DNA of 64,000 nucleotides from Basidiobolus meristosporus CBS 931.73 (taxonomy: Eukaryota > Basidiobolomycota > Basidiobolomycetes > Basidiobolales > Basidiobolaceae). Numbering within the stretch: the first letter of the stretch is position 1; each line of letters begins with the position of its first letter. Both the position numbers and the translations under genes were made by a program. The notes beneath the pieces are model-generated. The model was not told the DNA's origin, searched no databases, and saw nothing but the letters and a program-made list of their open reading frames with translations. Where the stretch lies: contig MCFE01000045.1 in NCBI GenBank assembly GCA_002104905.1, forward strand, positions 1 through 64,000, given 5' to 3'. Positions 1 to 64,000 of the stretch are shown here, piece by piece.

Positions 1-627
1 GTGGACTGGCGGTTACCTCCTCATAGATGTTGATGGTTTTGTTTCCATCAACATCTATGTCTGGGGTAAAGTAGGCATCAACATTCTCGTCAAAACTGTT
101 GTTGGCAATGCATGGAAACGTAAAGTACTGTGGATAGGCAGATACGATACGCTCAACTAGACCAAGCGTCTTGAATGAGCCATGAGTTAGAATACGCCTC
201 TGTATCACCTTTATGAAATTAGCCAACCGTGGAAACTTACATCTAGATAGCTAGCTTCTGTAGGGCCAACATTACCCACTCTATTCAGTGGGATTTCAAA
301 GAACTTGTCGTATTGGCTGAGGAGTCCCGCGCTGGTAGAGGATATATTTATCAGTACTTGAAAGCTGCACGTACTTCCAGTTCATTCTGTATTCGATACT
401 ACGCTCGGTTTCGATATTAACTAAACGAACAGAAATGATCAGTAAGCTCTCGTAGTGCTGCTACGAATGAAATGGCTCATACATGTGACTTTGTCTGGGA
501 AATAGTCGGTGGCTGGGTCATAATTCTCTACTGTGAATGATGGATCTACGATGTTCGAGGTGAGTACCTCACAAGAGACAGCAGTAAGGCCGAGGAAAGT
601 AAGAGTGCAAATGCTGAAGCAACGCAT
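1..627 (-). pseudogene. Secreted TroA/BtuF-like binding protein, copy 1 (partial, frameshifted)
   Basis: This is the left-most copy of the three-exon array gene and runs off the window at base 1. Exon 1 (627-483) encodes a signal peptide starting MRCFSICTLTFLGL, followed by the family N-terminus (TSNIVDPS, YDPATDYFPDKV). Intron 1 is 482-421 (gtatga donor). Exon 2 is 420-241, intron 2 is 240-170, and exon 3 starts at 169. Compared with copy 3, exon 2 lacks 14 bp at about 320, between TPQP and the QY residues. This shifts the frame and brings a stop a few codons later. The downstream residues (ASYLD, then GLVERIVS) are still readable in the original frame, so the lesion is probably recent. An upstream in-frame ATG at 660 is less likely because it puts 11 polar residues before the signal peptide. 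Confidence 0.75.
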
Positions 628-660
628 GTGTATTGATGTTGGATGTTTCGTGATGCACAC

Positions 661-1397
661 TTAAATAATATCTGGCCATTGTACATTCGAACACATTGGC
701 TGATCATCCAAAAATATGGACAAATAGGGCACTAACTATTGTGATCAAATTACTTACACAAGTAGCAAGATATCATCTGGCCATTTACACATTGGAACAC
801 ATTAGTTGATCCACCGGAAACATCCCACTAATTAGGATAGATTCCGTTGATGATGTGATGAAACAAGTTAGATACGTTTCTTTACGAGCCAATTGGGGCT
901 ACAAATCTTGCAAGCACCATTCGTGGATGTCAAATAACCATCTATGGAAAATCAATTCACTGCACCGAGGAACAACTTCCAAAAAGCTGACAGTTAATGA
1001 GATAGATTGGATGAATATCATAGTCATTGCCTTGGGTGAAAACGATTTGTGGTATAGCTTACAGCCTTCATCTAGATAAACGTCTACTTGCATTTCTGAA
1101 CTTATATGTACACTAGCTGTGGCCCTCTGCGACTACTGGGGCTTTTGCTGATATTTATAACGACTCTGGCTCTTTATACCTCAGGAAAGATTACGTACAA
1201 GCCTACCCGTTAGACTTATTTTACTCCCCTCAACTCAAATCATAGTATACCTCAGCTTAGAAGAAAAGCTCTGATAATATGCCTTCCGGTATGACATATG
1301 TGCCATCTCATTAATCCTTCCCCGCTAACTAAGCATCAAGAGGTGCTCCCATCCCAACATAAAGCCTCTTGGTAGATACGGCTGAACCCTAGCAAGT
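661..1397. other. Spacer of the repeat unit, no gene seen
   Basis: This stretch lies upstream of binding-protein copy 1. It resembles the spacers at 3331, 7266 and 8236; for example, the phrase with gaacacattggctgatc recurs. The opposing small ORFs here have no recognisable features and I do not support them as genes. Confidence 0.6.
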
Positions 1398-1650
1398 ACA
1401 TAATCCGAGAACTAGCAATCCCATTCACACTCTCAATGGTAACCATGACAATGGGTGCAAAATTACATTTCACCATTGGTCCACCTCCTCTCAGCAACAT
1501 TGCTATTAGGTTGACATTCACCGAATCACTCAGACCAGCACAAACGCTATGGATAGGTTACTAAGTGAAATCATGATTACTAGGCTCGAGGACGTTTTGG
1601 GAGATACGGCTGGTACTACAACTGGGACTACCTGTTTGATAAATAAATGA
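1398..1650 (+). pseudogene. Relic of the small secreted partner gene (unit 1)
   Basis: On the plus strand, frames here encode a signal-peptide-like start (RELAIPFTLSMVTMTMGAKL) and then TESLRPAQ. These align with the better copy at 4284 (SQLASPFPLLLATLVMGAQL and SESLSPAQ). The 3' end (TGTTCLINK then stop) matches the TGTADFINK end of that copy. The middle of the gene is missing and the frame is interrupted, so this is a decayed copy. It converges on binding-protein copy 2 at 1859. Confidence 0.5.
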
Positions 1651-1858
1651 ATCAGTAATTTCATATCGCTGTGATACTTGTCCCCAACACGCACACACTA
1701 ATCTAGCTCAGAACTGTGCATAATGACAAGACTTGAATCCAGATCGTGAAATCAATGAGATCGCCATAATGTTACGATATAAAATTATTTATGAGATTGC
1801 CTTCGATTATAACCGGTTACCTACAGTAATAGTTGCTATATTGGTGATGTGTAATGCA

Positions 1859-3297
1859 CTAGCCCAAATAGGCAGCTACAACAGAAGCCAACCCGAAGTA
1901 AACAAGAGCTGAGCTGGGACTGAAAAGGCTAACCCCATCGTTGGTATCAGTCTTGATCTTGGCGTCACACTTGTATGCCACATTTGCAAGTGACGCCTTA
2001 GGATCGATACAAGTGCCTTGCTGCGTACCGTTCAGCTTCTCACTATCGAAAAGGTTACGCATCCAGTGGAAAGTGTAGTTACTCTTGAAGCCAGGGTGGA
2101 CCATATTCACTGTGTCTTGCAGTGCAGCATCAGCCATCACAACGGCATTGAAGAACCAATCGGCATCGCCACTCTTGGTTTGGGTTTTGTCTACGCGGTA
2201 TACTGCCTTGTTGCTGATGAACTTGTATTGTGTGTCAGCCACAGAAAGGTTGTACAGGTGCAGTACCTCATCAACCCTAGGATAGGTAATGTTCAGGTGA
2301 ATGAAACTTGACATATCTACTAAGATGTCTGCATCCTTGATGACTTCTAGGAATTCATTCAATGGATTCCCCAAAGCTGAAATACCATTGTTTTCCTCAA
2401 ACTCTATTATTGATTGTGCGCCACTATCCCGCATCAGATAGTGTAGGTAGTTTGGAGTGTAGAGAACGTATGATACTCCTGAGGTTAAATAATCGGTTAT
2501 ATAGACCCAAGCAATCTTTGGCGTTGTCTTAGCCGTCATCGACTGTACCTCGCTCTTGACGCAGTTATAGTTGCCCTCAATGTCCTGTGTGATCTTGTTG
2601 GCGGTCTTCTCCAGGTTAAAGAAAACTGAATAAGTCCTGAGCAAATCCGACCTCGTGAGTGGCCTGGACATCGTCAACTCATTGATGTTGATGGTATCGT
2701 TCCTATCAGCATTTACACCTGGGGCAAAGTAGGCTCCAACATTTGCACTTGAACTGTTGTTGGCTATACACGGGGATGTAAAGTATTGTGGTTCGACAGA
2801 TACGATACGTTCACCTAGGCCAAGCATCTAGAATAAGCATATGTCAGAAATTGCTACCAAGTCGATGTTATCAAATGAGCCATCAATGGTAACTCACATC
2901 TAAAAAGCTAGCCGCAGTCGAATTTGCAATGCTCACTCGATTCACGGGATTTCAAAGAACTTGTCATACTTGCTGACACGTTCCGGCTGAGGAGTCCCAC
3001 GCTGGTAGAGGATGTACCTGTTAGTCTGTGAAAGCTGCACATACTTCCAATTCATTCTGTATTCGATACGGCTCTCTGTTTCATTATTGACTAAGCGAAC
3101 GGAATGCATTAGTAAGCCATCTTAGTGTGAATACAAATGAAGTGGCTCGTACATGTGACTTTGTCTGGGAAATAGTCGGTGGCTGGGTCATAGCTCCCTA
3201 TCTTGGCTGAGGGATCTACGATGTTCGAGGTGAGTACCTCACAAGAGACAGCCGTAAGGCCAAGAAAAGTAAGAGTGCAAATGCTGAAGCAACGCAT
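1859..3297 (-). pseudogene. Secreted TroA/BtuF-like binding protein, copy 2 (one-base frameshift)
   Basis: There are three exons: 3297-3153 (signal peptide, MRCFSICTLTFLGL), 3090-2898 and 2827-1859, with introns of 62 and 70 bp. Without damage the product would be about 435 residues. The fold is inferred from several motifs. LGLGERIVSVEP sits where bacterial BtuF/FepB-type proteins have a GLGDRIVG motif. PKIAWVYI and NEFLEVIKDADILV match the central helix and second lobe of that class. The C-terminus is a hydrophobic tail (ALVYFGLASVVAAYLG) suited to GPI anchoring. Exon 2 is one base shorter than in copy 3 (a missing g near 2945, within the EIPLNR codons). This creates an immediate stop at EIP. 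Exon 3 is fully open. A sequencing error at this one base cannot be excluded; if it is an error, this is the only full-length copy with the tail. Confidence 0.75.
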
Positions 3298-3330
3298 GTG
3301 TATTGATGTTGGATGTTTTGTGCTGCACAT

Positions 3331-3754
3331 TTAAATAATAACTGGCCATTGTACAATCGAATACCTTGGCTGCTTATCCAGAGCCATCGCGCAAAGTAGG
3401 ATAGATCACACCAACTATTGTGCTCAAGTTAGTTACACAAGATCATTTACCACGAGGCATGGAACGCTTTGTATGTAACAATGTTGCTTCCATTCCTTAT
3501 CAGTGATGTTGTAGCAATTACATCACTATCACTGGTGAATACCAAACAATCTCAATATGGTAGATTGGTGCTTGGCATCGCTTTTCCAAATAATGGGTAA
3601 TTGGTTGGTCAGATTAAACAATATTCCAGTGTATAGTCACAGACAAAATATCCTGTGGAGACAGTATATTTGACCACCATTTTTGGTTCTACTCTACTGT
3701 TCACTTGCCGACAATTACCATTTCAAGTTCTTTATATCCAATTGTACTGATAGT
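3331..3754. other. Repeat-unit spacer
   Basis: This is the upstream region of copy 2. It is homologous in patches to the sequence at 7380-7500 and 8340-8520 (for example ccttatcagtg and atatggtagat). I see no gene or clear promoter element in it. Confidence 0.5.
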
Positions 3755-4000
3755 ATGCGTCGGCAATCTGATAATGTACAGGCGATGAGTGAGCAAATTC
3801 AAATCATTCATCATACCCTAAATGTAGAGGAAACTGAGTGCACCTACTGTGATGTTGTATTTATAAAAATTCAGGAAGAGAACTGTAGTTTGTGTAAATC
3901 CCCTTTTCGTTTCACATGGCTGCTGAAAAGAATGCAGTCATATCAACTGAATTCAACTGGGTGCCAAGAACTTCCCTATATTCGGCTTCGTGATATATAA
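3755..4000 (+). CDS. Small hypothetical protein with two CxxC pairs
   Basis: This is an 81-codon plus-strand ORF beginning MRRQSDNVQAMSEQ. It contains ECTYC followed 13 residues later by CSLCK, a CxxC-x13-CxxC arrangement compatible with a small zinc ribbon or treble clef. The frame is open further upstream, but this is the first ATG. The neighbours are decayed array genes, and the spacing suggests it belongs to the repeated unit, although I could not find an intact counterpart in the other units. It has no signal peptide. I do not recognise the family, and it could be a chance ORF or an exon of a decayed gene. Confidence 0.3.
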   Translation: MRRQSDNVQAMSEQIQIIHHTLNVEETECTYCDVVFIKIQEENCSLCKSPFRFTWLLKRMQSYQLNSTGCQELPYIRLRDI

Positions 4001-4283
4001 GCTGTGTATAACAAATATCTGAATCCCTAGTCTGATCATATGCTCATCAAAAAGACAGGATCGTGTGATAAAACGCTGGTATATTGAATAGAAAACAACG
4101 AATTCATCGGAATACCGTCACTCGTCTTTACACCAGAGAATTGCCTGATGCAGATTAGCTCGCTAGGGATCATATACCGTTTTCATTAAACTGACTAGGC
4201 TTACCAAATCATATGATATATTCTAGTGCTATTACAAAAGTTTGTTCTGCTTTAAGCTAATGCCTCAGAACTCGAACTGGAAT

Positions 4284-4790
4284 ATGATCAGCCAACTAGC
4301 AAGCCCATTCCCTCTTCTACTAGCCACACTGGTCATGGGCGCTCAGCTGCAGTCTACCGCTGGCCCAGTCTCCTTCAGAAAGGTGGCCCTTCAGCGAGTC
4401 CCTTAGCCCAGCACAGAATCGTAATGATGGATATACCATCCGGGAGTTCAAGTCAAACAAGAAGGAAGACGCATCAAGGATCATGAGCCTTATTCTCCAG
4501 CAGATGACGAACAGCATGCAAAAGAAGGAGTATACCCCACTCTCGAACATGCTTGACATAGATGAGGCGAAGACTGGTACCGCCTCCGATCCGAAGGATC
4601 CCACTCTAGGCAGCAAAGGTGGAGATGAAGGTGAGGGTATTTCTGAGATGAACCCCGAGGAAGCTGAGCTTTGGGGCAATTATGGTCGCTGGAGACGTGA
4701 ATACTGGGAGATATGGTGGGTGTAGTCGGTGGGGAGGCAGAAGATATGGCGGGTGCTATGACTGGGACTGCTGATTTCATAAATAAATGA
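4284..4790 (+). pseudogene. Small secreted partner protein, best-preserved copy
   Basis: The plus-strand gene begins MISQLASPFPLLLATLVMG, a convincing signal peptide, then AQLQSTAGPVSF. An in-frame stop lies at 4404. The conserved body continues in the +1 frame: SESLSPAQNRNDGYTIREF, then QQMTNSMQKKEYTPLSNMLD and a highly acidic stretch (PEEAELWGNYGRWRREYWE). A further shift is needed to reach the shared terminal TGTADFINK. Copies at 1398, 5355 and 8528 preserve the same blocks in the same order, which is the evidence that this was a real gene. It converges tail to tail on the binding-protein copy on its right. I do not know the family. Unrecognised introns could explain part of the frame change. 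Confidence 0.5.
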
Positions 4791-5354
4791 ACCAGTCATT
4801 TCACTACACACTTGTGATGTTCCTTTCATCATGCTGGCAGTGCGGCATCCATACATCCACACATATCTATCTCGGATCAAAGAACAAAGACGATTCTCGA
4901 AATGAAATCATGAAATGTTGTTAGATTACCTTTGACATATAGGTTAGATACAGTAATAGCCTGTACAGAGGCTGAGTTTGTATTGCAAAGCCAAGACCAT
5001 CACTGGTATTTATGCATCCAGTGGAAAATAGAATCACCTCGACGCCGCAGCTCCCACAACTAATCTTACTGTTATTGTGAGTACGCCACGCTATTTGAAT
5101 GTCAGGCTTAGTACTGGCGGTAATTGTCTGGTGTATTACTTCTCCATATATTCGTCGCAGCAACAATACAATCCAAAGCTTTTTCGCAGGTCATGGTCTA
5201 TCAGATGCGTGAACAACACTGAGATATGAATATTCAATCCATCAAACCCCCGTCAATCTTTGCTACAGACCCAATTATATTCCAAATATCTCTACTTGAT
5301 TAAGGGTAGCTCATTGCCTTTGTCATGAGGGCCAATGCCGTGGAACCTGACCTG
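4791..5354. other. Repeat-unit spacer
   Basis: The left part matches sequence after the other partner-gene copies, for instance at 1650-1790 and 8900-9000. The remainder, around 4921-5166, contains scraps such as tgcatccagtggaaa that also occur inside the binding-protein exon 3. That suggests deleted remains of another copy. No intact gene is present. Confidence 0.4.
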
Positions 5355-5682
5355 CGATAAGATCAGCCAACTAGCAATCCCACTCAACCTCCTTGGCCAC
5401 GGGTATTTCACTGCACTCCATAACTGACCAAGACACTCGAAAAGATATAGGCACCGAACCTGTATCTACCGATTCATTTAGTCCTACACAAAACCCCGAG
5501 GACGGATATATCCTCCGGGAGTCCCAGTTAAGCAAGATATGTCGAGGATCATGAACCTTACTTACCATCAAATGACTCAAAGCATGCAGAAGGAATTTAT
5601 AAATAGGAGAACTGATGATATCTCTGCTTCCAAGTATCCAACCATATACCACAAAAGCGACTCGAAGAATCCCAAGTAAACT
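5355..5682 (+). pseudogene. Relic of the small secreted partner gene (unit 2b)
   Basis: The plus strand encodes ISQLAIPLNLLGH, then DSFSPTQNPEDGYILRES, then MTQSMQKEF. All three align in order with the copy at 4284 (SQLASPFPLLLA, SESLSPAQNRNDGYTIRE, MTNSMQKKEY). Stops separate the blocks, so the gene is dead. It sits immediately upstream of, and convergent with, binding-protein copy 3. Confidence 0.5.
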
Positions 5683-5888
5683 GAATCATGAAGTTATTTG
5701 TTACTTTCTAAATAATTCGGCATTATGGTTGATCGTTTGATGGATACAGTGAGGTTAGATACAGTAGCAGGCACTATGGTGAATACATAAATTACACTAT
5801 TTCAGACAGGTAGCTGCAAGAGAAGCCAGCCCGAAGTAAGCAACAGTCGAACATAGATTAAAAAACCAATCCCATTGTTAGTAATTAT

Positions 5889-7232
5889 CTAGATCCTGGC
5901 ATCACATTTGTAGGCCACGTTTGCAAGTGGCGCCTTGGGATCAATACAAGTGCTGTGCTTCGGACCATCGAGCTTCTCATCGTCGAAAAGGCTACGCATC
6001 CAGTGGAAAGTGTAGTTACTCTTGAAGTCATGGTGAGCCATATTCACTGTGTCTTGCAGAGCAGCATCAGCCATCACAACTGCATTGAAGTACCAATCGA
6101 CATCACCGCCCTTGGTTTGTATTCTATCTACACGGTATACTGCCTTGTTGCTGATGAACTTATATTGTGTGTCAGCCACGGACAGGTTGTATAGTTGCAA
6201 TACCTCATCAACCGTAGGGTAGGTAATGTTCTGGTGAATGAAATCTGATATTTCCACTACAATGTCTGCGTCCTTGATGACATCTAGGAACTCATTCAAA
6301 TTTTTATATCCGTGAGCCAAAGCGCCGTTATCTTCGTCAAACTCTATTAATTGTGCGCCACTATCCTGCATCAGAGAGCCCAAGTAGCTCGTTGTGGAGT
6401 AAACGTAGTACACATCCGAGCCGTGATATTTGTAATAATCGGATCTATAGATCCAAGCAATCTTTGGCATTGTCTTGGCCTTCATCGACCCTACCTCGCT
6501 CTTAACGCAGTTATAGTTGTCCTCGATCTCCCGTGTGATCTTATTGGCGGTCTTCTCCAGGTTGAAGAAGACAGAATAAATTTTGAGTAAATCTGATCTC
6601 ACAAGTGGACTGTACCACGGATCCTCAGTAATGTGGATGGTTTTGTTCCCAACGATATATCTGTCTGGGGAAAAAAGTGCATCAACGTTTACCCCTGAAT
6701 TACTATTGGCAATGCACGGGGATGTGAGGTATTGTGGTTCGGCAGACACGATACGCTCACCTAGGCCTAGCATCTATGATAACCATGTGTCAGGAAATGC
6801 TTCTAAATCATTCGTATTAGTAAGAACTCACATCAAGATAGCTAACCGCAGTCGAGTTCACAACTTCCACTCGATTCAGCGGGATTTCAAAGAACTCGTC
6901 GTATTGGCTGATTCGCTCTGGTTGAGGAGTCCCACGCTGGTAGAGGATATACTTGTGAATACTTGAAAGCTGCACATACTTCCAGTTCATTCTGTATTCG
7001 ATACGGCTCTTTGTTGCATTGTTAACTAAATGGACGGAATGCATTAGTAGGTTATCTCAGTGTGAATACAAATGACGTGACTTGTACATGTGACTTTGTC
7101 TGGGAAATAGTCGGTGGCTGGGTCGTAATTCTCCACCCTGAAGGATGGATCTACGATGTTCGAGGTGAGTACCTCACAAGAGACAGCAGTAAGGCCGAGG
7201 AAAGTAAGAGTGCAAATGCTGAAGCAACGCAT
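5889..7232 (-). CDS. Secreted TroA/BtuF-like substrate-binding protein, copy 3 (open, tail lost)
   Basis: This is the only copy whose three exons stay open throughout: 7232-7088, 7025-6832 and 6773-5889. The introns are 62 and 58 bp. The product is about 407 residues. Residues 1-19 are a signal peptide. Exon 2 supplies YILYQRGTPQPERISQYDEF and EIPLNRVEVV, and exon 3 starts LGLGERIVSAEP, as at the beginning of class III (helical-backbone) bacterial substrate-binding proteins. The second lobe is seen in PKIAWIYRSDY and in KNLNEFLDVIKDADIVVEI. A stop after KCDARI removes the last 23 or so codons, which in copies 2 and 4 form a hydrophobic GPI-type tail. Copy 3 is therefore predicted to be soluble and secreted. 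In bacteria such proteins feed ABC importers, which fungi lack, so the role is unknown. Metal or siderophore capture outside the cell is a guess from the fold. Confidence 0.65.
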
Positions 7233-7265
7233 GTGTATTGATGTTGGATGCTTCGTGCTGCACAT

Positions 7266-7704
7266 TTAAATGCAATCTGATCATTGTACATTCGAACACA
7301 TTGGCTGATCATTGTACATTCGAACACATTGGCTGATCATCCAGAACTATCGCAGAAATTAGGATAGATTGCACCAACTGTTGCGCCCCAATTAGTTACA
7401 CGAGATCATTTATCGCGAGGAAAAGAACACTCATATGTAACACTGTTGCTTCCACTCCCAACTTCATGATATCTCAGCCATATAGAGTGTCAGACCTGGC
7501 ATTGACGGTAAAAATACTTAGACTTGTAAGGTAGAAGGTATAGCGGGCTTCATAAACAAATGAACCAACAATTATTTCATAGCTATACATCCACATATAT
7601 CTATGCCGGACCAGTGAGCAAAGACAATGCTTGAGGAGAAGTTCGAAATTGTAGGGATGAACTACAATGATATTGCATTCAACTATTTATTAGATAACTT
7701 GAGA
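7266..7704. other. Repeat-unit spacer with a partner-gene 3' scrap
   Basis: The left part contains a short direct duplication: cattgtacattcgaacac and the following gctgatcat appear twice at 7283-7340. At about 7540-7575 the text cttcataaacaaatgaacca matches the 3' end of the partner genes at 4770 and 1635. So a nearly completely deleted partner copy lies here. No gene is intact. Confidence 0.5.
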
Positions 7705-8235
7705 CTAAAATAGCTTGATGCTGTGATAGACAGTATAGTGAAGACGCGTAATACCATAGCCCAGATAGATGGCTACAATAGAAGCTGAAAACGAGTAAAC
7801 AAGAGCCGACCTTGAGTTGAAAAAGCCAACTCCATCATTAGTATCACACTTATAAACCAAGAAGCTGAAGTGGTACCATATTGCATTGAGAAGGCCGAGG
7901 AGTGCCGCGCTGATAAAAGATTCAAGTCTAATAGAAAAGCTGTAGATACTTCCAGCTCTTTTGGTAATAAATACGATTCTCCATTCGGGCGTCAACTAAA
8001 TGAATGGAATGGATCAGTAAGCTCACTTAGCGTTGCTACGAATTAAGTGACTCATACATGTGACTTTGTCTGGGAAATTGTTGGAGGCTGAGTCGTAAAG
8101 CTCTATCTTGAATGCTGGATCTACAATGTTGGAGGTGAGTTTCTTACAAGAAACGGTAGTAAGGCCGAGGAAAGGCAGAATGTAGGTGCATAAGCACCGT
8201 ATGTGTACTGATGTTGTATGTAGTATGTTGAACAC
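7705..8235 (-). pseudogene. Gutted binding-protein copy: leader and tail without the binding domain
   Basis: On the minus strand, 8235-8060 encodes the exon 1 region (YILPFLGLTTVSC, LTSNIVDPAF, FPDKVT) up to a gtatgagt donor identical in place to the other copies. The usual acceptor is at about 7996. A short piece of exon 2 follows (KSWKYLQL), which then jumps straight to the C-terminal tail (LVYKCDTNDGVGFF, SASIVAIYLG). About 370 codons of the ligand-binding domain are missing. The exon 2 piece and the tail are in different frames, and the usual start codon reads ATA. It is a pseudogene. Confidence 0.65.
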
Positions 8236-8527
8236 TTACATAACATCATAGCCTTCAAACACATTAGCTGATCCACAAGAAACGTCGGACAATTTAGACA
8301 TCAACTGCTGTGATCAAATGAGCTACATGAGTTTCTTTAACTATAGGCTAAGATCATATGCAAGTGACACTGTTGTTTGTTTTCCTTATCAGTGGTGTTA
8401 CGATCTCCAAATCAATACTACTGTTGGATAACAATCTCTATATGGTAGATCCGTACTTGACATTACTCTCTCAAATGAAAGAAATTTTGCTGGTCAGATA
8501 GAATGATATTATAGTGTGTAGTCGGAT
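8236..8527. other. Repeat-unit spacer
   Basis: This is patchily homologous to 3331-3640, with shared words around the atatggtagat and ttgctggtcagat motifs. No gene was found. Confidence 0.4.
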
Positions 8528-8902
8528 GCACCGTCCAGGAGCTCAAGTCAAGCAAGAAGGAAGACGCGTAACGAACCATGAGCCTTATTTACCACCAAAC
8601 GACAAGCAGCATGTACCAGAAGGAGTATTCTCCACTCTCAAACATACTTGACATTTAAAAGACAAGAGCTCATTCAGTCCTCGATACAGGGATACCACCA
8701 TCGACGACAAAAGTTGAGCGGAGGATAAGGGCAATTTTAAGGAAACATTACTAAGTGGGGAAGATACGGTCGCTGGAGACATGGTTACTAGGTTTGAGGA
8801 CGCCACGGGATATATACCAACTATGCTCGGTGGGAAGGTCGAGGGTATGGCAGGTTCAAAGACTGCTAGTTTGATAAGTGAACAAGCCAGTAATTCGGTA
8901 TA
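8528..8902 (+). pseudogene. Relic of the small secreted partner gene (unit 4)
   Basis: The plus strand carries a block corresponding to REFKSNKKED (gagctcaagtcaagcaagaa), then MSLIYHQTTSSMYQKEYSPL and SNILDI followed by a stop. A later block (VTRFEDATGYIPTMLGGK, then KTASLISEQ) aligns with the end of the other copies. The signal-peptide part is absent. It converges on binding-protein copy 4 about 200 bp away, the same arrangement as units 1 and 2. Confidence 0.45.
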
Positions 8903-9106
8903 ATCACTGTGATACTCTTTCGAACATGCTAGCAATACACTCACACAACACCAACTTAGAGTTGTGAATAATGACAAGACTTGAAGCCAGATCATGAAAT
9001 CAATGAGATCGACATAATGTTATGACTTACAATTATTTATTAGACTGCCTTCGATTATAATAGGTTACTGACAGTAATGGTAGACGTATTGATGATGTGT
9101 AATGCA

Positions 9107-10089
9107 CTAGCCCAAATAGGCAGCTACAACAGAAGCCAACCCGAAGTAAACAAGAGCTGAGCTTGGACTGAAAAAGCTGACCCCATCGTTAGTATCAGTC
9201 TTGATCTTGGCATCACACTTGTAGGCTACATTTGCGAGTGGTGCCTTGGGATCAGTACAAGTGCTTTGCTGCGTGCCATTAAGCTTTTCATCATCGAAGA
9301 GGTTACGCATCCAGTGGAAAGTGTAGTTACTCTTGAAGCCAGGGTGGACCATATTCACTGTGTCCTGCAGTGCAGCATCAGCCATCACAACGGCATTGAA
9401 GAACCAATCGGCATCGCCACTCTTGGTTTGGGTTCTGTCTACGCGGTATACTGCCTTGTTGCTGATGAACTTGTATTGTGTGTCAGCCACAGACAAGTTG
9501 TACAGTTGCAGTACCTCATCAACGGTAGGGTAGGTGATATTTTGGTAAATGAAACTTGACATCTCCACTATGATGTCTGCATCCTTGATGACTTCAAGGA
9601 ACTCATTTAATGAATATCCGAATGCTGTAATACTATAATTTTCCTCGAATTCCATCATTAGTTGAGCGCCACTATCCTTCGTCAAAGAGTATAAGTAGTT
9701 CGGAGTGTAGTAGACGTAGGATATGTTCGAGGAGAAGGTGTAGGCATCGGTTGTGTAGACCCAAGCAATCTTTGGCGTTGTCTTAGCCGTCATCGATTTT
9801 ACCTCGCTCTTGACGCAGTTGTAGTTGCCTTCAATGTCCTGTGTGATCTTGTTGGCAGTCTTTTCCAGGTTGAAGAAGACCGAATAAACTTTGAGTAGAT
9901 CTGATCTCATAACTGGAGTGTACCACGTATACTCAACAAGGTTGATGGTTTTGTTTCCATCGGCATATATGGATGGGGAAAAGAGTGCATCAACATTTGC
10001 ACTCGAACTGTTGTTGGCAATGCACGGGGATGTAAAGGATTGATTGCACATACTTCCAGTTCATTCTGTATTCGATACGACTCTCAGTT
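9107..10089 (-). pseudogene. Secreted TroA/BtuF-like binding protein, copy 4 (5' truncated)
   Basis: Exon 3 is open and ends with the hydrophobic tail (ALVYFGLASVVAAYLG). It is very close to copy 2 through the second half and the 3' flank. The 5' part is lost: 10089-10052 is a scrap of exon 2 (RIEYRMNWKYVQ) fused out of frame to the TSPCIANNSS segment of exon 3. The remainder of exon 2, intron 2 and the GLGERIVS motif are deleted. Exon 1 and the signal peptide are absent. Beyond 10090 the sequence is unrelated and AT-rich, so the array ends at a rearrangement point. Confidence 0.75.
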
Positions 10090-11490
10090 TTTTGAGTTGC
10101 AGAGCTTGATAGTGGCTTGATCAATCACAATTCTTCATATCTAATCCAGAGAATTAAATATCACTGAATGTTCTCACCCACTGTGATAAGTGAGATACAT
10201 ATAACAAGTAGAAAGTACTACGTCATCTTCTGAGTGGCTCTTAGCTGTATACTGGCCATTTTTTGTTTAGTTGTATATTCCAATCAGGCTTGCAACCATT
10301 TGCTTCACATTTTTTGGCAGGTGGTAGAATCTCCTTGAGTTGATGTTGCTAAGGTTATATAATACTTTGTTGCACAGTTATGAGACTTAAACAGAGTGGT
10401 AGCACATCTAACAGCTTCATATTTAGCCCCTGGGACATTGATTTCAGTATCAAAACATTTGATATTACTATAGCATTCTTGCAATGGATTCTGTTGCACA
10501 TATCCATACTCCAGGTGGATATATATGTATTATATATCAATAGGATCCTTACAGTTGAAGGAGCTTGTTGCTGAGATCAAATTTGATTAATAGGTAGTCC
10601 AGAATGGCTGTTAACAGCTCCAGTATTTGCATTCTCAGCCTCATTTTGAGTGGCAACAGATTTTGGTAAAATCCTCCTCTGGCAATCATTGAATAATGAT
10701 CTATTTTTTTTGCAATTTAGGATTGTATCCTGTTCAAAGCTTGTCTAACAGTCAATTGTAGTCATATGAGTACATATAGTAATATATCTTGCAGTAGATC
10801 TGGACCCACAATTGCTGGAATTACGCAATTTTCTTCAGTAGTAGTAGAGATTTAGAAACTCTTAGCAGGCTTCTTTATATTTTAGCTATAGTAATTTTTA
10901 TAACTACTTTGCAAAATAAAGATTTCACCATAATGGCAACTCTTTCCTCCTCCCCCCCCCCTCTAAGGTTCTTGGCATCTACACCCTAGGCAATAACCCC
11001 CCCCTGCATTCTTGTAACCCACAATTGCAGGATAAAGAGAGGGGCTAATGGAGTTCTTCCACTTGACCTTTAGAATATGGATATTAGAACCACAAAAACA
11101 GAATTTTGCCTTCAGCCGTGTTAATACTATGAGCAATCAGCTACTTGCAAAAAGCAATGTTGAGCTACTACTTCCTAGAGACTGCCTTTAAAAACTGTGT
11201 ATTAGAGATCTTTAATGATTGGCTCTTGATTTCTGCGGATCAGACAGAAAATTCTAGTCTTATTAGTAATGATGATTGTTTCAACATTCGATTTTCTTGA
11301 TGGTTTAATAAAATATACAATTATGGAAGTAGCTGTGTTTGCTCATTGTTTGGATGATTTTCGAGGTTCTTGGCCTGCACAAACATTCATAGACATCATC
11401 AAATTTGGTTAGTCCCGTCTTTCTAATCTAATTAAATCCATTTTCATCCGCAGCACTCGCAAAGACCTCTTGGGCAAGTGGTTACACTGA
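10090..11490. other. AT-rich non-coding stretch with C homopolymers
   Basis: This segment contains C runs near 10950 and 11000, many short A/T runs and overlapping small ORFs on both strands. None of the ORFs has recognisable content. The composition is unlike the flanking dehydrogenase gene, and the segment begins exactly where the binding-protein array is broken. A decayed mobile element is possible, but I found no RT, integrase or terminal repeat. Confidence 0.4.
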
Positions 11491-11498
11491 TATAAAAA
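11491..11498 (+). promoter_or_regulatory. TATA box of the ZADH gene
   Basis: The sequence tataaaaa lies 43 bp before the ATG at 11534, the usual position for compact fungal promoters in this window. Confidence 0.5.
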
Positions 11499-11533
11499 GC
11501 GGATTCGAGCAAAACCTGATCAACATCCAAAAT

Positions 11534-12547
11534 ATGAAGGTGATTCAGCAAATAAGCGCTGGGACAAACTCCGACCTAGAAGAAGCGAATGCTCCCAAGC
11601 CAGTTCCAACTGGTGCCGATATCTTGATTCGCAACCTGGCCGTCTCGGTAAATCCTGTTGACAACTTGGCCCGTTCTGGAGAGCTCAATCATCAATTCCC
11701 CTTGGTACTCGGGTGGGATGGAGCTGGCATTGTAGAAGCAGTTGGTGACAAGGTGCAACAGTATAAAGTTGGGGATGAGGTTATGTACGCTGGTTCTATT
11801 GCTCGTCCAGGTTCCAATTCGGAGTATACATTAGTTGATGAAAGAATTGTTGGTAGAAAGCCAAAAACACTTTCGTTTACCGAAGCTGCAGGGCTTCCTT
11901 TGACAGCCATCACCGCCTGGGAAGCACTCGTTGAGCAGCTTTTGATTCCTATCCCTACTGATACTGGAGTCAAAACCCCCAAATCTCTCCTGATTATCAA
12001 TGGAGCAGGTGGGGTTGGTTCGATTGCCACGCAGATAGCATCCAAGGTTTTGAAACTGAAGAACATCATCGCCACCGCGTCACGTCCAGAAACCGCGGAA
12101 TGGTGTGAAAAGATGGGGGCCACACACGTCATAAATCACCGTGAGGATCTCAAACCTCAGCTTGACTCGCTTGGGTTAACGGTGGATTACATGTTCATCT
12201 GCCATTCATCCCAAAAATACCTACCCATGGCCCAAAACATCGTCAGCCCCTTTGGACGGATTGTAAGTATTGTGAAGGATTTGGAGACCCTACCATTCAA
12301 CAACATGATCAGATCTTTGTCGTTTTCCTGGGAAAACATGTTCACCAAAAGCGTCCTCAACCACAATATGTCTTCGCAATCAGCAATATTGAATCAAGTG
12401 GCTGACTTGATAGATGCTGGGGTTATGATACCCACTGTCACCGAAACGACTGAATTCTCGTTGGACGAACTTCGGACAGCTCTGAAGAGAATCGAGGCCG
12501 GCTCTGTGATAGGAAAGATCACCTTGGACATGAAGAGCTGGCCGTAA
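11534..12547 (+). CDS. Zinc-binding alcohol dehydrogenase-family (ZADH) quinone oxidoreductase-like enzyme
   Basis: This intronless gene encodes 337 residues of the medium-chain dehydrogenase/reductase superfamily. The N-terminal GroES-like domain carries SVNPVDNLARSGE and VLGWDGAGIV, and the mid region has AGSIARPGSNSEYTLVDER. The NADPH-binding Rossmann motif NGAGGVGS is at residues 156-163, followed by ATASRPETAEW. This series is characteristic of the bacterial/fungal adh_fam_1 (TIGR02817-type) group. The catalytic and structural zinc cysteines of true alcohol dehydrogenases are absent, so an NADPH-dependent quinone or enone reductase activity is the likelier reaction. The protein is cytosolic, with no signal peptide. 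The single exon and bacterial-like sequence make transfer possible, but this family is also common in fungi. The substrate is unknown. Confidence 0.85.
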   Translation: MKVIQQISAGTNSDLEEANAPKPVPTGADILIRNLAVSVNPVDNLARSGELNHQFPLVLGWDGAGIVEAVGDKVQQYKVGDEVMYAGSIARPGSNSEYTLVDERIVGRKPKTLSFTEAAGLPLTAITAWEALVEQLLIPIPTDTGVKTPKSLLIINGAGGVGSIATQIASKVLKLKNIIATASRPETAEWCEKMGATHVINHREDLKPQLDSLGLTVDYMFICHSSQKYLPMAQNIVSPFGRIVSIVKDLETLPFNNMIRSLSFSWENMFTKSVLNHNMSSQSAILNQVADLIDAGVMIPTVTETTEFSLDELRTALKRIEAGSVIGKITLDMKSWP

Positions 12548-12594
12548 TTCAATCCCTGTTTGTCTGTGTTAGGAAAGATCACCTTGGACATGAA
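12503..12594 (+). repeat. 32-bp direct repeat spanning the ZADH stop codon
   Basis: Bases 12503-12534 (tctgtgataggaaagatcac onward) recur at 12563-12594 with one change. The first copy encodes the last residues of the enzyme and the second lies in the 3' UTR, with a period of 60 bp. It is a recent local duplication. Confidence 0.85.
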
Positions 12595-13687
12595 CTCGAC
12601 ATATGTGTAAATCCAATGTAAATAAAGTAATATTTACACGTACGAAACACTGGAAACTCTCTAGGTTTGGTGTGAGTTATACACAACTGTAGAGATCTGA
12701 TCATTAGAGACCAAAACAAGCAGTCGTTGCATAGTTGAGAATTGTAACTGTATTCACATGAACTTGGTCACTTGGAGGGAGACAGCTACCAACAGGTGAT
12801 ATCACTATTTCAATTGAACCAAAGAAGCCACAACCACTACTGTAGTTTCCTAAATAAAATATTAAGGCTAAAGCAAGGATAATCCATCAGTGCTCAGTAC
12901 ACTGTTGAGGGGCTAGGAGGAAGAAGTGGCAAGAATGAGATAGCAATTGAGTTTGTAGCTTGTGGGTCACGTGGAGAAAGTGTTGCTGAAGCCTATAGCA
13001 CTGAGGGCAACTCGTATCCACCTTTTGGCGTGGTGTATATTCTGTTGTATGGTGTTCCTTTTGAGAAGATTACCTTAGATAGAGCCCTTGAATGTATGCT
13101 TTAAGCTGAATCCAGTCACGTACCACACTACTGGCCAATACAATTACATTCGAAACGTGAAGCATCACTGTATGATTGTCGCAGCCAATTGACACCCATC
13201 CCTATCTCGATCATCAGCAGACTTCAACTTATTGCGGTACCTTCCTCACCGCCAATTATCAAAGGTATTGGCCATAAAGCGAAATGCTTTGATTTGGTCT
13301 AGATCGTCGATTCAACTGACAACCACACAGGTTTATATATTCAGATAATGGCCATCACGTAGGGTAAGGCACCTTAACATGCACTCCTAAAGTTCGGTAA
13401 GATAAGTGAAATATATCATGAATATCTTGGCCCGAAGCCACCAAATTGCTAGAAATACTGTTGTTTGAAATCGGTGCTGCTAGCTGGATCATTGCCTTTT
13501 TGGTAGTATATCTTTGCGGTACTAATTTTAGTAATAAGCCCATCTCCTTATATCGTTAATCAGTGACTGTACTCCGTTATAAACACCAATCATTAGGGAA
13601 TCGCGAAATATTCTATCAATGCTTACCAAACTATGTATTACTAATCAGTACCAGGTTCTATTTCATTCCAAGGATGTGTGATGAGTT
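12595..13687. other. Intergenic, no gene seen
   Basis: Between the two dehydrogenase genes there are only short ORFs without features. The last 60 bp form the promoter of the downstream gene, with tatatat at 13688-13694. Confidence 0.55.
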
Positions 13688-13744
13688 TATATATGAACCG
13701 TACTTGCTTCAATGACTCATTACACAAAGTTTCTTTCATTCACA

Positions 13745-14797
13745 ATGCTCAGCTCTACAGATACTCAGTTTGACTGCTATGCCTGCCACGGCAAGGACGA
13801 AGCGTTGAAACCATGGGCTTACAAACCACGTCCCCTTGGTGAGGACGATGTTGAAATAGCCATTTCTCACTGCGGAATATGTGGTTCCGACATCCACACA
13901 CTTGATTCAGGATGGGGAGCAACTAAGTACCCAGTGGTTGTAGGCCATGAAATCGTTGGAAAAATTGTTGACAAGGGCCCTAGAGTTTCAGGTCTAGAGA
14001 TTGGCGACAGAGTAGGTGTAGGACCACAAGTGTTTGCTTGCTTGAAGTCGGATTGTAAGGCTTGCAGTTCCGGAAATGACGCTACGTGCCCAAATAAGGT
14101 TGGAGCTTACAACAGCAAGTACGCCGATGGTTCCAAATCCTATGGAGGGTATTCAAAGGGAATCAGAGTTCTTTCACACTACGCCTTCAAAATTCCCGAA
14201 GTTATTGACTCTGCCGAGGCTGCCCCTATTCTATGCGCAGGTGTTACCGTCTTCACCCCGATGAGGAGATATGGCGTAAAGGCCGGAGATCGCGTTGGCG
14301 TAGTTGGAATTGGCGGGCTTGGACATTTGGCTCTACAATACGCCAAAGCCTTGGGTGCTGAAGTAACTGCCATTTCCACTTCCACAAACAAAAAATCTGA
14401 AGCTCAACAATTAGGCGCGTCCCATTTCGTCAATTTGAGAGATGAAGAAGACATGAAGAAGGCATCTCGCTCTCTAGATTATTTGTTTATCACATCCAAT
14501 GCCTCTGATGCTCCATACGACCAATACGCCAGCTTACTGGATACATTTGGTAAAATGGTTTTGCTCGCTGCACCTGAAGACATCATCAAGATTCGTCCTT
14601 TCAGTTTGATTCCCAGGAATATCACACTCGTAGGTAGCATCATTGGCTCTATTGAGGATCAAAAGGCAACCTTGGAGTTCTCTGCCAAACATAACATCCG
14701 CCCTATGATCGAGAAGCTCCCTATGAGTAAAGTCAACGAGGGCCTAAAGCATGTCCGTGACGGCAAAGTTCGTTACAGAGTTGTGCTTGAAAATTAG
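13745..14797 (+). CDS. Zinc-dependent NADP(H) alcohol dehydrogenase, CAD/Adh6 type
   Basis: This intronless gene gives 350 residues from ATG 13745. I prefer this start to the in-frame ATG at 13712 because the TATA element (13688-13694) is only 18 bp from the latter. The catalytic zinc motif HCGICGSD and the GHE motif (VVGHEIVG) are present. A four-cysteine structural zinc lobe follows, with C-x4-C-x2-C-x7-C spacing (ACLKSDCKAC, then C). The cofactor motif GVVGIGGLGHLALQYAK is typical of cinnamyl-alcohol-dehydrogenase-like enzymes such as yeast Adh6/Adh7. These reduce aldehydes to alcohols with NADPH in the cytosol. The first gap of the structural lobe (x4) is longer than the usual x2. The order next to the ZADH gene may reflect shared use in aldehyde or quinone detoxification, but that is inference. 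Confidence 0.9.
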   Translation: MLSSTDTQFDCYACHGKDEALKPWAYKPRPLGEDDVEIAISHCGICGSDIHTLDSGWGATKYPVVVGHEIVGKIVDKGPRVSGLEIGDRVGVGPQVFACLKSDCKACSSGNDATCPNKVGAYNSKYADGSKSYGGYSKGIRVLSHYAFKIPEVIDSAEAAPILCAGVTVFTPMRRYGVKAGDRVGVVGIGGLGHLALQYAKALGAEVTAISTSTNKKSEAQQLGASHFVNLRDEEDMKKASRSLDYLFITSNASDAPYDQYASLLDTFGKMVLLAAPEDIIKIRPFSLIPRNITLVGSIIGSIEDQKATLEFSAKHNIRPMIEKLPMSKVNEGLKHVRDGKVRYRVVLEN

Positions 14798-14964
14798 ACT
14801 GTACAGACAAAATAAATGGATTCAGAGCAAGTTTCAGACCAATCTAAAATTATGCATGTAAACCCCATATGATACACATTCTCTCCATCTGGATAGTTGA
14901 GGCTATTTGGAGCGTGTTTTTTATTTGGCAAAAATCAATCTTCTATTTACAATGGAGAATATGT

Positions 14965-16080
14965 TCAAAATCGAACTTTGACAAGTCTGGGACTAGTGCT
15001 GTGATACTCTTGCCTTAGCTCCGCCGGACTATACCAGGGTATTTTCACATCTTCCAAAGGCTTCGATATATCCACATGCACAGAATCGCGTTTGGGGACT
15101 TCTCTCAGGGTTTCTAACTGGTAGGTATTGTTATTTCCTACCTTTAGAATCCGGCACGGCCCTTCCCAGCTTGGTTTCAGCCCAAACCGTAACTCGTGCC
15201 TCACAGGAACTAGGCCCCCACTAGAAATTCAATAGGGTTCACTTTGGCATCGCACTTCTGCTCCTCTTTTGCCGCCGCTGCTTTTGCCCGTTTCTTACCA
15301 GTAGCACAGGCTTGTCCCAGGTCAGCCAGATGTCTTACGGCTAGGTCGGCAATTGTTCTAGGATCTCTCTGGCTCGTTATAAATGGCCTGGTGGTATCTC
15401 CGGGGATTACAGGATCACGATCGTATACTAAAAAAAGGGGGGTTATTTTGCAATAGACTGAGTTCTTATGCAAACAGTGCTTACTTCACAAAATTGTCTC
15501 ATCGATACTTCCGTATCATCCTCCTCAGGACGCCATCGAGCCCCTCACATATGCCATCGGTTCGTGGATGGAAAGCGGATGTTAGCAGATGATTAACATC
15601 GGTTCTCTGCAAATAATACATAATCACTTCGGCCATAAAGCTTTTCCTCTGTCTGTCAATATCTCTTGTGGGCACCCAAAGCTTACGACGATTTCCTTGT
15701 AGATGAAATTGGCTACTGCCATGGCTGTTGCGTGTGGCACCGCTCTGGCTATTGATCAGTTGGTGTGATAATCCACAGCCACTAATATCCATCTATTACC
15801 TTGTGTTGCAGGCACCAACTCCCTGTTGTCGCATTATTTAAGGCTCGGTAATCAATGCACATTCGCATTGCTCCGTCCTTCTTCTTAATGATTAATACTG
15901 GCATACCCCAGGGGGAATTACTTAGACGTACCAACGGCTTCTGTAAGAGTTCTTTTAGCTGACATTTTAATTCTTGCATTTCCAGAGCTCATTCTGTACG
16001 GTGGATGACTAATAGGCTGAGCCTCCCCTGTCTCTATAGCATATGTAACCTCACGTTCCGGTCTTTGTGCTGATTAAAGG
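14965..16080 (-). mobile_element. Ty3/gypsy retrotransposon relic with internal RT-to-integrase deletion
   Basis: Read on the minus strand from 16080, the frames give the start of reverse transcriptase: [10 protein letters not shown], then [20 protein letters not shown] and [17 protein letters not shown]. The text jumps abruptly to integrase (ISVAVDYH, then SFGCPQEILTDRGKSFMAEV and AFHPRTDGICEGLDGVLRR). It ends in the integrase C-terminal module (LRFGLKPSWEGPCRILKVG). The RT catalytic YxDD region and RNase H are gone. There are several frameshifts and no LTR in reach. The relic lies 170 bp downstream of the CAD-type gene. Confidence 0.85.
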
Positions 16081-16317
16081 GTCTGTGACTTTGTGGTTCA
16101 GAGGACTTGGACTATTTTTCATCCTAAGATTATTATTACGTTCTGTAGGTGGCCTTAAAACTTCTTGTTCCTGATTGACTAGGTATCACTACGAGAGACT
16201 CGAAACTCCATAATTGGAATAATTGGAATCACAGACTAAAGTCAAAATGCATCCTTGGGGCTAAGATACTCCGTTCTGAGGGGTTTTCAATGGAGACACG
16301 TACAATGCCGATGAGGA

Positions 16318-17207
16318 TCATTGGAATTTACCAAAAGCGACTGCAGTTCGATTCAAAGTATCGAGGCTGACCCAATCAGGATATCTGTTCTTTAAGAGGC
16401 CGTAAATTGTTTGGGATGAGTAGCCTTTTCCGTAGATATGACGTTCAAAATGTTCGATATATTCTATAGTTGCTTGAGTATCGGACACCTTAGGTTTCTC
16501 AGCACTGGGAACATGCCCAGCGATCACTTTCTTTGGCTTGAGGCTGGATAGGTCTAAAGATATATTTAAAACCAGATGTCTATCTACGATTAGGAAAATA
16601 TACTCACGGCGCAGGCTACGCACCCATCCCATTCTGTGATTTGACCCCAAGGCTGAAGCTAACCACACATGCATCCTACTTGAGAACATCATGTCACCTG
16701 CTATCAGCGCCTTTTGGAAAGGAATCTAATAAGCCGTCACATCTTCCGAATCCCATCAAGTGGCTGTAGTAGCTTGATTGGCTCGTTCTTGTTTCCTCTG
16801 AGAAAAATTGACTTGCCTTTGAATGATTTAGGCAATTTTGGCACCTGCGGAATCTCTACTGATCCGTAAGCCATAGTCCATTGACTCACTAAAATGAAAT
16901 AAACTCTGTAAAACGAAGGAATCGTCGGGCGAACCTTTTTCTTCCTCCTGTTTCCTTATTCTCTTAACTATAATTGGCGAAGCATAGAAACCAGCTTTAG
17001 GGAAGGCTTTGAGGATTTCAGTAGAGAAACAGAGTTGATAAACCCAGCATCAAGGATGAATACTTCCTTCTGGCCGATAATGGCGGTTAAAGCAGTTGAC
17101 AACGTAGAATCGGATGAGCTATGGTAGAGCACCTTAAGCTTCGAACTCCCCAAAACAGGCAAGAATAAAGTGGCCAAGGTAATTGCTTTCGTATGGAGCG
17201 ACCTCAT
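16318..17207 (-). pseudogene. Secreted metallo-beta-lactamase-fold hydrolase, copy A (metal motif deleted)
   Basis: The gene starts with a signal peptide (MRSLHTKAITLATLFLPVLG), then LKVLYHSSSDSTLSTALTAI and FILDAGF, the first strands of an MBL-fold domain. Comparison with copy B shows that the segment holding the HxHxxH metal motif is deleted. The text resumes out of frame at EILKAFPKAGFYASPIIVK. Later pieces retain family features: GDMMFSSRMHVWLA, an intron with gtgagt donor at about 16610-16560, then KKVIAGHVPSAEKPKVSDTQ and the C-terminus FERHIYGKGYSSQTIY. The order is right but several frame breaks separate the parts, so the copy is dead. It lies directly behind the Ty3 relic. Confidence 0.65.
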
Positions 17208-17776
17208 GGTATGGCGATGTTATTTTGCCTGAAGTACTGGCCCACCTCCCCTTATATCCATTCAAATTCGTAGTATAACAGAGAATTAGTCATCGACGAA
17301 GGAAAACATCATCAGTTAGTATTCTAAAGCTTCTATACCAAGCCATGTACATTGAAAATTAAAATGCTTATTGGCTTAAGTTTGGTAAAAAAGATAGCCA
17401 TAAGGTAGGGTACTGTTTGCTATATATAGAACGGGTTCCAACTTAATCGAAGCAACTAGTAGTATTCATATGACCGATCTCGGAAATTTCTTGATTTGGT
17501 CAGCGATATGAGATTATTCCTCAGCGCGTACCTTATGGTTAATGGGGGAAATTTCTACTTGAGCATTCATTTTACAATTAGCTATTACGAATTTCCGGGG
17601 ATGGTTTGATCGAGATTAGATAACTTTATGTACTTCGGTTGTTAATTGTGAAGTCAATAAATTCTTTGAAGAGTGAAGGGTATGTACCAATTTTTATAGT
17701 AGTTTGGATTGAAAAATGATTCAAAAGGAGTTTTATTGGCCTATTTGGAAATACTGAAGTGGCATGATATACAGTT
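17208..17776. other. Intergenic between the two MBL copies
   Basis: No gene is seen. A ttatatcc element near 17247 is suitably placed as the minus-strand TATA region of copy A. Confidence 0.5.
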
Positions 17777-18389
17777 TCATTGGCCACGACCGTACGCTGT
17801 TGCTGTGAGGTTCAAGGTTTCAAGAGCAATACGGTTGGGAAATCTTTTCTTCATTAACTCATAGATTTTTCGGGCTGTATACACTTTGCCGTAAATGTGG
17901 CGATCATGTATGTATTCGACATACCCCTTGGATCTCACCAGGCGCATATGCACCAGTCCATTGCTTTACTACAATAGGGTTTGTCCATGTCAGTATGCTC
18001 CTTGGCAAATGATGGATAGGGGGTACCTTTTTCATCTACATACTGCTTGATTTTTTTCACAACAATTGGCGATGCATAAAAGCCGGCTCTAGGGTAAGCC
18101 TTGAGAATCTCGGTGGCACCAAAGTAATGATTAGGATGCTCGTGAGTAGCAAATATTTTGGTAGCTGGAAGCTTAGTGGTACTCTTGATAGGAAAGAGCA
18201 ACTCTTGTGCGGCTGATCTGGTGAATCCAGCATCAAGAATGAAGACCTCCCTCTTTGCAATGACGGCGGAAGAAACATCAACATAGAGACATCCGAGGAG
18301 CTGTAGTGAATCACCTTAAGCTTTGGACTGCCAAAAACGAATAAGAAAAGAGCTGAGAGAGTGAGTTATTGAACAATTCGATACTTCAT
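17777..18389 (-). pseudogene. Secreted metallo-beta-lactamase-fold hydrolase, copy B (core kept, C-terminal half deleted)
   Basis: Copy B keeps the metal-binding motif ATHEHPNHYFGATEILKAYP, that is HxHxxH with asparagine instead of the usual aspartate. It continues into GFYASPIVVKKIKQYVDEKG. The N-terminus is frameshifted: the ATG at 18389 reads into a stop after seven codons, and another shift lies between HYSSSDVS and VSSAVIAKREVFILDAGF. After DMDKPYCSKAMDW the domain is cut. The frame shifts to the same C-terminal tail as copy A (YVEYIHDRHIYGKVYTARKI). So B lacks the segment that A retains, and the reverse also holds. Intact members of this family are secreted or organellar hydrolases of unknown substrate. 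Confidence 0.65.
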
Positions 18390-19504
18390 TGTGAATAATG
18401 GACTGAATGCCTGACTCTTCCGTGCTTTTGCTCTTTTTATCTATTCAAGCTCCTATTCAGATACGAAGAATTAGTCATCAGCTGTGCAAAGGACGGTTGT
18501 GAATATTGCAAATGAGGATAAACTTGATATGTTTGGTACATGTGTCCTGGATCAAGCCCCAGAAAAAGGGACGATGTTTGGATAGGGCGCTCGTATTAAT
18601 TCGGGAAGAGCAATCTCGGCCCACCTTGGGACATCAACGAAGTGTGCATGCAACCACATTGATTTAAGGCACAGTGGCTATATTTGGTTAGGGCGCTAGC
18701 TGGTCGGTTTCAACACTCTATCCAATGAAGAAATCATCCCAACCTTTCATAGGACATTTAATTGATTAATGCATGCATCCAATGTGCTCTTTCAATAAAA
18801 AATCAAAATGATGATTGAATCATTAAACCAACACCAAATTGGAATCTGCCAATTCCCACTCCACAACTTCTATCAATAATACTGCCATCAATCTGATAGC
18901 GTATATTATATTAAAAACGTAAAGTCTAATCATCTAAGCTTAAGCAGTAATAGTACTAAGATTCTACACCATTAGATAATGACCTTTGCTGGCACTATCC
19001 AAGTCCTTTATACTGACTGATGAAGTGGGTATGAACGGTGCAAACTTCAGACTCACCTTCTTGGCACCACAATCAGCCAAATTGGTATTCCGATTATCAG
19101 TGGCTATTATTCAGAATTCACTATGTATGGAGCAAACGATATACCAGACTTTACGGAGCAAGAAAGAGCCTACTGGAGTGGTTACCATTGGACTACTCAA
19201 TTTTCATTTTGAAAATTTGTTGATTCAAAAGATGCTGATTAGAATAGGATAGATAGTATTATTGGTTGCAGCTTTGGAAACAAGGTAATTGCCTTACGAC
19301 ATCCTCAAATCTGCACTTTGTTACCATTTCAGCTTGACTATCTGAGCAAGTGTCAAGATACATGACTTTAAAACAAGGCTTGGGTGGCTTATTACTTTTT
19401 AATTTATGGTCATGGTTTGTGGAATTTATCTACTACTTGTGGAGAGATATTGTTAAGCATTTGTTCGTGCATTTGAATCTTCTTTACTATCCTTAGCTGA
19501 GTAA
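18390..19504. other. Intergenic, no gene seen
   Basis: Two similar phrases containing tagggcgct occur at about 18575 and 18695. The small plus-strand ORF at 18986-19252 has no features I recognise. I see no transposon remains. Confidence 0.45.
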
Positions 19505-20356
19505 TTACTTGGTTGCAACAGCAACCCAAGCAACCATTGGTAGGGAAACGGAACCGTCATCACCGTGTTGTGCAATTTTGGGATTTTTCAGGACTTCAAG
19601 CACAGCGGCATCCCACTTTTCAGTTTGCTCAGGGGACCAGGATTTAGTTAGATGAGAATAAAACGATTCCTTCAGTAATGATGCAAGATCATGAATGTCA
19701 CTTCCTCTGTAGCGTGCGGGTTTCTCATAAATCTCAACGTTGTCAAAGCCCGCAGTTTGTAATACCTCTGCAAGGGTTTCCTTTTCATGCCATTCTTTTT
19801 TTAGAGGCACCTCAAAAGGTTTTTCACCTGGACTGATGGCATTTTGAATTTCATGCAAGGCAGGAAGGTATCCGAGAGATTTCCATATGGATACTGTAGC
19901 ACTTCCACCCTTCTTGAGAGTACGATAAATCTCTTGTGCGCCTTTAAGCGGGTCTGGAAACATGAAGATCCCCATGTTGGTGAACGAATGAGTGAAGATG
20001 CTATCTTGAAAGACAAGCTTTTGTGCATCCATTACTCCCACTTCGACAACACTACTATACCCCCGATCATCGATACGGCCTCTCAATATGTCTGTCATAG
20101 GCTTTGACAAATCCACAGCATGGATTTTAGGATTATTGCTGTTATCGTTGAGAGCAGGTTGAGTTTTCAAAAGCTCAAGAGTGACTATTCCCGTCCCGCA
20201 AGCATTGTCGAGGATTTTGGAAGAGTTGGTTATAGGCTTGATGAGAGTTATTATGTCTGATGCTATATCTCGGGTACAGCCACCGGTTTTCCTGTCATAC
20301 TGTAGTGCTTGTGATTCATAATTCATAAAGGAAGGTAGGTTTGTGGAAGAGGCCAT
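19505..20356 (-). CDS. Class I SAM-dependent methyltransferase
   Basis: This intronless gene encodes 283 residues. The SAM-binding motif I is ILDNACGTGIVTLELL (residues 48-63). Motif II is HAVDLSKPM, motif III is in DAQKLVFQDSIFTHSFTNMG, and EIYRTLKKGGSATVSIWKS is the typical post-IV element of UbiE/COQ5-like small-molecule methyltransferases. A minus-strand TATA element (tataaaac, 20401-20394) lies 38 bp upstream of the ATG. Members of this type methylate diverse metabolites and are frequent in fungal secondary-metabolite clusters. No synthase gene is present here, so the substrate cannot be assigned. Confidence 0.85.
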   Translation of the reverse strand: MASSTNLPSFMNYESQALQYDRKTGGCTRDIASDIITLIKPITNSSKILDNACGTGIVTLELLKTQPALNDNSNNPKIHAVDLSKPMTDILRGRIDDRGYSSVVEVGVMDAQKLVFQDSIFTHSFTNMGIFMFPDPLKGAQEIYRTLKKGGSATVSIWKSLGYLPALHEIQNAISPGEKPFEVPLKKEWHEKETLAEVLQTAGFDNVEIYEKPARYRGSDIHDLASLLKESFYSHLTKSWSPEQTEKWDAAVLEVLKNPKIAQHGDDGSVSLPMVAWVAVATK

Positions 20357-22667
20357 TGCTGAATTAGTAATCTATATCATTGACCCTGTCCTCGTTTTAT
20401 ACAATCCGCGATCTACGTCATGCCCACTTTGAGGGTACACACCCTCCAATTGCACTCGGAGTAATCATCGAGTGTATTGATTGGGTCGTACTCACTGGTA
20501 GGGTACACACCATCCAAAAGGGACAATCTTGAGAATGCTTCGTAAGCTCTCACTGAGCATACGGATTGATTGGGTTTGGAATGTAACTAAATGGTCACCA
20601 CTAACACCGCTGTAACCAAGGGCACAATATTATTCCATTCTTCCGAATCATTGATTTTACTTATTTTGTCGCCAGTAACCTGTCAGGGGTCTATATTACT
20701 GCGGTCAGTAACACAATTTGCTCTGGGGCATTTTCAGCTTGGCTTCGTGATTTGGCATTCATCCTAACTGATAAATTGGGTATACTGATTGGGTTAAATT
20801 GATGGGCTGAATCATAGCGTAAAGGGAGTAAGACTGCACTTGGATTGCTTATAGCCCATAAGGAATACCTATTCATTCGCTAATATACATACCTGAAGCA
20901 AATTGGGACAATGCATCGCAATACTATAGGACAATTGCAAACGATCAATGTGATCTTCTAGCTCTGGCCCTAATAAGCTCCAGTATCCCGAAAATGGACC
21001 AGCAAATTGTACAATAACCTGTCCAACACGCAAGAAGAGAAAACAGCTTAGTTTATTTGTCTGATAAGCTGTCCCGTCGGAAGAAGTCTATACATTACCT
21101 AATACAGTAGCGGTGGTTTGAAGCCCGAGAAACGAAACAATACCTGCCGACATTGTGTGCTACTGCGGAACCCAACCCATATCAATATTTCCCGAGTTTT
21201 AGTTTTAAATTAAAATTGATGTGTAACTTGGAGGTTTATCTGGGTACCTCATCAGTCATCATTCTGTATGGCAAAACCGTAACTTAACTCGAGTACCAAA
21301 ATCATTGGTAGTTTGGTGCGTACCTTGGCCGTTGGAGGGTAGTACCTCATCAGCTAAATTATTGGATCTTGGTCTGTTTCGATATTCTATCAGTCGTTGT
21401 GGTGCAATATCTGATGACCCTAAGCTGGATGATGATGAAGGTAATGCCAAATGGTATATCCGAAATCTCTATCTAGTACAGGGACTAGGGATCTCGATTT
21501 TTACCCACCAAACCTATCTGGTCAATTTGTTGCTCATAACGTTTTGCCTTGGAGTTGGGTTTAATATATAGAATTTCCCAACCTCTTTCACTTCCATATT
21601 TCTGTTTGGCACCTTGATGTGGCTGGTGGAAGTAGCACTTCGCATGACTAGTGACCTAAGTACCTCTTGGGCTACCAGCATGTAAGCAATCTAGTCAATA
21701 CCACATTAGTGATAGAGATATTTCCATTAGCCATTTACACTCAGGTGATTGTTCCAATAAATGCCGATTACCTTGGAATCAATTGGTACCATATATGGCA
21801 TGCTGCGGTGTTTCTAGCATCGAAACCTTTGGTTTAGTGTCTGAGCTTCACAATCAAGAAGAACTACTGATCGTTCATATATAACGTCAGTTTTGGCGAT
21901 TTATAAATCTCCTCACCATAATTCTTTCAACCTTACGATACATATAATACCAATGAACTTGACTGATAACGAATATTAAAGCCATTCAGAATAATCCCGC
22001 TTTCTTTGGAACGCCCATTAGACGCCACAATGATGGGATTCTGTCAATGAGAATTAATGCATAGTATCATGAATTTAAATGTTTGTATATCTATGTATAG
22101 AATTCAAATTAATCAAATCGAGAAAAAGATATTTATGACTCCTGACAATCCCATAATATACCTGATTCCGGATCTGGATTTAAAATAATGGGGATTCTCT
22201 CTGTTGAAAATCAATTCTCAGTAGGAAACTTTTACCTGTTATTTTATAAATAACATATAGTTTTCTTTATGATGCAAACGGGACTCATTACTTACTAATG
22301 ATTAAAAGAACCCAGGTACACTCGGATTGCAACCCGGGTTTGTATCGTCTGCTGACTTGAGAATCTCTCTTCAAATCTCTGGAAATTATTAATAGTCCCC
22401 TCAACTTCTTAAACTCTGCATTATAAGGTTTCATACGAGTTCTCAGTATGCAATAACATTCGAGATACTAGGAAATACTTGAGTTGGTAGACTTTGTAAA
22501 CTTGATGAACATCAATCTAATTATTCATGCGAAAAGTTCTTGATAGATCACAGATTTAAAGTGTCTATATGCGCATTTAATGAAATCAAACATCAATATT
22601 GTATTTGGGTTGCTTTGATAATTTTTACATAGATTAAATCTACTTTTCGCAATCAAATCCTTACGTT
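20357..22667. other. Long gene-poor stretch
   Basis: The only structure I see is a pair of similar 20-bp phrases, ggtacacaccctccaa and ggtacacaccatccaa, at 20434 and 20501. Both lie in the upstream region of the methyltransferase. The ORFs around 21305-21571 overlap on both strands and have no ATG or motif to support them. Confidence 0.45.
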
Positions 22668-23796
22668 ATGTCGGCTCGAGTATCCGTAGAGAGAGCAACT
22701 CGTAATCGACTCTATAAGAGCTCTCCTCTGGCAAAAAACATTACTATGCAAAGCAACATCATAGATAATTTAGGTTGTGGTGAATGTAGCCGTTCATCTG
22801 ATCACCTAGTGAAAGCTCTCCCAAGGCGTGCTAGCATAGTGATAGAGCCAATAAATGTAGTTGCTCCACTAGACACAGAAGAAGAAACGGATCACATAGA
22901 ATCTGCCGAAGGTCTCCAAGAAGATTTCTTCACTCAGCTTGAAAGTTTAGATTGTAATGCTCTAAGCGCTATATCTACCAGTAATCCCACATTCAACAGT
23001 ATGCTAAACGAGAATACCTCACATTCATTGACAGGCATGTGATATTCTAATAATGTCCCGTGCTATTCTTCTGTTGCACTTATTAAACCCTATAAAACGC
23101 CAATATAGAGCCAAAGCAATGCACAGAAACTTTAATAAGGCAAGAGACTCCGAAACCGTGCCTATCTGAGAAACGTGAAAAATGTGAAGTTTCTTTCACC
23201 GTTACCATTATGCTAGTCTAATTTTTCAGCATCGTTCACTAGCGACCTGGCTTGACAAGCAAGCTGAATTACATAGCAAAAGCCAATCGATAATTAGTGA
23301 TACATCGTGCGAGCTTTCCAATGAAAAAGGAGTATCTGGAAAAATCCGGACAGCGAACTCTCTTTTGATTGATGATACAGAGGATCCTTTTGGCTTCACC
23401 GTGGCTGAGAAGCGAATCAAGATGAAAAAGAAACAAATTTCACAGATTTCCGAGACCCTGATCACTCCCCCATTGAATGAATTAATTGTACACTTGAAAA
23501 TTCCATCCCCAATGCAGGACCAAAATGAAATATCCTGCGAAGGTGTATCCTTCAGACCCTCCAACACGGAGAGTAATGATGAAGCACCATTACTTCGGAA
23601 AAGGGAAAATCAGCGTCACACCACGAACAAGAAATGTAGTAGAGAACCTTTTGTGGAAATAATTGTCAAGGTGCGTTCATCTGAATCCTTGGTCTTTCAT
23701 GCAACCACAATCTCAAGAGCTCGAATTTATTATAGGCTTCGGGAAACAATCGAAAGCGAAATCAAAAACGAAGAACTAGAGGTAAACAAGCATTGA
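22668..23796 (+). CDS. Hypothetical three-exon protein with a DPFGF motif
   Basis: I infer exons 22668-23038, 23109-23157 and 23230-23796. The introns are about 70 bp and have ctaat-type branch sites. The joined frame is continuous and gives 328 residues. The N-terminus is basic (MSARVSVERATRNRLYKS). The middle is acidic and serine-rich. Exon 3 contains DDTEDPFGFTVAEKRIKMKK, a DPFGF-x3-E-x2-K signature followed by a basic helix. The rest is polar with a PSNTESNDEAPLLRKR stretch. Composition suggests a nuclear, partly disordered protein. I do not recognise a family. The 49-bp middle exon with its weak gtgcct donor is the least certain part. Confidence 0.55.
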
Positions 23797-24207
23797 AGAT
23801 CAAAGTAGGAGATACATTATATTTGATTACTACAAGATTCTTCTAATATTCATTAAAAGATGAAAGGGGAGAAGGTTGAACAGTCTCTCTACTTCAGTGA
23901 GATAGACAAGTTCAAGCTAGCTGAGGAATACGTATATTAATATATTTGCAAAGATGTAAGATTAATTGTACCCTCCTTTGACATCAATAAACTCATCATT
24001 CACAACCCTATGGAACTAGGCAGTGTAATAGCACAGGTATCCATTTATTCTTAGACGGTAATTGTCTGATGAACCTGATACTCGGTATATCACAGAGTAG
24101 AAGCAAATTGGGGACAAAGTTGGGCACACTCACGGAAACAAAAGGAAATGCTGGGAATCTCTTATTGGGCGTATCACTCTGATTGAATTGCAGGTATTTA
24201 GTCGGAT
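23797..24207. other. Intergenic between converging genes
   Basis: This is the shared 3' region of two convergent genes. No ORF with supporting features is present. Confidence 0.5.
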
Positions 24208-25440
24208 TCACGAGTTGAGGTACTGATCATAGAGGGCCCTTCTTACTATCCCAGTGAAGCCATATAATATAGCATTGGTAAGGCCAGTAAGCTGTGGAAT
24301 CGATTGAAGCAACTCAAGCGTGAAAAGGCCAATACCAAGAGTCTCCAACAGACGGATAAGTAGTCCTGGGAGGGTGATTATCACGTACACCAAAGGGTAT
24401 AAGTAAACCCTCCTCATAGCCATGGCGATCTGTTCGTTATTTTCCGTGGAGAACTCCGGTTTCATGCTTGACTTTTCTGGAGCATCAATGGACTCATTTT
24501 CCGGCAGATTTTTGATGTGGATGCTCACTACCACTAGATTTCCCTCGCTTGATTTATCGTTACCATTCAATAGCATCGTGTCGTACAGCAGTTCACTGTT
24601 TGTGAATTGGCCATCACCGAAAGCTTTTCGCCCCAACCCTTTTGCGTCAAAATAACCGGTATCCATTTGGCGGGTCGTTTTGTAGTAGACACGTAGGCTG
24701 CCATATAGATAGCCATATAAAAGAGCAATTGATACAATAATTACAAAGGGGATACCAAGAGATAGCACTGCTCTGATCCACACAGGATCACGCGGCACAC
24801 TGCACCAGTTCCCACTATCTGTACAGAATGAGCAGGTTAGATATTATTGAATGAGGGCAAAGGCTGAAATTGGTACCTAGTGTGAATCCACTAAATTTAT
24901 ACCCAACGAGCGCTGAAATATTTGGAGCAAGCCATATAAACGTGAATACAACAACTCGGTGGCGAGTCAAAAGCGGTTCATAGCTGGCAGAATTAAGCGG
25001 CCCCTTCAAAACCCTGATTGTCACCAATGCAATTGCTAGGACGGTGAAGTCTCGGGTCTTCAAAGCATTAGTTATCAAGTCGAGGTAGGAAGTAGCGGCT
25101 GTCAATCAGCCCTTACCAGAGAAGAGTATTGATAGATGTATCCATTGATAGTACAAAACGCACCGACAGGGATGTTGCCGTTAATTATCAGCAGAAGACC
25201 TGATATGGAGTTGTTTAAAGAATAGATGAAGTCTAGGCCAGGGAATCCATGAGTGAGGTGACCTCGGATTTATGGACGATTGGACATTCACGTACCAGAT
25301 ACAGCCAAAGAGCATATCAGTTGATGGCGGAAGGTTCCTGTGATGGGTAAGAACATACTACAGACGACCATGGAGCCACTGCCAAGCATGCTGAGCACAC
25401 TGCTCACCAAGATAACAATTTGAATAAGGAAAGGAGACAT
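24208..25440 (-). CDS. Git3/cAMP-receptor-like seven-transmembrane GPCR
   Basis: The four exons are 25440-25296, 25232-25117, 25057-24877 and 24818-24208. Their introns are 58-63 bp, and all joins keep frame, giving 350 residues. Hydrophobic helices run from IQIVILVSSVLSMLGSGS (TM1) through FRHQLICSLAVSDFIYSL, FTVLAIALVTIRVL and VVVFTFIWLAPNISALVG. TM5 is AVLSLGIPFVIIVSIALLYG. A roughly 100-residue polar third loop follows. The last two helices include RRVYLYPLVYVIITLPGLLI and TGLTNAILYGF, the conserved C-terminal block of Git3/Gpr1-like receptors. In yeasts this class senses glucose or other nutrients through a G-alpha protein and cAMP at the plasma membrane. The ligand here is unknown. Confidence 0.75.
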
Positions 25441-25924
25441 TCGCTAGATAGCTCTCAGGATAGCGACATGATTAGAATGAGGTGAGGAAGCATTGCCGCC
25501 CAAGTAAGATATAGACTAGCATCATATAAAACGCGGGTTTGGAGAAAATTTACCTAGATCGGGGATTAATCATCAAACCTTAACCGGGGTTTCGAGAGCA
25601 GTCATGTTTGCCTCGGATATTATTGAAGGCATCCCGGGGAAGCAGCGATAATTATCAGCAATCAAGTTTGGGGAAGCAGCGATAATTATCAGCAATTAAG
25701 TTTATTTCTAACGATATTCTTTAATATACATGAATTAGTCAGCCCAGTTTAGCGATTTAAGGGTTGAGATGCTCTATGTGCAGTCAGGTTTTAGGATCTG
25801 CTCACGATATGCATTAAAATGATCCTGCTCGTGTGTAGCCCAAGATGGTTCGGTCTAGGTATGCGCTCATGTAACTCAGGATGGTTCAGTCCAGGTGTGT
25901 CAGAACGAACGGAGGAATATTCAC
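25441..25924. other. Intergenic: GPCR upstream region and orphan 3' flank
   Basis: This stretch holds the 34-bp tandem repeat listed separately. It also has two related phrases around gatggttcggtctaggt and gatggttcagtccaggt (25845-25900). No gene is present. Confidence 0.5.
25636..25703 (+). repeat. Two tandem copies of a 34-bp unit
   Basis: The unit beginning ggggaagcagcgataattat occurs at 25636-25669 and again at 25670-25703 with one change. It lies about 200 bp upstream of the GPCR start. Confidence 0.9.
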
Positions 25925-26691
25925 TCAGTAGTTGGTAAGTCTGGTTGTGAAGAGCTGTGATGAATTGATGGGTTGTTGCAAGGATTCGAAGTGGCCGATT
26001 GGGAAATAACCAGGCCTTCCCTTCCCTGTATCTTTGGCAGCGTACACGCTCTGGTAATACGATCTAGTGAGCTTGCCCGAGAACTCCTCATCCTCTATGG
26101 TGGGAACCGACGAGGAGTCCCAGTCATCTTCATCTGTGTAGGGCTCTTTTTCTTCCAACCGCTCCGATGATGATCTCTCACTACTATCATCAGACATCAA
26201 GTCTGCAGATACAAGATGGTGCGACATGAACTCCTGAAGATCATCATCCAGGAAATCGACTGAAATGAAAATCGGTTAGTTGAAAGTGATTCCGATGGGA
26301 ATAGATCCACCTTACCTAGGCTCTCCGCAGGTGTCATGGAAGGCTCGGGACGCAGTGACTGAAGATAGACCACGAAATCTTCTTTCAGATCGTCATGCGT
26401 GTAATCGGCCATCTCTGGATCGTTGCTAGCATCATCAATCGTCTCTAGATAGTAGTCATCCAACAGCTCTTCAAATATACTCCTGCTAGGTCGTTCTTCC
26501 AGCATTGCCGCTGATTCTTGGGACAGTGTGATGAGCAAATTGATATCGGCAGTCTGTAACTCTATAGGCTCTTTGGTAGGGATTCGAACGCTTCTCAGTG
26601 CCCGCTTAAACTGCTTCTGTAGGGATTTGTTCTTTCGGGTATTGTTGATGGTCTCCATGGACATTGCTCTTCGTAGCCTGTTGGTATTCAT
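25925..26691 (-). CDS. Hypothetical acidic two-exon protein
   Basis: Exon 1 (26691-26316) and exon 2 (26259-25925) flank a 56-bp intron with a gtaagg donor and tttcag acceptor. The joined frame gives 236 residues. The N-terminus is basic (RLRRAMSMETINNTRKNKSL). The centre has two acidic helical stretches (FEELLDDYYLETIDDA and FLDDDLQEFMSHHLV). A serine/glutamate-rich linker (SDDSSERSSSERLEEKE) follows, then a short conserved-looking end (SYYQSVYAAKDTGKGRPGYF). There are no membrane segments or catalytic motifs. I do not recognise the family. Confidence 0.65.
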
Positions 26692-27329
26692 GCTTTAAAT
26701 ATTCGGAAGAACGAAATCAAGGACCCTTTCACAGAAGAAGTACCAGGAGAAGAGATGATGAGACTGGGTTGAGATTAGATTGGATTTGAAGTTGAATGGT
26801 TGGAGAGCTAGCTTGCTTAAATATCCATGAGGAGAGTTGTCCCTATCGATTCATTAACCCCTCTGCCAATCACCAAAGGCCCCTCCGCAACGACCAGAAT
26901 AAACCATGGGATTCTCTAGGTTTCCAATGGTTGACTGCATACATTTGTCATCGCAAAGGTGGTTATCTCTTAATCTCGTCCTGGTGTCAATGCCTCATCA
27001 AGCCTCAACCCACATCGATTGGTCAAGTGAAGCAGTGAAACTAGTCAAACGCAATCTCCGGTGGAGGGTAACCTTGATGATAGCCTGAACATCCGCTGCA
27101 CAATGTCTCGTGGTCAGGAATCTAGCTTGTGTTTGAGAGAAAGCGCGATGTTTCATGGCAAAGGAGAGTAGTGATGGATTGCGGGTAGCCGATGCCATAA
27201 ATAGCCCGTGAAACAATGTTGATTTATTAGTGATGTACAGTAGAGCATGGATCTATAGATAATCGAAGCGACAGGAGCGGAAGGGTGGAAATATCTTACA
27301 AATGAATGAAATGCATTGGGAAGCAGTGA
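26692..27329. other. Intergenic, one weak ORF
   Basis: The region lies upstream of the acidic orphan and downstream of the ZIP transporter. A minus-strand ORF from ATG 27195 (MASATRNPSLLSFAMKHRAF) looks like a mitochondrial presequence but continues into unremarkable text for only about 65 codons. It may be a gene fragment or chance. Confidence 0.35.
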
Positions 27330-28495
27330 TCAGGCCCAACGGCCGATCAGCGCCATGATCCCTGCCCCGGTCCATAGCGCAATGTAACAAGTGACCTTCA
27401 TTAGTTTGCTTTGCTTGATGAACTCTGGGCTGTTCTGAAACTCGACCGCTATCAGGTTCACAAAGGCCATGTAGATGAGAATGCCAGCACTGACGGCGTC
27501 GAAGATTCCGTTGACTAGTAGGGCGGTGGGGGAGTTTTCGTTGTAGCTACTGTGTATTCCCAGACCAATGGCTACTCCGATCGGAGTGATGACTGCGTAG
27601 AACATGGCTGTGATATAAGGGACCAATCGATTCGAGTACGTAAGCTCACCAATACGTGCCCCAAGTGCCAGCCCTTCGAAGAATTGGTGAAATACGATGG
27701 CACACAACAATGAATTGAACTCAGTGCCTGAAGTCACTCCGACTGAAATTCCAATCAACACGGAGTGCATGGAGATGCCAAATTCCAGTAAATACGTGGA
27801 GATTCTACGTTGTTGATCAGCATCTATCAGACCCCCATGGTGGCATCCACCATGGCCACTCTCGAGATTGTGTGTCTTCTCCAGGACGCCACTGGGCTCT
27901 CTCTCGACACTCAACGTGTCTTCACTGTTGGAGTCTACGGAGTCCGAGGTTTGCGCCTTGCCGAAATGCTGGCTAGCGGTAAACTCGATCAATTGAAGAA
28001 TCAGTGCGCCGAACATAGCAAACAGCCCGGCGTAGGCGGTGTAATTTTCATGGAAAGCCTCTGGAACACAAGGGTTGGTGAGCGCAAACAATGCACCAGG
28101 GAACATATGTATGAACCCTGTGGCCAGAATCACCCCTGTGCCGAAGTGCTTCCCAAGCGTTACAAAGTTGCGTCCCTTTGAAATATGTTTGAAGCGAGAT
28201 GCCAAGAGGGAGGAGAAGACCCCCAATGCACTGGCAATCAAGATAATGAATATGGCGGCAACATGCAAGGGCATGTTATAATTTCCTGCATCGCCTGCGC
28301 TGCAGCCATCCGATTCATGTTCATGCTCATGACTGGGACCTGTCGGGACATAAAAATCAGTAAAGGTGGGCTCCGAGCATGACGTAAGTGCACATTACCT
28401 GCATGTTTGGGTACGATGGTGACTTCTTGAGAAGATACAGGAGCGACGCTAAAGAAGATCAACGAAAGTATGGGCAGTAATGATGTTTTCGGCAT
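27330..28495 (-). CDS. ZIP-family zinc/iron transporter (Zrt1/Zrt2-like)
   Basis: Exon 1 (28495-28399) encodes a signal peptide (MPKTSLLPILSLIFFSVAPV). A 59-bp intron is followed by exon 2 (28339-27330), and the product is 368 residues. The extracellular start of exon 2 is rich in His/Glu/Cys (SHEHEHESDGCSAGDAGNY). The eight-helix ZIP core has FGTGVILATGFIHMFPGAL in TM2-3. The metal-binding helices are FGISMHSVLIGISVG (TM4) and FHQFFEGLALGARIGE (TM5, HxxxEG). The cytoplasmic loop between TM3 and TM4 carries a short histidine cluster (SGHGGCHHGG). This is the fungal plasma-membrane zinc-uptake architecture. No zinc-responsive element could be identified by eye. Confidence 0.93.
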
Positions 28496-29410
28496 CGCAG
28501 AGAAGTGGGTGGGGTTGAGGGAAAATAGTTGGGTTGCAGAGGAGCGTAATCTATAAATGCATGGCTGTCCGTGTTACACGAGTCCAATCTACGGGGGGTA
28601 GCTTGATGATGAATGAACAGCAAGAAAAAAACCCAATTTGGAAGGATAATTAACTCACCCAGTGTCAAATTCTCCATTTCCACCAATCATCTCTCCATTT
28701 CGATGATTTGATGCTCCAAGATTAAGGCCAACAAGGTCCTTAATATTCCCCTGTCCACATCATCTGTACCACTCATGATTGGCTCACTGGACTGATAGGG
28801 TCGCCGTCTACCTTGGAGGTACTCATGGATGATCTTGAGCACAGCTGGCTTCACATGGCCGGCTTTACTACTGAGTCATCATGGGCAGGCGGTAGGTGAC
28901 ATGTATCGAAGCGAAGAAGTGTACTCGCGTCCCTGAGTAAATATATACATAGAGCATCTTTTGAGTAGTAGATCTCCACCAACCGACATACTCATCTAGA
29001 TATGCTTAACTTTAAACCGAATACTAAACAGAAACAAGCCCTCAAGCATCCTAATTGGCAACTCTATACCCATCGATGTACTCGCCGGATTTGGCCCAAA
29101 ATCCACGTAATTCATTCTGGGCAATAGGAGACCCATACTTGGTCAACTTTCCCGTATTTCTCTTTATGGGTTTATCGGCAGATCAGTAACTCCCAGAAAC
29201 TTAGTATGGTAGGGTAGTTAAATTACCCAGGGAGGTAACATGGAGCGGATAAAAATGGAAGGCATAGTGAGGTACTATTGATCAGAGTACGGAAACCACT
29301 CGGTATCATTAGGAATTAGACAAGGCGCAACGAGGTACTGTTAATGAAAATTTATTTACAATTCGAGTCTATTTAGGGGGTAATAATCAATCGGCAATAA
29401 TCAATACTGC
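28496..29410. other. Intergenic, no gene seen
   Basis: This is the upstream region of the ZIP gene and the 3' flank of the zinc-finger gene. A partial minus-strand ORF near 28459-28686 overlaps the ZIP first exon out of frame and has no features. Confidence 0.5.
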
Positions 29411-30025
29411 CTACAGGTAGTGGCCAGGAAGAAATATGGTGGTTCTTGGTTTGATGGCTTGACAATCGTTTGCCTGGTAATGGCGCTTTCTGGCGTCCAC
29501 CCTGGCAAAGCCCTTGTTGCAGAATGTGCATTTGTAGGGCTTATCCCCGGTGTGAAGTCTTGAATGTCTGTCGAGATCGTATTTCCTGGCGAACGCTTTG
29601 TCGCAGAAGGTGCATTGATATGGCTTTTCCGTGGTCGAAGCCTGCTTCTTGTTGGTCTCTGGGGTTATAGAGCGGGCACGCTTGCGGGTGTCTGATGCTT
29701 TAGTATCTTTGATTGGCTCCAGTTCAGCGGATAGACTACGCTTCATTCCGCGGGCCCGGCGGTTGGAGACATGCTCCTTGATGTTGGTTGAATCGCAGTT
29801 GACGAATTCAAAGGTCGAGGCGCTGGTGGAAGTGGAAGCGGTGGTTGCGTCATCCTGGTTATCCCACCCCGGAATGCTACTCGTGTTCAGCAGCGATAAC
29901 AGAAAATGGTTGAGATCGTGATCGAAATTCAGGTTCGATCCTGGGAGTTGATGATTTGGAGTCAGCCAGGCTTGTTCGACAGGCTGCTCATAGAACAAAG
30001 GGAGGGAGAAATCGTTGAAACTCAT
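29411..30025 (-). CDS. Two-finger C2H2 zinc-finger protein (paralogue 1)
   Basis: This intronless gene gives 204 residues. I start it at MSFNDFSLPLFYEQP because the in-frame upstream ATG at 30073 overlaps the TATA element. The N-terminal half is a low-complexity activation-domain-like region. The C-terminus has finger 1 (YQCTFCDKAFARKYDLDRH, C-x2-C-x12-H-x3-H) and finger 2 (CTFCNKGFARVDARKRH), whose last ligand is C in a later NDC instead of a spaced histidine. The finger pair resembles the last two fingers of Ace2/Swi5-type regulators. It is a putative nuclear transcription factor. Paralogues lie at 31738 and 45922. Confidence 0.85.
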   Translation of the reverse strand: MSFNDFSLPLFYEQPVEQAWLTPNHQLPGSNLNFDHDLNHFLLSLLNTSSIPGWDNQDDATTASTSTSASTFEFVNCDSTNIKEHVSNRRARGMKRSLSAELEPIKDTKASDTRKRARSITPETNKKQASTTEKPYQCTFCDKAFARKYDLDRHSRLHTGDKPYKCTFCNKGFARVDARKRHYQANDCQAIKPRTTIFLPGHYL

Positions 30026-30062
30026 GCTGGATATGGATACCGGTGGGTGGTATAGGCGCTGC

Positions 30063-30070
30063 CTTATATA
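30063..30070 (-). promoter_or_regulatory. TATA box, zinc-finger paralogue 1
   Basis: Minus-strand tatataag is centred about 40 bp before the ATG. All three paralogues have a TATA element at 28-55 bp. Confidence 0.55.
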
Positions 30071-31702
30071 CATTCGCGACGGGAGAAATTTTGATTTCGG
30101 TGGCCCAATTGATGAGGGGGGACTAAATTAAGCAAATCGGGCTATTGGCGAGCTCGGAATTCTCAGCTAGCTCCAGAAGGCATAAGCTTCGCTGCATTCA
30201 ACCCCAACCAAATCAGCTAGAGTGTGGAATATTAGCGGTGGTTAAATATAAACATTCGCATTGCCATCTAGGGGAATCTCGATTGGAGCTGATGTAATGG
30301 TGCGAAAAAACTGAAATCGCGCATGAACTGCTGCCGTGATATATCTGGCATATACACCCGCTAATTCAAACATACATATCTGGTATAAACATCCGCTATT
30401 TCCTATGAACACTCGACAGACTTTAGGAATTCTGCAGAGTGATCAGTGATACGTCGCACCAAGAACGATTCCATTCCAATCTTACCTATTTTGGGACGAG
30501 GTTGGTGATTTATTTGTGAGGATAGTGAAGCGATATTTCCACCAATGCGCGCCCAGCAAGAGCAATCAGCGTTTCTTGGAATTCTGAACAATAGATTTAG
30601 TTGTCCCGTATATTACATTGACTACTTAGTTGTGCTGTATATTACATTGACTAAATATGTGTTCATGATGATGCCAGTCAGCAGAACTTCATTTTGGCGA
30701 GCCAATCAACTGACGGATAGGCACCTGCCGATCGTGAGCATGGTGTTTGGATTCATTGAGGATGGATTCGTTGCTCTGTAAGATGGACCCACTCCCTCTG
30801 CACAACGAATGTATCACGGAGGGAAACACTGACCATTCAAAGCGACTACAAGAGGATGGATTGTAGAACAGGCTATAACACAGGAATCCCATGGGAATTG
30901 TTGCCATTTCCGGCGGTGGGGGAAGATCGGCAAGAGAATCCCAGCTGCTGCACATTGGCAGCAAGCAAGCCCCAGAAAGTGCAAGCGATGCCCAATCTGT
31001 CGAATCTAGAATAGTGCACACCACTTCAATTAACCGATGCGATCTATAGCCAGGCCTCCATAAAAACGGGTTCGGGTTTAGAACTACTATTGGGAGAATT
31101 GAATGCGGATGGCTGACTAAGTGAAAATAACCGAAGCTAAGCTCACCAAAGATGATGCTCGCCATGCCAAGCGCAGTTCTGCATATGGTATTAACGAGTT
31201 CCATATTCGAACCCTCGTAATTAATGTGGCTCAGGACCCTATATTCAGTCAAGCTCATTTGAGGGTGATGCTTGACTCCCTTCGCTACGTCTACTACATT
31301 CTACGGAGGCACAAGGTCGCGTATCCGAATAGAAATCAGATTCACCGGGTCCAGATAGGAGCTTTTCCACTGAGCCAATGAGAGTTACTCAGATGGAGGA
31401 CTTTCCAGACAACGTTACAATAGCAAATATGATATCGATGGTTTGTAATCACATCGCGAAACATACATTCTAGGTGGCATCGCTGGCATCACATACAATC
31501 TAGGTAATATCGCAAGCACATCGTGCGTGAGAAGCTGAATTGAACAATCATAGATGAGTAAGTCTTAACTAATATGGCCTTTATAGTAATGACATGATTT
31601 CGAGTTGCTTTACTTGTCCAGAGTGTCCTCTCATACCTTGGGTTATCGGGAGATAAAGATGAGGATGATAAGGTAGAGCCATAGCATAGGGTGCCGCTTT
31701 GT
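30071..31702. other. Shared upstream region of two divergent zinc-finger paralogues
   Basis: This 1.6-kb stretch contains three local imperfect duplications. Phrases around atatctggcatatacac and atatctggtataaacat lie at 30340-30400. The word gtatattacattgacta occurs twice at 30608-30653. Phrases around acatacaatctaggt lie at 31460-31510. A 189-codon minus-strand ORF (31258-30689, starting MSLTEYRVLSHINYEG) has an ATG but no features or composition I trust. A long divergent promoter is the simpler reading. Confidence 0.45.
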
Positions 31703-31710
31703 TATATAAA
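31703..31710 (+). promoter_or_regulatory. TATA box, zinc-finger paralogue 2
   Basis: The sequence tatataaa ends 28 bp before the ATG at 31738. Confidence 0.55.
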
Positions 31711-31737
31711 GACAATGGAGGCAACCCCGGACCTTCA

Positions 31738-32463
31738 ATGAGCCCGCTAACAACCCAGAGTCTTTCAAACATGGGATGGGACTTCTACTTTCCTAATGCT
31801 GCTGGCGACAGGTCCTACCTTCAGCTGGATTACGCTGCCATCGTTGATCAGACACAGATGACTTGGCCCAACTCATTAATCGACTCATTGCTAACCAATT
31901 CCGAACCTAGTCATGATCCCTTGGTGTCACGGCCTGTGAACCAAGACGTGTACAATCCCATGATACCACCCGATCTCCTCGGTGAGAATCTTCCCTTGCT
32001 ACAGGCTTCGTTTGATCGCACACAGCAATTTGAGTTCATCCACTGTAATACAGAATTGATCAATGCTCCCTCTCGAAAGAAGCGTTGCCGGAGCCAACCC
32101 AAGCCTGAGGAGCACGAATCCAAGCTAAACCACATCTCACATATCCCATCCCCTCCGGACACTCCACCGCCGGAGCTTGACTGCTTCTCGGATAGAAAAT
32201 CCTCCAGCGCACCGAATCAATCTGACGACCCCAAGAAGCTGAACAGGCCCAAAGACCGGACTTACCCATGTGATTTTTGTCAACGAGTGTTCGCACGAAA
32301 GTATGATCTAGAACGGCATCAGAGATTGCATACCGGATACAAGCCGTACAAATGCGTCTATTGTCACGAAGGTTTCACCAGGGTGGACGCACGTCAGCGA
32401 CATTACAGAAGCCACAGCTGTAGACACCCCATTATCATCGTACCCCCTCCCCCGTTGTCTTGA
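31738..32463 (+). CDS. Two-finger C2H2 zinc-finger protein (paralogue 2)
   Basis: This intronless gene gives 241 residues from MSPLTTQSLSNMGWDFYF. An earlier short ATG at 31715 makes an eight-codon frame whose tga overlaps this ATG. The N-terminal half is polar, with a proline-rich segment (SHIPSPPDTPPPELD). The fingers are YPCDFCQRVFARKYDLERH and YKCVYCHEGFTRVDARQRH, joined by the linker LHTGYKP. The second finger ends with both histidine and cysteine candidates (HYRSHSC). It is divergent from paralogue 1 across a 1.7-kb region and is a putative transcription factor. Confidence 0.85.
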   Translation: MSPLTTQSLSNMGWDFYFPNAAGDRSYLQLDYAAIVDQTQMTWPNSLIDSLLTNSEPSHDPLVSRPVNQDVYNPMIPPDLLGENLPLLQASFDRTQQFEFIHCNTELINAPSRKKRCRSQPKPEEHESKLNHISHIPSPPDTPPPELDCFSDRKSSSAPNQSDDPKKLNRPKDRTYPCDFCQRVFARKYDLERHQRLHTGYKPYKCVYCHEGFTRVDARQRHYRSHSCRHPIIIVPPPPLS

Positions 32464-33095
32464 CCCTCAGCCTCATGTTACTGGCACTGACACTGACAAG
32501 AAATTGTCGAAATTCAATGTAAAATACCTCGGCAATACTGTAAGATCCTGCTTCGAAATAATCCATTTCTCATCAATCTCTGCTTGTCCAATATACTTCG
32601 CCTGATCGGAACCAGTGAGACAAAATGGAAACATGGAGCCAGAGCCAGAGCCAATTGGACATACGGTTACACTGGCCTTGGCTGAAGGTGGGTTGTTACC
32701 TGGATTGGGCGAACCGCTATCTAGAAATGGCCATATGAATTCCGAATCGATTGCATTTGGGTGGCGTGCTGGTCTGTGAGTGATTGGAACCTGGGATTCG
32801 TGGCAGTGCGCTCTGTTTGTTAATGTTGGGGATTATCAAGATCCCGGAAAGCCGGTCTTCGATCGGCCATCACCCGGTCATCGCCGGTATTTTCATGTGA
32901 TGTTCCAGTATGGGTTTGTTTAATGTCCACATCTATTAAGTCCGGTGAATTACTAATTTAGGCGAGGGCACTGGCAATGATTATGACCGTATTACAACTA
33001 TACAACAACTGGAAGCGTGGTGGTGGTGGTGGGGGGGGGGACATGTGATATTAGAGATTAAAAATTTCGACGGAACCGTCGCCTCACATATCTAT
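32464..33095. other. Intergenic between converging genes
   Basis: This 3' flank contains a ggtggtggtggggg run at about 33020. I see no gene in it. Confidence 0.5.
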
Positions 33096-36000
33096 CTAAG
33101 CATCTGTGTCTTGCGTTTCTGCTTTGAGGCTGGATGTTCTGGACATCGGGGTGGCCACCCGGGGCGCTACTTTGGGGCTTTGCGTATCCTGGGCCGTAGA
33201 TGGTGTAACCGGTCTCGAGTTGATACCGGTCACACCAGAGGTGGATCTTTCCAGTAGTGCGATCCTTTGCTCCATAGCGTGCACGTACCGTCTGGCTTTC
33301 TCCATCTCCATCTCCTTCATCATCAGGGCTTGCTTGTAGTCCTGCTCCTTCATGTGGTACATCATATCTTGTCTGCGAACGTATTCCACCATGTCTGTGC
33401 ACTTCACCGTCAACGAATACACCTCTTGCTGCATGTTCATCAGGAGAGTGACCAACTCGGATTTCTCGGTGAGCAGAGTTTGTACGAACTTCAGCATGTC
33501 ATCGTGCCCCATATTCTGCAGATCCGCAAATCCTGGGGGGTGCATGCCCATGGCGTTGGGCATGCTCGGCATGGTGGGTGGCATGGGCATTGCACTGTTC
33601 GGGGCAGCCGCGGCGGCGGGTGGCTCCATAGCAGGTGCTGGGCGAGCCATGCCAGTAACACTCTCCGGTGGAGTGGCTATGCCATGAGCTCCGGGAGCGG
33701 ATTCCACTTCAGGAACTGATCCAGCATGTATAGGGCTTGTTGGGTTCTTGCCTTCATTGGGTGGGTTATCAACACGTCGCCATGTCGATGCTGTATCGGA
33801 TGGTTTCGGGGGATGGTCCCTTTTGGTTTGTTGTTGAGACTGAGCAGAGTTGCTTTTGGCAATTCCAGGTGGCGGATTCAGCTTTCCTGCAGTGGCAGTG
33901 ATCGACTCAGGTTGCGTAGTGGAAACATGTGGAGAAGGGGTTCGTGCAGGTGGATTGGGTTTGGCGAGTTTAGGTGCTTTCTCCGGCTCAGGTGCTGGCA
34001 AGCTAACAGTATCGGCGAATGAAAGTGGCTTGCTGGGTGGGACAGGGTTCTTGGTGGTTTTCGTTGGGCGATTAGGTGCAGCGGCTGCCTTTTGCGTTTT
34101 CCCGGTCGCACCATTCGGTTTTGCTGCAACTGCAGTATCGGTCTTTGGCTTGTCTGAAGCACTATTGGTGGTGGGTGAGCTTTCCACCGAGACCTTGGTT
34201 TTAACCGCCAATTCGGTTACTGGCGGTTGGGAGGTGACGTGCGCAAATGATAACCCAGGTGGAGGTGATTGGGATTTGGCTGCCTTGAGCTTGGGAGGCG
34301 GGATGTAAGACTCTGGTGCACGGGGCTTCTCTGGCTGTGTCACGGGGGCTTTGGGTGCTGATGAGGAAGCCTTAGCCTCTGGCACATTAGGCTTGTCGGA
34401 TTTTCCTTGAGGTTGCATGGAAGGGGCTTTAGAGGCTACAGGTGAAGGTGTGGATTCTGCTGCATCTGCTTTTTCGGACTTGGCTTGGGGTTGGGTACTG
34501 GTCGCCATAGGGATCGCGCGGTCAGCTGGTGGAAGTTGGTCTGCCTTATTTTGACTCTCGTTGCCCTTCACCCCAGCTGTAGAAGCCACTTTCGAGAGGA
34601 GTGGCTTTGTGGGTTTTTCCTTAAGTTCCTGCGATACTTGTGGTTTACTGGGGGCTTTTGCAACATTGGTTGTGTTGATTGCCTCTGGCAGCTTTAACTT
34701 TTCTTCCACTGGGCTTGACGCAGTGGAGGAAGCAACACTGGTGTTGTCAGCAGCATTCTTCTTGTTCTTCTTCTTCTTCTTCTTGTTTGCCTTGCCCTTC
34801 GCTTCCGTATCCAAATCGGAAGAATCCAACGAATCTGTGTCGTTGTATATGCCAAGAAGCATCCGCTCTTTATGCACAGAGACGCGTTCTTCAATCAAAC
34901 GAAGGCCCTCTCGGAGGAAAAGTTTTCCCAAGACGGCGCCAAGCGTAGTGCGACCTGTGCTGACGCCTGCATCAAATTGCTCCTTGATGTCTTGCTTGCG
35001 AGCTCTAATCGAATCGACAAGCTCTTGGTGCTGCTCGATTAGCTCCTTCAGCTTGGCAGGTTCGAGATCTTCCGCGTGGAGCATTTGTACACCCAAACAT
35101 GGAACCAAAATCTGCGATAACTCCCGGGAAGAGAGGAAGGTTTTCATTTGGGAAACACACCAGATTCTTGCCGCTTGGCCGAGTGCCTCTACCCTCTTGA
35201 TCTTTTTCTTGAAATCCTTGTTGGCGGCCTTCTCGAGGCGTCCGTGCAAGGTGGATTGGGACTCGTTCAACCAAGCCTCCTTGATGCTGTCCAGCTCCCC
35301 ATAGATCTCGGTCAGCTTCACCCCAAATTCAACATCCAGCTGAGATAGCTTCGCCTCCATCTGCTGGTTCAGTCCCTGCAGCAGCTCCAGCACCTTGTCC
35401 GATTTATTCTCCAGCTCAGCCTGGAACTTCCCGGACCCGTTGTTCCTGTAATGCTCCCGGGCAAGATTGACTACAGACGTGGAGGCTTGGAAGAGATCCC
35501 GAATCAATTGCTGGCAGAGCTCAATCTGTGGCTGAAGGAATTCTTCTTTCCACGACTCGAAGCTCTGTCGCACATTGCTCAGGAACTTGAAGAAGGTGTC
35601 GTCGATCTCATCGGCGGTTGCGGTGGATGATTTGTCACTCTTTTTTCCCTTGGATTTTTTGTGGATCTCAGCCACCGGTGACCAATAGTCGTTGAAGGTT
35701 TGGAGGATCTCCTGGTGTTTCTGGTTGAAATGGGATACCTTCTGGAAGCAGCCCTCCCCGGCAATATCCGACCGAACATACTCGATCTTTTTGATTTCGT
35801 CCAGGAAGGCGCGTGTGTTGTCCCACACCGAGCCCAGCTGCTGTAGCATGGCGGCTCCAGAGGACTTGGCCTCCTTGGCTATGGCGGAATTGATGATATT
35901 CTGGAAGGACTCTAAATCTGAGGGGGTATTATCTTTCGTTGGAGAATGTTCACAAGTGGGATTGTCATGGTTGGCAAGGATCTTGGGAGTGATGGTTCGA

Positions 36001-36575
36001 AGTAGGGGGAAATCCGCCGCTAGAATGGTAAGTTGCGACTTCTCGCTCTCCACTTTGAGTATAAGTTGACTGGGATCTTCTGGATCTTTGGTCAGGGCGA
36101 TGGCTTCAGGAGAAGCGTCGTGAGTGATGGGGGCGAAGATCGCATCTAACGCGAGAGTGGTGGCCGATTTTCGAACAAGGTATTCGCCCACCATATCATG
36201 GATGTACATTAGGATACTTTCCCCATCTTTCTCCTGGTCTAATCTGGATTGGAGGTCCTGCTCAAACTGGTGAATGAACTCTTTGACTTTCTCTCTGGGT
36301 GGGGTGACGACCGAGACGTCCGCCGCCTTCTTGCGGGTTTTGTTTCCTACGGAGAAGTGTTTTTTGTGAATCAGTTGGGCCCATTCTCGGCAGTAGAAGC
36401 AGGCGTAACCGTCGCAGGCTCGGAATTTGTTGACCTCTTTCGAAAGATTTGAGGCGTCAATACGTATGTCCGTGATAGGCTTTGAAGAGTCTCCCTTAAG
36501 AACACCAGGCTTGACCCTTAGGGCGATCATTTTGTTGACGATGGCGGTGGGATTTAAAACAAGATCGTTGGCCAT
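33096..36575 (-). CDS. Large intronless coiled-coil/low-complexity protein, 1159 residues
   Basis: The ORF is uninterrupted. Residues 1-220 look globular and include CFYCREWAQLIHKKH (residues 59-73), a CxxC-x7-HxxH arrangement that could bind zinc. Residues 225-580 are mostly long helices predicted to form coiled coils (for example VRQSFESWKEEFLQPQIE). Residues 592-607 are a lysine block (KGKANKKKKKKNKK), a plausible nuclear or nucleolar signal. Residues 610-1000 are disordered and rich in P, A, K, S and T, with repeated motifs such as PPPGLSFAHV and KPLSFADTV. Residues 1030-1110 form a methionine-rich helix (MKEQDYKQALMMKEMEMEKA). No enzyme motif is visible and I do not recognise the family. 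A scaffold or RNA-associated protein is possible. Confidence 0.8.
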   Translation of the reverse strand: MANDLVLNPTAIVNKMIALRVKPGVLKGDSSKPITDIRIDASNLSKEVNKFRACDGYACFYCREWAQLIHKKHFSVGNKTRKKAADVSVVTPPREKVKEFIHQFEQDLQSRLDQEKDGESILMYIHDMVGEYLVRKSATTLALDAIFAPITHDASPEAIALTKDPEDPSQLILKVESEKSQLTILAADFPLLRTITPKILANHDNPTCEHSPTKDNTPSDLESFQNIINSAIAKEAKSSGAAMLQQLGSVWDNTRAFLDEIKKIEYVRSDIAGEGCFQKVSHFNQKHQEILQTFNDYWSPVAEIHKKSKGKKSDKSSTATADEIDDTFFKFLSNVRQSFESWKEEFLQPQIELCQQLIRDLFQASTSVVNLAREHYRNNGSGKFQAELENKSDKVLELLQGLNQQMEAKLSQLDVEFGVKLTEIYGELDSIKEAWLNESQSTLHGRLEKAANKDFKKKIKRVEALGQAARIWCVSQMKTFLSSRELSQILVPCLGVQMLHAEDLEPAKLKELIEQHQELVDSIRARKQDIKEQFDAGVSTGRTTLGAVLGKLFLREGLRLIEERVSVHKERMLLGIYNDTDSLDSSDLDTEAKGKANKKKKKKNKKNAADNTSVASSTASSPVEEKLKLPEAINTTNVAKAPSKPQVSQELKEKPTKPLLSKVASTAGVKGNESQNKADQLPPADRAIPMATSTQPQAKSEKADAAESTPSPVASKAPSMQPQGKSDKPNVPEAKASSSAPKAPVTQPEKPRAPESYIPPPKLKAAKSQSPPPGLSFAHVTSQPPVTELAVKTKVSVESSPTTNSASDKPKTDTAVAAKPNGATGKTQKAAAAPNRPTKTTKNPVPPSKPLSFADTVSLPAPEPEKAPKLAKPNPPARTPSPHVSTTQPESITATAGKLNPPPGIAKSNSAQSQQQTKRDHPPKPSDTASTWRRVDNPPNEGKNPTSPIHAGSVPEVESAPGAHGIATPPESVTGMARPAPAMEPPAAAAAPNSAMPMPPTMPSMPNAMGMHPPGFADLQNMGHDDMLKFVQTLLTEKSELVTLLMNMQQEVYSLTVKCTDMVEYVRRQDMMYHMKEQDYKQALMMKEMEMEKARRYVHAMEQRIALLERSTSGVTGINSRPVTPSTAQDTQSPKVAPRVATPMSRTSSLKAETQDTDA

Positions 36576-37054
36576 ATTGAGTGAAAAGAATATGATATAC
36601 TACACCAAAAGAACAGAGTTGAAAGGAGAGCAGTGGGAAATCTATCACCACAAGTGCGAATTTACCACCAAATGCCCGTCGAGATTGATTAAAATCAAAC
36701 TTTTTTTCTACCCGATTAACCATTTCTTAACTATCTTGCGTAAGTTTCCGCTTTGGTATGGGTGGGAAATACCTTCCTTGGGTCGATGTCTGAGGAATAG
36801 GGAGGACTTGGGCGGTCGATAATTGGCACAGCTTGACTGTGTCTGACATCCGAGTCCCTGGATAGAACCGCCCACCTCTACCAACCCAGCAACTGCGACT
36901 ATCGGGGCTAAACCACATGAGGTGGTCAAAATCCCGATAAGCATGAATCGCTTGCTGATTCAGCTGATAATGAGGGGATTTCATTTCATCAACGACGTCA
37001 TAACCCGCTTTAAATGCCTCGGACACATGCCGTGGACCATTGAACTACTACACG
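36576..37054. other. Divergent promoter region
   Basis: This short region separates the large orphan from the FAD protein gene. No additional ORF is supported. Confidence 0.5.
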
Positions 37055-38310
37055 ATGGCCACACACATTTTGATCCTAGGAGGGGGAGCGGCTGGTATAT
37101 TGTCTGCGCTGAAGCTTTCCACCATCAAGAGTCGATACGACCTGGAAGTCACCCTGGTGGATCCGAAATCCTACTTCGAATACACCCCCGGAATCATCTC
37201 GGTACTGGGGACCAGGCTGGACGAACTCGAGAAGAGATTTGAGGCCATCACTCAAGCTTATGAGACGCTTCTACCTTCTTGGGGGATCAAGTTCGTCCAA
37301 GGGGAGGTGGAGGAGGTAAACGACTCGGAAGGTACTTTGGATTTCTCTAGAAACGGTGTCCGTGCAGCCAAAACTAACCAACCACTTTTCAAGTCATCCT
37401 TACGTCCCAAACCCATCTGGCCTACACGTATCTGATCGTCGCTACGGGCTCTTCGTACCCGTTTCCCTTCAAACCCACCACCACGCAGCTAACATACGCG
37501 GAGCGACTCGAAGCACTCCGGGCCGACAGGGCAAGCCTCGAGGCAGCCGAGCGAGTACTATGCGTTGGTCTGGGTCCGGTGGGCGTTGAGATGGTAGGTG
37601 AGCTGGTTGGCACCAAACAACTGACTGTCGTTCATGGGGGTACCGAGGTATTACCAAGGCTCGGCGGGGAAAAGTTTGGGAACAAGGTGTTGAGCGTGTT
37701 GAAGAAGAACCATGCCCACGTGATCCTGGGGGAAAAGGCCGAGGAGCAACCAAGCGCGGACGGTCAGTCGACCAGAGCCTTCGTCACCGACAAGACTCAC
37801 CAAAGGTTGGAGGCCGAGAAGGTCTACATCAGCAACGGGCTTCTCCCCAACACCCGCTGTCTGGTCCGGAACTACGCCGCCTCTCTAAACCGCGGCTTCG
37901 TCCGGGTGAACGAATACTTCCAGATCCCCGGCCACGAGAAGATCTTCTGCATCGGGGATATCATCGACATCGACGAGGAAAAGCTCTACTTCACCGCCCA
38001 TATGCAGGCCGTCCATCTGTTCAAGAATCTTTCGGCCATACTTGCCGCCCGTTCCGCCGGCCAGGAGCCAACCCTTGCCCCGTACCCCGGTGTGCGCCTG
38101 GCCGTGGTGCTCAGCATCGGACCCTCCCGGGGGATCACCTACATAGATCCCCTCGTGAGCATGGTCGGGTTCGGCCGAGGCAGCCTGTTGGCAGGAGTGA
38201 TGAAGTGGTGCATCGAAAAGATCACCATGGAGCCGTCGATCAAGATGTGGATCAACGAGGGCCTGTATTTCGTCCAGAAGCACCGGACCCTGAAGGCGAA
38301 GCTCGACTGA
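37055..38310 (+). CDS. AIF/FSP1 (AMID)-like FAD/NAD(P)H oxidoreductase
   Basis: Exon 1 (37055-37355) and exon 2 (37394-38310) are separated by a 38-bp intron with donor gtgtcc, branch ctaac and acceptor tcaag. The product is 405 residues. The N-terminal FAD-binding motif is ILILGGGAAGILSA (residues 5-18). The second Rossmann motif, for NAD(P)H, is LCVGLGPVGVEMVGEL. The ATG motif (IVATGSSYPFPF) and the second FAD contact (IFCIGDIIDIDEEKL) are in place, as in AIFM2/FSP1 and yeast Aif1. Known relatives reduce quinones and act in cell death or lipid-radical defence. The C-terminus has an amphipathic stretch but no clear membrane anchor. Confidence 0.88.
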
Positions 38311-38738
38311 GTGATGTTTGGAATATTAACTATCCTACATATTTTTATTATACGATTAAAGAACTTACGAAAATACTCGAGATGAAGAAAGTATATGCTG
38401 ATATTTACTAGGGACATCTGGCGGGGCGTATCCCAGGAAATGTAGAGAAAAAATAAACCGAATATAGTAAGAGCAATAATGTTGGGATGAATGGTGACGA
38501 GAGGAGAGGAGAGGGGAGGGGAGGGGAGGGGGAAATATGGCTCTACAATCTCCATACGGAAACAACTAAAAAGATAGGACTCCAGCTAGGTGGACATTCT
38601 CGAAATCGATCGTATCTTTTGGTAATAAAATATAATAAAGTAAACTAAATAATTTCAACTGGCGTTGCTTGAATGATTCTCCGAATCAGAACGTGTATGT
38701 CCTGGAATCTCAAAACTCGACCGAGCATCGCGTGGCCC
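38311..38738. other. 3' flank between converging genes with a purine tract
   Basis: At 38500-38535 the plus strand is a run of gagaggag and gggag units, an imperfect purine microsatellite. No gene is present. Confidence 0.55.
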
Positions 38739-41700
38739 TTAGTAGTGCTGACGGAATGTTGGGTGGTTATCGGAGGAAACTACATTATCACTAGAAAATT
38801 TATCTACAGAAAATTCGGTGGACGAGGTAAGGCCCCCGATGGCTTGACTGGCCGATCCGTTGTCGTTACTCTTTGCAGTGTTTCCAAAACGCGGTTGAGA
38901 GGTCATGGTGGATGGGTTCTCTTGATTTTCTTGCTTCTGATACTGGAGCTGTTGCAGCTGCATTTGAAGCTGCTGTTGCTGCAACTGCTGTAATTGCTGT
39001 TGGAGTTGCTGTGGGTTCTGGCTGAGGTTTTGGTATTGGTTTTGGGCGAGGTAGTTGGGGTTGTTCCCCTGGACCATCGGTCCGTTGACCATCCCGGGGA
39101 TGTTCATCATAGCATATGGGTAGGTGTTCAAGAGGGAGTTGTACATGCTGGCGTTGACATACATGTTGTTGTACGCCGCCTGGGGGTAGCCAGCTCCCAT
39201 CTGAGGGTTGGCCAATAGAGCATTGAACAGTGGGTGTTGCCCAGCTCCCTGGAATTGAAGTGGATTGCCAACGCCAGAGCCACTGCCCTGTAGGCCACTT
39301 TGAGAATTGAGCTTGGAATTTACGTCATGGTTGTTGGGGAAGGTGTAGCCGGCCCCGGCTAGGTCGGAGTACTGCTTGAGGCCAAAGCCTAGCCCTAGTT
39401 CTTCCATCAACCGGCGATATCCTTGCACCTGGTGAACCTGGAGCTTACCAAGCATCAACTTGACTCGCTCCGAGAACTTGCCCTTATCTGCTTCTTCGAT
39501 ATAGTTGCTAGCCAGAATCTTCTGGATAAGACCGACGCCGTGAACTTGGTCGCTAAGAACATCCTCCAGGACCTGGTCTTGCATGAACAACCCTTGCAAA
39601 AGAAGATCCCGAGCATCAGGCTCTACCTTTTGATTGATCATCTTGAAGAAGGTCAACGAAGCAAGCTTGTGGGTGCAGAGGTGGCTCAAATGGTTGATAA
39701 ACTGAGGAGCCAAGGCTCTGTACCGTCCTGCCAAGTTGGACGAGTCGAGAAGCCATGTAAGAAGAAGCGATCCGTTGGGGTTGGTGGCCAAAAGAAGTGC
39801 GTTGTGGACAAGAGCAACCGAAACAAGCCTCTGCTGACGCTTGGTAGTATATTGACTCTCAAGGCAAGCACGGATGGCGCGAGCACCAAATCTACCCTGG
39901 GCAACCTCCCAGCAACGCGCATGGATAGCGTCATAAATGAATTGGTTACGCTGTGGTCCCAAACGGAGGCAGCATTGTATAACATAATTGCCAAACTGAT
40001 CCAGAAGCAACGGCGGCGCGAAAGGCTTCAAAGAATTAACGATGGGCTGCATCTGGGCAGGTGTAGATGCGCAGTCGATCATTTTCTGGATGGCCCAGGT
40101 GCCGTTCTTGTGGATTCCGATGGATGCCATATGTGGAGCTACTCTCTCGATCAACATCAACTTGTGGCTGTCCCCACCACGCTCCATCAACTTTTGAATG
40201 ACGGTATTACCAATGTAATCTATAGAAGAGCCAGGTAAGAAGCCTGCATCAATGTTGAAGCATATAATCATATGTTACCTGAGCATAAATCAACGGAATC
40301 GTCATACAACTCGTGGAAGGCTGACTCGACATCCTTGGCTGAAGACGTATGACTATCAAGCCTCTTACGGATCTCTCGCAAACGAGATTGATCAATCTTG
40401 CGATTGAGGTTTGGCTCCGGAATGGGCGGGAGTGAGGATGCGTATGGGAAAGCGATCAGCTTGTCATCCATCACCAGAGGACCCAATAAATCTACGGTTT
40501 CGTATGTTCCAGGGCTGTTGTTCAGCGCGGAGCTAAGGGAGGACTCTTGCTCACCAGCAGATGAGCTGACAGAGTTTCCACCCAATGAAGTGACGCTCGA
40601 ACTCCAAGGAGCCATGGAAGTGGAGGCTTGAGAGAGCGTGGACGAGAAGGGAAGGCCAAATGGCGTAGCACCGATTTTGGAGGTGGTGGAATCCTTTGGT
40701 GGGACTTTGGCGTAGCCAATTCTCACCGCAGATCCATAAATCTCCTTGTTGTTCATTTCCTTTCTTGCTTTGGCGGCATCTTCTACTTTTTCGAAGTTGA
40801 CAAATCCGCAGTTCTTATGGGTAAGAATTCGTGCCGATTCGATAGCCCCGAAGGGAGCGAAAACCGCCTGAAGCGCAGCAGGAGTAATAGAGGCCGAGAT
40901 ATTGCCAATCCCTATTTCATAGGATGCAAGTTAGAACCTGGAACCAAACTCCACAGGAAAGATTCATGCAAACGTACATAAGGCCCTAGTGGGCTGCATT
41001 GTCTGTGCGTCAGAAGTATAGATATCGGCCTACAGGAACGAACTTGACTAAGCAATGGCTCACAAGGAGGTACACTCTTCAGCACATACCTTGCCATAAC
41101 CAACCCGAATGATGCAGTTTCCTACTCTTCCACCTTGCATCTCCTCACGTGCACGTATAGCATCCTCAATTTTGACATAGTTGACAAACGCGCACTCTTT
41201 CTCGGGGAGTAGGCGGAGAGATTCGATGGGTCCGTATGGCGAAAAGATTGACATAAGATCAGCAGTTGTTAAAGAGCTATCGATATTCCCGATCCATAGT
41301 GAACGAGTAGGTGTCATATGGTCGGCAGCAGATAACTCGAGAGGATCCATGTACTGTAAAAAGGTTTCATGTTAAAAGGCTTCGCTAAGCATCACAGTGT
41401 CCCTGGAATTACCTCGTGCTCAAAGTCGTTTCCACTCTCGAATGAGTGTCTATGGCTCAAAAGCTATATATCACGAAGTGTTTAGCGCACGGTTGAAAGG
41501 GATCGATGAAGAAATAGCTAGCATACATTCTCAGAGCCACTTAGCCCCATGCTTTGCATAGATCCATTGTCGTTGAGCATCATGTTCTCATTGCTGTACT
41601 TTCCACCGACGGATACCTCGGAGCTCGAAGAGTTGTCGATAGGCGTGAAGAAGCTCTGCGGCGCTTCCAAAAACCCAACAGAAATAGCACGAGTGCGAGA

Positions 41701-42701
41701 TGGAGTATTTCTGAGGTGCTGGAGAGCTGGTGGGAGGGGTGTCATCATTTCATCGCCGTAGTTTGCAGTGGAAGACATGGAATGGGAACGGAGTCGCCCA
41801 AGGGATGCCCTCAAATTAGTGACAGCTACAACAGCAAAAGATTTCATTAATACATAATCTAGCGGCAAACCAGTTCACTTCTACCATCAACTTACACTTC
41901 GCCTCAGGTGGTGAATCGTATCTGGTACCGCCAAGACTATCGTTGAGTGGGCGGGATGAGTGATTCGACGAATCATCCAAACCAAGATAGTCCAGCGTTT
42001 GAATGACAGGATTAACGGAATCGTCATTGCTTTCGGTATATTCGCTTTTGTCGTTTCCATCGTCGGGGTTGACTTGCCAAGGAGAGAAAACGCTCGACCC
42101 AAAAGTGCTCGAAAATGCAGAGGAAGGAATGCTCAAAGAATTACCGCGGGAACGAGCAGTATTCCCACTACTCATTCGTGTGGGAGTAGTGGTGCCTGAA
42201 GTAGGATAATTGCTTCCGATTGGGGAAGCCTCGGAAGAAGTGCCAGGAGATACACTACGGAAAGGATATCTGGACAGTGAAGAAGGCATGGTATCTGCAC
42301 GTGCTCTTCTAGTAGTAGGGAAACTGCTAGAACTAAGCCCCGAAGAACCAGAAAGAGAGTCTAATAATGAGAGGCCAAGCTTAGACTCTGGGGTTTTAGA
42401 ACGAGAGCCTTCATCAAGAAGAGAGCCATTATATGATCCAAGTAAGGAGTTGACTGAAGAAGTATGAGTGGGAGAACGATAGGGCAATATGCCTTCTTCA
42501 GCTTGGATTTCCATAGTTCTACAAATCATCGGTTGCAATCAGCACAAAACTCAGAGAAACCCAGGATTCCTTCGACCTAGGAAACTAGGAAAAAGAAGAA
42601 TACCTTTTCGAAAGAAGTCTCTCGGGTATTCCTGTCGGAGAAGACATGGATGGTGAAGTTGATAACCCCCGAAGAGGATCGGGAGTCGGAGATTTAGACA
42701 T
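38739..42701 (-). CDS. RRM-RRM-Pumilio RNA-binding protein (Jsn1/Puf2-like)
   Basis: Eight exons keep a continuous frame of 1166 residues: 42701-42604, 42518-41896, 41825-41527, 41463-41413, 41353-41090, 41029-40978, 40911-40279 and 40219-38739. Residues 1-355 are serine-rich and disordered. RRM1 begins at TRSLWIGNIDSSLTTADL (about 370) and includes KECAFVNYVK. RRM2 begins at TRALWIGNISASITPAAL (about 460) and includes NCGFVNFEKV. The Pumilio repeats start near DYIGNTVIQKLMERG (about 673) and contain HKNGTWAIQKMID, DQFGNYVIQCCL and FGARAIRACL. These are binding helices for single RNA bases. The C-terminus is glutamine-rich. The double-RRM plus PUF layout matches yeast Jsn1/Puf2, which bind mRNAs for membrane or mitochondrial proteins. 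Splits of RRM2 across introns 5 and 6 were resolved by phase and motif. Confidence 0.9.
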
Positions 42702-43908
42702 TTTCTGTGCGCTTAACACCCTTAAATAAACTTGAAAAGTGAAAACTATTGGTAAGTATTCGTACGAATGGAGTGTAGTTAAGTCGAGGGTAGGAAACAT
42801 TTCCAAACTGCCAATTCATATTTTCGATCAAGAACGATGACTAAAAGGAATCCAGCATTTCCTGTAGGTTCATCAGCAAAACTATGACTATAACGTACCA
42901 ATAGAACTCTAGCAGAAAAGACGATAAGTGCGACCCGCTGCCAAGGGCTCAGAGGAAAAGGTAATCGAATGGAGAAAAAAACAAGTGAAGGACAAAGGGG
43001 CAAAGAACGAGGAAAACAGCGCTCAGTGAGAGGAAGAGCCAGATAATTAAAGGCCACACAATGTCTGGACCTGTGATTATCGATGATTTCTTATATTAGA
43101 GATCAATGAATAGACTATTTTAAAATAGGAGTCGTAATGAATCAATCCTTCCCATTTTTCCCAAAACACGTGGAATACGAATACAAGACCCTGAGTTGCT
43201 CTCAGCCAGCATCAGAGTGAAAAACAGATGAATTGGCGGTGACCTCATGAGCAATAACCAGCCGTCTGTTCACTTGGTTTCATCGAAGAGGCGAGGCCCC
43301 CCGCACGTTCTCGGGGCTGAATATATGCCTCATTTACAGGCAGCAGTGGAATGGCGACGGCAAGCACTCCTAGTGCTTACGTCCTCGCAAGAGTGTTTCG
43401 TATGTTTTGTTCGTATCTATCTTCCAATCACAAGCCCCCGTATCATCAAGTAAATTTTTACCCCAGGAAACCATCGATATTGGTGAGAAGAAATCACCCA
43501 CATTACTTCCCGCTGAATCATGCTTATTGACACCCCAATTTATTCAGCTGCTCCAGGGAAATGAAATTTTGGGTGAACATCCCACATCCACATCCACATC
43601 CCACATCCCACATATTGCTGTCATCATCGGGATGGCGATGGTTTATCATAATCACCCGGACTATACACACTCCAGATTTTAATCAACATACCCATCAACT
43701 CATGCATTGACAAGACACCGTCTGTTTGCTAAATCAAAATCAAGATCATCATAGATCTTGAGCCAATCAATCCCTGAAAGGTGAGCTGAGACATTGGAAA
43801 ACTTTTGTGAGCGCACGTGATCGAGCTTGTCATTTCTATCTTTTTTTTTCTAACAGTAGCTTGAATCAACCCAACCTCAGGGCAACGGCAGCCGAGTATT
43901 TTCCAAGC
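42702..43908. other. Divergent upstream region (Pumilio gene / PRPP synthetase)
   Basis: No gene is seen. A short (ccacat)n-type repeat occurs at about 43578-43614. The upstream in-frame extension of the synthetase ORF (from 43807) contains no family sequence and was not used. Confidence 0.5.
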
Positions 43909-45098
43909 ATGCGTGAAACAAAAATCTTCTCCGGTACCTCTCATCCTGAGCTTGCTGAGTTGATCACTCAGCGCTTGGGAGAGAAAACCTCCCCTGTCGC
44001 TTTGAAGAAGTTCTCCAATCGCGAGACCTCCATCGAAATCGGTGTCTCTGTGCGTAACCAGGATGTCTTCATCATTCAGTCGGGAGGTTGCGGAAATGTG
44101 AACGACCATCTTATGGAGCTTCTTATCATGATCAACGCCTGTAAGATTGCCTCGGCCAAGCGTATCACCGCTGTCATGCCTGCTTTCCCCTATTCTAAGC
44201 AATCCAAGAAGAAGTCTCGCAGCGCCATCACTGCCAAGTGTGAGTCGACCGTATAATGATGGGTGAAACGCCTTGAATTTTAATCCTTTTGGTTATCTAG
44301 TGATCGCCAACATGCTTACTGTTGCTGGTGTTGACCACATCATTACCCTTGACCTTCACGCTTCGCAAATGCAAGGCTTCTTCAACAAGCCTGTCGACAA
44401 TCTCTTTGCCGAGCCAAATATCGCCAAGTGGATTATGGAGAACGTTCCTGACTACAAGGACGGTGTTGTCGTGTCCAAAAACGCTGGCGGTGCTAAAAGG
44501 TGAGTGATGACGGAGAAGCTGCCTGTAGTTTGGCTAAACTAAGAATGCTGGATAATTTATAGAGTCACATCTCTCGCCGATCGTTTGAATGTGGACTTTG
44601 CATTGATTCACTCGGATCCCAAGGTCCGCTTCCACCAGTCATGTGAATCCGAGACCCAAAACTGCATTACATCCCAAGACGATGAGGGTATTACCTTGGT
44701 TGGTGACGTCAAGGGCCGAGTTGTCTTCCTCTTGGTAAGCAGTCCTAGTACCCGAGATTTACTAGATTTTGGCTAAGTCTATCTGCCTGTAGGATGACAT
44801 GATTGACAGCATCAAGAGCTTCCTCAAGGCCGCTGACCACTTGATGCAAAACTGTGGTGCTCAGCGTGTTTACATCGTAGCTACTCATGGAATTCTCTCC
44901 GGTGACTCGCTGACCAAGCTCGAGAAGTCTAACAGCGTCTACCAGGTTGTAATCACCAACACCATTGCCGTCCCTGCGGAGAAGCGTGCCATGAGCACCA
45001 AGCTCCAAGTCATCGATATCTCTGGCAGTCTTGCCGAGGCCATCCGCCGTATTCACAACGGTGAATCGATCTCCTACCTTTTCCACAATGCTGTTTAA
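43909..45098 (+). CDS. PRS1: Ribose-phosphate pyrophosphokinase, Prs1-type subunit
   Basis: The four exons are 43909-44239, 44301-44499, 44563-44734 and 44793-45098. Introns are 58-63 bp and the product is 335 residues. PRPP synthetase makes 5-phosphoribosyl diphosphate from ribose 5-phosphate and ATP for nucleotide, histidine and tryptophan synthesis. Family blocks are present: [57 protein letters not shown] and [10 protein letters not shown]. The PRPP-binding loop reads [10 protein letters not shown] instead of the catalytic DDMIDTAGT type. The next block ([21 protein letters not shown]) resembles yeast Prs1/Prs5, which act as partner subunits in hetero-oligomers. I chose ATG 43909 because the family N-terminus starts there. 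The gene symbol indicates the subunit class. Confidence 0.85.
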
Positions 45099-45866
45099 TT
45101 AGGACCTGGAAGCATTTGTCAACATTTTTTGAACACCCACTCTTACACGCCATTCCACTACCCTTCTAGACAATAAACCTAACCTGTGTATACTTACATC
45201 CATCGGCAAACCTTTTTTGAAGCGATCACCTTAACTCCAACAGTAAGACGGTTAGGGTTAGATTGGTCTATAAATAGTAACTATTGACTGACTAATAGGC
45301 TGGATGTGCGTGAACCAATAAACAGCAATCCATCTACGAATATGTTGTTCCAAGTCATGATAAGCCATTGCCTTTTCGTTAGTGGAAGCAATGGTTGTCC
45401 GTGTGAAGGGTGGAGGTATTTCAGGATTACTCTAACGTGATTTAACTCTTGAATAATCCAGATTAAATCCCCGTTGAGCGAAGTACTGAGGGAGCCTACA
45501 AATCAAGTAATCCATTACTGTTCTCTGCACCAAATCGACTCCTATCTACGCGGTGACGTGATGGGGAAATATTAATTTAACCCAGAAATATTTAGCTACC
45601 GATCATTAATCCATTAATATGCGATCAGCTAATATCGATTGGCAAGTGTTTGTCGCGTTGACGAAGAGCTTGACACCCTTGATGCTCGCCAATCAGCAAC
45701 TGAATCATTGCTATCGATTTAGGATAATTGCTCTTGCATCTTCAACAACACAGGAGCCGTTCATTTACTAGATCCACTCAGATCAAAGTTAATATGAGGT
45801 GCGAATGACGATGTCCCTTACTAAATTAATCCAGGGCAAATCTAGACGGCCGTTGCTCAGCACCAG
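45099..45866. other. Intergenic, no gene seen
   Basis: This is the 3' flank of the synthetase and upstream region of zinc-finger paralogue 3. Nothing recognisable is present. Confidence 0.5.
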
Positions 45867-45874
45867 TATTTAAG
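45867..45874 (+). promoter_or_regulatory. TATA-like element, zinc-finger paralogue 3
   Basis: The sequence tatttaag lies 48 bp upstream of the ATG, similar to the placement in the two paralogues. Confidence 0.4.
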
Positions 45875-45921
45875 GCGCTTTGGGAGTCCGCTCAACCTCG
45901 TCCTCTCAGCTTCGAACGAAT

Positions 45922-46599
45922 ATGTCGTTTTATGTACCTGATCATCCATGGTTCCCCGACATCAACGGGTTCTTTTACGGAGTCGGTGACGTCCAACAAC
46001 AACAATCGCAGATCTTCTCTACTCTGAAAGATCGCATGGTCTCTTTAAGCGATGCACCCGACCTACCGATCTCCGAAGTCCCCAAGCTGATGCACGATAG
46101 TTTCCTCGCCCAGTACGACCCCTTGGTGGCCTCGCTGAACCCTTCCCTCAATCTACAACCTAATATACTTGACATGACAAATCCACTCGAGTGCTACGCG
46201 CCCTTCCAAATGACTCAACCGGTGGTGGAGAGCAAGAAGCCTCGCCCGAGGAAGGAATCCTGGCCCAAGAAAAGCTCTAAGCCCAGTAGCCGGCGTTCCT
46301 CCACAGCCTCGTCCTCTGATCCTGCCGACAGGCCCTTCCAGTGTGATCACTGCGAGCGCGCCTTCACACGTAAACACGACTTGCAACGGCATGTGCGTCT
46401 TCACACCGGCGACAAGCCCTACCACTGCATCGTCTGTAATCGAGGATTCGCCCGAGTCGATAGCCGTCAGAGACATTATCGCGTGGAGGAGAGCTGCAGA
46501 AAGATCCTGGAGGCGTTTGATTCTTTGAATCAGAGATTCCCCATCACCACCAAATTCCCGGTCACTTACTTCGAGCCCTCTCGTAGGTTTTCCCAGTAG
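45922..46599 (+). CDS. Two-finger C2H2 zinc-finger protein (paralogue 3)
   Basis: This intronless gene gives 225 residues from MSFYVPDHPWFPDING. The frame extends 14 codons upstream but without an ATG. A polar N-terminal half is followed by a basic/serine linker (KKSSKPSSRRSSTASSS). Finger 1 is FQCDHCERAFTRKHDLQRH, and after LHTGDKP comes finger 2 (HCIVCNRGFARVDSRQRH) with a final cysteine (EESC). Intron absence, length, finger spacing and TATA placement match paralogues 1 and 2, so the three form a local family of likely transcription factors. Confidence 0.85.
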   Translation: MSFYVPDHPWFPDINGFFYGVGDVQQQQSQIFSTLKDRMVSLSDAPDLPISEVPKLMHDSFLAQYDPLVASLNPSLNLQPNILDMTNPLECYAPFQMTQPVVESKKPRPRKESWPKKSSKPSSRRSSTASSSDPADRPFQCDHCERAFTRKHDLQRHVRLHTGDKPYHCIVCNRGFARVDSRQRHYRVEESCRKILEAFDSLNQRFPITTKFPVTYFEPSRRFSQ

Positions 46600-47187
46600 T
46601 CACCTTCGACCCTTACTTCCAACATGTATACCCTCATGTATATATTCCAGTGTATCAGCATTACTCGTGTTCTCTCTCTAATCTCAATGTACATAAAGGT
46701 CGCTGATTTCAAGATTATCGACGCGCACGGTAGATACCGTACCTCGTTTCAAACCGGATTTCTCCCACCCCATTGAGCAATAACCATCACCCCACTCAAT
46801 CCATCAACCCATTGCCCTCCAATGAGCACGCACACCGTCCAAAAAGAGTATCAGTCCGATGGATATGATCCCCAAACTGGCCTCTCGATTAAGCTTAAAC
46901 AAGGTGTAACCTTCATTTTCCAACAGCTCGTTTTGGATGGGATCGTGAAACTGTATTCCATCCGGATGTGGAGTCTATATGGAAGCATATGGATCATGCT
47001 GTATTCGTTACACGCTGATACTGTCCACCTGTGGACGCTCGAGAATGGTTCGTTAATCTATGGGTGGTTGGTTGAGCACATAAGCCACCCCATGTCTGTA
47101 TACGCTACATACGCTATATACGCTTTTTACAACATTTCCTTTTATTAGTTGAATGGATGAAATGCGACATAAATAAATGCTAGGATT
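46600..47187. other. Intergenic; one weak 108-codon ORF
   Basis: A plus-strand ORF at 46822-47148 starts MSTHTVQKEYQSDGYD and turns hydrophobic, but it has no family match I know and no promoter element. The last 45 bp belong to the duplicated 3' flank of the acyl-CoA oxidase genes. Confidence 0.35.
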
Positions 47188-49445
47188 CTACTGATCAATC
47201 TCAAGATCAGGGATTTCGGTTTGCTTATAGTTGGCAGAGAGGATGGGTCGGATGACGGACTCGAAGTAGGGCACTGGTTGCTGAGGGTTATTGGCCTTGA
47301 CGAGGTTGAAGTAGGCCTCGTAGATGTTTCCATCGTATCTGCCCAGAGGGGAGTTGATGATGTAATCGGTGTAGTTGAAGGAGTCGACCAGTGGGATGGC
47401 GTCCTTACGGATCACCGAGCACAGATGGTTGACTTGCTCACGAATGACCGAAAGCTGGGATGCGGTGAAGTACTCACAGCTGAGGAACTCCCCGGCATTT
47501 TGCTTGATGCTGTGGAGACCGTAGAGTAGGCAGAGGTTGGTCAGCACGGTACGAATGCTCTCAGGCGCTTGGCGTACGGCATCCGCGAAGCGATTGAAGA
47601 TGTAGCCATAGCTGTGCATACGGGCGGCATGCAGACGCTCAACTGCGCAGCTCTCCAAGGCGGCATCTTTACTGATTCCCTTGGCCTTGGCTGCCTCGTA
47701 AATGTCGGCCGAGATCTTGACTGCATTGGCAGCAACTACACTCCATGCCTCAGAGATGGTATCCAGGTTGGCGATGGATGCGACATCATCGCCTGGACAT
47801 TTCAAGGCGCTCAACTGTCCAGCGTTCTTGAGGTAGCTGAATCCTTTGGAGACATTCTTTCCTCGCTTGATATCAAGGTATGCGGTGATCAGGGAACGGC
47901 CGGTTTGAAGGGTCAGGATGGTGTTGTCCCCTTCCCAGGTGCATTGAATGGCGAAATCGGAATACATTGATGCCAATCCAGTGTATCCAGAGTACCCGTG
48001 GCCACCACACGCTTGGCGACACTGCTCAATGGCGCTCAGACAGTTCCATGTACAGAACGCCTTGAGTCCAGCGGTGGTAGCGTGGGTCTCCTTGAGGAGC
48101 TCGATGGTTTCAGAGAGATCTTGGCCCGGGCGGGCATTCTCTAACTGATCCATCAATTGGTTGTACAGCTTTTGGACCTCAGAGCTGGTGAAGTTCACGG
48201 CCACTGCCTCGGCCAACAGAGGCAGCAGTCGATTCTGGTGGATCACATAATCCAAGATCTTGGTCTCCGGCTGCTTAGGGTTGGAAGAGAACTGGCGACG
48301 GACTGCAGCATATCTCAGCGCAATGGTGAGGGCTTTCTTGGCGTAGTTTGCACTATCCCGGACCATGGAGACTCTGCCACCAATGAGCGCGCCGTAGGCA
48401 AGCTGAGCGAGTGGGGGCTGGATGACCTTACCAGTGCGGGTGACCTGTGCGTACTTCATCAACATGTTTTGTCGAGGAATGCGGACGTGTGTGAACTGGA
48501 TCCAACCGTTGTCAATACCATCTCGACCCATTTTCTTGCCAATATCTCCGATGTTGATGCCTGGCAGCAGGTTGAATGTTTTGGGATCGCGAAGAGGGAC
48601 TACGAATGGTTTGACACCGTAGTTCTTGCCCTTCACGATCAACTGAGCGAAGGCGGTTGTGTGAGTTGCTGTATGGGCCGCACCACCAATCCACCATTTG
48701 GTGGCGGTGACGGTGGGCGTATGAACGATGAACTCGTCGGTAGCTTCATCGAAAGTGGCGGTGGTCTCAAGTCCAGCCACATTAGATCCATGTCCGAGCT
48801 CGGTCATGGCAAAGCAGCCGGTAACTCCGTTCAAGGCCAGAGCCCCCCTCTTGACCCAATATTCATATTGGGCAGGGGTGGCTTGGCCCTGGATTGTGCT
48901 GAAGAATAGGCCAGTGTGGACACCAAGTCTGGTGTAAAAAGCGGGGTCAACCAATCCCATGAGAATCATTCGTTTGTGGAAGGACTCCTTGGATTCATTG
49001 GCCAAATAAGGAAGAACGTTTCGGAGTTTCAGCAATGTGCGCTCTCTCACTTCCGGAAGGGTCAAGTTGTAATGATCATCCATTCTCCATAGTGGGTCTC
49101 TTTCCAGTTGAAACATGAATTTCTCGGTCAGCTAATGGGTGAAAGCCGGAGTATTAGGCTTCGTTCATGGTACAGGAAACAACTGCTGGGACAAACCTTG
49201 GTCTCCTCTTCGCCACCGTCCAAATAGTAGGTTAGCTCGCGTATGGGGAAGGAGGGGTTCGCACGCTCCTCAGCGAGGCTTTCGGTAGGTCTAAAGTGAA
49301 TCCATTGGTTAGTACGAACACTCGATAGTACCCCTTGATTTGTGGCTTACTTAGGTGGTTGACTCTTATTTACAGTGGAGGTCTGCTTTTTAGGCTCCAA
49401 ATGGGCCTTGATAGAAGCAAGACGGGTATCGGTATTTGGAGTCAT
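47188..49445 (-). CDS. Peroxisomal acyl-CoA oxidase, copy 1
   Basis: The exons are 49445-49351, 49290-49197 and 49131-47188, with introns of 60 and 65 bp, and the product is 710 residues. It oxidises acyl-CoA to trans-2-enoyl-CoA with FAD and transfers electrons to oxygen, the first step of peroxisomal beta-oxidation. The N-terminal domain has FPIRELTYYLDGGEEET. The mid domain has CFAMTELGHGSNV and KWWIGGAAHTATHT. The FAD-binding region GRDGIDNGWIQFTHVRIP is present. The catalytic glutamate is in FAIQCTWEGDNTILTLQT (about residue 463), following the ACGGHGYS block. The C-terminus ends LEIDQ with no PTS1 tripeptide, as in yeast Pox proteins. The TATA run is at 49518-49528. An almost identical copy lies at 52308. 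Confidence 0.95.
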
Positions 49446-49864
49446 GAAAGCGGTTGGTGGGTTATAGAACAGGTGCGAAGGGGAACTTTAGTACAGATGG
49501 GTACAGTATGGTCGATTTATATATATACATCGGAATCGGGTCGGGTTTAGGCAGCAGCGAATTCAGATGACAAAGAAAATCAATGATGTGAGCCAACGTA
49601 ACCCAAATTGGTAACACTGAGATGGATCCCCTGGGCTTCAACCAATTGCGGCATTCCAGTGTGTAAGCCCTCTTTTATTTGAGATTGGAGTTGGTCCACG
49701 GGAATCCCATCATGTCTAGGAACATTTGTTTCGTATTAGTCATTCGATTTAGTTACTGAGAATCACATTTATACGTATATCACACAGCAGGCACGTGATT
49801 CTGGCCATTAAATGTACAAGGATCAGGTGGTAAACGAAATATAAATATTGATGGATTGGATCAA
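49446..49864. other. Intergenic
   Basis: This is the promoter of acyl-CoA oxidase copy 1 (tatatatatac at 49518) plus the 3' flank of the CorA gene. Confidence 0.5.
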
Positions 49865-51734
49865 TCAAATAAGGCCCAGTTTACGCGCCATCCACACCAA
49901 GAACACCCCTAACATCGACATGAAGCACACGATGGCATAAAACCAGCCAAGACTTTCTTCATCATCCTGGCCAGGGACCTTTACATTCATCCCCCACAAC
50001 CCGGTGATGATGTTCATCGGGACAATCACCGAGGCGAGTAGGGTCATCTTGGCCATAACGTCGTTGGTACGGTTGGCGGTTTGGGTGATTTCGATGTTGA
50101 TCTGAGCCAGATAGTTGGCATGGGATCGGGAGAGGATCTTCTCGTAGTGGTTTGCGCTTTGTAACATGGTCAGGATGTGATCTAAGTTATAGGGAGAGGA
50201 GGGCCTAGTTTAGCAATCGGTTAATGCCAGCGCCGTGACTGTGGTTACCTTCGATGTCCCCTAAGTACAGTCCGATGTCGGCCACCGGGCTAGGCAAAGA
50301 GTTGTATTCTTTGCATCGTTTGATTAGCCTCTTCACCACATCCGCCTTGGGCCCGAGCAGCCGTAGCAGGCCCATGACCACTTTGCGGGCGTATCCAATC
50401 CGGCGTAACATGTCCGCCTGCTCGGTTTCTTTCAGGATGAGCACTAGCTCGTCGATGGAGTCCGCCTCGAACTCGATGTTCTGAATCAGGGGTCCAAATG
50501 CATCGGTAACATCGTCGATGATGGCATAGTTGACCCAATCTAGCGCAATATCAGTAAAGCTGTGCTGGTAAAAACGAATTGCCACCGCCAACAATCCACT
50601 AACCTGGCGTGACCTTGATGATGTTCTTCAAATGTCGGATTCTCCGAAGTACATTCGACACATGTGGGATCGAGCGAAAATGGAACTGGGCCGGGGATAG
50701 ACACGTTAGATTCAGTGGGGCAATGGATCGGACCATCAGAGTACCAACCGTGAGGATTCCTTCCTGCATGATGATGTTGTATATGCTGATGGGCTCCATG
50801 TAGGTGGAGCTGTTGGGATCTTGGTCGAATGTTCGGTAACAGATGAAATAATAATTTGTGAAAACCTCGAATTTTTCTCGCGTTTCTTCCCCCTGGATAT
50901 CCTCCGTAGTAAGGGGGTGGATCCTAAAGACCTGTGGGTGGGGTGAGGGGTTGGAAGGATTACTCGGGATTCTGAAAATCCACGAACCTTACTCATTGCC
51001 TTGAGTTCAGCGTCGGTTGGATCCAGTACGTCCAGCCAAAAGTGATCTCTAAGCAGTTCAGGTAGACTTTCGTTGTCGGTAGCGATTTCGTGGAAAGAGC
51101 GGGAATAGACGATCCCCGTGGTGTCGGAAAAAAACGTGAACCGATAGCGGGTTTCCTGGAAAAGTGTGAGCTTGGTCCAAGACGAAGCGGGGAAAGGATT
51201 AGACGTGGTTACCTGGCTTTTGAACGAGAGGGCCTGGGATTTGAAGGTCGTCTGTTTAGTGGGTAAGGTTGGCTGGATGGTGGGCGAAGCCACCTCTTCT
51301 TGGGTTTTTTCTTCCAAGTATCCCTTGAGCGCCTCAAAATCAATCCCTTCTTCGCCGGAGGGGACAACTTCTGGAGGCAAGCAAACGTCATCGTGGGAAA
51401 GAGCGCTTGCTGAGTCGAAGTTCCCGTCCTCGATATTAAAGGCAACATAAGCTGGCACAAACTCGGGGTCCTCCTCCTCTTCGATCACATTGATTCTTAG
51501 TTCCACTTCCGGTGTCCCGTAGAGTTGATTGGGAAGCGAGCGACTCAGCAGCGGTGTGGTGGGTGAAGTAGGGGCGGATTGGGAGTAGGGCATTTTGGCT
51601 GGTGAGAAGGATCTGTTAGAGCCTGGCATCCCGAAAAATATGCGGACGTATGAAAACAGCGGGTTGCTGACAACCTTGGTAACCTGTGATAAGGAGACTG
51701 ATTGATAACCGCAACAGTCACTTCCCAATTCCAT
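49865..51734 (-). CDS. CorA-type magnesium transporter (Alr/Mnr2-like)
   Basis: The four exons are 51734-50988, 50931-50604, 50539-50249 and 50181-49865. The introns are 56-67 bp, and the product is 560 residues if the first ATG is used. The start could instead be MPGSNRSFSPAKMPYS at 51629. A disordered N-terminal third is followed by the CorA cytoplasmic funnel (HPLTTEDIQGEETREKFEVF, NVLRRIRHLKNIIKVTP, DADMLRRIGYARK-like ADMLRRIGYARK and LLRLLGPKADVVK). TM1 has the pore signature GMN in ITGLWGMNVKVPGQ. TM2 is WFYAIVCFMSMLGVFLVWMA. In fungi this class imports or stores Mg2+ at the plasma or vacuolar membrane. The gene is enclosed between the two acyl-CoA oxidase copies, all on the same strand. 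Confidence 0.9.
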
Positions 51735-52307
51735 GACTCAGCACGTCAACCCATGATCATTGGTGATTTCAAGAAGGGATGGGTTTATCAAGGGCATAAT
51801 ATGGAGGTTTAGAGCTTTCATGCCTTTTCATTGACCGGGCTGATTTTTAAGCCACTTCTCAACACTTGAATTCCTATGTTTGCCACCGATCTTTGTCAGA
51901 AAATCATTCCCTGACTTGGAGTTGTTTCCAGGTGATTAGTTCAGCATCCTTGGAGACTTTAGTCACAAAAAAATCATTCAAGTGTGACACTAGGAAATAA
52001 CTTACCAATTATATGTAATAATATAAGCTGACTACAAGAAGTTGTTGATGGGTCAAGGCCAAGTAGCAAGGTTCCTGACTAAATAAACAACAGGATCAGT
52101 CAGATTTGGAGATTTTCATACTGCATGTAATATTTTTAAGTTAAATCATGGATAGGCTTGAAGTTGGTGAAACCAGATGGGACTCAAGTCCTCCATGATC
52201 ATGAGCCCTGAGCATTAAGCAACATTGCTTCCTATTAGATGAGTGGATGGGTACAACATGTTTATTTGGTGAATGGATGAAGTGAGACATAAATAAATGC
52301 TAGGATT
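51735..52307. other. Intergenic
   Basis: No gene is present. The right-hand end (52262-52307) is nearly identical to 47142-47187, the 3' flank of acyl-CoA oxidase copy 1. Confidence 0.6.
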
Positions 52308-54572
52308 CTACTGATCAATCTCAAGATCAGGGATTTCGGTTTGCTTATAGTTGGCAGAGAGGATGGGTCGGATGACGGACTCGAAGTAGGGCACTGGTTG
52401 CTGAGGGTTATTGGCCTTGACGAGGTTGAAGTAGGCCTCGTAGATGTTTCCATCGTATCTGCCCAGAGGGGAGTTGATGATGTAATCGGTGTAGTTGAAG
52501 GAGTCGACCAGTGGGATGGCATCCTTGCGGATCACCGAGCACAGATGGTTGACTTGCTCACGAATGACCGAAAGCTGGGATGCGGTGAAGTACTCACAGC
52601 TGAGGAACTCCCCGGCATTTTGCTTGATGCTGTGGAGACCGTAGAGTAGGCAGAGGTTGGTCAGCACGGTACGAATGCTCTCAGGCGCTTGGCGTACGGC
52701 ATCCGCGAAGCGATTGAAGATGTAGCCATAGCTGTGCATACGGGCGGCATGCAGACGCTCAACTGCGCAGCTCTCCAAGGCGGCATCTTTGCTGATTCCC
52801 TTGGCCTTGGCTGCCTCGTAAATGTCGGCCGAGATCTTGACTGCATTGGCAGCAACTACACTCCATGCCTCAGAGATGGTATCCAGGTTGGCGATGGATG
52901 CGACATCATCGCCTGGACATTTCAAGGCGCTCAACTGTCCAGCGTTCTTGAGGTAGCTGAATCCTTTGGAGACGTTCTTTCCTCGCTTGATATCAAGGTA
53001 TGCGGTGATCAGGGAACGGCCGGTTTGAAGGGTCAGGATGGTGTTGTCCCCTTCCCAGGTGCATTGAATGGCGAAATCGGAATACATTGATGCCAATCCA
53101 GTGTATCCAGAGTACCCGTGACCACCACACGCTTGGCGACACTGCTCAATGGCGCTCAGACAGTTCCATGTACAGAACGCCTTGAGTCCAGCGGTGGTAG
53201 CGTGGGTCTCCTTGAGGAGCTCGATGGTTTCAGAGAGATCTTGGCCCGGGCGGGCATTCTCTAACTGATCCATCAATTGGTTGTACAGCTTTTGGACCTC
53301 AGAGCTGGTGAAGTTCACGGCCACTGCCTCGGCCAACAGAGGCAGCAGTCGATTCTGGTGGATCACATAATCCAAGATCTTGGTCTCCGGCTGCTTAGGG
53401 TTGGAGGAGAACTGGCGACGGACTGCAGCATATCTCAGCGCAATGGTGAGGGCTTTCTTGGCGAAATTGGCGCTGTCTCGGACCATGGAGACTCTGCCAC
53501 CAATGAGCGCACCGTAGGCAAGCTGGGCGAGTGGGGGCTGGATGACCTTACCAGTGCGGGTGACCTGTGCGTACTTCATCAACATGTTTTGTCGAGGAAT
53601 GCGAACGTGTGTGAACTGGATCCAACCGTTGTCAATACCATCTCGACCCATCTTCTTGCCAATATCCCCGATGTTGATGCCTGGCAGCAGGTTGAATGTT
53701 TTGGGATCGCGAAGAGGGACTACGAATGGTTTGACGCCGTAGTTCTTGCCCTTCACGATCAACTGAGCGAAGGCGGTTGTGTGAGTTGCTGTATGGGCCG
53801 CACCACCAATCCACCATTTGGTGGCGGTGACGGTGGGCGTATGAACGATGAACTCGTCGGTAGCTTCATCGAAAGTGGCGGTGGTCTCAAGTCCAGCCAC
53901 GTTAGATCCATGCCCGAGCTCGGTCATGGCAAAGCAGCCGGTAACTCCGTTCAAGGCCAGAGCCCCCCTCTTGACCCAGTATTCATATTGGGCGGGAGTG
54001 GCCTGCCCTTGGATGGTGCTGAAGAACAAGCTAATGTGAACGGCGAGCCTAGTATTAAAGGCGGGATCAACCAAACCCATCAAAACAAACCGCTTTTGGA
54101 AAGACTCCATCGACTCATTGGCCAAATAAGGAAGAACGTTTCGAAGTTTCAGCAATGTGCGTTCTCTCACTTCTGGAAGGGACAGGTTGTAGTGACCATC
54201 CATTCTCCATAGTGGGTCTCTTTCCAGTTGAAACATGAACTTCTCCATCAGCTAATGCCAGGTGGGAAGGGATTAGGCTTCGCTTATGGAACAAGTAAAG
54301 ATTAGTCTGGTGCTCGAACAAACCTTGGTCTCCTCCTCGCCGCCGTCCAAGTAGTAGGTTAATTCCCGCACTGGGAAGGAGGGATTGGCACGCTCAGCAG
54401 CGATGCTTTCGGTGGGTCTACAGAGAAGTCGTTGGTTAGCGCCAATACTCCCAAGTGTTCTTCCGCTGTTAGGTTACCTGGGTGGTTGCTGAGTGTTTAC
54501 ATTGGAGGTGTGCTTCTTGGGCCCGATGTGGGCCTTGATTGAGGCAAGACGGGCGTCGGTATTTGGGTTCAT
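52308..54572 (-). CDS. Peroxisomal acyl-CoA oxidase, copy 2
   Basis: The exons are 54572-54478, 54417-54324 and 54251-52308, with introns of 60 and 72 bp in the same positions and phases as copy 1. The product is 710 residues. Catalytic and FAD motifs are the same (CTWEGDNT, FAMTELGHGSNV). From roughly residue 150 onward the protein is almost identical to copy 1 (one visible change, NFAKK for NYAKK). The first 150 residues differ at many positions, for example HYNLSLPEVRE and NTRLAVHISLFF. There is no PTS1. A separate TATA run lies at 54627-54636, so regulation may differ between copies. Confidence 0.95.
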
Positions 54573-55789
54573 GGCAGTGGTTAGAGGATCAAATGAGAAG
54601 TGACACTTGAAGAATATAGCCAGGACGATATATATATTTCAGATTCTGGACGGATTTGGGAACGTATGCAGATGGTCCATAATGCATGGATTTCAACCAA
54701 TTGTCTATCGGCTATCGGTTAGAGTTGTAGGCTATTTTCAGTTACCAACAGTCTGCCTCGGATTTCCTTTGTAGGTATGGCATACAGCGTATTGATGGAT
54801 TGGCTTGATCAGATAACGCCCTCCGATAGATGACCCTTTATTACATAGTTGTTAAGGTTTGGGTCATTTGTTATGCTCCAGGGGAGCCGTTGGAGTGAAA
54901 ACATTTCCCCACTTTACTCGGAACCCTCGTTGGGGAAGTTTGCCGTCTTCCACAGTCTCCGAGGTCCATTGGTAATCTGATAAGGGTTGGATTTAGTGAC
55001 CAAGGCTATTTCTCCATTAAGGAATGGCCTCCTTCAGTGCGGATCAGATTACCAATTGTTGTTTTATGCTAGTTACGACAACTGGTGCATAAAAGTGTTA
55101 CACTTGATATCCATTGGCCGGGTTTCCTGGCTTTTGTCCCTCGCGTTGTAGGATATGTAAATCAACGGTAATGGTTGCGATGCATGGATCTGAGCACGAG
55201 ACATGCTGGACGATCGTGGAATAATGAGATGCCCCAACCTCCTTGTACGTGCCGCGAATTTGCTTTCGTTTTTTTCGCAGCCGTCGGGACCTGGCTATCC
55301 CCAACGTTTGTGGACAAGTGGTTGTCGACCATGTTTTCTTGTTGTGAAATGCGCGCATTTTGTTGTGCGGGGTCATCATCCAAATGAAGCCATTTGCAAC
55401 CCGCTCTTGGGCGAAACACTTGGTCATGGCGAGTTGCATTAATACAGGAAGCAGAAATACCAGAACGTTTGGACCGCTTGAATGGTATGAACATGGTCCA
55501 ACCGTATCATGCCGATTTGCATTTGGCGTTTGGTGGATCAATTTTAATCACCGATTAATTTGTCACCCTAGGGTACAAATATGCGGGTAAGACATTCACC
55601 CTAAGCCGTTTCTAAACCTTTGCTCTTGTAGCCTTGAATTTTAAACCTAAAAAGGGCTGCGTCAGGGAGAATAATCTCTATAGGATGATGGTTGAGGGGC
55701 TACTACATATTGCCTGCAGTATGTTAAGTTCAGAGGATAAGTAGTGAGAGAAGTCATTCATATGACAAAACAGCAGATTAGATGTGATA
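54573..55789. other. Intergenic; unrecognised ORFs on both strands at 55.1-55.6 kb
   Basis: At 55098-55541 both strands are open in several frames for 70-147 codons, for example the minus-strand frame starting MIHQTPNANRHDTVGPC. None has recognisable motifs. The short stretch with few stops may be remains of a mobile-element gene, but I cannot support a call. Confidence 0.35.
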
Positions 55790-56800
55790 GTTAGTATCTG
55801 TATGAGCATCCAATGTACTCATGCAAAGCAGTTGAGCCCAGAGCACTTTCTTTTGTAAGAGCTTTGGAAATATTGGAAGTGATTGGGAGAACAAGTAGAT
55901 TATGTGGTTTTCCCTTAGTGATTTATTGAATGTAAAGGTAGTATTTATACTTTTACATGATTGTGGCAGAAAAAACACATATAATATGCTTGCAAAGGAC
56001 TCAAGAGCATGTGTGCAAAGTTTGGTGCTCTTTGGACATCTTTGAGAATTCACATGTTCTGCATTCCTGATGTTTTGGTGATAGCATTCTAAGTATATCC
56101 TGACAAGGAATTTGGTCAGAATTCTCTAAAATTTGAAGGTATGACTTAAGTAACTAACCTAGGTCAATGTTCAGGTGCAATTTTAAACTCTTACAATACT
56201 CCCACTTAACTAAATATCCATATTAACTAGTCCTTACTGTGATCTGAGATATTCAAGTTGGTGTCTGGCTAATGGTTTGGTAAATATGCCTGCAATCATT
56301 TCATCTGTAGGACAGTAAGTTAAGCTAGCTAAGTTGCTCTCCATAGCCTCATATATGAAAATATGTCAAATATCTATGTGCTTAGTTCTAGCATCAAGTG
56401 CTGAGCTTCTACTTGATTGTATACATCTTTGATTATTATGAAATAATGTAATAGGGACTCTTTGATACAAGCCCAAGTCATTAAGCATCTTTATTAAGCA
56501 CATGGATTTTTCTATAGCCTCACAGACTGCCATATACTCTGCCTCTGTGGTGCAAAGTGTTACAGTTGATAGCTTTCTTGATTTACACAAAAATGCTCCT
56601 TTACAGTGCAGAAAGCGGTATCCTGTGGTAGATCTTCTATCTTCTAATTCTGCCCCCAACCTGCATCAGAGTATCACAAAAGATCCTGTTCTTAATACTT
56701 ATAGGTGTACCTTAAGCAGATACTGGCAGCTCCTTTTAGGTATCCAAAAATATGCTCAACTGCTGCAATATGATCCCTTTGAAAAATGATTGGGATAATC
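55790..56800 (-). mobile_element. Ty1/copia retrotransposon 3' end with LTR
   Basis: Read on the minus strand from 56800: the end of RT (HIFGYLKGAASICLRYTY), then RNase H (DRRSTTGYRF, LCTTEAEYMAVCEAIEKS, SSALDARTKHIDI). The typical copia C-terminus (CPTDEMIAGIFTKPLARHQL) ends at about 56232. A polypurine-like agtgggag at about 56212-56205 precedes the LTR, which contains tataaatac and aataaa at about 55950-55920. The LTR's outer end near 55790 is uncertain. A few stops interrupt the coding part, so it is dead. Confidence 0.8.
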
Positions 56801-57395
56801 CCATCAAAAGGCTGTCACAAAGTTTTTATCCCATGACTAAGAGGTATTGACACAATTAGGACATCATGCAAAGACTGTTAAAAAGAACTGCACCTCTGAT
56901 CTAATAAAAACTTGGTCAAATTTTTTCATTACAGGGGTGCATCAGTGGCTCTTGATTGAATCTCTGACACTAAATTGACCACTATATTTCAGTACATTAA
57001 TTAATCTGCCTACTCTGAGTATTCCTCACATGTAATGCCTCCAAGGTCAGTTGGCTATCAGCACAGTTTCCTGTGAGTGTATTGAGGTCTGAGAGTAGAG
57101 GCTCAGGTAGTGGCAAGCAGCAGTGATCACACAAATCAACATGCCAGAATATCAATACAACAGATAATGATTTATTGTCAAGAGGGTCCCTATGGAAGAT
57201 TATTGAGATGATCCCATCAAAAGGCCGTCACTAAGCAAATGTCCCATGACTAAGAGGTACTGATCTTGTCAGGACACCATCCAGAGACCGTTGAAAAATA
57301 ATTGCACCCCAGATTTCACAAAAAACTTTGTCAAAATTTTTCATCACAACAATGTACAAGTGGCTTTTGAGTTGTTCCCTGCCAATTTGCCCACT
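56788..57395. repeat. Diverged direct repeat split by an LTR fragment
   Basis: Bases 56788-56990 and about 57200-57395 are related (shared atcccatcaaaaggc, tcccatgactaagaggta, ttttttcat). The piece between them, 57002-57181, matches the R/U5 part of the LTR at 60941-62014 in reverse orientation (for example actctgagtattcctcac). Confidence 0.65.
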
Positions 57396-57641
57396 TTCTG
57401 ATCCCAGACACTCTATTGCCTCCTGTGTTTGTGTGAATTGATTGGCTATTGCCTCTTTTTCACACTCCTTACTTCCTGACTCAACCATTTTGCTTACTTT
57501 TCATGCATACAAATTGATTTATTTCTGTTGAAACTTCAGTTGTACCTCAATTGCCAATTGTATTGACCTATACAAGTCTCTATTCCCTACACTAACATTA
57601 ATCCCAACCCCACACTCAACAAGTAACTCCATTAAAATCCA

Positions 57642-58522
57642 TCACTCAATAAATATTTCTGCTGTAACACTCTGGTTCCACAACTTTGGCAAGAACCCAA
57701 TGGCTTTATGCCACTGTTCATTCACTGGTTCCCACATGTCCTGGTCTTCAGCCAGCACTACAAGGTCTAGCACCACATCTGCCAGTCTTTGCAATAAATC
57801 CTTGCAATATTCCAGTGCATTTTCTTGAGCACTGCTCTTGAAGAAGTGCAGCAACCTCTTGGTGTGCCTATTAATGCTCCAAAATTCCACTGAAGGCATT
57901 GTGATAGTCTTTTGAGCTCATGACATTATAGCCATGTCTGTCAGTGGGATCTCCACTCTATCAACAATGGAGGCTGTGGAGGCTGTGGTAGATGAGTTTG
58001 CTGAAAAAGGCAACTCATCTATCTTGCTGGAGTGTAGCTCAACTGGCTGCGCTTCCAACTCTTGCAAAAACAGCTGTTTTCTTGTTGGTAATTCTTCTTG
58101 GCTATGATGGGATTCAGTCTGTTCCTGGCTTGCAGCGTTAATTGGCAAGAACTGCAGCTTTTTTTGCATGCCTCAGGACTTTTGAACATTTAGTTCTCAG
58201 AGAAACAATATTGAGTTTGCTTATTAATGTTTCAAAATTCCACTGAAGGCATTGTAATAGTCTTTTAAGCTCTTGACATTGTAGCTTTGTTGGTCAGTGA
58301 GATCTCCACTCTGTCAACAATGGAGGATGTGGAGGCTGTGGTAGATGAATTGCCTTTTTCAGCAAACTCATCTACCTTGCTGGAGTGTAGCTCAACTGGC
58401 TGTGCATCCAACTCTTGTGAAAATAGCTGTTTTCTTGTTGGTAATTCTTCTTGGCTATGATGGGATTCCATCTGTTCCTGGCTTGCGGCATTAATTGGCA
58501 AGAACTGCAGTTTTTTTTGCAT
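57642..58522 (-). repeat. Coding-like tandem duplication (about 300 bp x 2)
   Basis: About 57867-58169 and 58219-58522 are tandem copies. On the minus strand each encodes 83-85 residues starting MQKKLQFLPINAASQEQ, with SHHSQEELPTRKQLF and AQPVELHSSK. The frame at 57899-57642 (MPSVEFWSINRHTKRLLHFF) continues the same text downstream of the first copy. The pieces probably belong to the gag-like gene that ends at 58558 or to the region after it. No family is recognised. The two copies differ by a small inversion described under findings. Confidence 0.6.
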
Positions 58523-58557
58523 GCCTCCCTGTCTCAGGCTTGGGTAGACATTTTACC

Positions 58558-59875
58558 TTAAACTTTTTCCTTTATCACTGCCAGGTCTTTCACTGCTACA
58601 TTGTCTGAGTGCTTCTTGTAAAGAAGTACATTTTCTCCTGGATAAATTCTGCTCTGACTCATCTGTTTTGGCCTGCTTGTCCCTTGCTGGCACTCTTCTG
58701 GTAACCTGATGTTTCTTTTCTGCTTTTTTTGAACTCTCAACTGTAGTTGTGATGAGCTCCTGTAAGAGTAGCTGGTTTTGTCACTGCCAGATCCTTCACT
58801 GCTACTTTGACTGGGTGCTTCTTGAGTGGTACTATGCTTTTTCCTTGATAAATATTGTGCTGGTGCATCCATGTCTGCCTGCTTGTCCATAATTAGCACT
58901 CTTCCAGCTACCTGATGTCTCTTTGATGCTTCTCTGGAGCTTTTGGCCCTGCTTGTAACAGGCACTGGAGGAAGCCACTGGTTTTTAGCCATGGTACCCT
59001 TGTTCTTCTGCCTTTGATAGTTTCTGCTATTCCTAAGATACTCTCTTAGCATACCAATACTGGCCCAAAATCTGTTTGCTGGTTTGAATCTAGTATAATG
59101 CTCATGAAACAAGTCAAGTGCATTCTGCTTGGCCTTGAGTTCCTGATGGTCTAATGGCATGCTGGCCTTAAGGTGATGGCATGCTAGACTTCTGACAGCC
59201 TCTTGTATATCAGCCCACTCTTCATTATTGCACTCAGTGGCTTCACAGATCTTCAATGTCTTTTGATTTTTAGGCTCTGGTATAAACACCACATTGTCTC
59301 CCTCCCACACTGTGTTAGGTTTTTCTGTGGCTTTATCTTTGGGCACTGTTGTTGTGCTTCAAAGACCGTACAGTGTTCCTCTGCTGTTACACTGGGAAAT
59401 GGCCCAATTCTTGGCTGTGACATTGAGCTACTTGAGTTCCTTCTTTGCAGCAACAATACTGCTTTCTCTGCCTGTGATACTGATTGCTATACACATATTA
59501 TCCACTCACCCTGTTTCTGGACTATTTCCTGATTTCTCTGGGCCATTGCATCTATCTTATCAGCAACTGCACCTAATTGCTTCATTAATGGTTTGCTATG
59601 AGCTGACAACATACTTGCTAATATGGGTGGTGGTGATGTTATCATGGCCACTTGCTGATCATCAATAGAGGGTACTGCATTTGCTATATTCTCATCTACC
59701 TGAGGATAATGGTCAGCTTGTGGCTCTGCAGAGGTCCTCAATTGCCTACTTGACTGAGAGCCTGAGGAGTCTGCATTATTACCTTCAATGGGCACACTGT
59801 CCACAGGGTCTTTGTTTGATGTAGCCCCACTTGTTGCACTGAATGTCAAAGCAAGCTGTTGTCCAACCAGTCATC
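58558..59875 (-). pseudogene. Retroelement gag-like gene, copy 1 (N-terminus missing, frameshifted)
   Basis: Three minus-strand frames align end to end with copies 2 and 3. They are LALTFSATSGATSNKDPVDS to about 59487, then LLQRRNSSSSMSQPRIGPFP, then ATEKPNTVWEGDNVVFIPEP through to KDLAVIKEKV at 58558. Features are a polar Ser/Gln-rich start and a helical segment (LMKQLGAVADKIDAMAQRNQ) suited to a coiled coil. A conserved middle (CNNEEWADIQEAVRSLACHH) and a basic, serine-rich C-terminus follow. It resembles capsid-like ORFs of LTR elements in organisation, but I see no zinc knuckle. The first 25 or so codons present in copy 3 are replaced by LTR sequence. Confidence 0.55.
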
Positions 59876-59885
59876 TTTTGAGGTT

Positions 59886-60413
59886 GTGGTGGTGTATAAG
59901 TCCAAAGGGCAAAATGCAGCCAACACTTCTCAAGCATGTATGTGTGTGGGGTGTTCACTGGGTGTGATAACCTCTGGCAAAAGCTTGCTAGGAATACTGG
60001 GTCTTTTAACTAATCTAATGTGAAGGGGGATAAAGCCTCAAGCTTGTCAAGGGGAATCTATTGAGCTACAATCCCCAACTTAGTTGGCTTCTTAACAAAA
60101 GCTTATACTGGCTTCCATGTCCTTTGAGATGAGAGTGTACTAAAGCTTCCAAAGTCAAAACAACTGTAAACTCCACCAACAGGGACTTGATAAGAATGCA
60201 GCTTTGACCACTATTTACAAAGACTGAAGAGTATCTTTACCTGTACAAAAACAAACTTGGGAAAACAATCAAATATAATAAAATATACCTACTCTGAGTA
60301 TTCCTCACAAGTAGAGCCTCCAAGGTCAGTTGGCTTTCAGCGCAGTTTCCTGGGAGTATTGTCAGGTCTGTGTCAGAAAGTACTGGTAATAGGTAGCAGT
60401 GATCTCACTAATC
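59886..60413 (-). mobile_element. 5'-truncated LTR fragment (R-U5)
   Basis: The reverse complement of this segment matches 61482-62014 of the complete LTR along its whole length, including the terminal ccaccacaacc versus ctaccacaaca. It directly precedes gag copy 1 on the minus strand, the order expected of a 5' LTR and internal region. Confidence 0.7.
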
Positions 60414-62715
60414 ATTTTTCCGCTTGTTTTGAGCTCTCAACCGTAGTTGTGATGAGCTCCTGTAAAAGCAGCTGGTTTTGTCACTGCCAGGCCCTTCACT
60501 GCTACTTTGACTGGGTGCTTCTTGAGTGGTACTATGCTTTTTCCTTGATAAATGTTGTGCTGGTGCATCCATATCTGCCTGCTTGTCCTTAATTGGCACT
60601 CTTCTAGCTGCCTGACATCTCATTGATACTTGTCTGGAGCTTTTGGCCCTGCTTGTAACAGGCTTTTGAGGAAGCTGCTGGTTTTTAGCCATGGTACCCT
60701 TGTTCTTCTGCCTTTGATAGTTTCTGCTATTCTTAAGATACTTTCTTGGCATACCAATGCGGGCCCAAAATCTGTTTGCCAGTTTGAATCCAGTTTAATG
60801 CTCATAGAACAAGTCAAGTGCATTCTGCTTGGCCTTGAGTTCCTGATGGTCCCATGGAATGCTGGCCTTAAGGTGATGGCATGCTAGACTTCTGACAGCC
60901 TCTTGTATATCAGCCCACTCTTCATTTTTGCACTCAATGGTGTAGTGGAGTGACAGTGACACCCACTGACAGATGTACTCATTCCCATATTTTCTACTTC
61001 CCTATATCTCTACTACACATATTTTAGTTTTATCCCATTGGTCTTACCTGATCAGTACTATCCCATAAGCTGGTTGACTATCACACCTGCTTACCTTATT
61101 CCATAAGTTACCCCTCACTTTATGTAAGATTACTAGCTATAAGTGCTTCTAAATTAGGCAAGTTCCTGCGCCAGTACCCAAAACACATGGTCAACCTGTT
61201 TCACCATCCCTACCATTTCTATACCATATATGGTATCCCTATGTTACACAGGTTTCAGAAAACTGATTCCTGATTGGTTGGATGTGCTGTGCCTCTTAGA
61301 ACCTTCTGGCACCTACTTAGAGCATTATTAGGTCATTCTGATGTCATTAAGACTTCTGTTGATATCTGCAACCTTCTGGAACACCATGATTAGTAATCAC
61401 TTAGCCAGTAAGAAAAGTATATAAGGGAGGCTATCCCTCAACAATAAATCATCATCCATTTTATCAATATATTGACTTGTTGATTAGTGTGATCACTGCT
61501 ACCTGCTGCTACCTGAACTTCCAGCCCCAGACCACAGGACACTCCCAGGAAACCATGCTGACAGCCAACTGACCTTGGAGGCACTACTTGTGAGGAATAC
61601 TCAGAGTAGGTATCTTTTATTATATTTGATTCTTTCCCAAGTTTGTTCTTGTGCTGGCAAAGATACTTCTCTGTCTTTGTAACTATTGACCACAGCTGCA
61701 TTCTTATCAAGTCCCTGCTGGTGGAGTTTACAGTTGTTTTGACTTTGGAAGCTTTAGTACATTGTCATCTCAAAGGATGCTGATCCCAGCACATACTTTT
61801 GTTAAGACACCAACTAAGTTGGGGATTGTAGCTCAATAGTTTTCCCTTGATAAGCTTGTGGCTTTATTCCCCATCACATTAGATTAGAGACAAAACCCAA
61901 ATATTCCTAGCAAGCTTTTGCCAGAAATTATTGCACCCAGTAGACACCCCACACACAAATCACTTGAGAAGTGTTGGTTGTATCTCTCCCTAGGACCTAT
62001 ATGCTACCACAACAGCTTCACAGATCTTCAATGTCTTTTGATTTTTAGGCTTTGTTATAAACACCACCTTGTCTCCCTCCCACGCTGTGATCGGTTTTTC
62101 TGTGGGCTTTATATTTGGGCACTGTTGTTGTGCTTCAAAGACTGTACAGTGTTCCTCTGCTGTTACATTGGGAAATGGCCCAATTCTTGGCTGTAACATT
62201 GAGCTACTTGAGTTCCTTCTTTGCAGCAAAGATACTGCTTTCTCTAACTGGGATATTGATTGCTCTACACGTATTATCCGCTCATCCTGTTTCTGGACTA
62301 CTTCCACATTTCCCTGGGCTATTGCATCTATCCTATCAGCCACCTCTTGTAGTTGCTTCATTAATGCTTTGCTATGAGCTGACAACATACTTGCTAATAT
62401 GGGTGGTGGTGATGTTTTCATGGCCGCTTGCTGATCTTCAACTGAGGGTACTGCATTTGCTACATTCTCATCTACCTGAACATAACAGTCAGCTTGTGGC
62501 TCTGCAGAGGTCCTCAATTGCCTACTTGACTGAGAGCCTGAGGAGTCCACATTATTACCTTCAATGGGCACACTGTCCACAGGGCCTTTTTTGGATGTAG
62601 TCCCACTTGTTGCACTGAATGTCAAAGCAAGCTGTAGTCCAACTGTTCTTCTGTTGCTATCAGCAGTGGGGATTGGTTGAGAACCAGGCAACTTTGCTTT
62701 ATTTTTTGGCGGCAT
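60414..62715 (-). pseudogene. Gag-like gene copies 2/3: one gene interrupted by an LTR
   Basis: Minus-strand 62715-62015 encodes the N-terminal part (MPPKNKAKLPGSQPIPTADS to KNQKTLKICEA). Minus-strand 60940-60414 encodes the C-terminal part (YLKNSRNYQRQKNKGTMAKN to SSSQLRLRAQNKRK). Both align to consecutive regions of copy 1. The break falls within the codons for CEATECNNE of copy 1 and is filled by the LTR at 60941-62014. This was therefore one gene before insertion. Confidence 0.7.
60941..62014 (+). mobile_element. Solo LTR, about 1.07 kb
   Basis: The segment begins tgtagtggagtg and ends gctaccacaaca, so it has TG..CA ends within a short inverted repeat (tgtagtgg/ccacaaca). It contains a promoter-like tatataaggg at about 61420 and aataaa at about 61441 on the plus strand, so the sense strand is plus. 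It interrupts a gag-like gene. The flanking bases do not show a clear 5-bp target duplication. Confidence 0.75.
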
Positions 62716-62843
62716 ATATATGGAAGTGAGTCAAACCAAAGGGGAAATAGTGTTACATATACTTGTGTATGTGGTGCCACAACTTTATTTATAATGCTTA
62801 CTATGGCAGGTCATCATTGAATCTTACATTCATGTAGGTACAA

Positions 62844-63578
62844 TAGACTTGTTCTGTTGGATAGTGCCTCATTGAGCCATGAGTGCCAAATAGTGCATAG
62901 TGTGCCTGAGAGTCATAGCAGACCTAAACTTGGCCACAGAGTGTGGCATATAGTTCTTCATATTCATGCAAAGCAGCCCCTGTGTTTCACCTATGGTGCA
63001 GGAGAAAATCAATTTTTTAACCTTTTTTTTGGGATCAAAATTGTGTATGACATAAAAGAGCACAGACAGACTGAAGATATGCATCTGATACATAATACTC
63101 ATGGCACTCTAAATCTAGCCCCACAGGCTTGTAGCATGTCACAAAAATGCATGGCACTATCTTGGTCCACTGGTACTATCTGGCACTATACTTAAATATT
63201 AGCCCTAAAGTAGAACCTATACAAAGCACTTATAGTGCCAGATAGTACCAGTGGACCAAGATAGTGCCATGCATTTTTGTGACATGCTACAAGCCTGTGG
63301 GGCTAGATTTAGAGTGCCATGAGTATTATGTATCAGATGCATATCTTCAGTCTGTCTGTGCTCTTTTATGTCATACACAATTTTGATCCCAAAAAAAAGG
63401 TTAAAAAATTGATTTTTGCCCGCACAGTAGGTGAAACACAGGGGCTGCTTTTCATGAATATGCAGAACTATATGTCACACTCTGTGACCAAGTTTAGGTC
63501 TGCTATGACTCTCAGGCACACTATGGCACTATTTGGCACTCATGGCTCAATGTGGCACTATCCAACAGAACAAGTCTA
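62844..63578. repeat. Long inverted repeat (2 x about 347 bp, 40-bp spacer)
   Basis: The left arm 62844-63190 and right arm 63231-63578 are reverse complements at about 95 percent by eye. They start/end with agacttgttctg and cagaacaagtct. Both arms carry subterminal ggcactat repeats. The spacer 63191-63230 is AT-rich. The matched arms give the same open frame on opposite strands (MSIMYQMHIFSLSVLFY), which I regard as a by-product. It could be a foldback element or back-to-back terminal inverted repeats of a DNA transposon. Confidence 0.9.
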
Positions 63579-63705
63579 ATGTCTCAAATACAAGACTGTC
63601 TTAAGTTCACATGAGTATTGACCCAAAAGTGATATAATAGCATTATGTTGTTGAGGGTCAAACTGTTAGCCCCATGGACAAGACTACTTTGACTCAATGC
63701 TGTAA

Positions 63706-64000
63706 GAGAAGAGAAAAAGACCATGTGGCTATTGTGGCAAGCCTCTCAGCCATGAAGCATGCAGACAGCATAGGAAGTATTACAAGGATCATGGCCAGTG
63801 TTTTGCCACCCAAGTCCTATTTGACCATTCATTGGTCACCACTGTACTAACATTATCTTGCCAACCAGTTGATACTTTATATTGGCACCTGGCTGTCTTT
63901 GTCACCTTGCACAAACTGAGTCAGGTGAGTTTGTGACGCCTTTAGGCTCACCTCATCCTTCTGAATATGGCACGCAGAGTGATAGCTCTGACAAAGAAGG
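63706..64000 (+). CDS. Start of a transposon-like gene with a Cys/His zinc motif (partial)
   Basis: An open plus-strand frame encodes KRPCGYCGKPLSHEACRQHR, then YYKDHGQCFATQ. This is a CxxC with later H and C residues, like the zinc modules at the start of some fungal DNA-transposon proteins. It runs to CAG at 63924, followed by a gtgagt donor. A plausible acceptor (cacgcag) at 63977 leads to an acidic SDSSDKE. No in-frame ATG lies directly upstream: a stop is at 63703-63705, and the ATG at 63674 is in another frame. So the true start or an upstream exon is missing or frameshifted. The window ends before any catalytic domain. Confidence 0.4.

Follow-up and report, generated by a model that had tools for sequence, protein, structure and literature searches.

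A partly decayed tandem array of secreted BtuF-like proteins in Basidiobolus meristosporus, a probable fungal branch of the CBA1 family of vitamin B12-capturing proteins

Five copies of a three-exon gene, four of them large and one gutted, lie on the minus strand within the first 10,090 bases of the stretch of Basidiobolus meristosporus DNA analysed here (the window, 64,000 nucleotides). Judging from sequence kinship and gene context, we consider it probable that the array proteins form a branch, in fungi, of CBA1, a eukaryotic family derived from BtuF-type class III proteins, and would capture B12 outside the cell. Phaeodactylum and Chlamydomonas no longer take up B12 once CBA1 (cobalamin acquisition protein 1) is lost, and homologues in fungi were reported in 2023 (PMC10828217); the Basidiobolus array is what is newly added here. 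B12 use in non-Dikarya fungi was described in 2021 (PMC8085122), no fungal B12 uptake receptor was found in the literature surveyed, part of it available in excerpt, and our literature search returned no work joining Basidiobolus with a periplasmic binding protein. The most useful point is that CBA1 appears to be tied by sequence to riboswitch-controlled bacterial B12 importers.

Results

The copies were placed by in-register direct repeats and open reading frames, which confirmed the tandem array of the preliminary description; all five copies are present, but only copy 3 is complete, copies 1, 2 and 4 being cut, frameshifted or truncated. Copy 1 (1-627; exon 1 627-483, exon 2 420-241, exon 3 from about 175) has lost its 3' part at the contig start and carries in exon 2 a small frame-breaking deletion relative to sister contigs. 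Copy 2 (1859-3297; exon 1 3297-3153, exon 2 3090-2898) is frameshifted by one base in exon 2; its exon 3 is open (2827-1859, 322 aa) and ends in a hydrophobic GPI-like tail. Copy 3 (5889-7232; exons 7232-7088, 7025-6832 and 6773-5889) encodes 407 aa with a CBA1/BtuF-like domain, and its two introns, both GT-AG and 62 and 58 bases long, bear out the earlier description of a spliced gene. Of the gutted copy (7700-8235) there survive a piece of exon 1 (8199-8053), scraps of exon 2 and a vestige of the tail, with the binding domain absent. In copy 4 (9107-10090), exon 3 (about 10045 to 9107) ends in a GPI-like tail; exon 1 is gone and exon 2 is reduced to a fragment (10045-10090), and the broken end of the copy adjoins a high-copy, LTR-like repeat (10091-10849). 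Thirty-nine further copies of this repeat, 83-85% identical, scored among 176 candidates, and pairs lie about 2965 bases apart on contigs C535 and C1295. A small co-amplified gene is present on the plus strand at 4256-4800, its frame broken between a signal-like start and the body, with other remnants at 1372-1660, 5331-5680 and 8524-8900.

The array is also found on sister contigs C34 and C792, at 92-99% identity per aligned piece and with exon-3 matches for five copies on each (one partial in C792), and is thus neither chance nor assembly stutter. P0001, a gene model that the database holds for this species (K493DRAFT_341291, with a UniRef name starting 'Periplasmi'), differs from copy 3 at 1 of 407 residues. 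P0001 lies on a contig of 61,688 bases, and C792 is likewise 61,688 bases long.

Six dispersed paralogue loci (C403, C173, C351, C448, C752 and C1072) were modelled with splice sites chosen by eye. The position of the second intron is common to all six, and the first intron of copy 3 and of four paralogues (C403, C173, C351 and C448) falls 10-12 codons ahead of a shared, conserved tyrosine; in C752 and C1072 it lies about 5 codons nearer that tyrosine. Copies 2 and 4, as first described, and paralogues C173, C448 and C403 have a hydrophobic C-terminal tail, called from hydrophobicity alone; copy 3 and C1072 lack one.

With one of five window copies complete, frameshift and truncation among the rest, a high-copy repeat at the edge and no tail on copy 3, it is conceivable, if somewhat unlikely, that the array in the window is for the most part a relic and that the dispersed paralogues are the working members, which would be compatible with B12 capture. 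Against this, exon-3 dN/dS among the window copies is 0.24-0.32 (from 7 of the 11 array exons, leaving out four that yielded just 5 codons), which argues for constraint through most of their divergence, and exon 3 of copy 3 encodes an identical protein on contigs C702 and C792. These ratios give no overall support to the earlier suggestion that selection for diversity drove local amplification.

The copy 3 product begins with a hydrophobic stretch that, from hydrophobicity alone, is a putative signal peptide, in keeping with the initial reading. Its AlphaFold model (pLDDT 85) contains a long backbone helix at residues 186-208 and matches class III substrate-binding proteins in Foldseek and VIA comparisons, as does the sequence in a profile search. 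The array product is therefore predicted to adopt the TroA/BtuF/FepB-like class III fold, as had been proposed from motifs. Neither BtuF nor IbpS is among the 50 VIA entries listed, an absence that is uninformative on either protein. At the Pfam PF01497 (Peripla_BP_2) cut-off of 27.5 bits, all five bacterial relatives tested pass, copy 2 exon 3 scores 16.6, and the other three queries and a search of the whole genome gave no match.

Among the matches listed, the nearest bacterial relatives are proteins of Chloroflexota and Cyanobacteria. A cobalamin riboswitch is present in 62 of the 80 best bacterial loci (a raw count, taken without a background set), and homology searches found a FecCD permease match in 72 and an ATPase match in 53, counting matches with E up to 1e-8 on either strand and anywhere within the fetched flanks; these counts supersede an earlier motif scan of the same loci (permeases 38/80, ATPases 2/80). 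By sequence, this is the layout expected of a B12 importer. A search with copy 3 only, which returned 7 proteins, had suggested a narrow transfer, a picture overturned by a search with the fungal alignment (301 proteins, 120 listed). The phylogeny that the preliminary description had called for covered 58 rows, hand-picked from the listed matches, from five gene models of B. meristosporus and from six retrieved loci; 12 rows are grouped as algae, five of them (P0104, P0111, P0121, P0130 and P0151) by likeness. A single branch separates the 22 bacterial rows from the 36 eukaryote rows, and recent transfer from gut bacteria is therefore unlikely.

The initial idea of metal, siderophore or zincophore scavenging is not supported, given the riboswitch loci of the bacterial kin and the full CBA1 signature of two diatom members; neither the kinship nor the gene context found here gave any sign of a metal or zincophore role. 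Our own siderophore hypothesis was dropped once cobalamin riboswitches had turned up around the bacterial genes. A specific form of it would make the proteins surface receptors for ferric siderophores, acting like diatom FBP1 with a ferric reductase, and the array a means of raising iron capture in the animal gut. The class III fold is common to both, iron-siderophore binders make up most of the nearest PDB matches, and the available text of two papers reports that FBP1 knockouts cannot grow on ferrioxamine-bound iron (PMC6876252), that siderophore activity occurs in B. meristosporus CBS 931.73 and that Basidiobolus siderophore synthetase domains belong to bacterial clades (PMC7466969). However, FBP1 ancestry reportedly lies with gram-positive hydroxamate receptors, whereas the bacterial kin of the array mostly sit in cobalamin-riboswitch loci of Chloroflexota and Cyanobacteria, and two diatom members hold the full CBA1 residue set. 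We regard this explanation as improbable.

CBA1 membership here rests on the 16 published signature residues, placed by hand on one diatom row of a MAFFT alignment of the same 58 rows, from which the docking glutamates were also counted. All 16 are present in two Cylindrotheca (diatom) rows, one being the placement row, and other named diatom rows hold 14 and 11. Basidiobolus members retain 12-14, copy 3 having 12, and bacterial rows retain 11-14, which means that CBA1 and its bacterial kin cannot be told apart by this count. Two of the four residues that reportedly lie near the B12 position, the two tryptophans, are conserved in copy 3. In the pocket motif W-F-E, all six Basidiobolus rows keep the tryptophan and have lost the glutamate, and none has the middle phenylalanine.

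These pocket changes, together with the heme proteins IsdE, HmuT and RhuT among the fold matches and the altered function suspected in plant CBA1 homologues (PMC10828217), would fit a Basidiobolus branch that kept a tetrapyrrole cleft and switched its ligand to heme, a degraded corrinoid or another gut porphyrin, with several copies specialised or drifting. Yet the genome keeps its B12 enzymes, the motif tryptophan is invariant, and we found no positive evidence favouring another ligand; such a switch seems to us hardly likely. Several points nonetheless count against B12, among them the lost pocket glutamate, the overlap of signature counts with bacterial rows and the lower counts of other diatom rows, a PDB profile ranking that places iron-siderophore and heme proteins above BtuF, the broken state of most window copies, the siderophore activity of the species and its B12-independent methionine synthase.

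In line with the premise that fungi lack such importers, a FecCD permease search gave no match in the B. meristosporus genome and was positive in 13 of 14 controls. Both permease-docking glutamates are found in 22/22 bacterial rows; among eukaryote rows, in a region where the alignment is uncertain, the N-lobe glutamate is present in 3/36 and the C-lobe glutamate in 10/36. Copy 3 has lost both, with a gap and N at these positions, subject to the same uncertainty; for many rows, checking the N-lobe glutamate with an anchored regex gave no information.

Discussion

Cobalamin is the best-supported ligand, favoured by a bacterial sister group residing largely in riboswitch loci and by the full CBA1 signature in two diatom members. 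The genome encodes a B12-dependent methionine synthase (MetH, in two places) and methylmalonyl-CoA mutase, and also a B12-independent methionine synthase, so that B12 is not obligatory. On the best reading, an old eukaryotic B12-binding family has multiplied in Basidiobolus into secreted proteins, some anchored and some free. We postulate that the array protein passes through the secretory pathway, to be either released or kept at the cell surface by a GPI-like tail, and that the cleft separating its two lobes would bind cobalamin. As no FecCD/BtuC permease was found, the loaded protein would pass its B12 on to a receptor, endocytic or at the surface; export from the lysosome (LMBD1-type) and CblC would then supply the two B12-dependent enzymes. 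Local duplication within the Basidiobolus lineage would have produced the array, of which the present haplotype appears to be decaying.

Like CBA1 of Phaeodactylum and Chlamydomonas (PMC10828217), the Basidiobolus proteins are apparently secretory, BtuF-like and two-lobed, share signature residues, and co-occur with B12-dependent methionine synthase. Unlike CBA1, they lack the W-F-E glutamate and occur in tandem copies, and they end in a GPI-like tail or none, whereas Chlamydomonas CBA1 has a predicted transmembrane helix. With bacterial BtuF-type proteins they share whole-length homology, an N-terminal YFPDK segment and the class III fold; the bacterial proteins differ in their docking glutamates and riboswitch loci, and the fungal ones in their introns, extra cysteines and C-terminal segment. 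Diatom FBP1, as described in the available text of PMC6876252, is likewise a eukaryotic cell-surface protein resembling bacterial class III receptors, and its partner is a reductase, not an ABC importer; its kin are reportedly gram-positive hydroxamate receptors and its ligand is hydroxamate, which by description sets it apart. Similarly, the Ibp iron/copper-binding proteins of fungi and oomycetes are, in the accessible part of PMC6813330, secreted, duplicated, substrate-binding-type proteins of bacterial origin, set apart by description as Venus fly-trap proteins prototypal of a novel substrate-binding class.

It is tempting to speculate that early-diverging fungi take gut-bacterial B12 with a multi-gene set of anchored (wall or membrane) and free CBA1 proteins, a relay replacing the ABC importer, and that the whole CBA1 family descends from a riboswitch-controlled BtuF of Chloroflexota or Cyanobacteria; we hold this wider proposal as rather more doubtful than probable. 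Algal work relied on knockouts and structural likeness to BtuF, and the riboswitch context of the bacterial kin adds sequence evidence for cobalamin binding by the family. If the array proteins are indeed CBA1, a B12 receptor would become open to direct testing in a fungus whose habitat, the animal gut, it shares with bacteria.

Array copies and paralogues

The genes for a putatively secreted class III (BtuF/CBA1-like) binding protein form a tandem array at positions 1-10090, minus strand, of contig C702 (MCFE01000045.1) in the 89-Mb, 1311-contig assembly of Basidiobolus meristosporus CBS 931.73. The array comprises five copies of a three-exon gene, four of them large and one gutted. Copy 3 is complete, encoding 407 amino acids from minus-strand exons at 7232-7088, 7025-6832 and 6773-5889. 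Copy 1 is truncated by the contig start, exon 2 of copy 2 carries a frameshift, and of the first two exons of copy 4 only a small part of exon 2 is left; the fifth copy is gutted. The array of this haplotype is breaking down, although single-base lesions may be assembly errors. Exon-3 dN/dS was 0.32 (copies 2-3), 0.24 (2-4) and 0.25 (3-4), with dS of 0.42-0.56, and the copies are old duplicates under constraint. These pairwise values, beyond whose reach single-site selection lies, give no sign of overall diversifying selection.

The array is also present on sister contigs C34 and C792 (92-99% identity by aligned piece), where it extends beyond the breakpoint of the window array. The existence of three closely similar versions of the locus suggests that there are over two haplotypes or that the segment was duplicated. 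Dispersed paralogues on C403, C173/C351, C448 and C752/C1072 share 34-43% identity in their best-matching exon pieces. The second intron position is common to all six modelled paralogue loci, and the first is conserved in four, being shifted by about five codons in C752 and C1072. A hydrophobic, GPI-like C-terminal tail is found in copies 2 and 4 and in paralogues C403, C173 and C448, and is absent from copy 3 and C1072.

Several other features were observed in the window. An LTR-like, high-copy repeat (10091-10849) adjoins the broken end of copy 4, starting at 10091; 39 further copies, 83-85% identical, were scored among 176 candidates, and on two contigs paired copies are spaced by about 2965 bases. 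A small gene (4256-4800, plus strand; remnants at 1372-1660, 5331-5680 and 8524-8900) is co-amplified with the array, its 13 genome matches being confined to C702, C34 and C792, and on C792 two long open forms of it (L117, L119) specify a protein that begins with a hydrophobic stretch and has a tail rich in Gly, Arg, Tyr and Trp. On the minus strand, two near-identical 647-aa ORFs (47188-49131 and 52308-54251) resemble acyl-CoA oxidases by eye, and another (27330-28394) a ZIP-family metal transporter.

Relatives and descent

The existing UniRef name of the copy 3 protein begins 'Periplasmi'. Searching with copy 3 alone returned 7 proteins, an alignment-based search 58, and a search with the fungal alignment 301. 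The matches listed (120 of these 301) include many Coemansia and other Kickxellomycotina, Glomeromycotina (Rhizophagus, Entrophospora), Gonapodya, an aphelid, Acrasis, Heterostelium, diatoms, a brown alga and cyanobacteria. Four relatives (P0111, P0117, P0121 and P0122, with P0121 from a marine protist transcriptome set) have the binding domain fused to a Hint domain (PF01079).

In an unrooted tree of 58 hand-picked rows, all 22 bacterial rows fall on one side of a single branch (support 100/99), and the six Basidiobolus rows, B. ranarum among them, form one group (100/100). The transcriptome protein P0113 groups beside the bacteria, and the order of the remaining eukaryote groups is unsure owing to long branches. 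Given this grouping, the gene appears to be long established in eukaryotes and to have multiplied in Basidiobolus, rather than to have been picked up recently in the gut.

Sayer and co-workers (PMC10828217) report that Phaeodactylum and Chlamydomonas cannot take up B12 without CBA1, and that this protein has a predicted structure resembling BtuF, 16 near-invariant residues, and homologues in fungi, already noted in 2023, and amoebozoa. We placed these residues on a diatom protein, P0115, and carried them through the alignment to other rows. P0115 has all 16, with within-block spacing as published and between-block spacing of 35, 36, 32 and 78 versus the published 40, 37, 38 and 105. The 12 algal rows score 11-16 (16 in P0104, P0115 and P0127, the last two being from one genus; 14 and 11 in the other named diatoms), Glomeromycotina 14-15, Basidiobolus 12-14, Kickxellomycotina 11-12 and bacteria 11-14. 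Because bacteria score high too, the count speaks for kinship more than for CBA1 identity. Tryptophan W394, kept in 27/36 eukaryote rows, 6/6 Basidiobolus, 0/6 Kickxellomycotina and 0/22 bacteria, is more telling, yet it is not a clean marker. In addition, the CBA1 motif W-F-E reads W-Y-F in copy 3. Two cysteines are eukaryote features (36/36 and 35/36 eukaryote rows).

Bacterial kin and their likely ligand

The best 80 of at least 568 confirmed bacterial loci belong, judged by record titles, to Chloroflexota and Cyanobacteria. By homology search, their neighbours include a FecCD permease (72/80), an ATPase (53/80), a TonB receptor (28/80) and DUF7676 (26/80), and Pfam backs the identity of sampled neighbour genes. 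One Oscillochloris locus has ChlI/ChlD/CobN-like genes as well. DUF7676, which is PF24724 in the two loci tested (L049, L055), lies mostly between TonB receptor and binding protein and is a candidate B12-uptake accessory protein.

With Rfam gathering thresholds, a cobalamin-clan riboswitch was detected in 62 of these 80 loci (10/11, 13/16, 11/13, 10/14, 9/11, 7/12 and 2/3 per batch), several negative loci having incomplete upstream sequence. In 61 of the 62 it is on the coding strand and upstream of the binding-protein gene; in L081 it is downstream of that gene. Since one genome carries only from a few to some tens of cobalamin riboswitches, the count would be far above the level expected from chance. 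On this evidence, the bacterial sister group probably binds cobalamin.

B12 use and proposed mechanism

No FecCD permease was found in the B. meristosporus genome by a search positive in 13 of 14 control genomes. The permease-docking glutamates, which we take to be FeuA E90/E221, were positioned by alignment and are both present in 22/22 bacterial rows. In eukaryote rows, where this part of the alignment is uncertain, glutamate occurs at the N-lobe position in 3/36 and at the C-lobe position in 10/36, and copy 3, with the same uncertainty, has it at neither.

The genome encodes B12-dependent methionine synthase (two places), methylmalonyl-CoA mutase (one place) and a B12-independent methionine synthase, the gene set of a facultative B12 user. 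A CblC-like match scored 25.6 bits alone and 32.2 with neighbours (cut-off 27), and genes of LMBR1, a broad family, are present. Orlowska and co-workers (PMC8085122) describe the use of B12 by non-Dikarya fungi.

A literature search for Basidiobolus and periplasmic binding proteins found no paper, and no study of fungal CBA1 was among the matches listed (titles and abstract starts) for CBA1, cobalamin acquisition and fungi. Within the reach of these searches, the novel findings are the expansion in Basidiobolus and the bacterial relatives under riboswitch control. From the computed fold, kinship and gene context, we infer that the protein is most likely secreted and either kept at the surface or released, that it would most likely bind B12 between its two lobes, and that it would then, most likely, pass the vitamin on to some uptake route that does not use an ABC importer.
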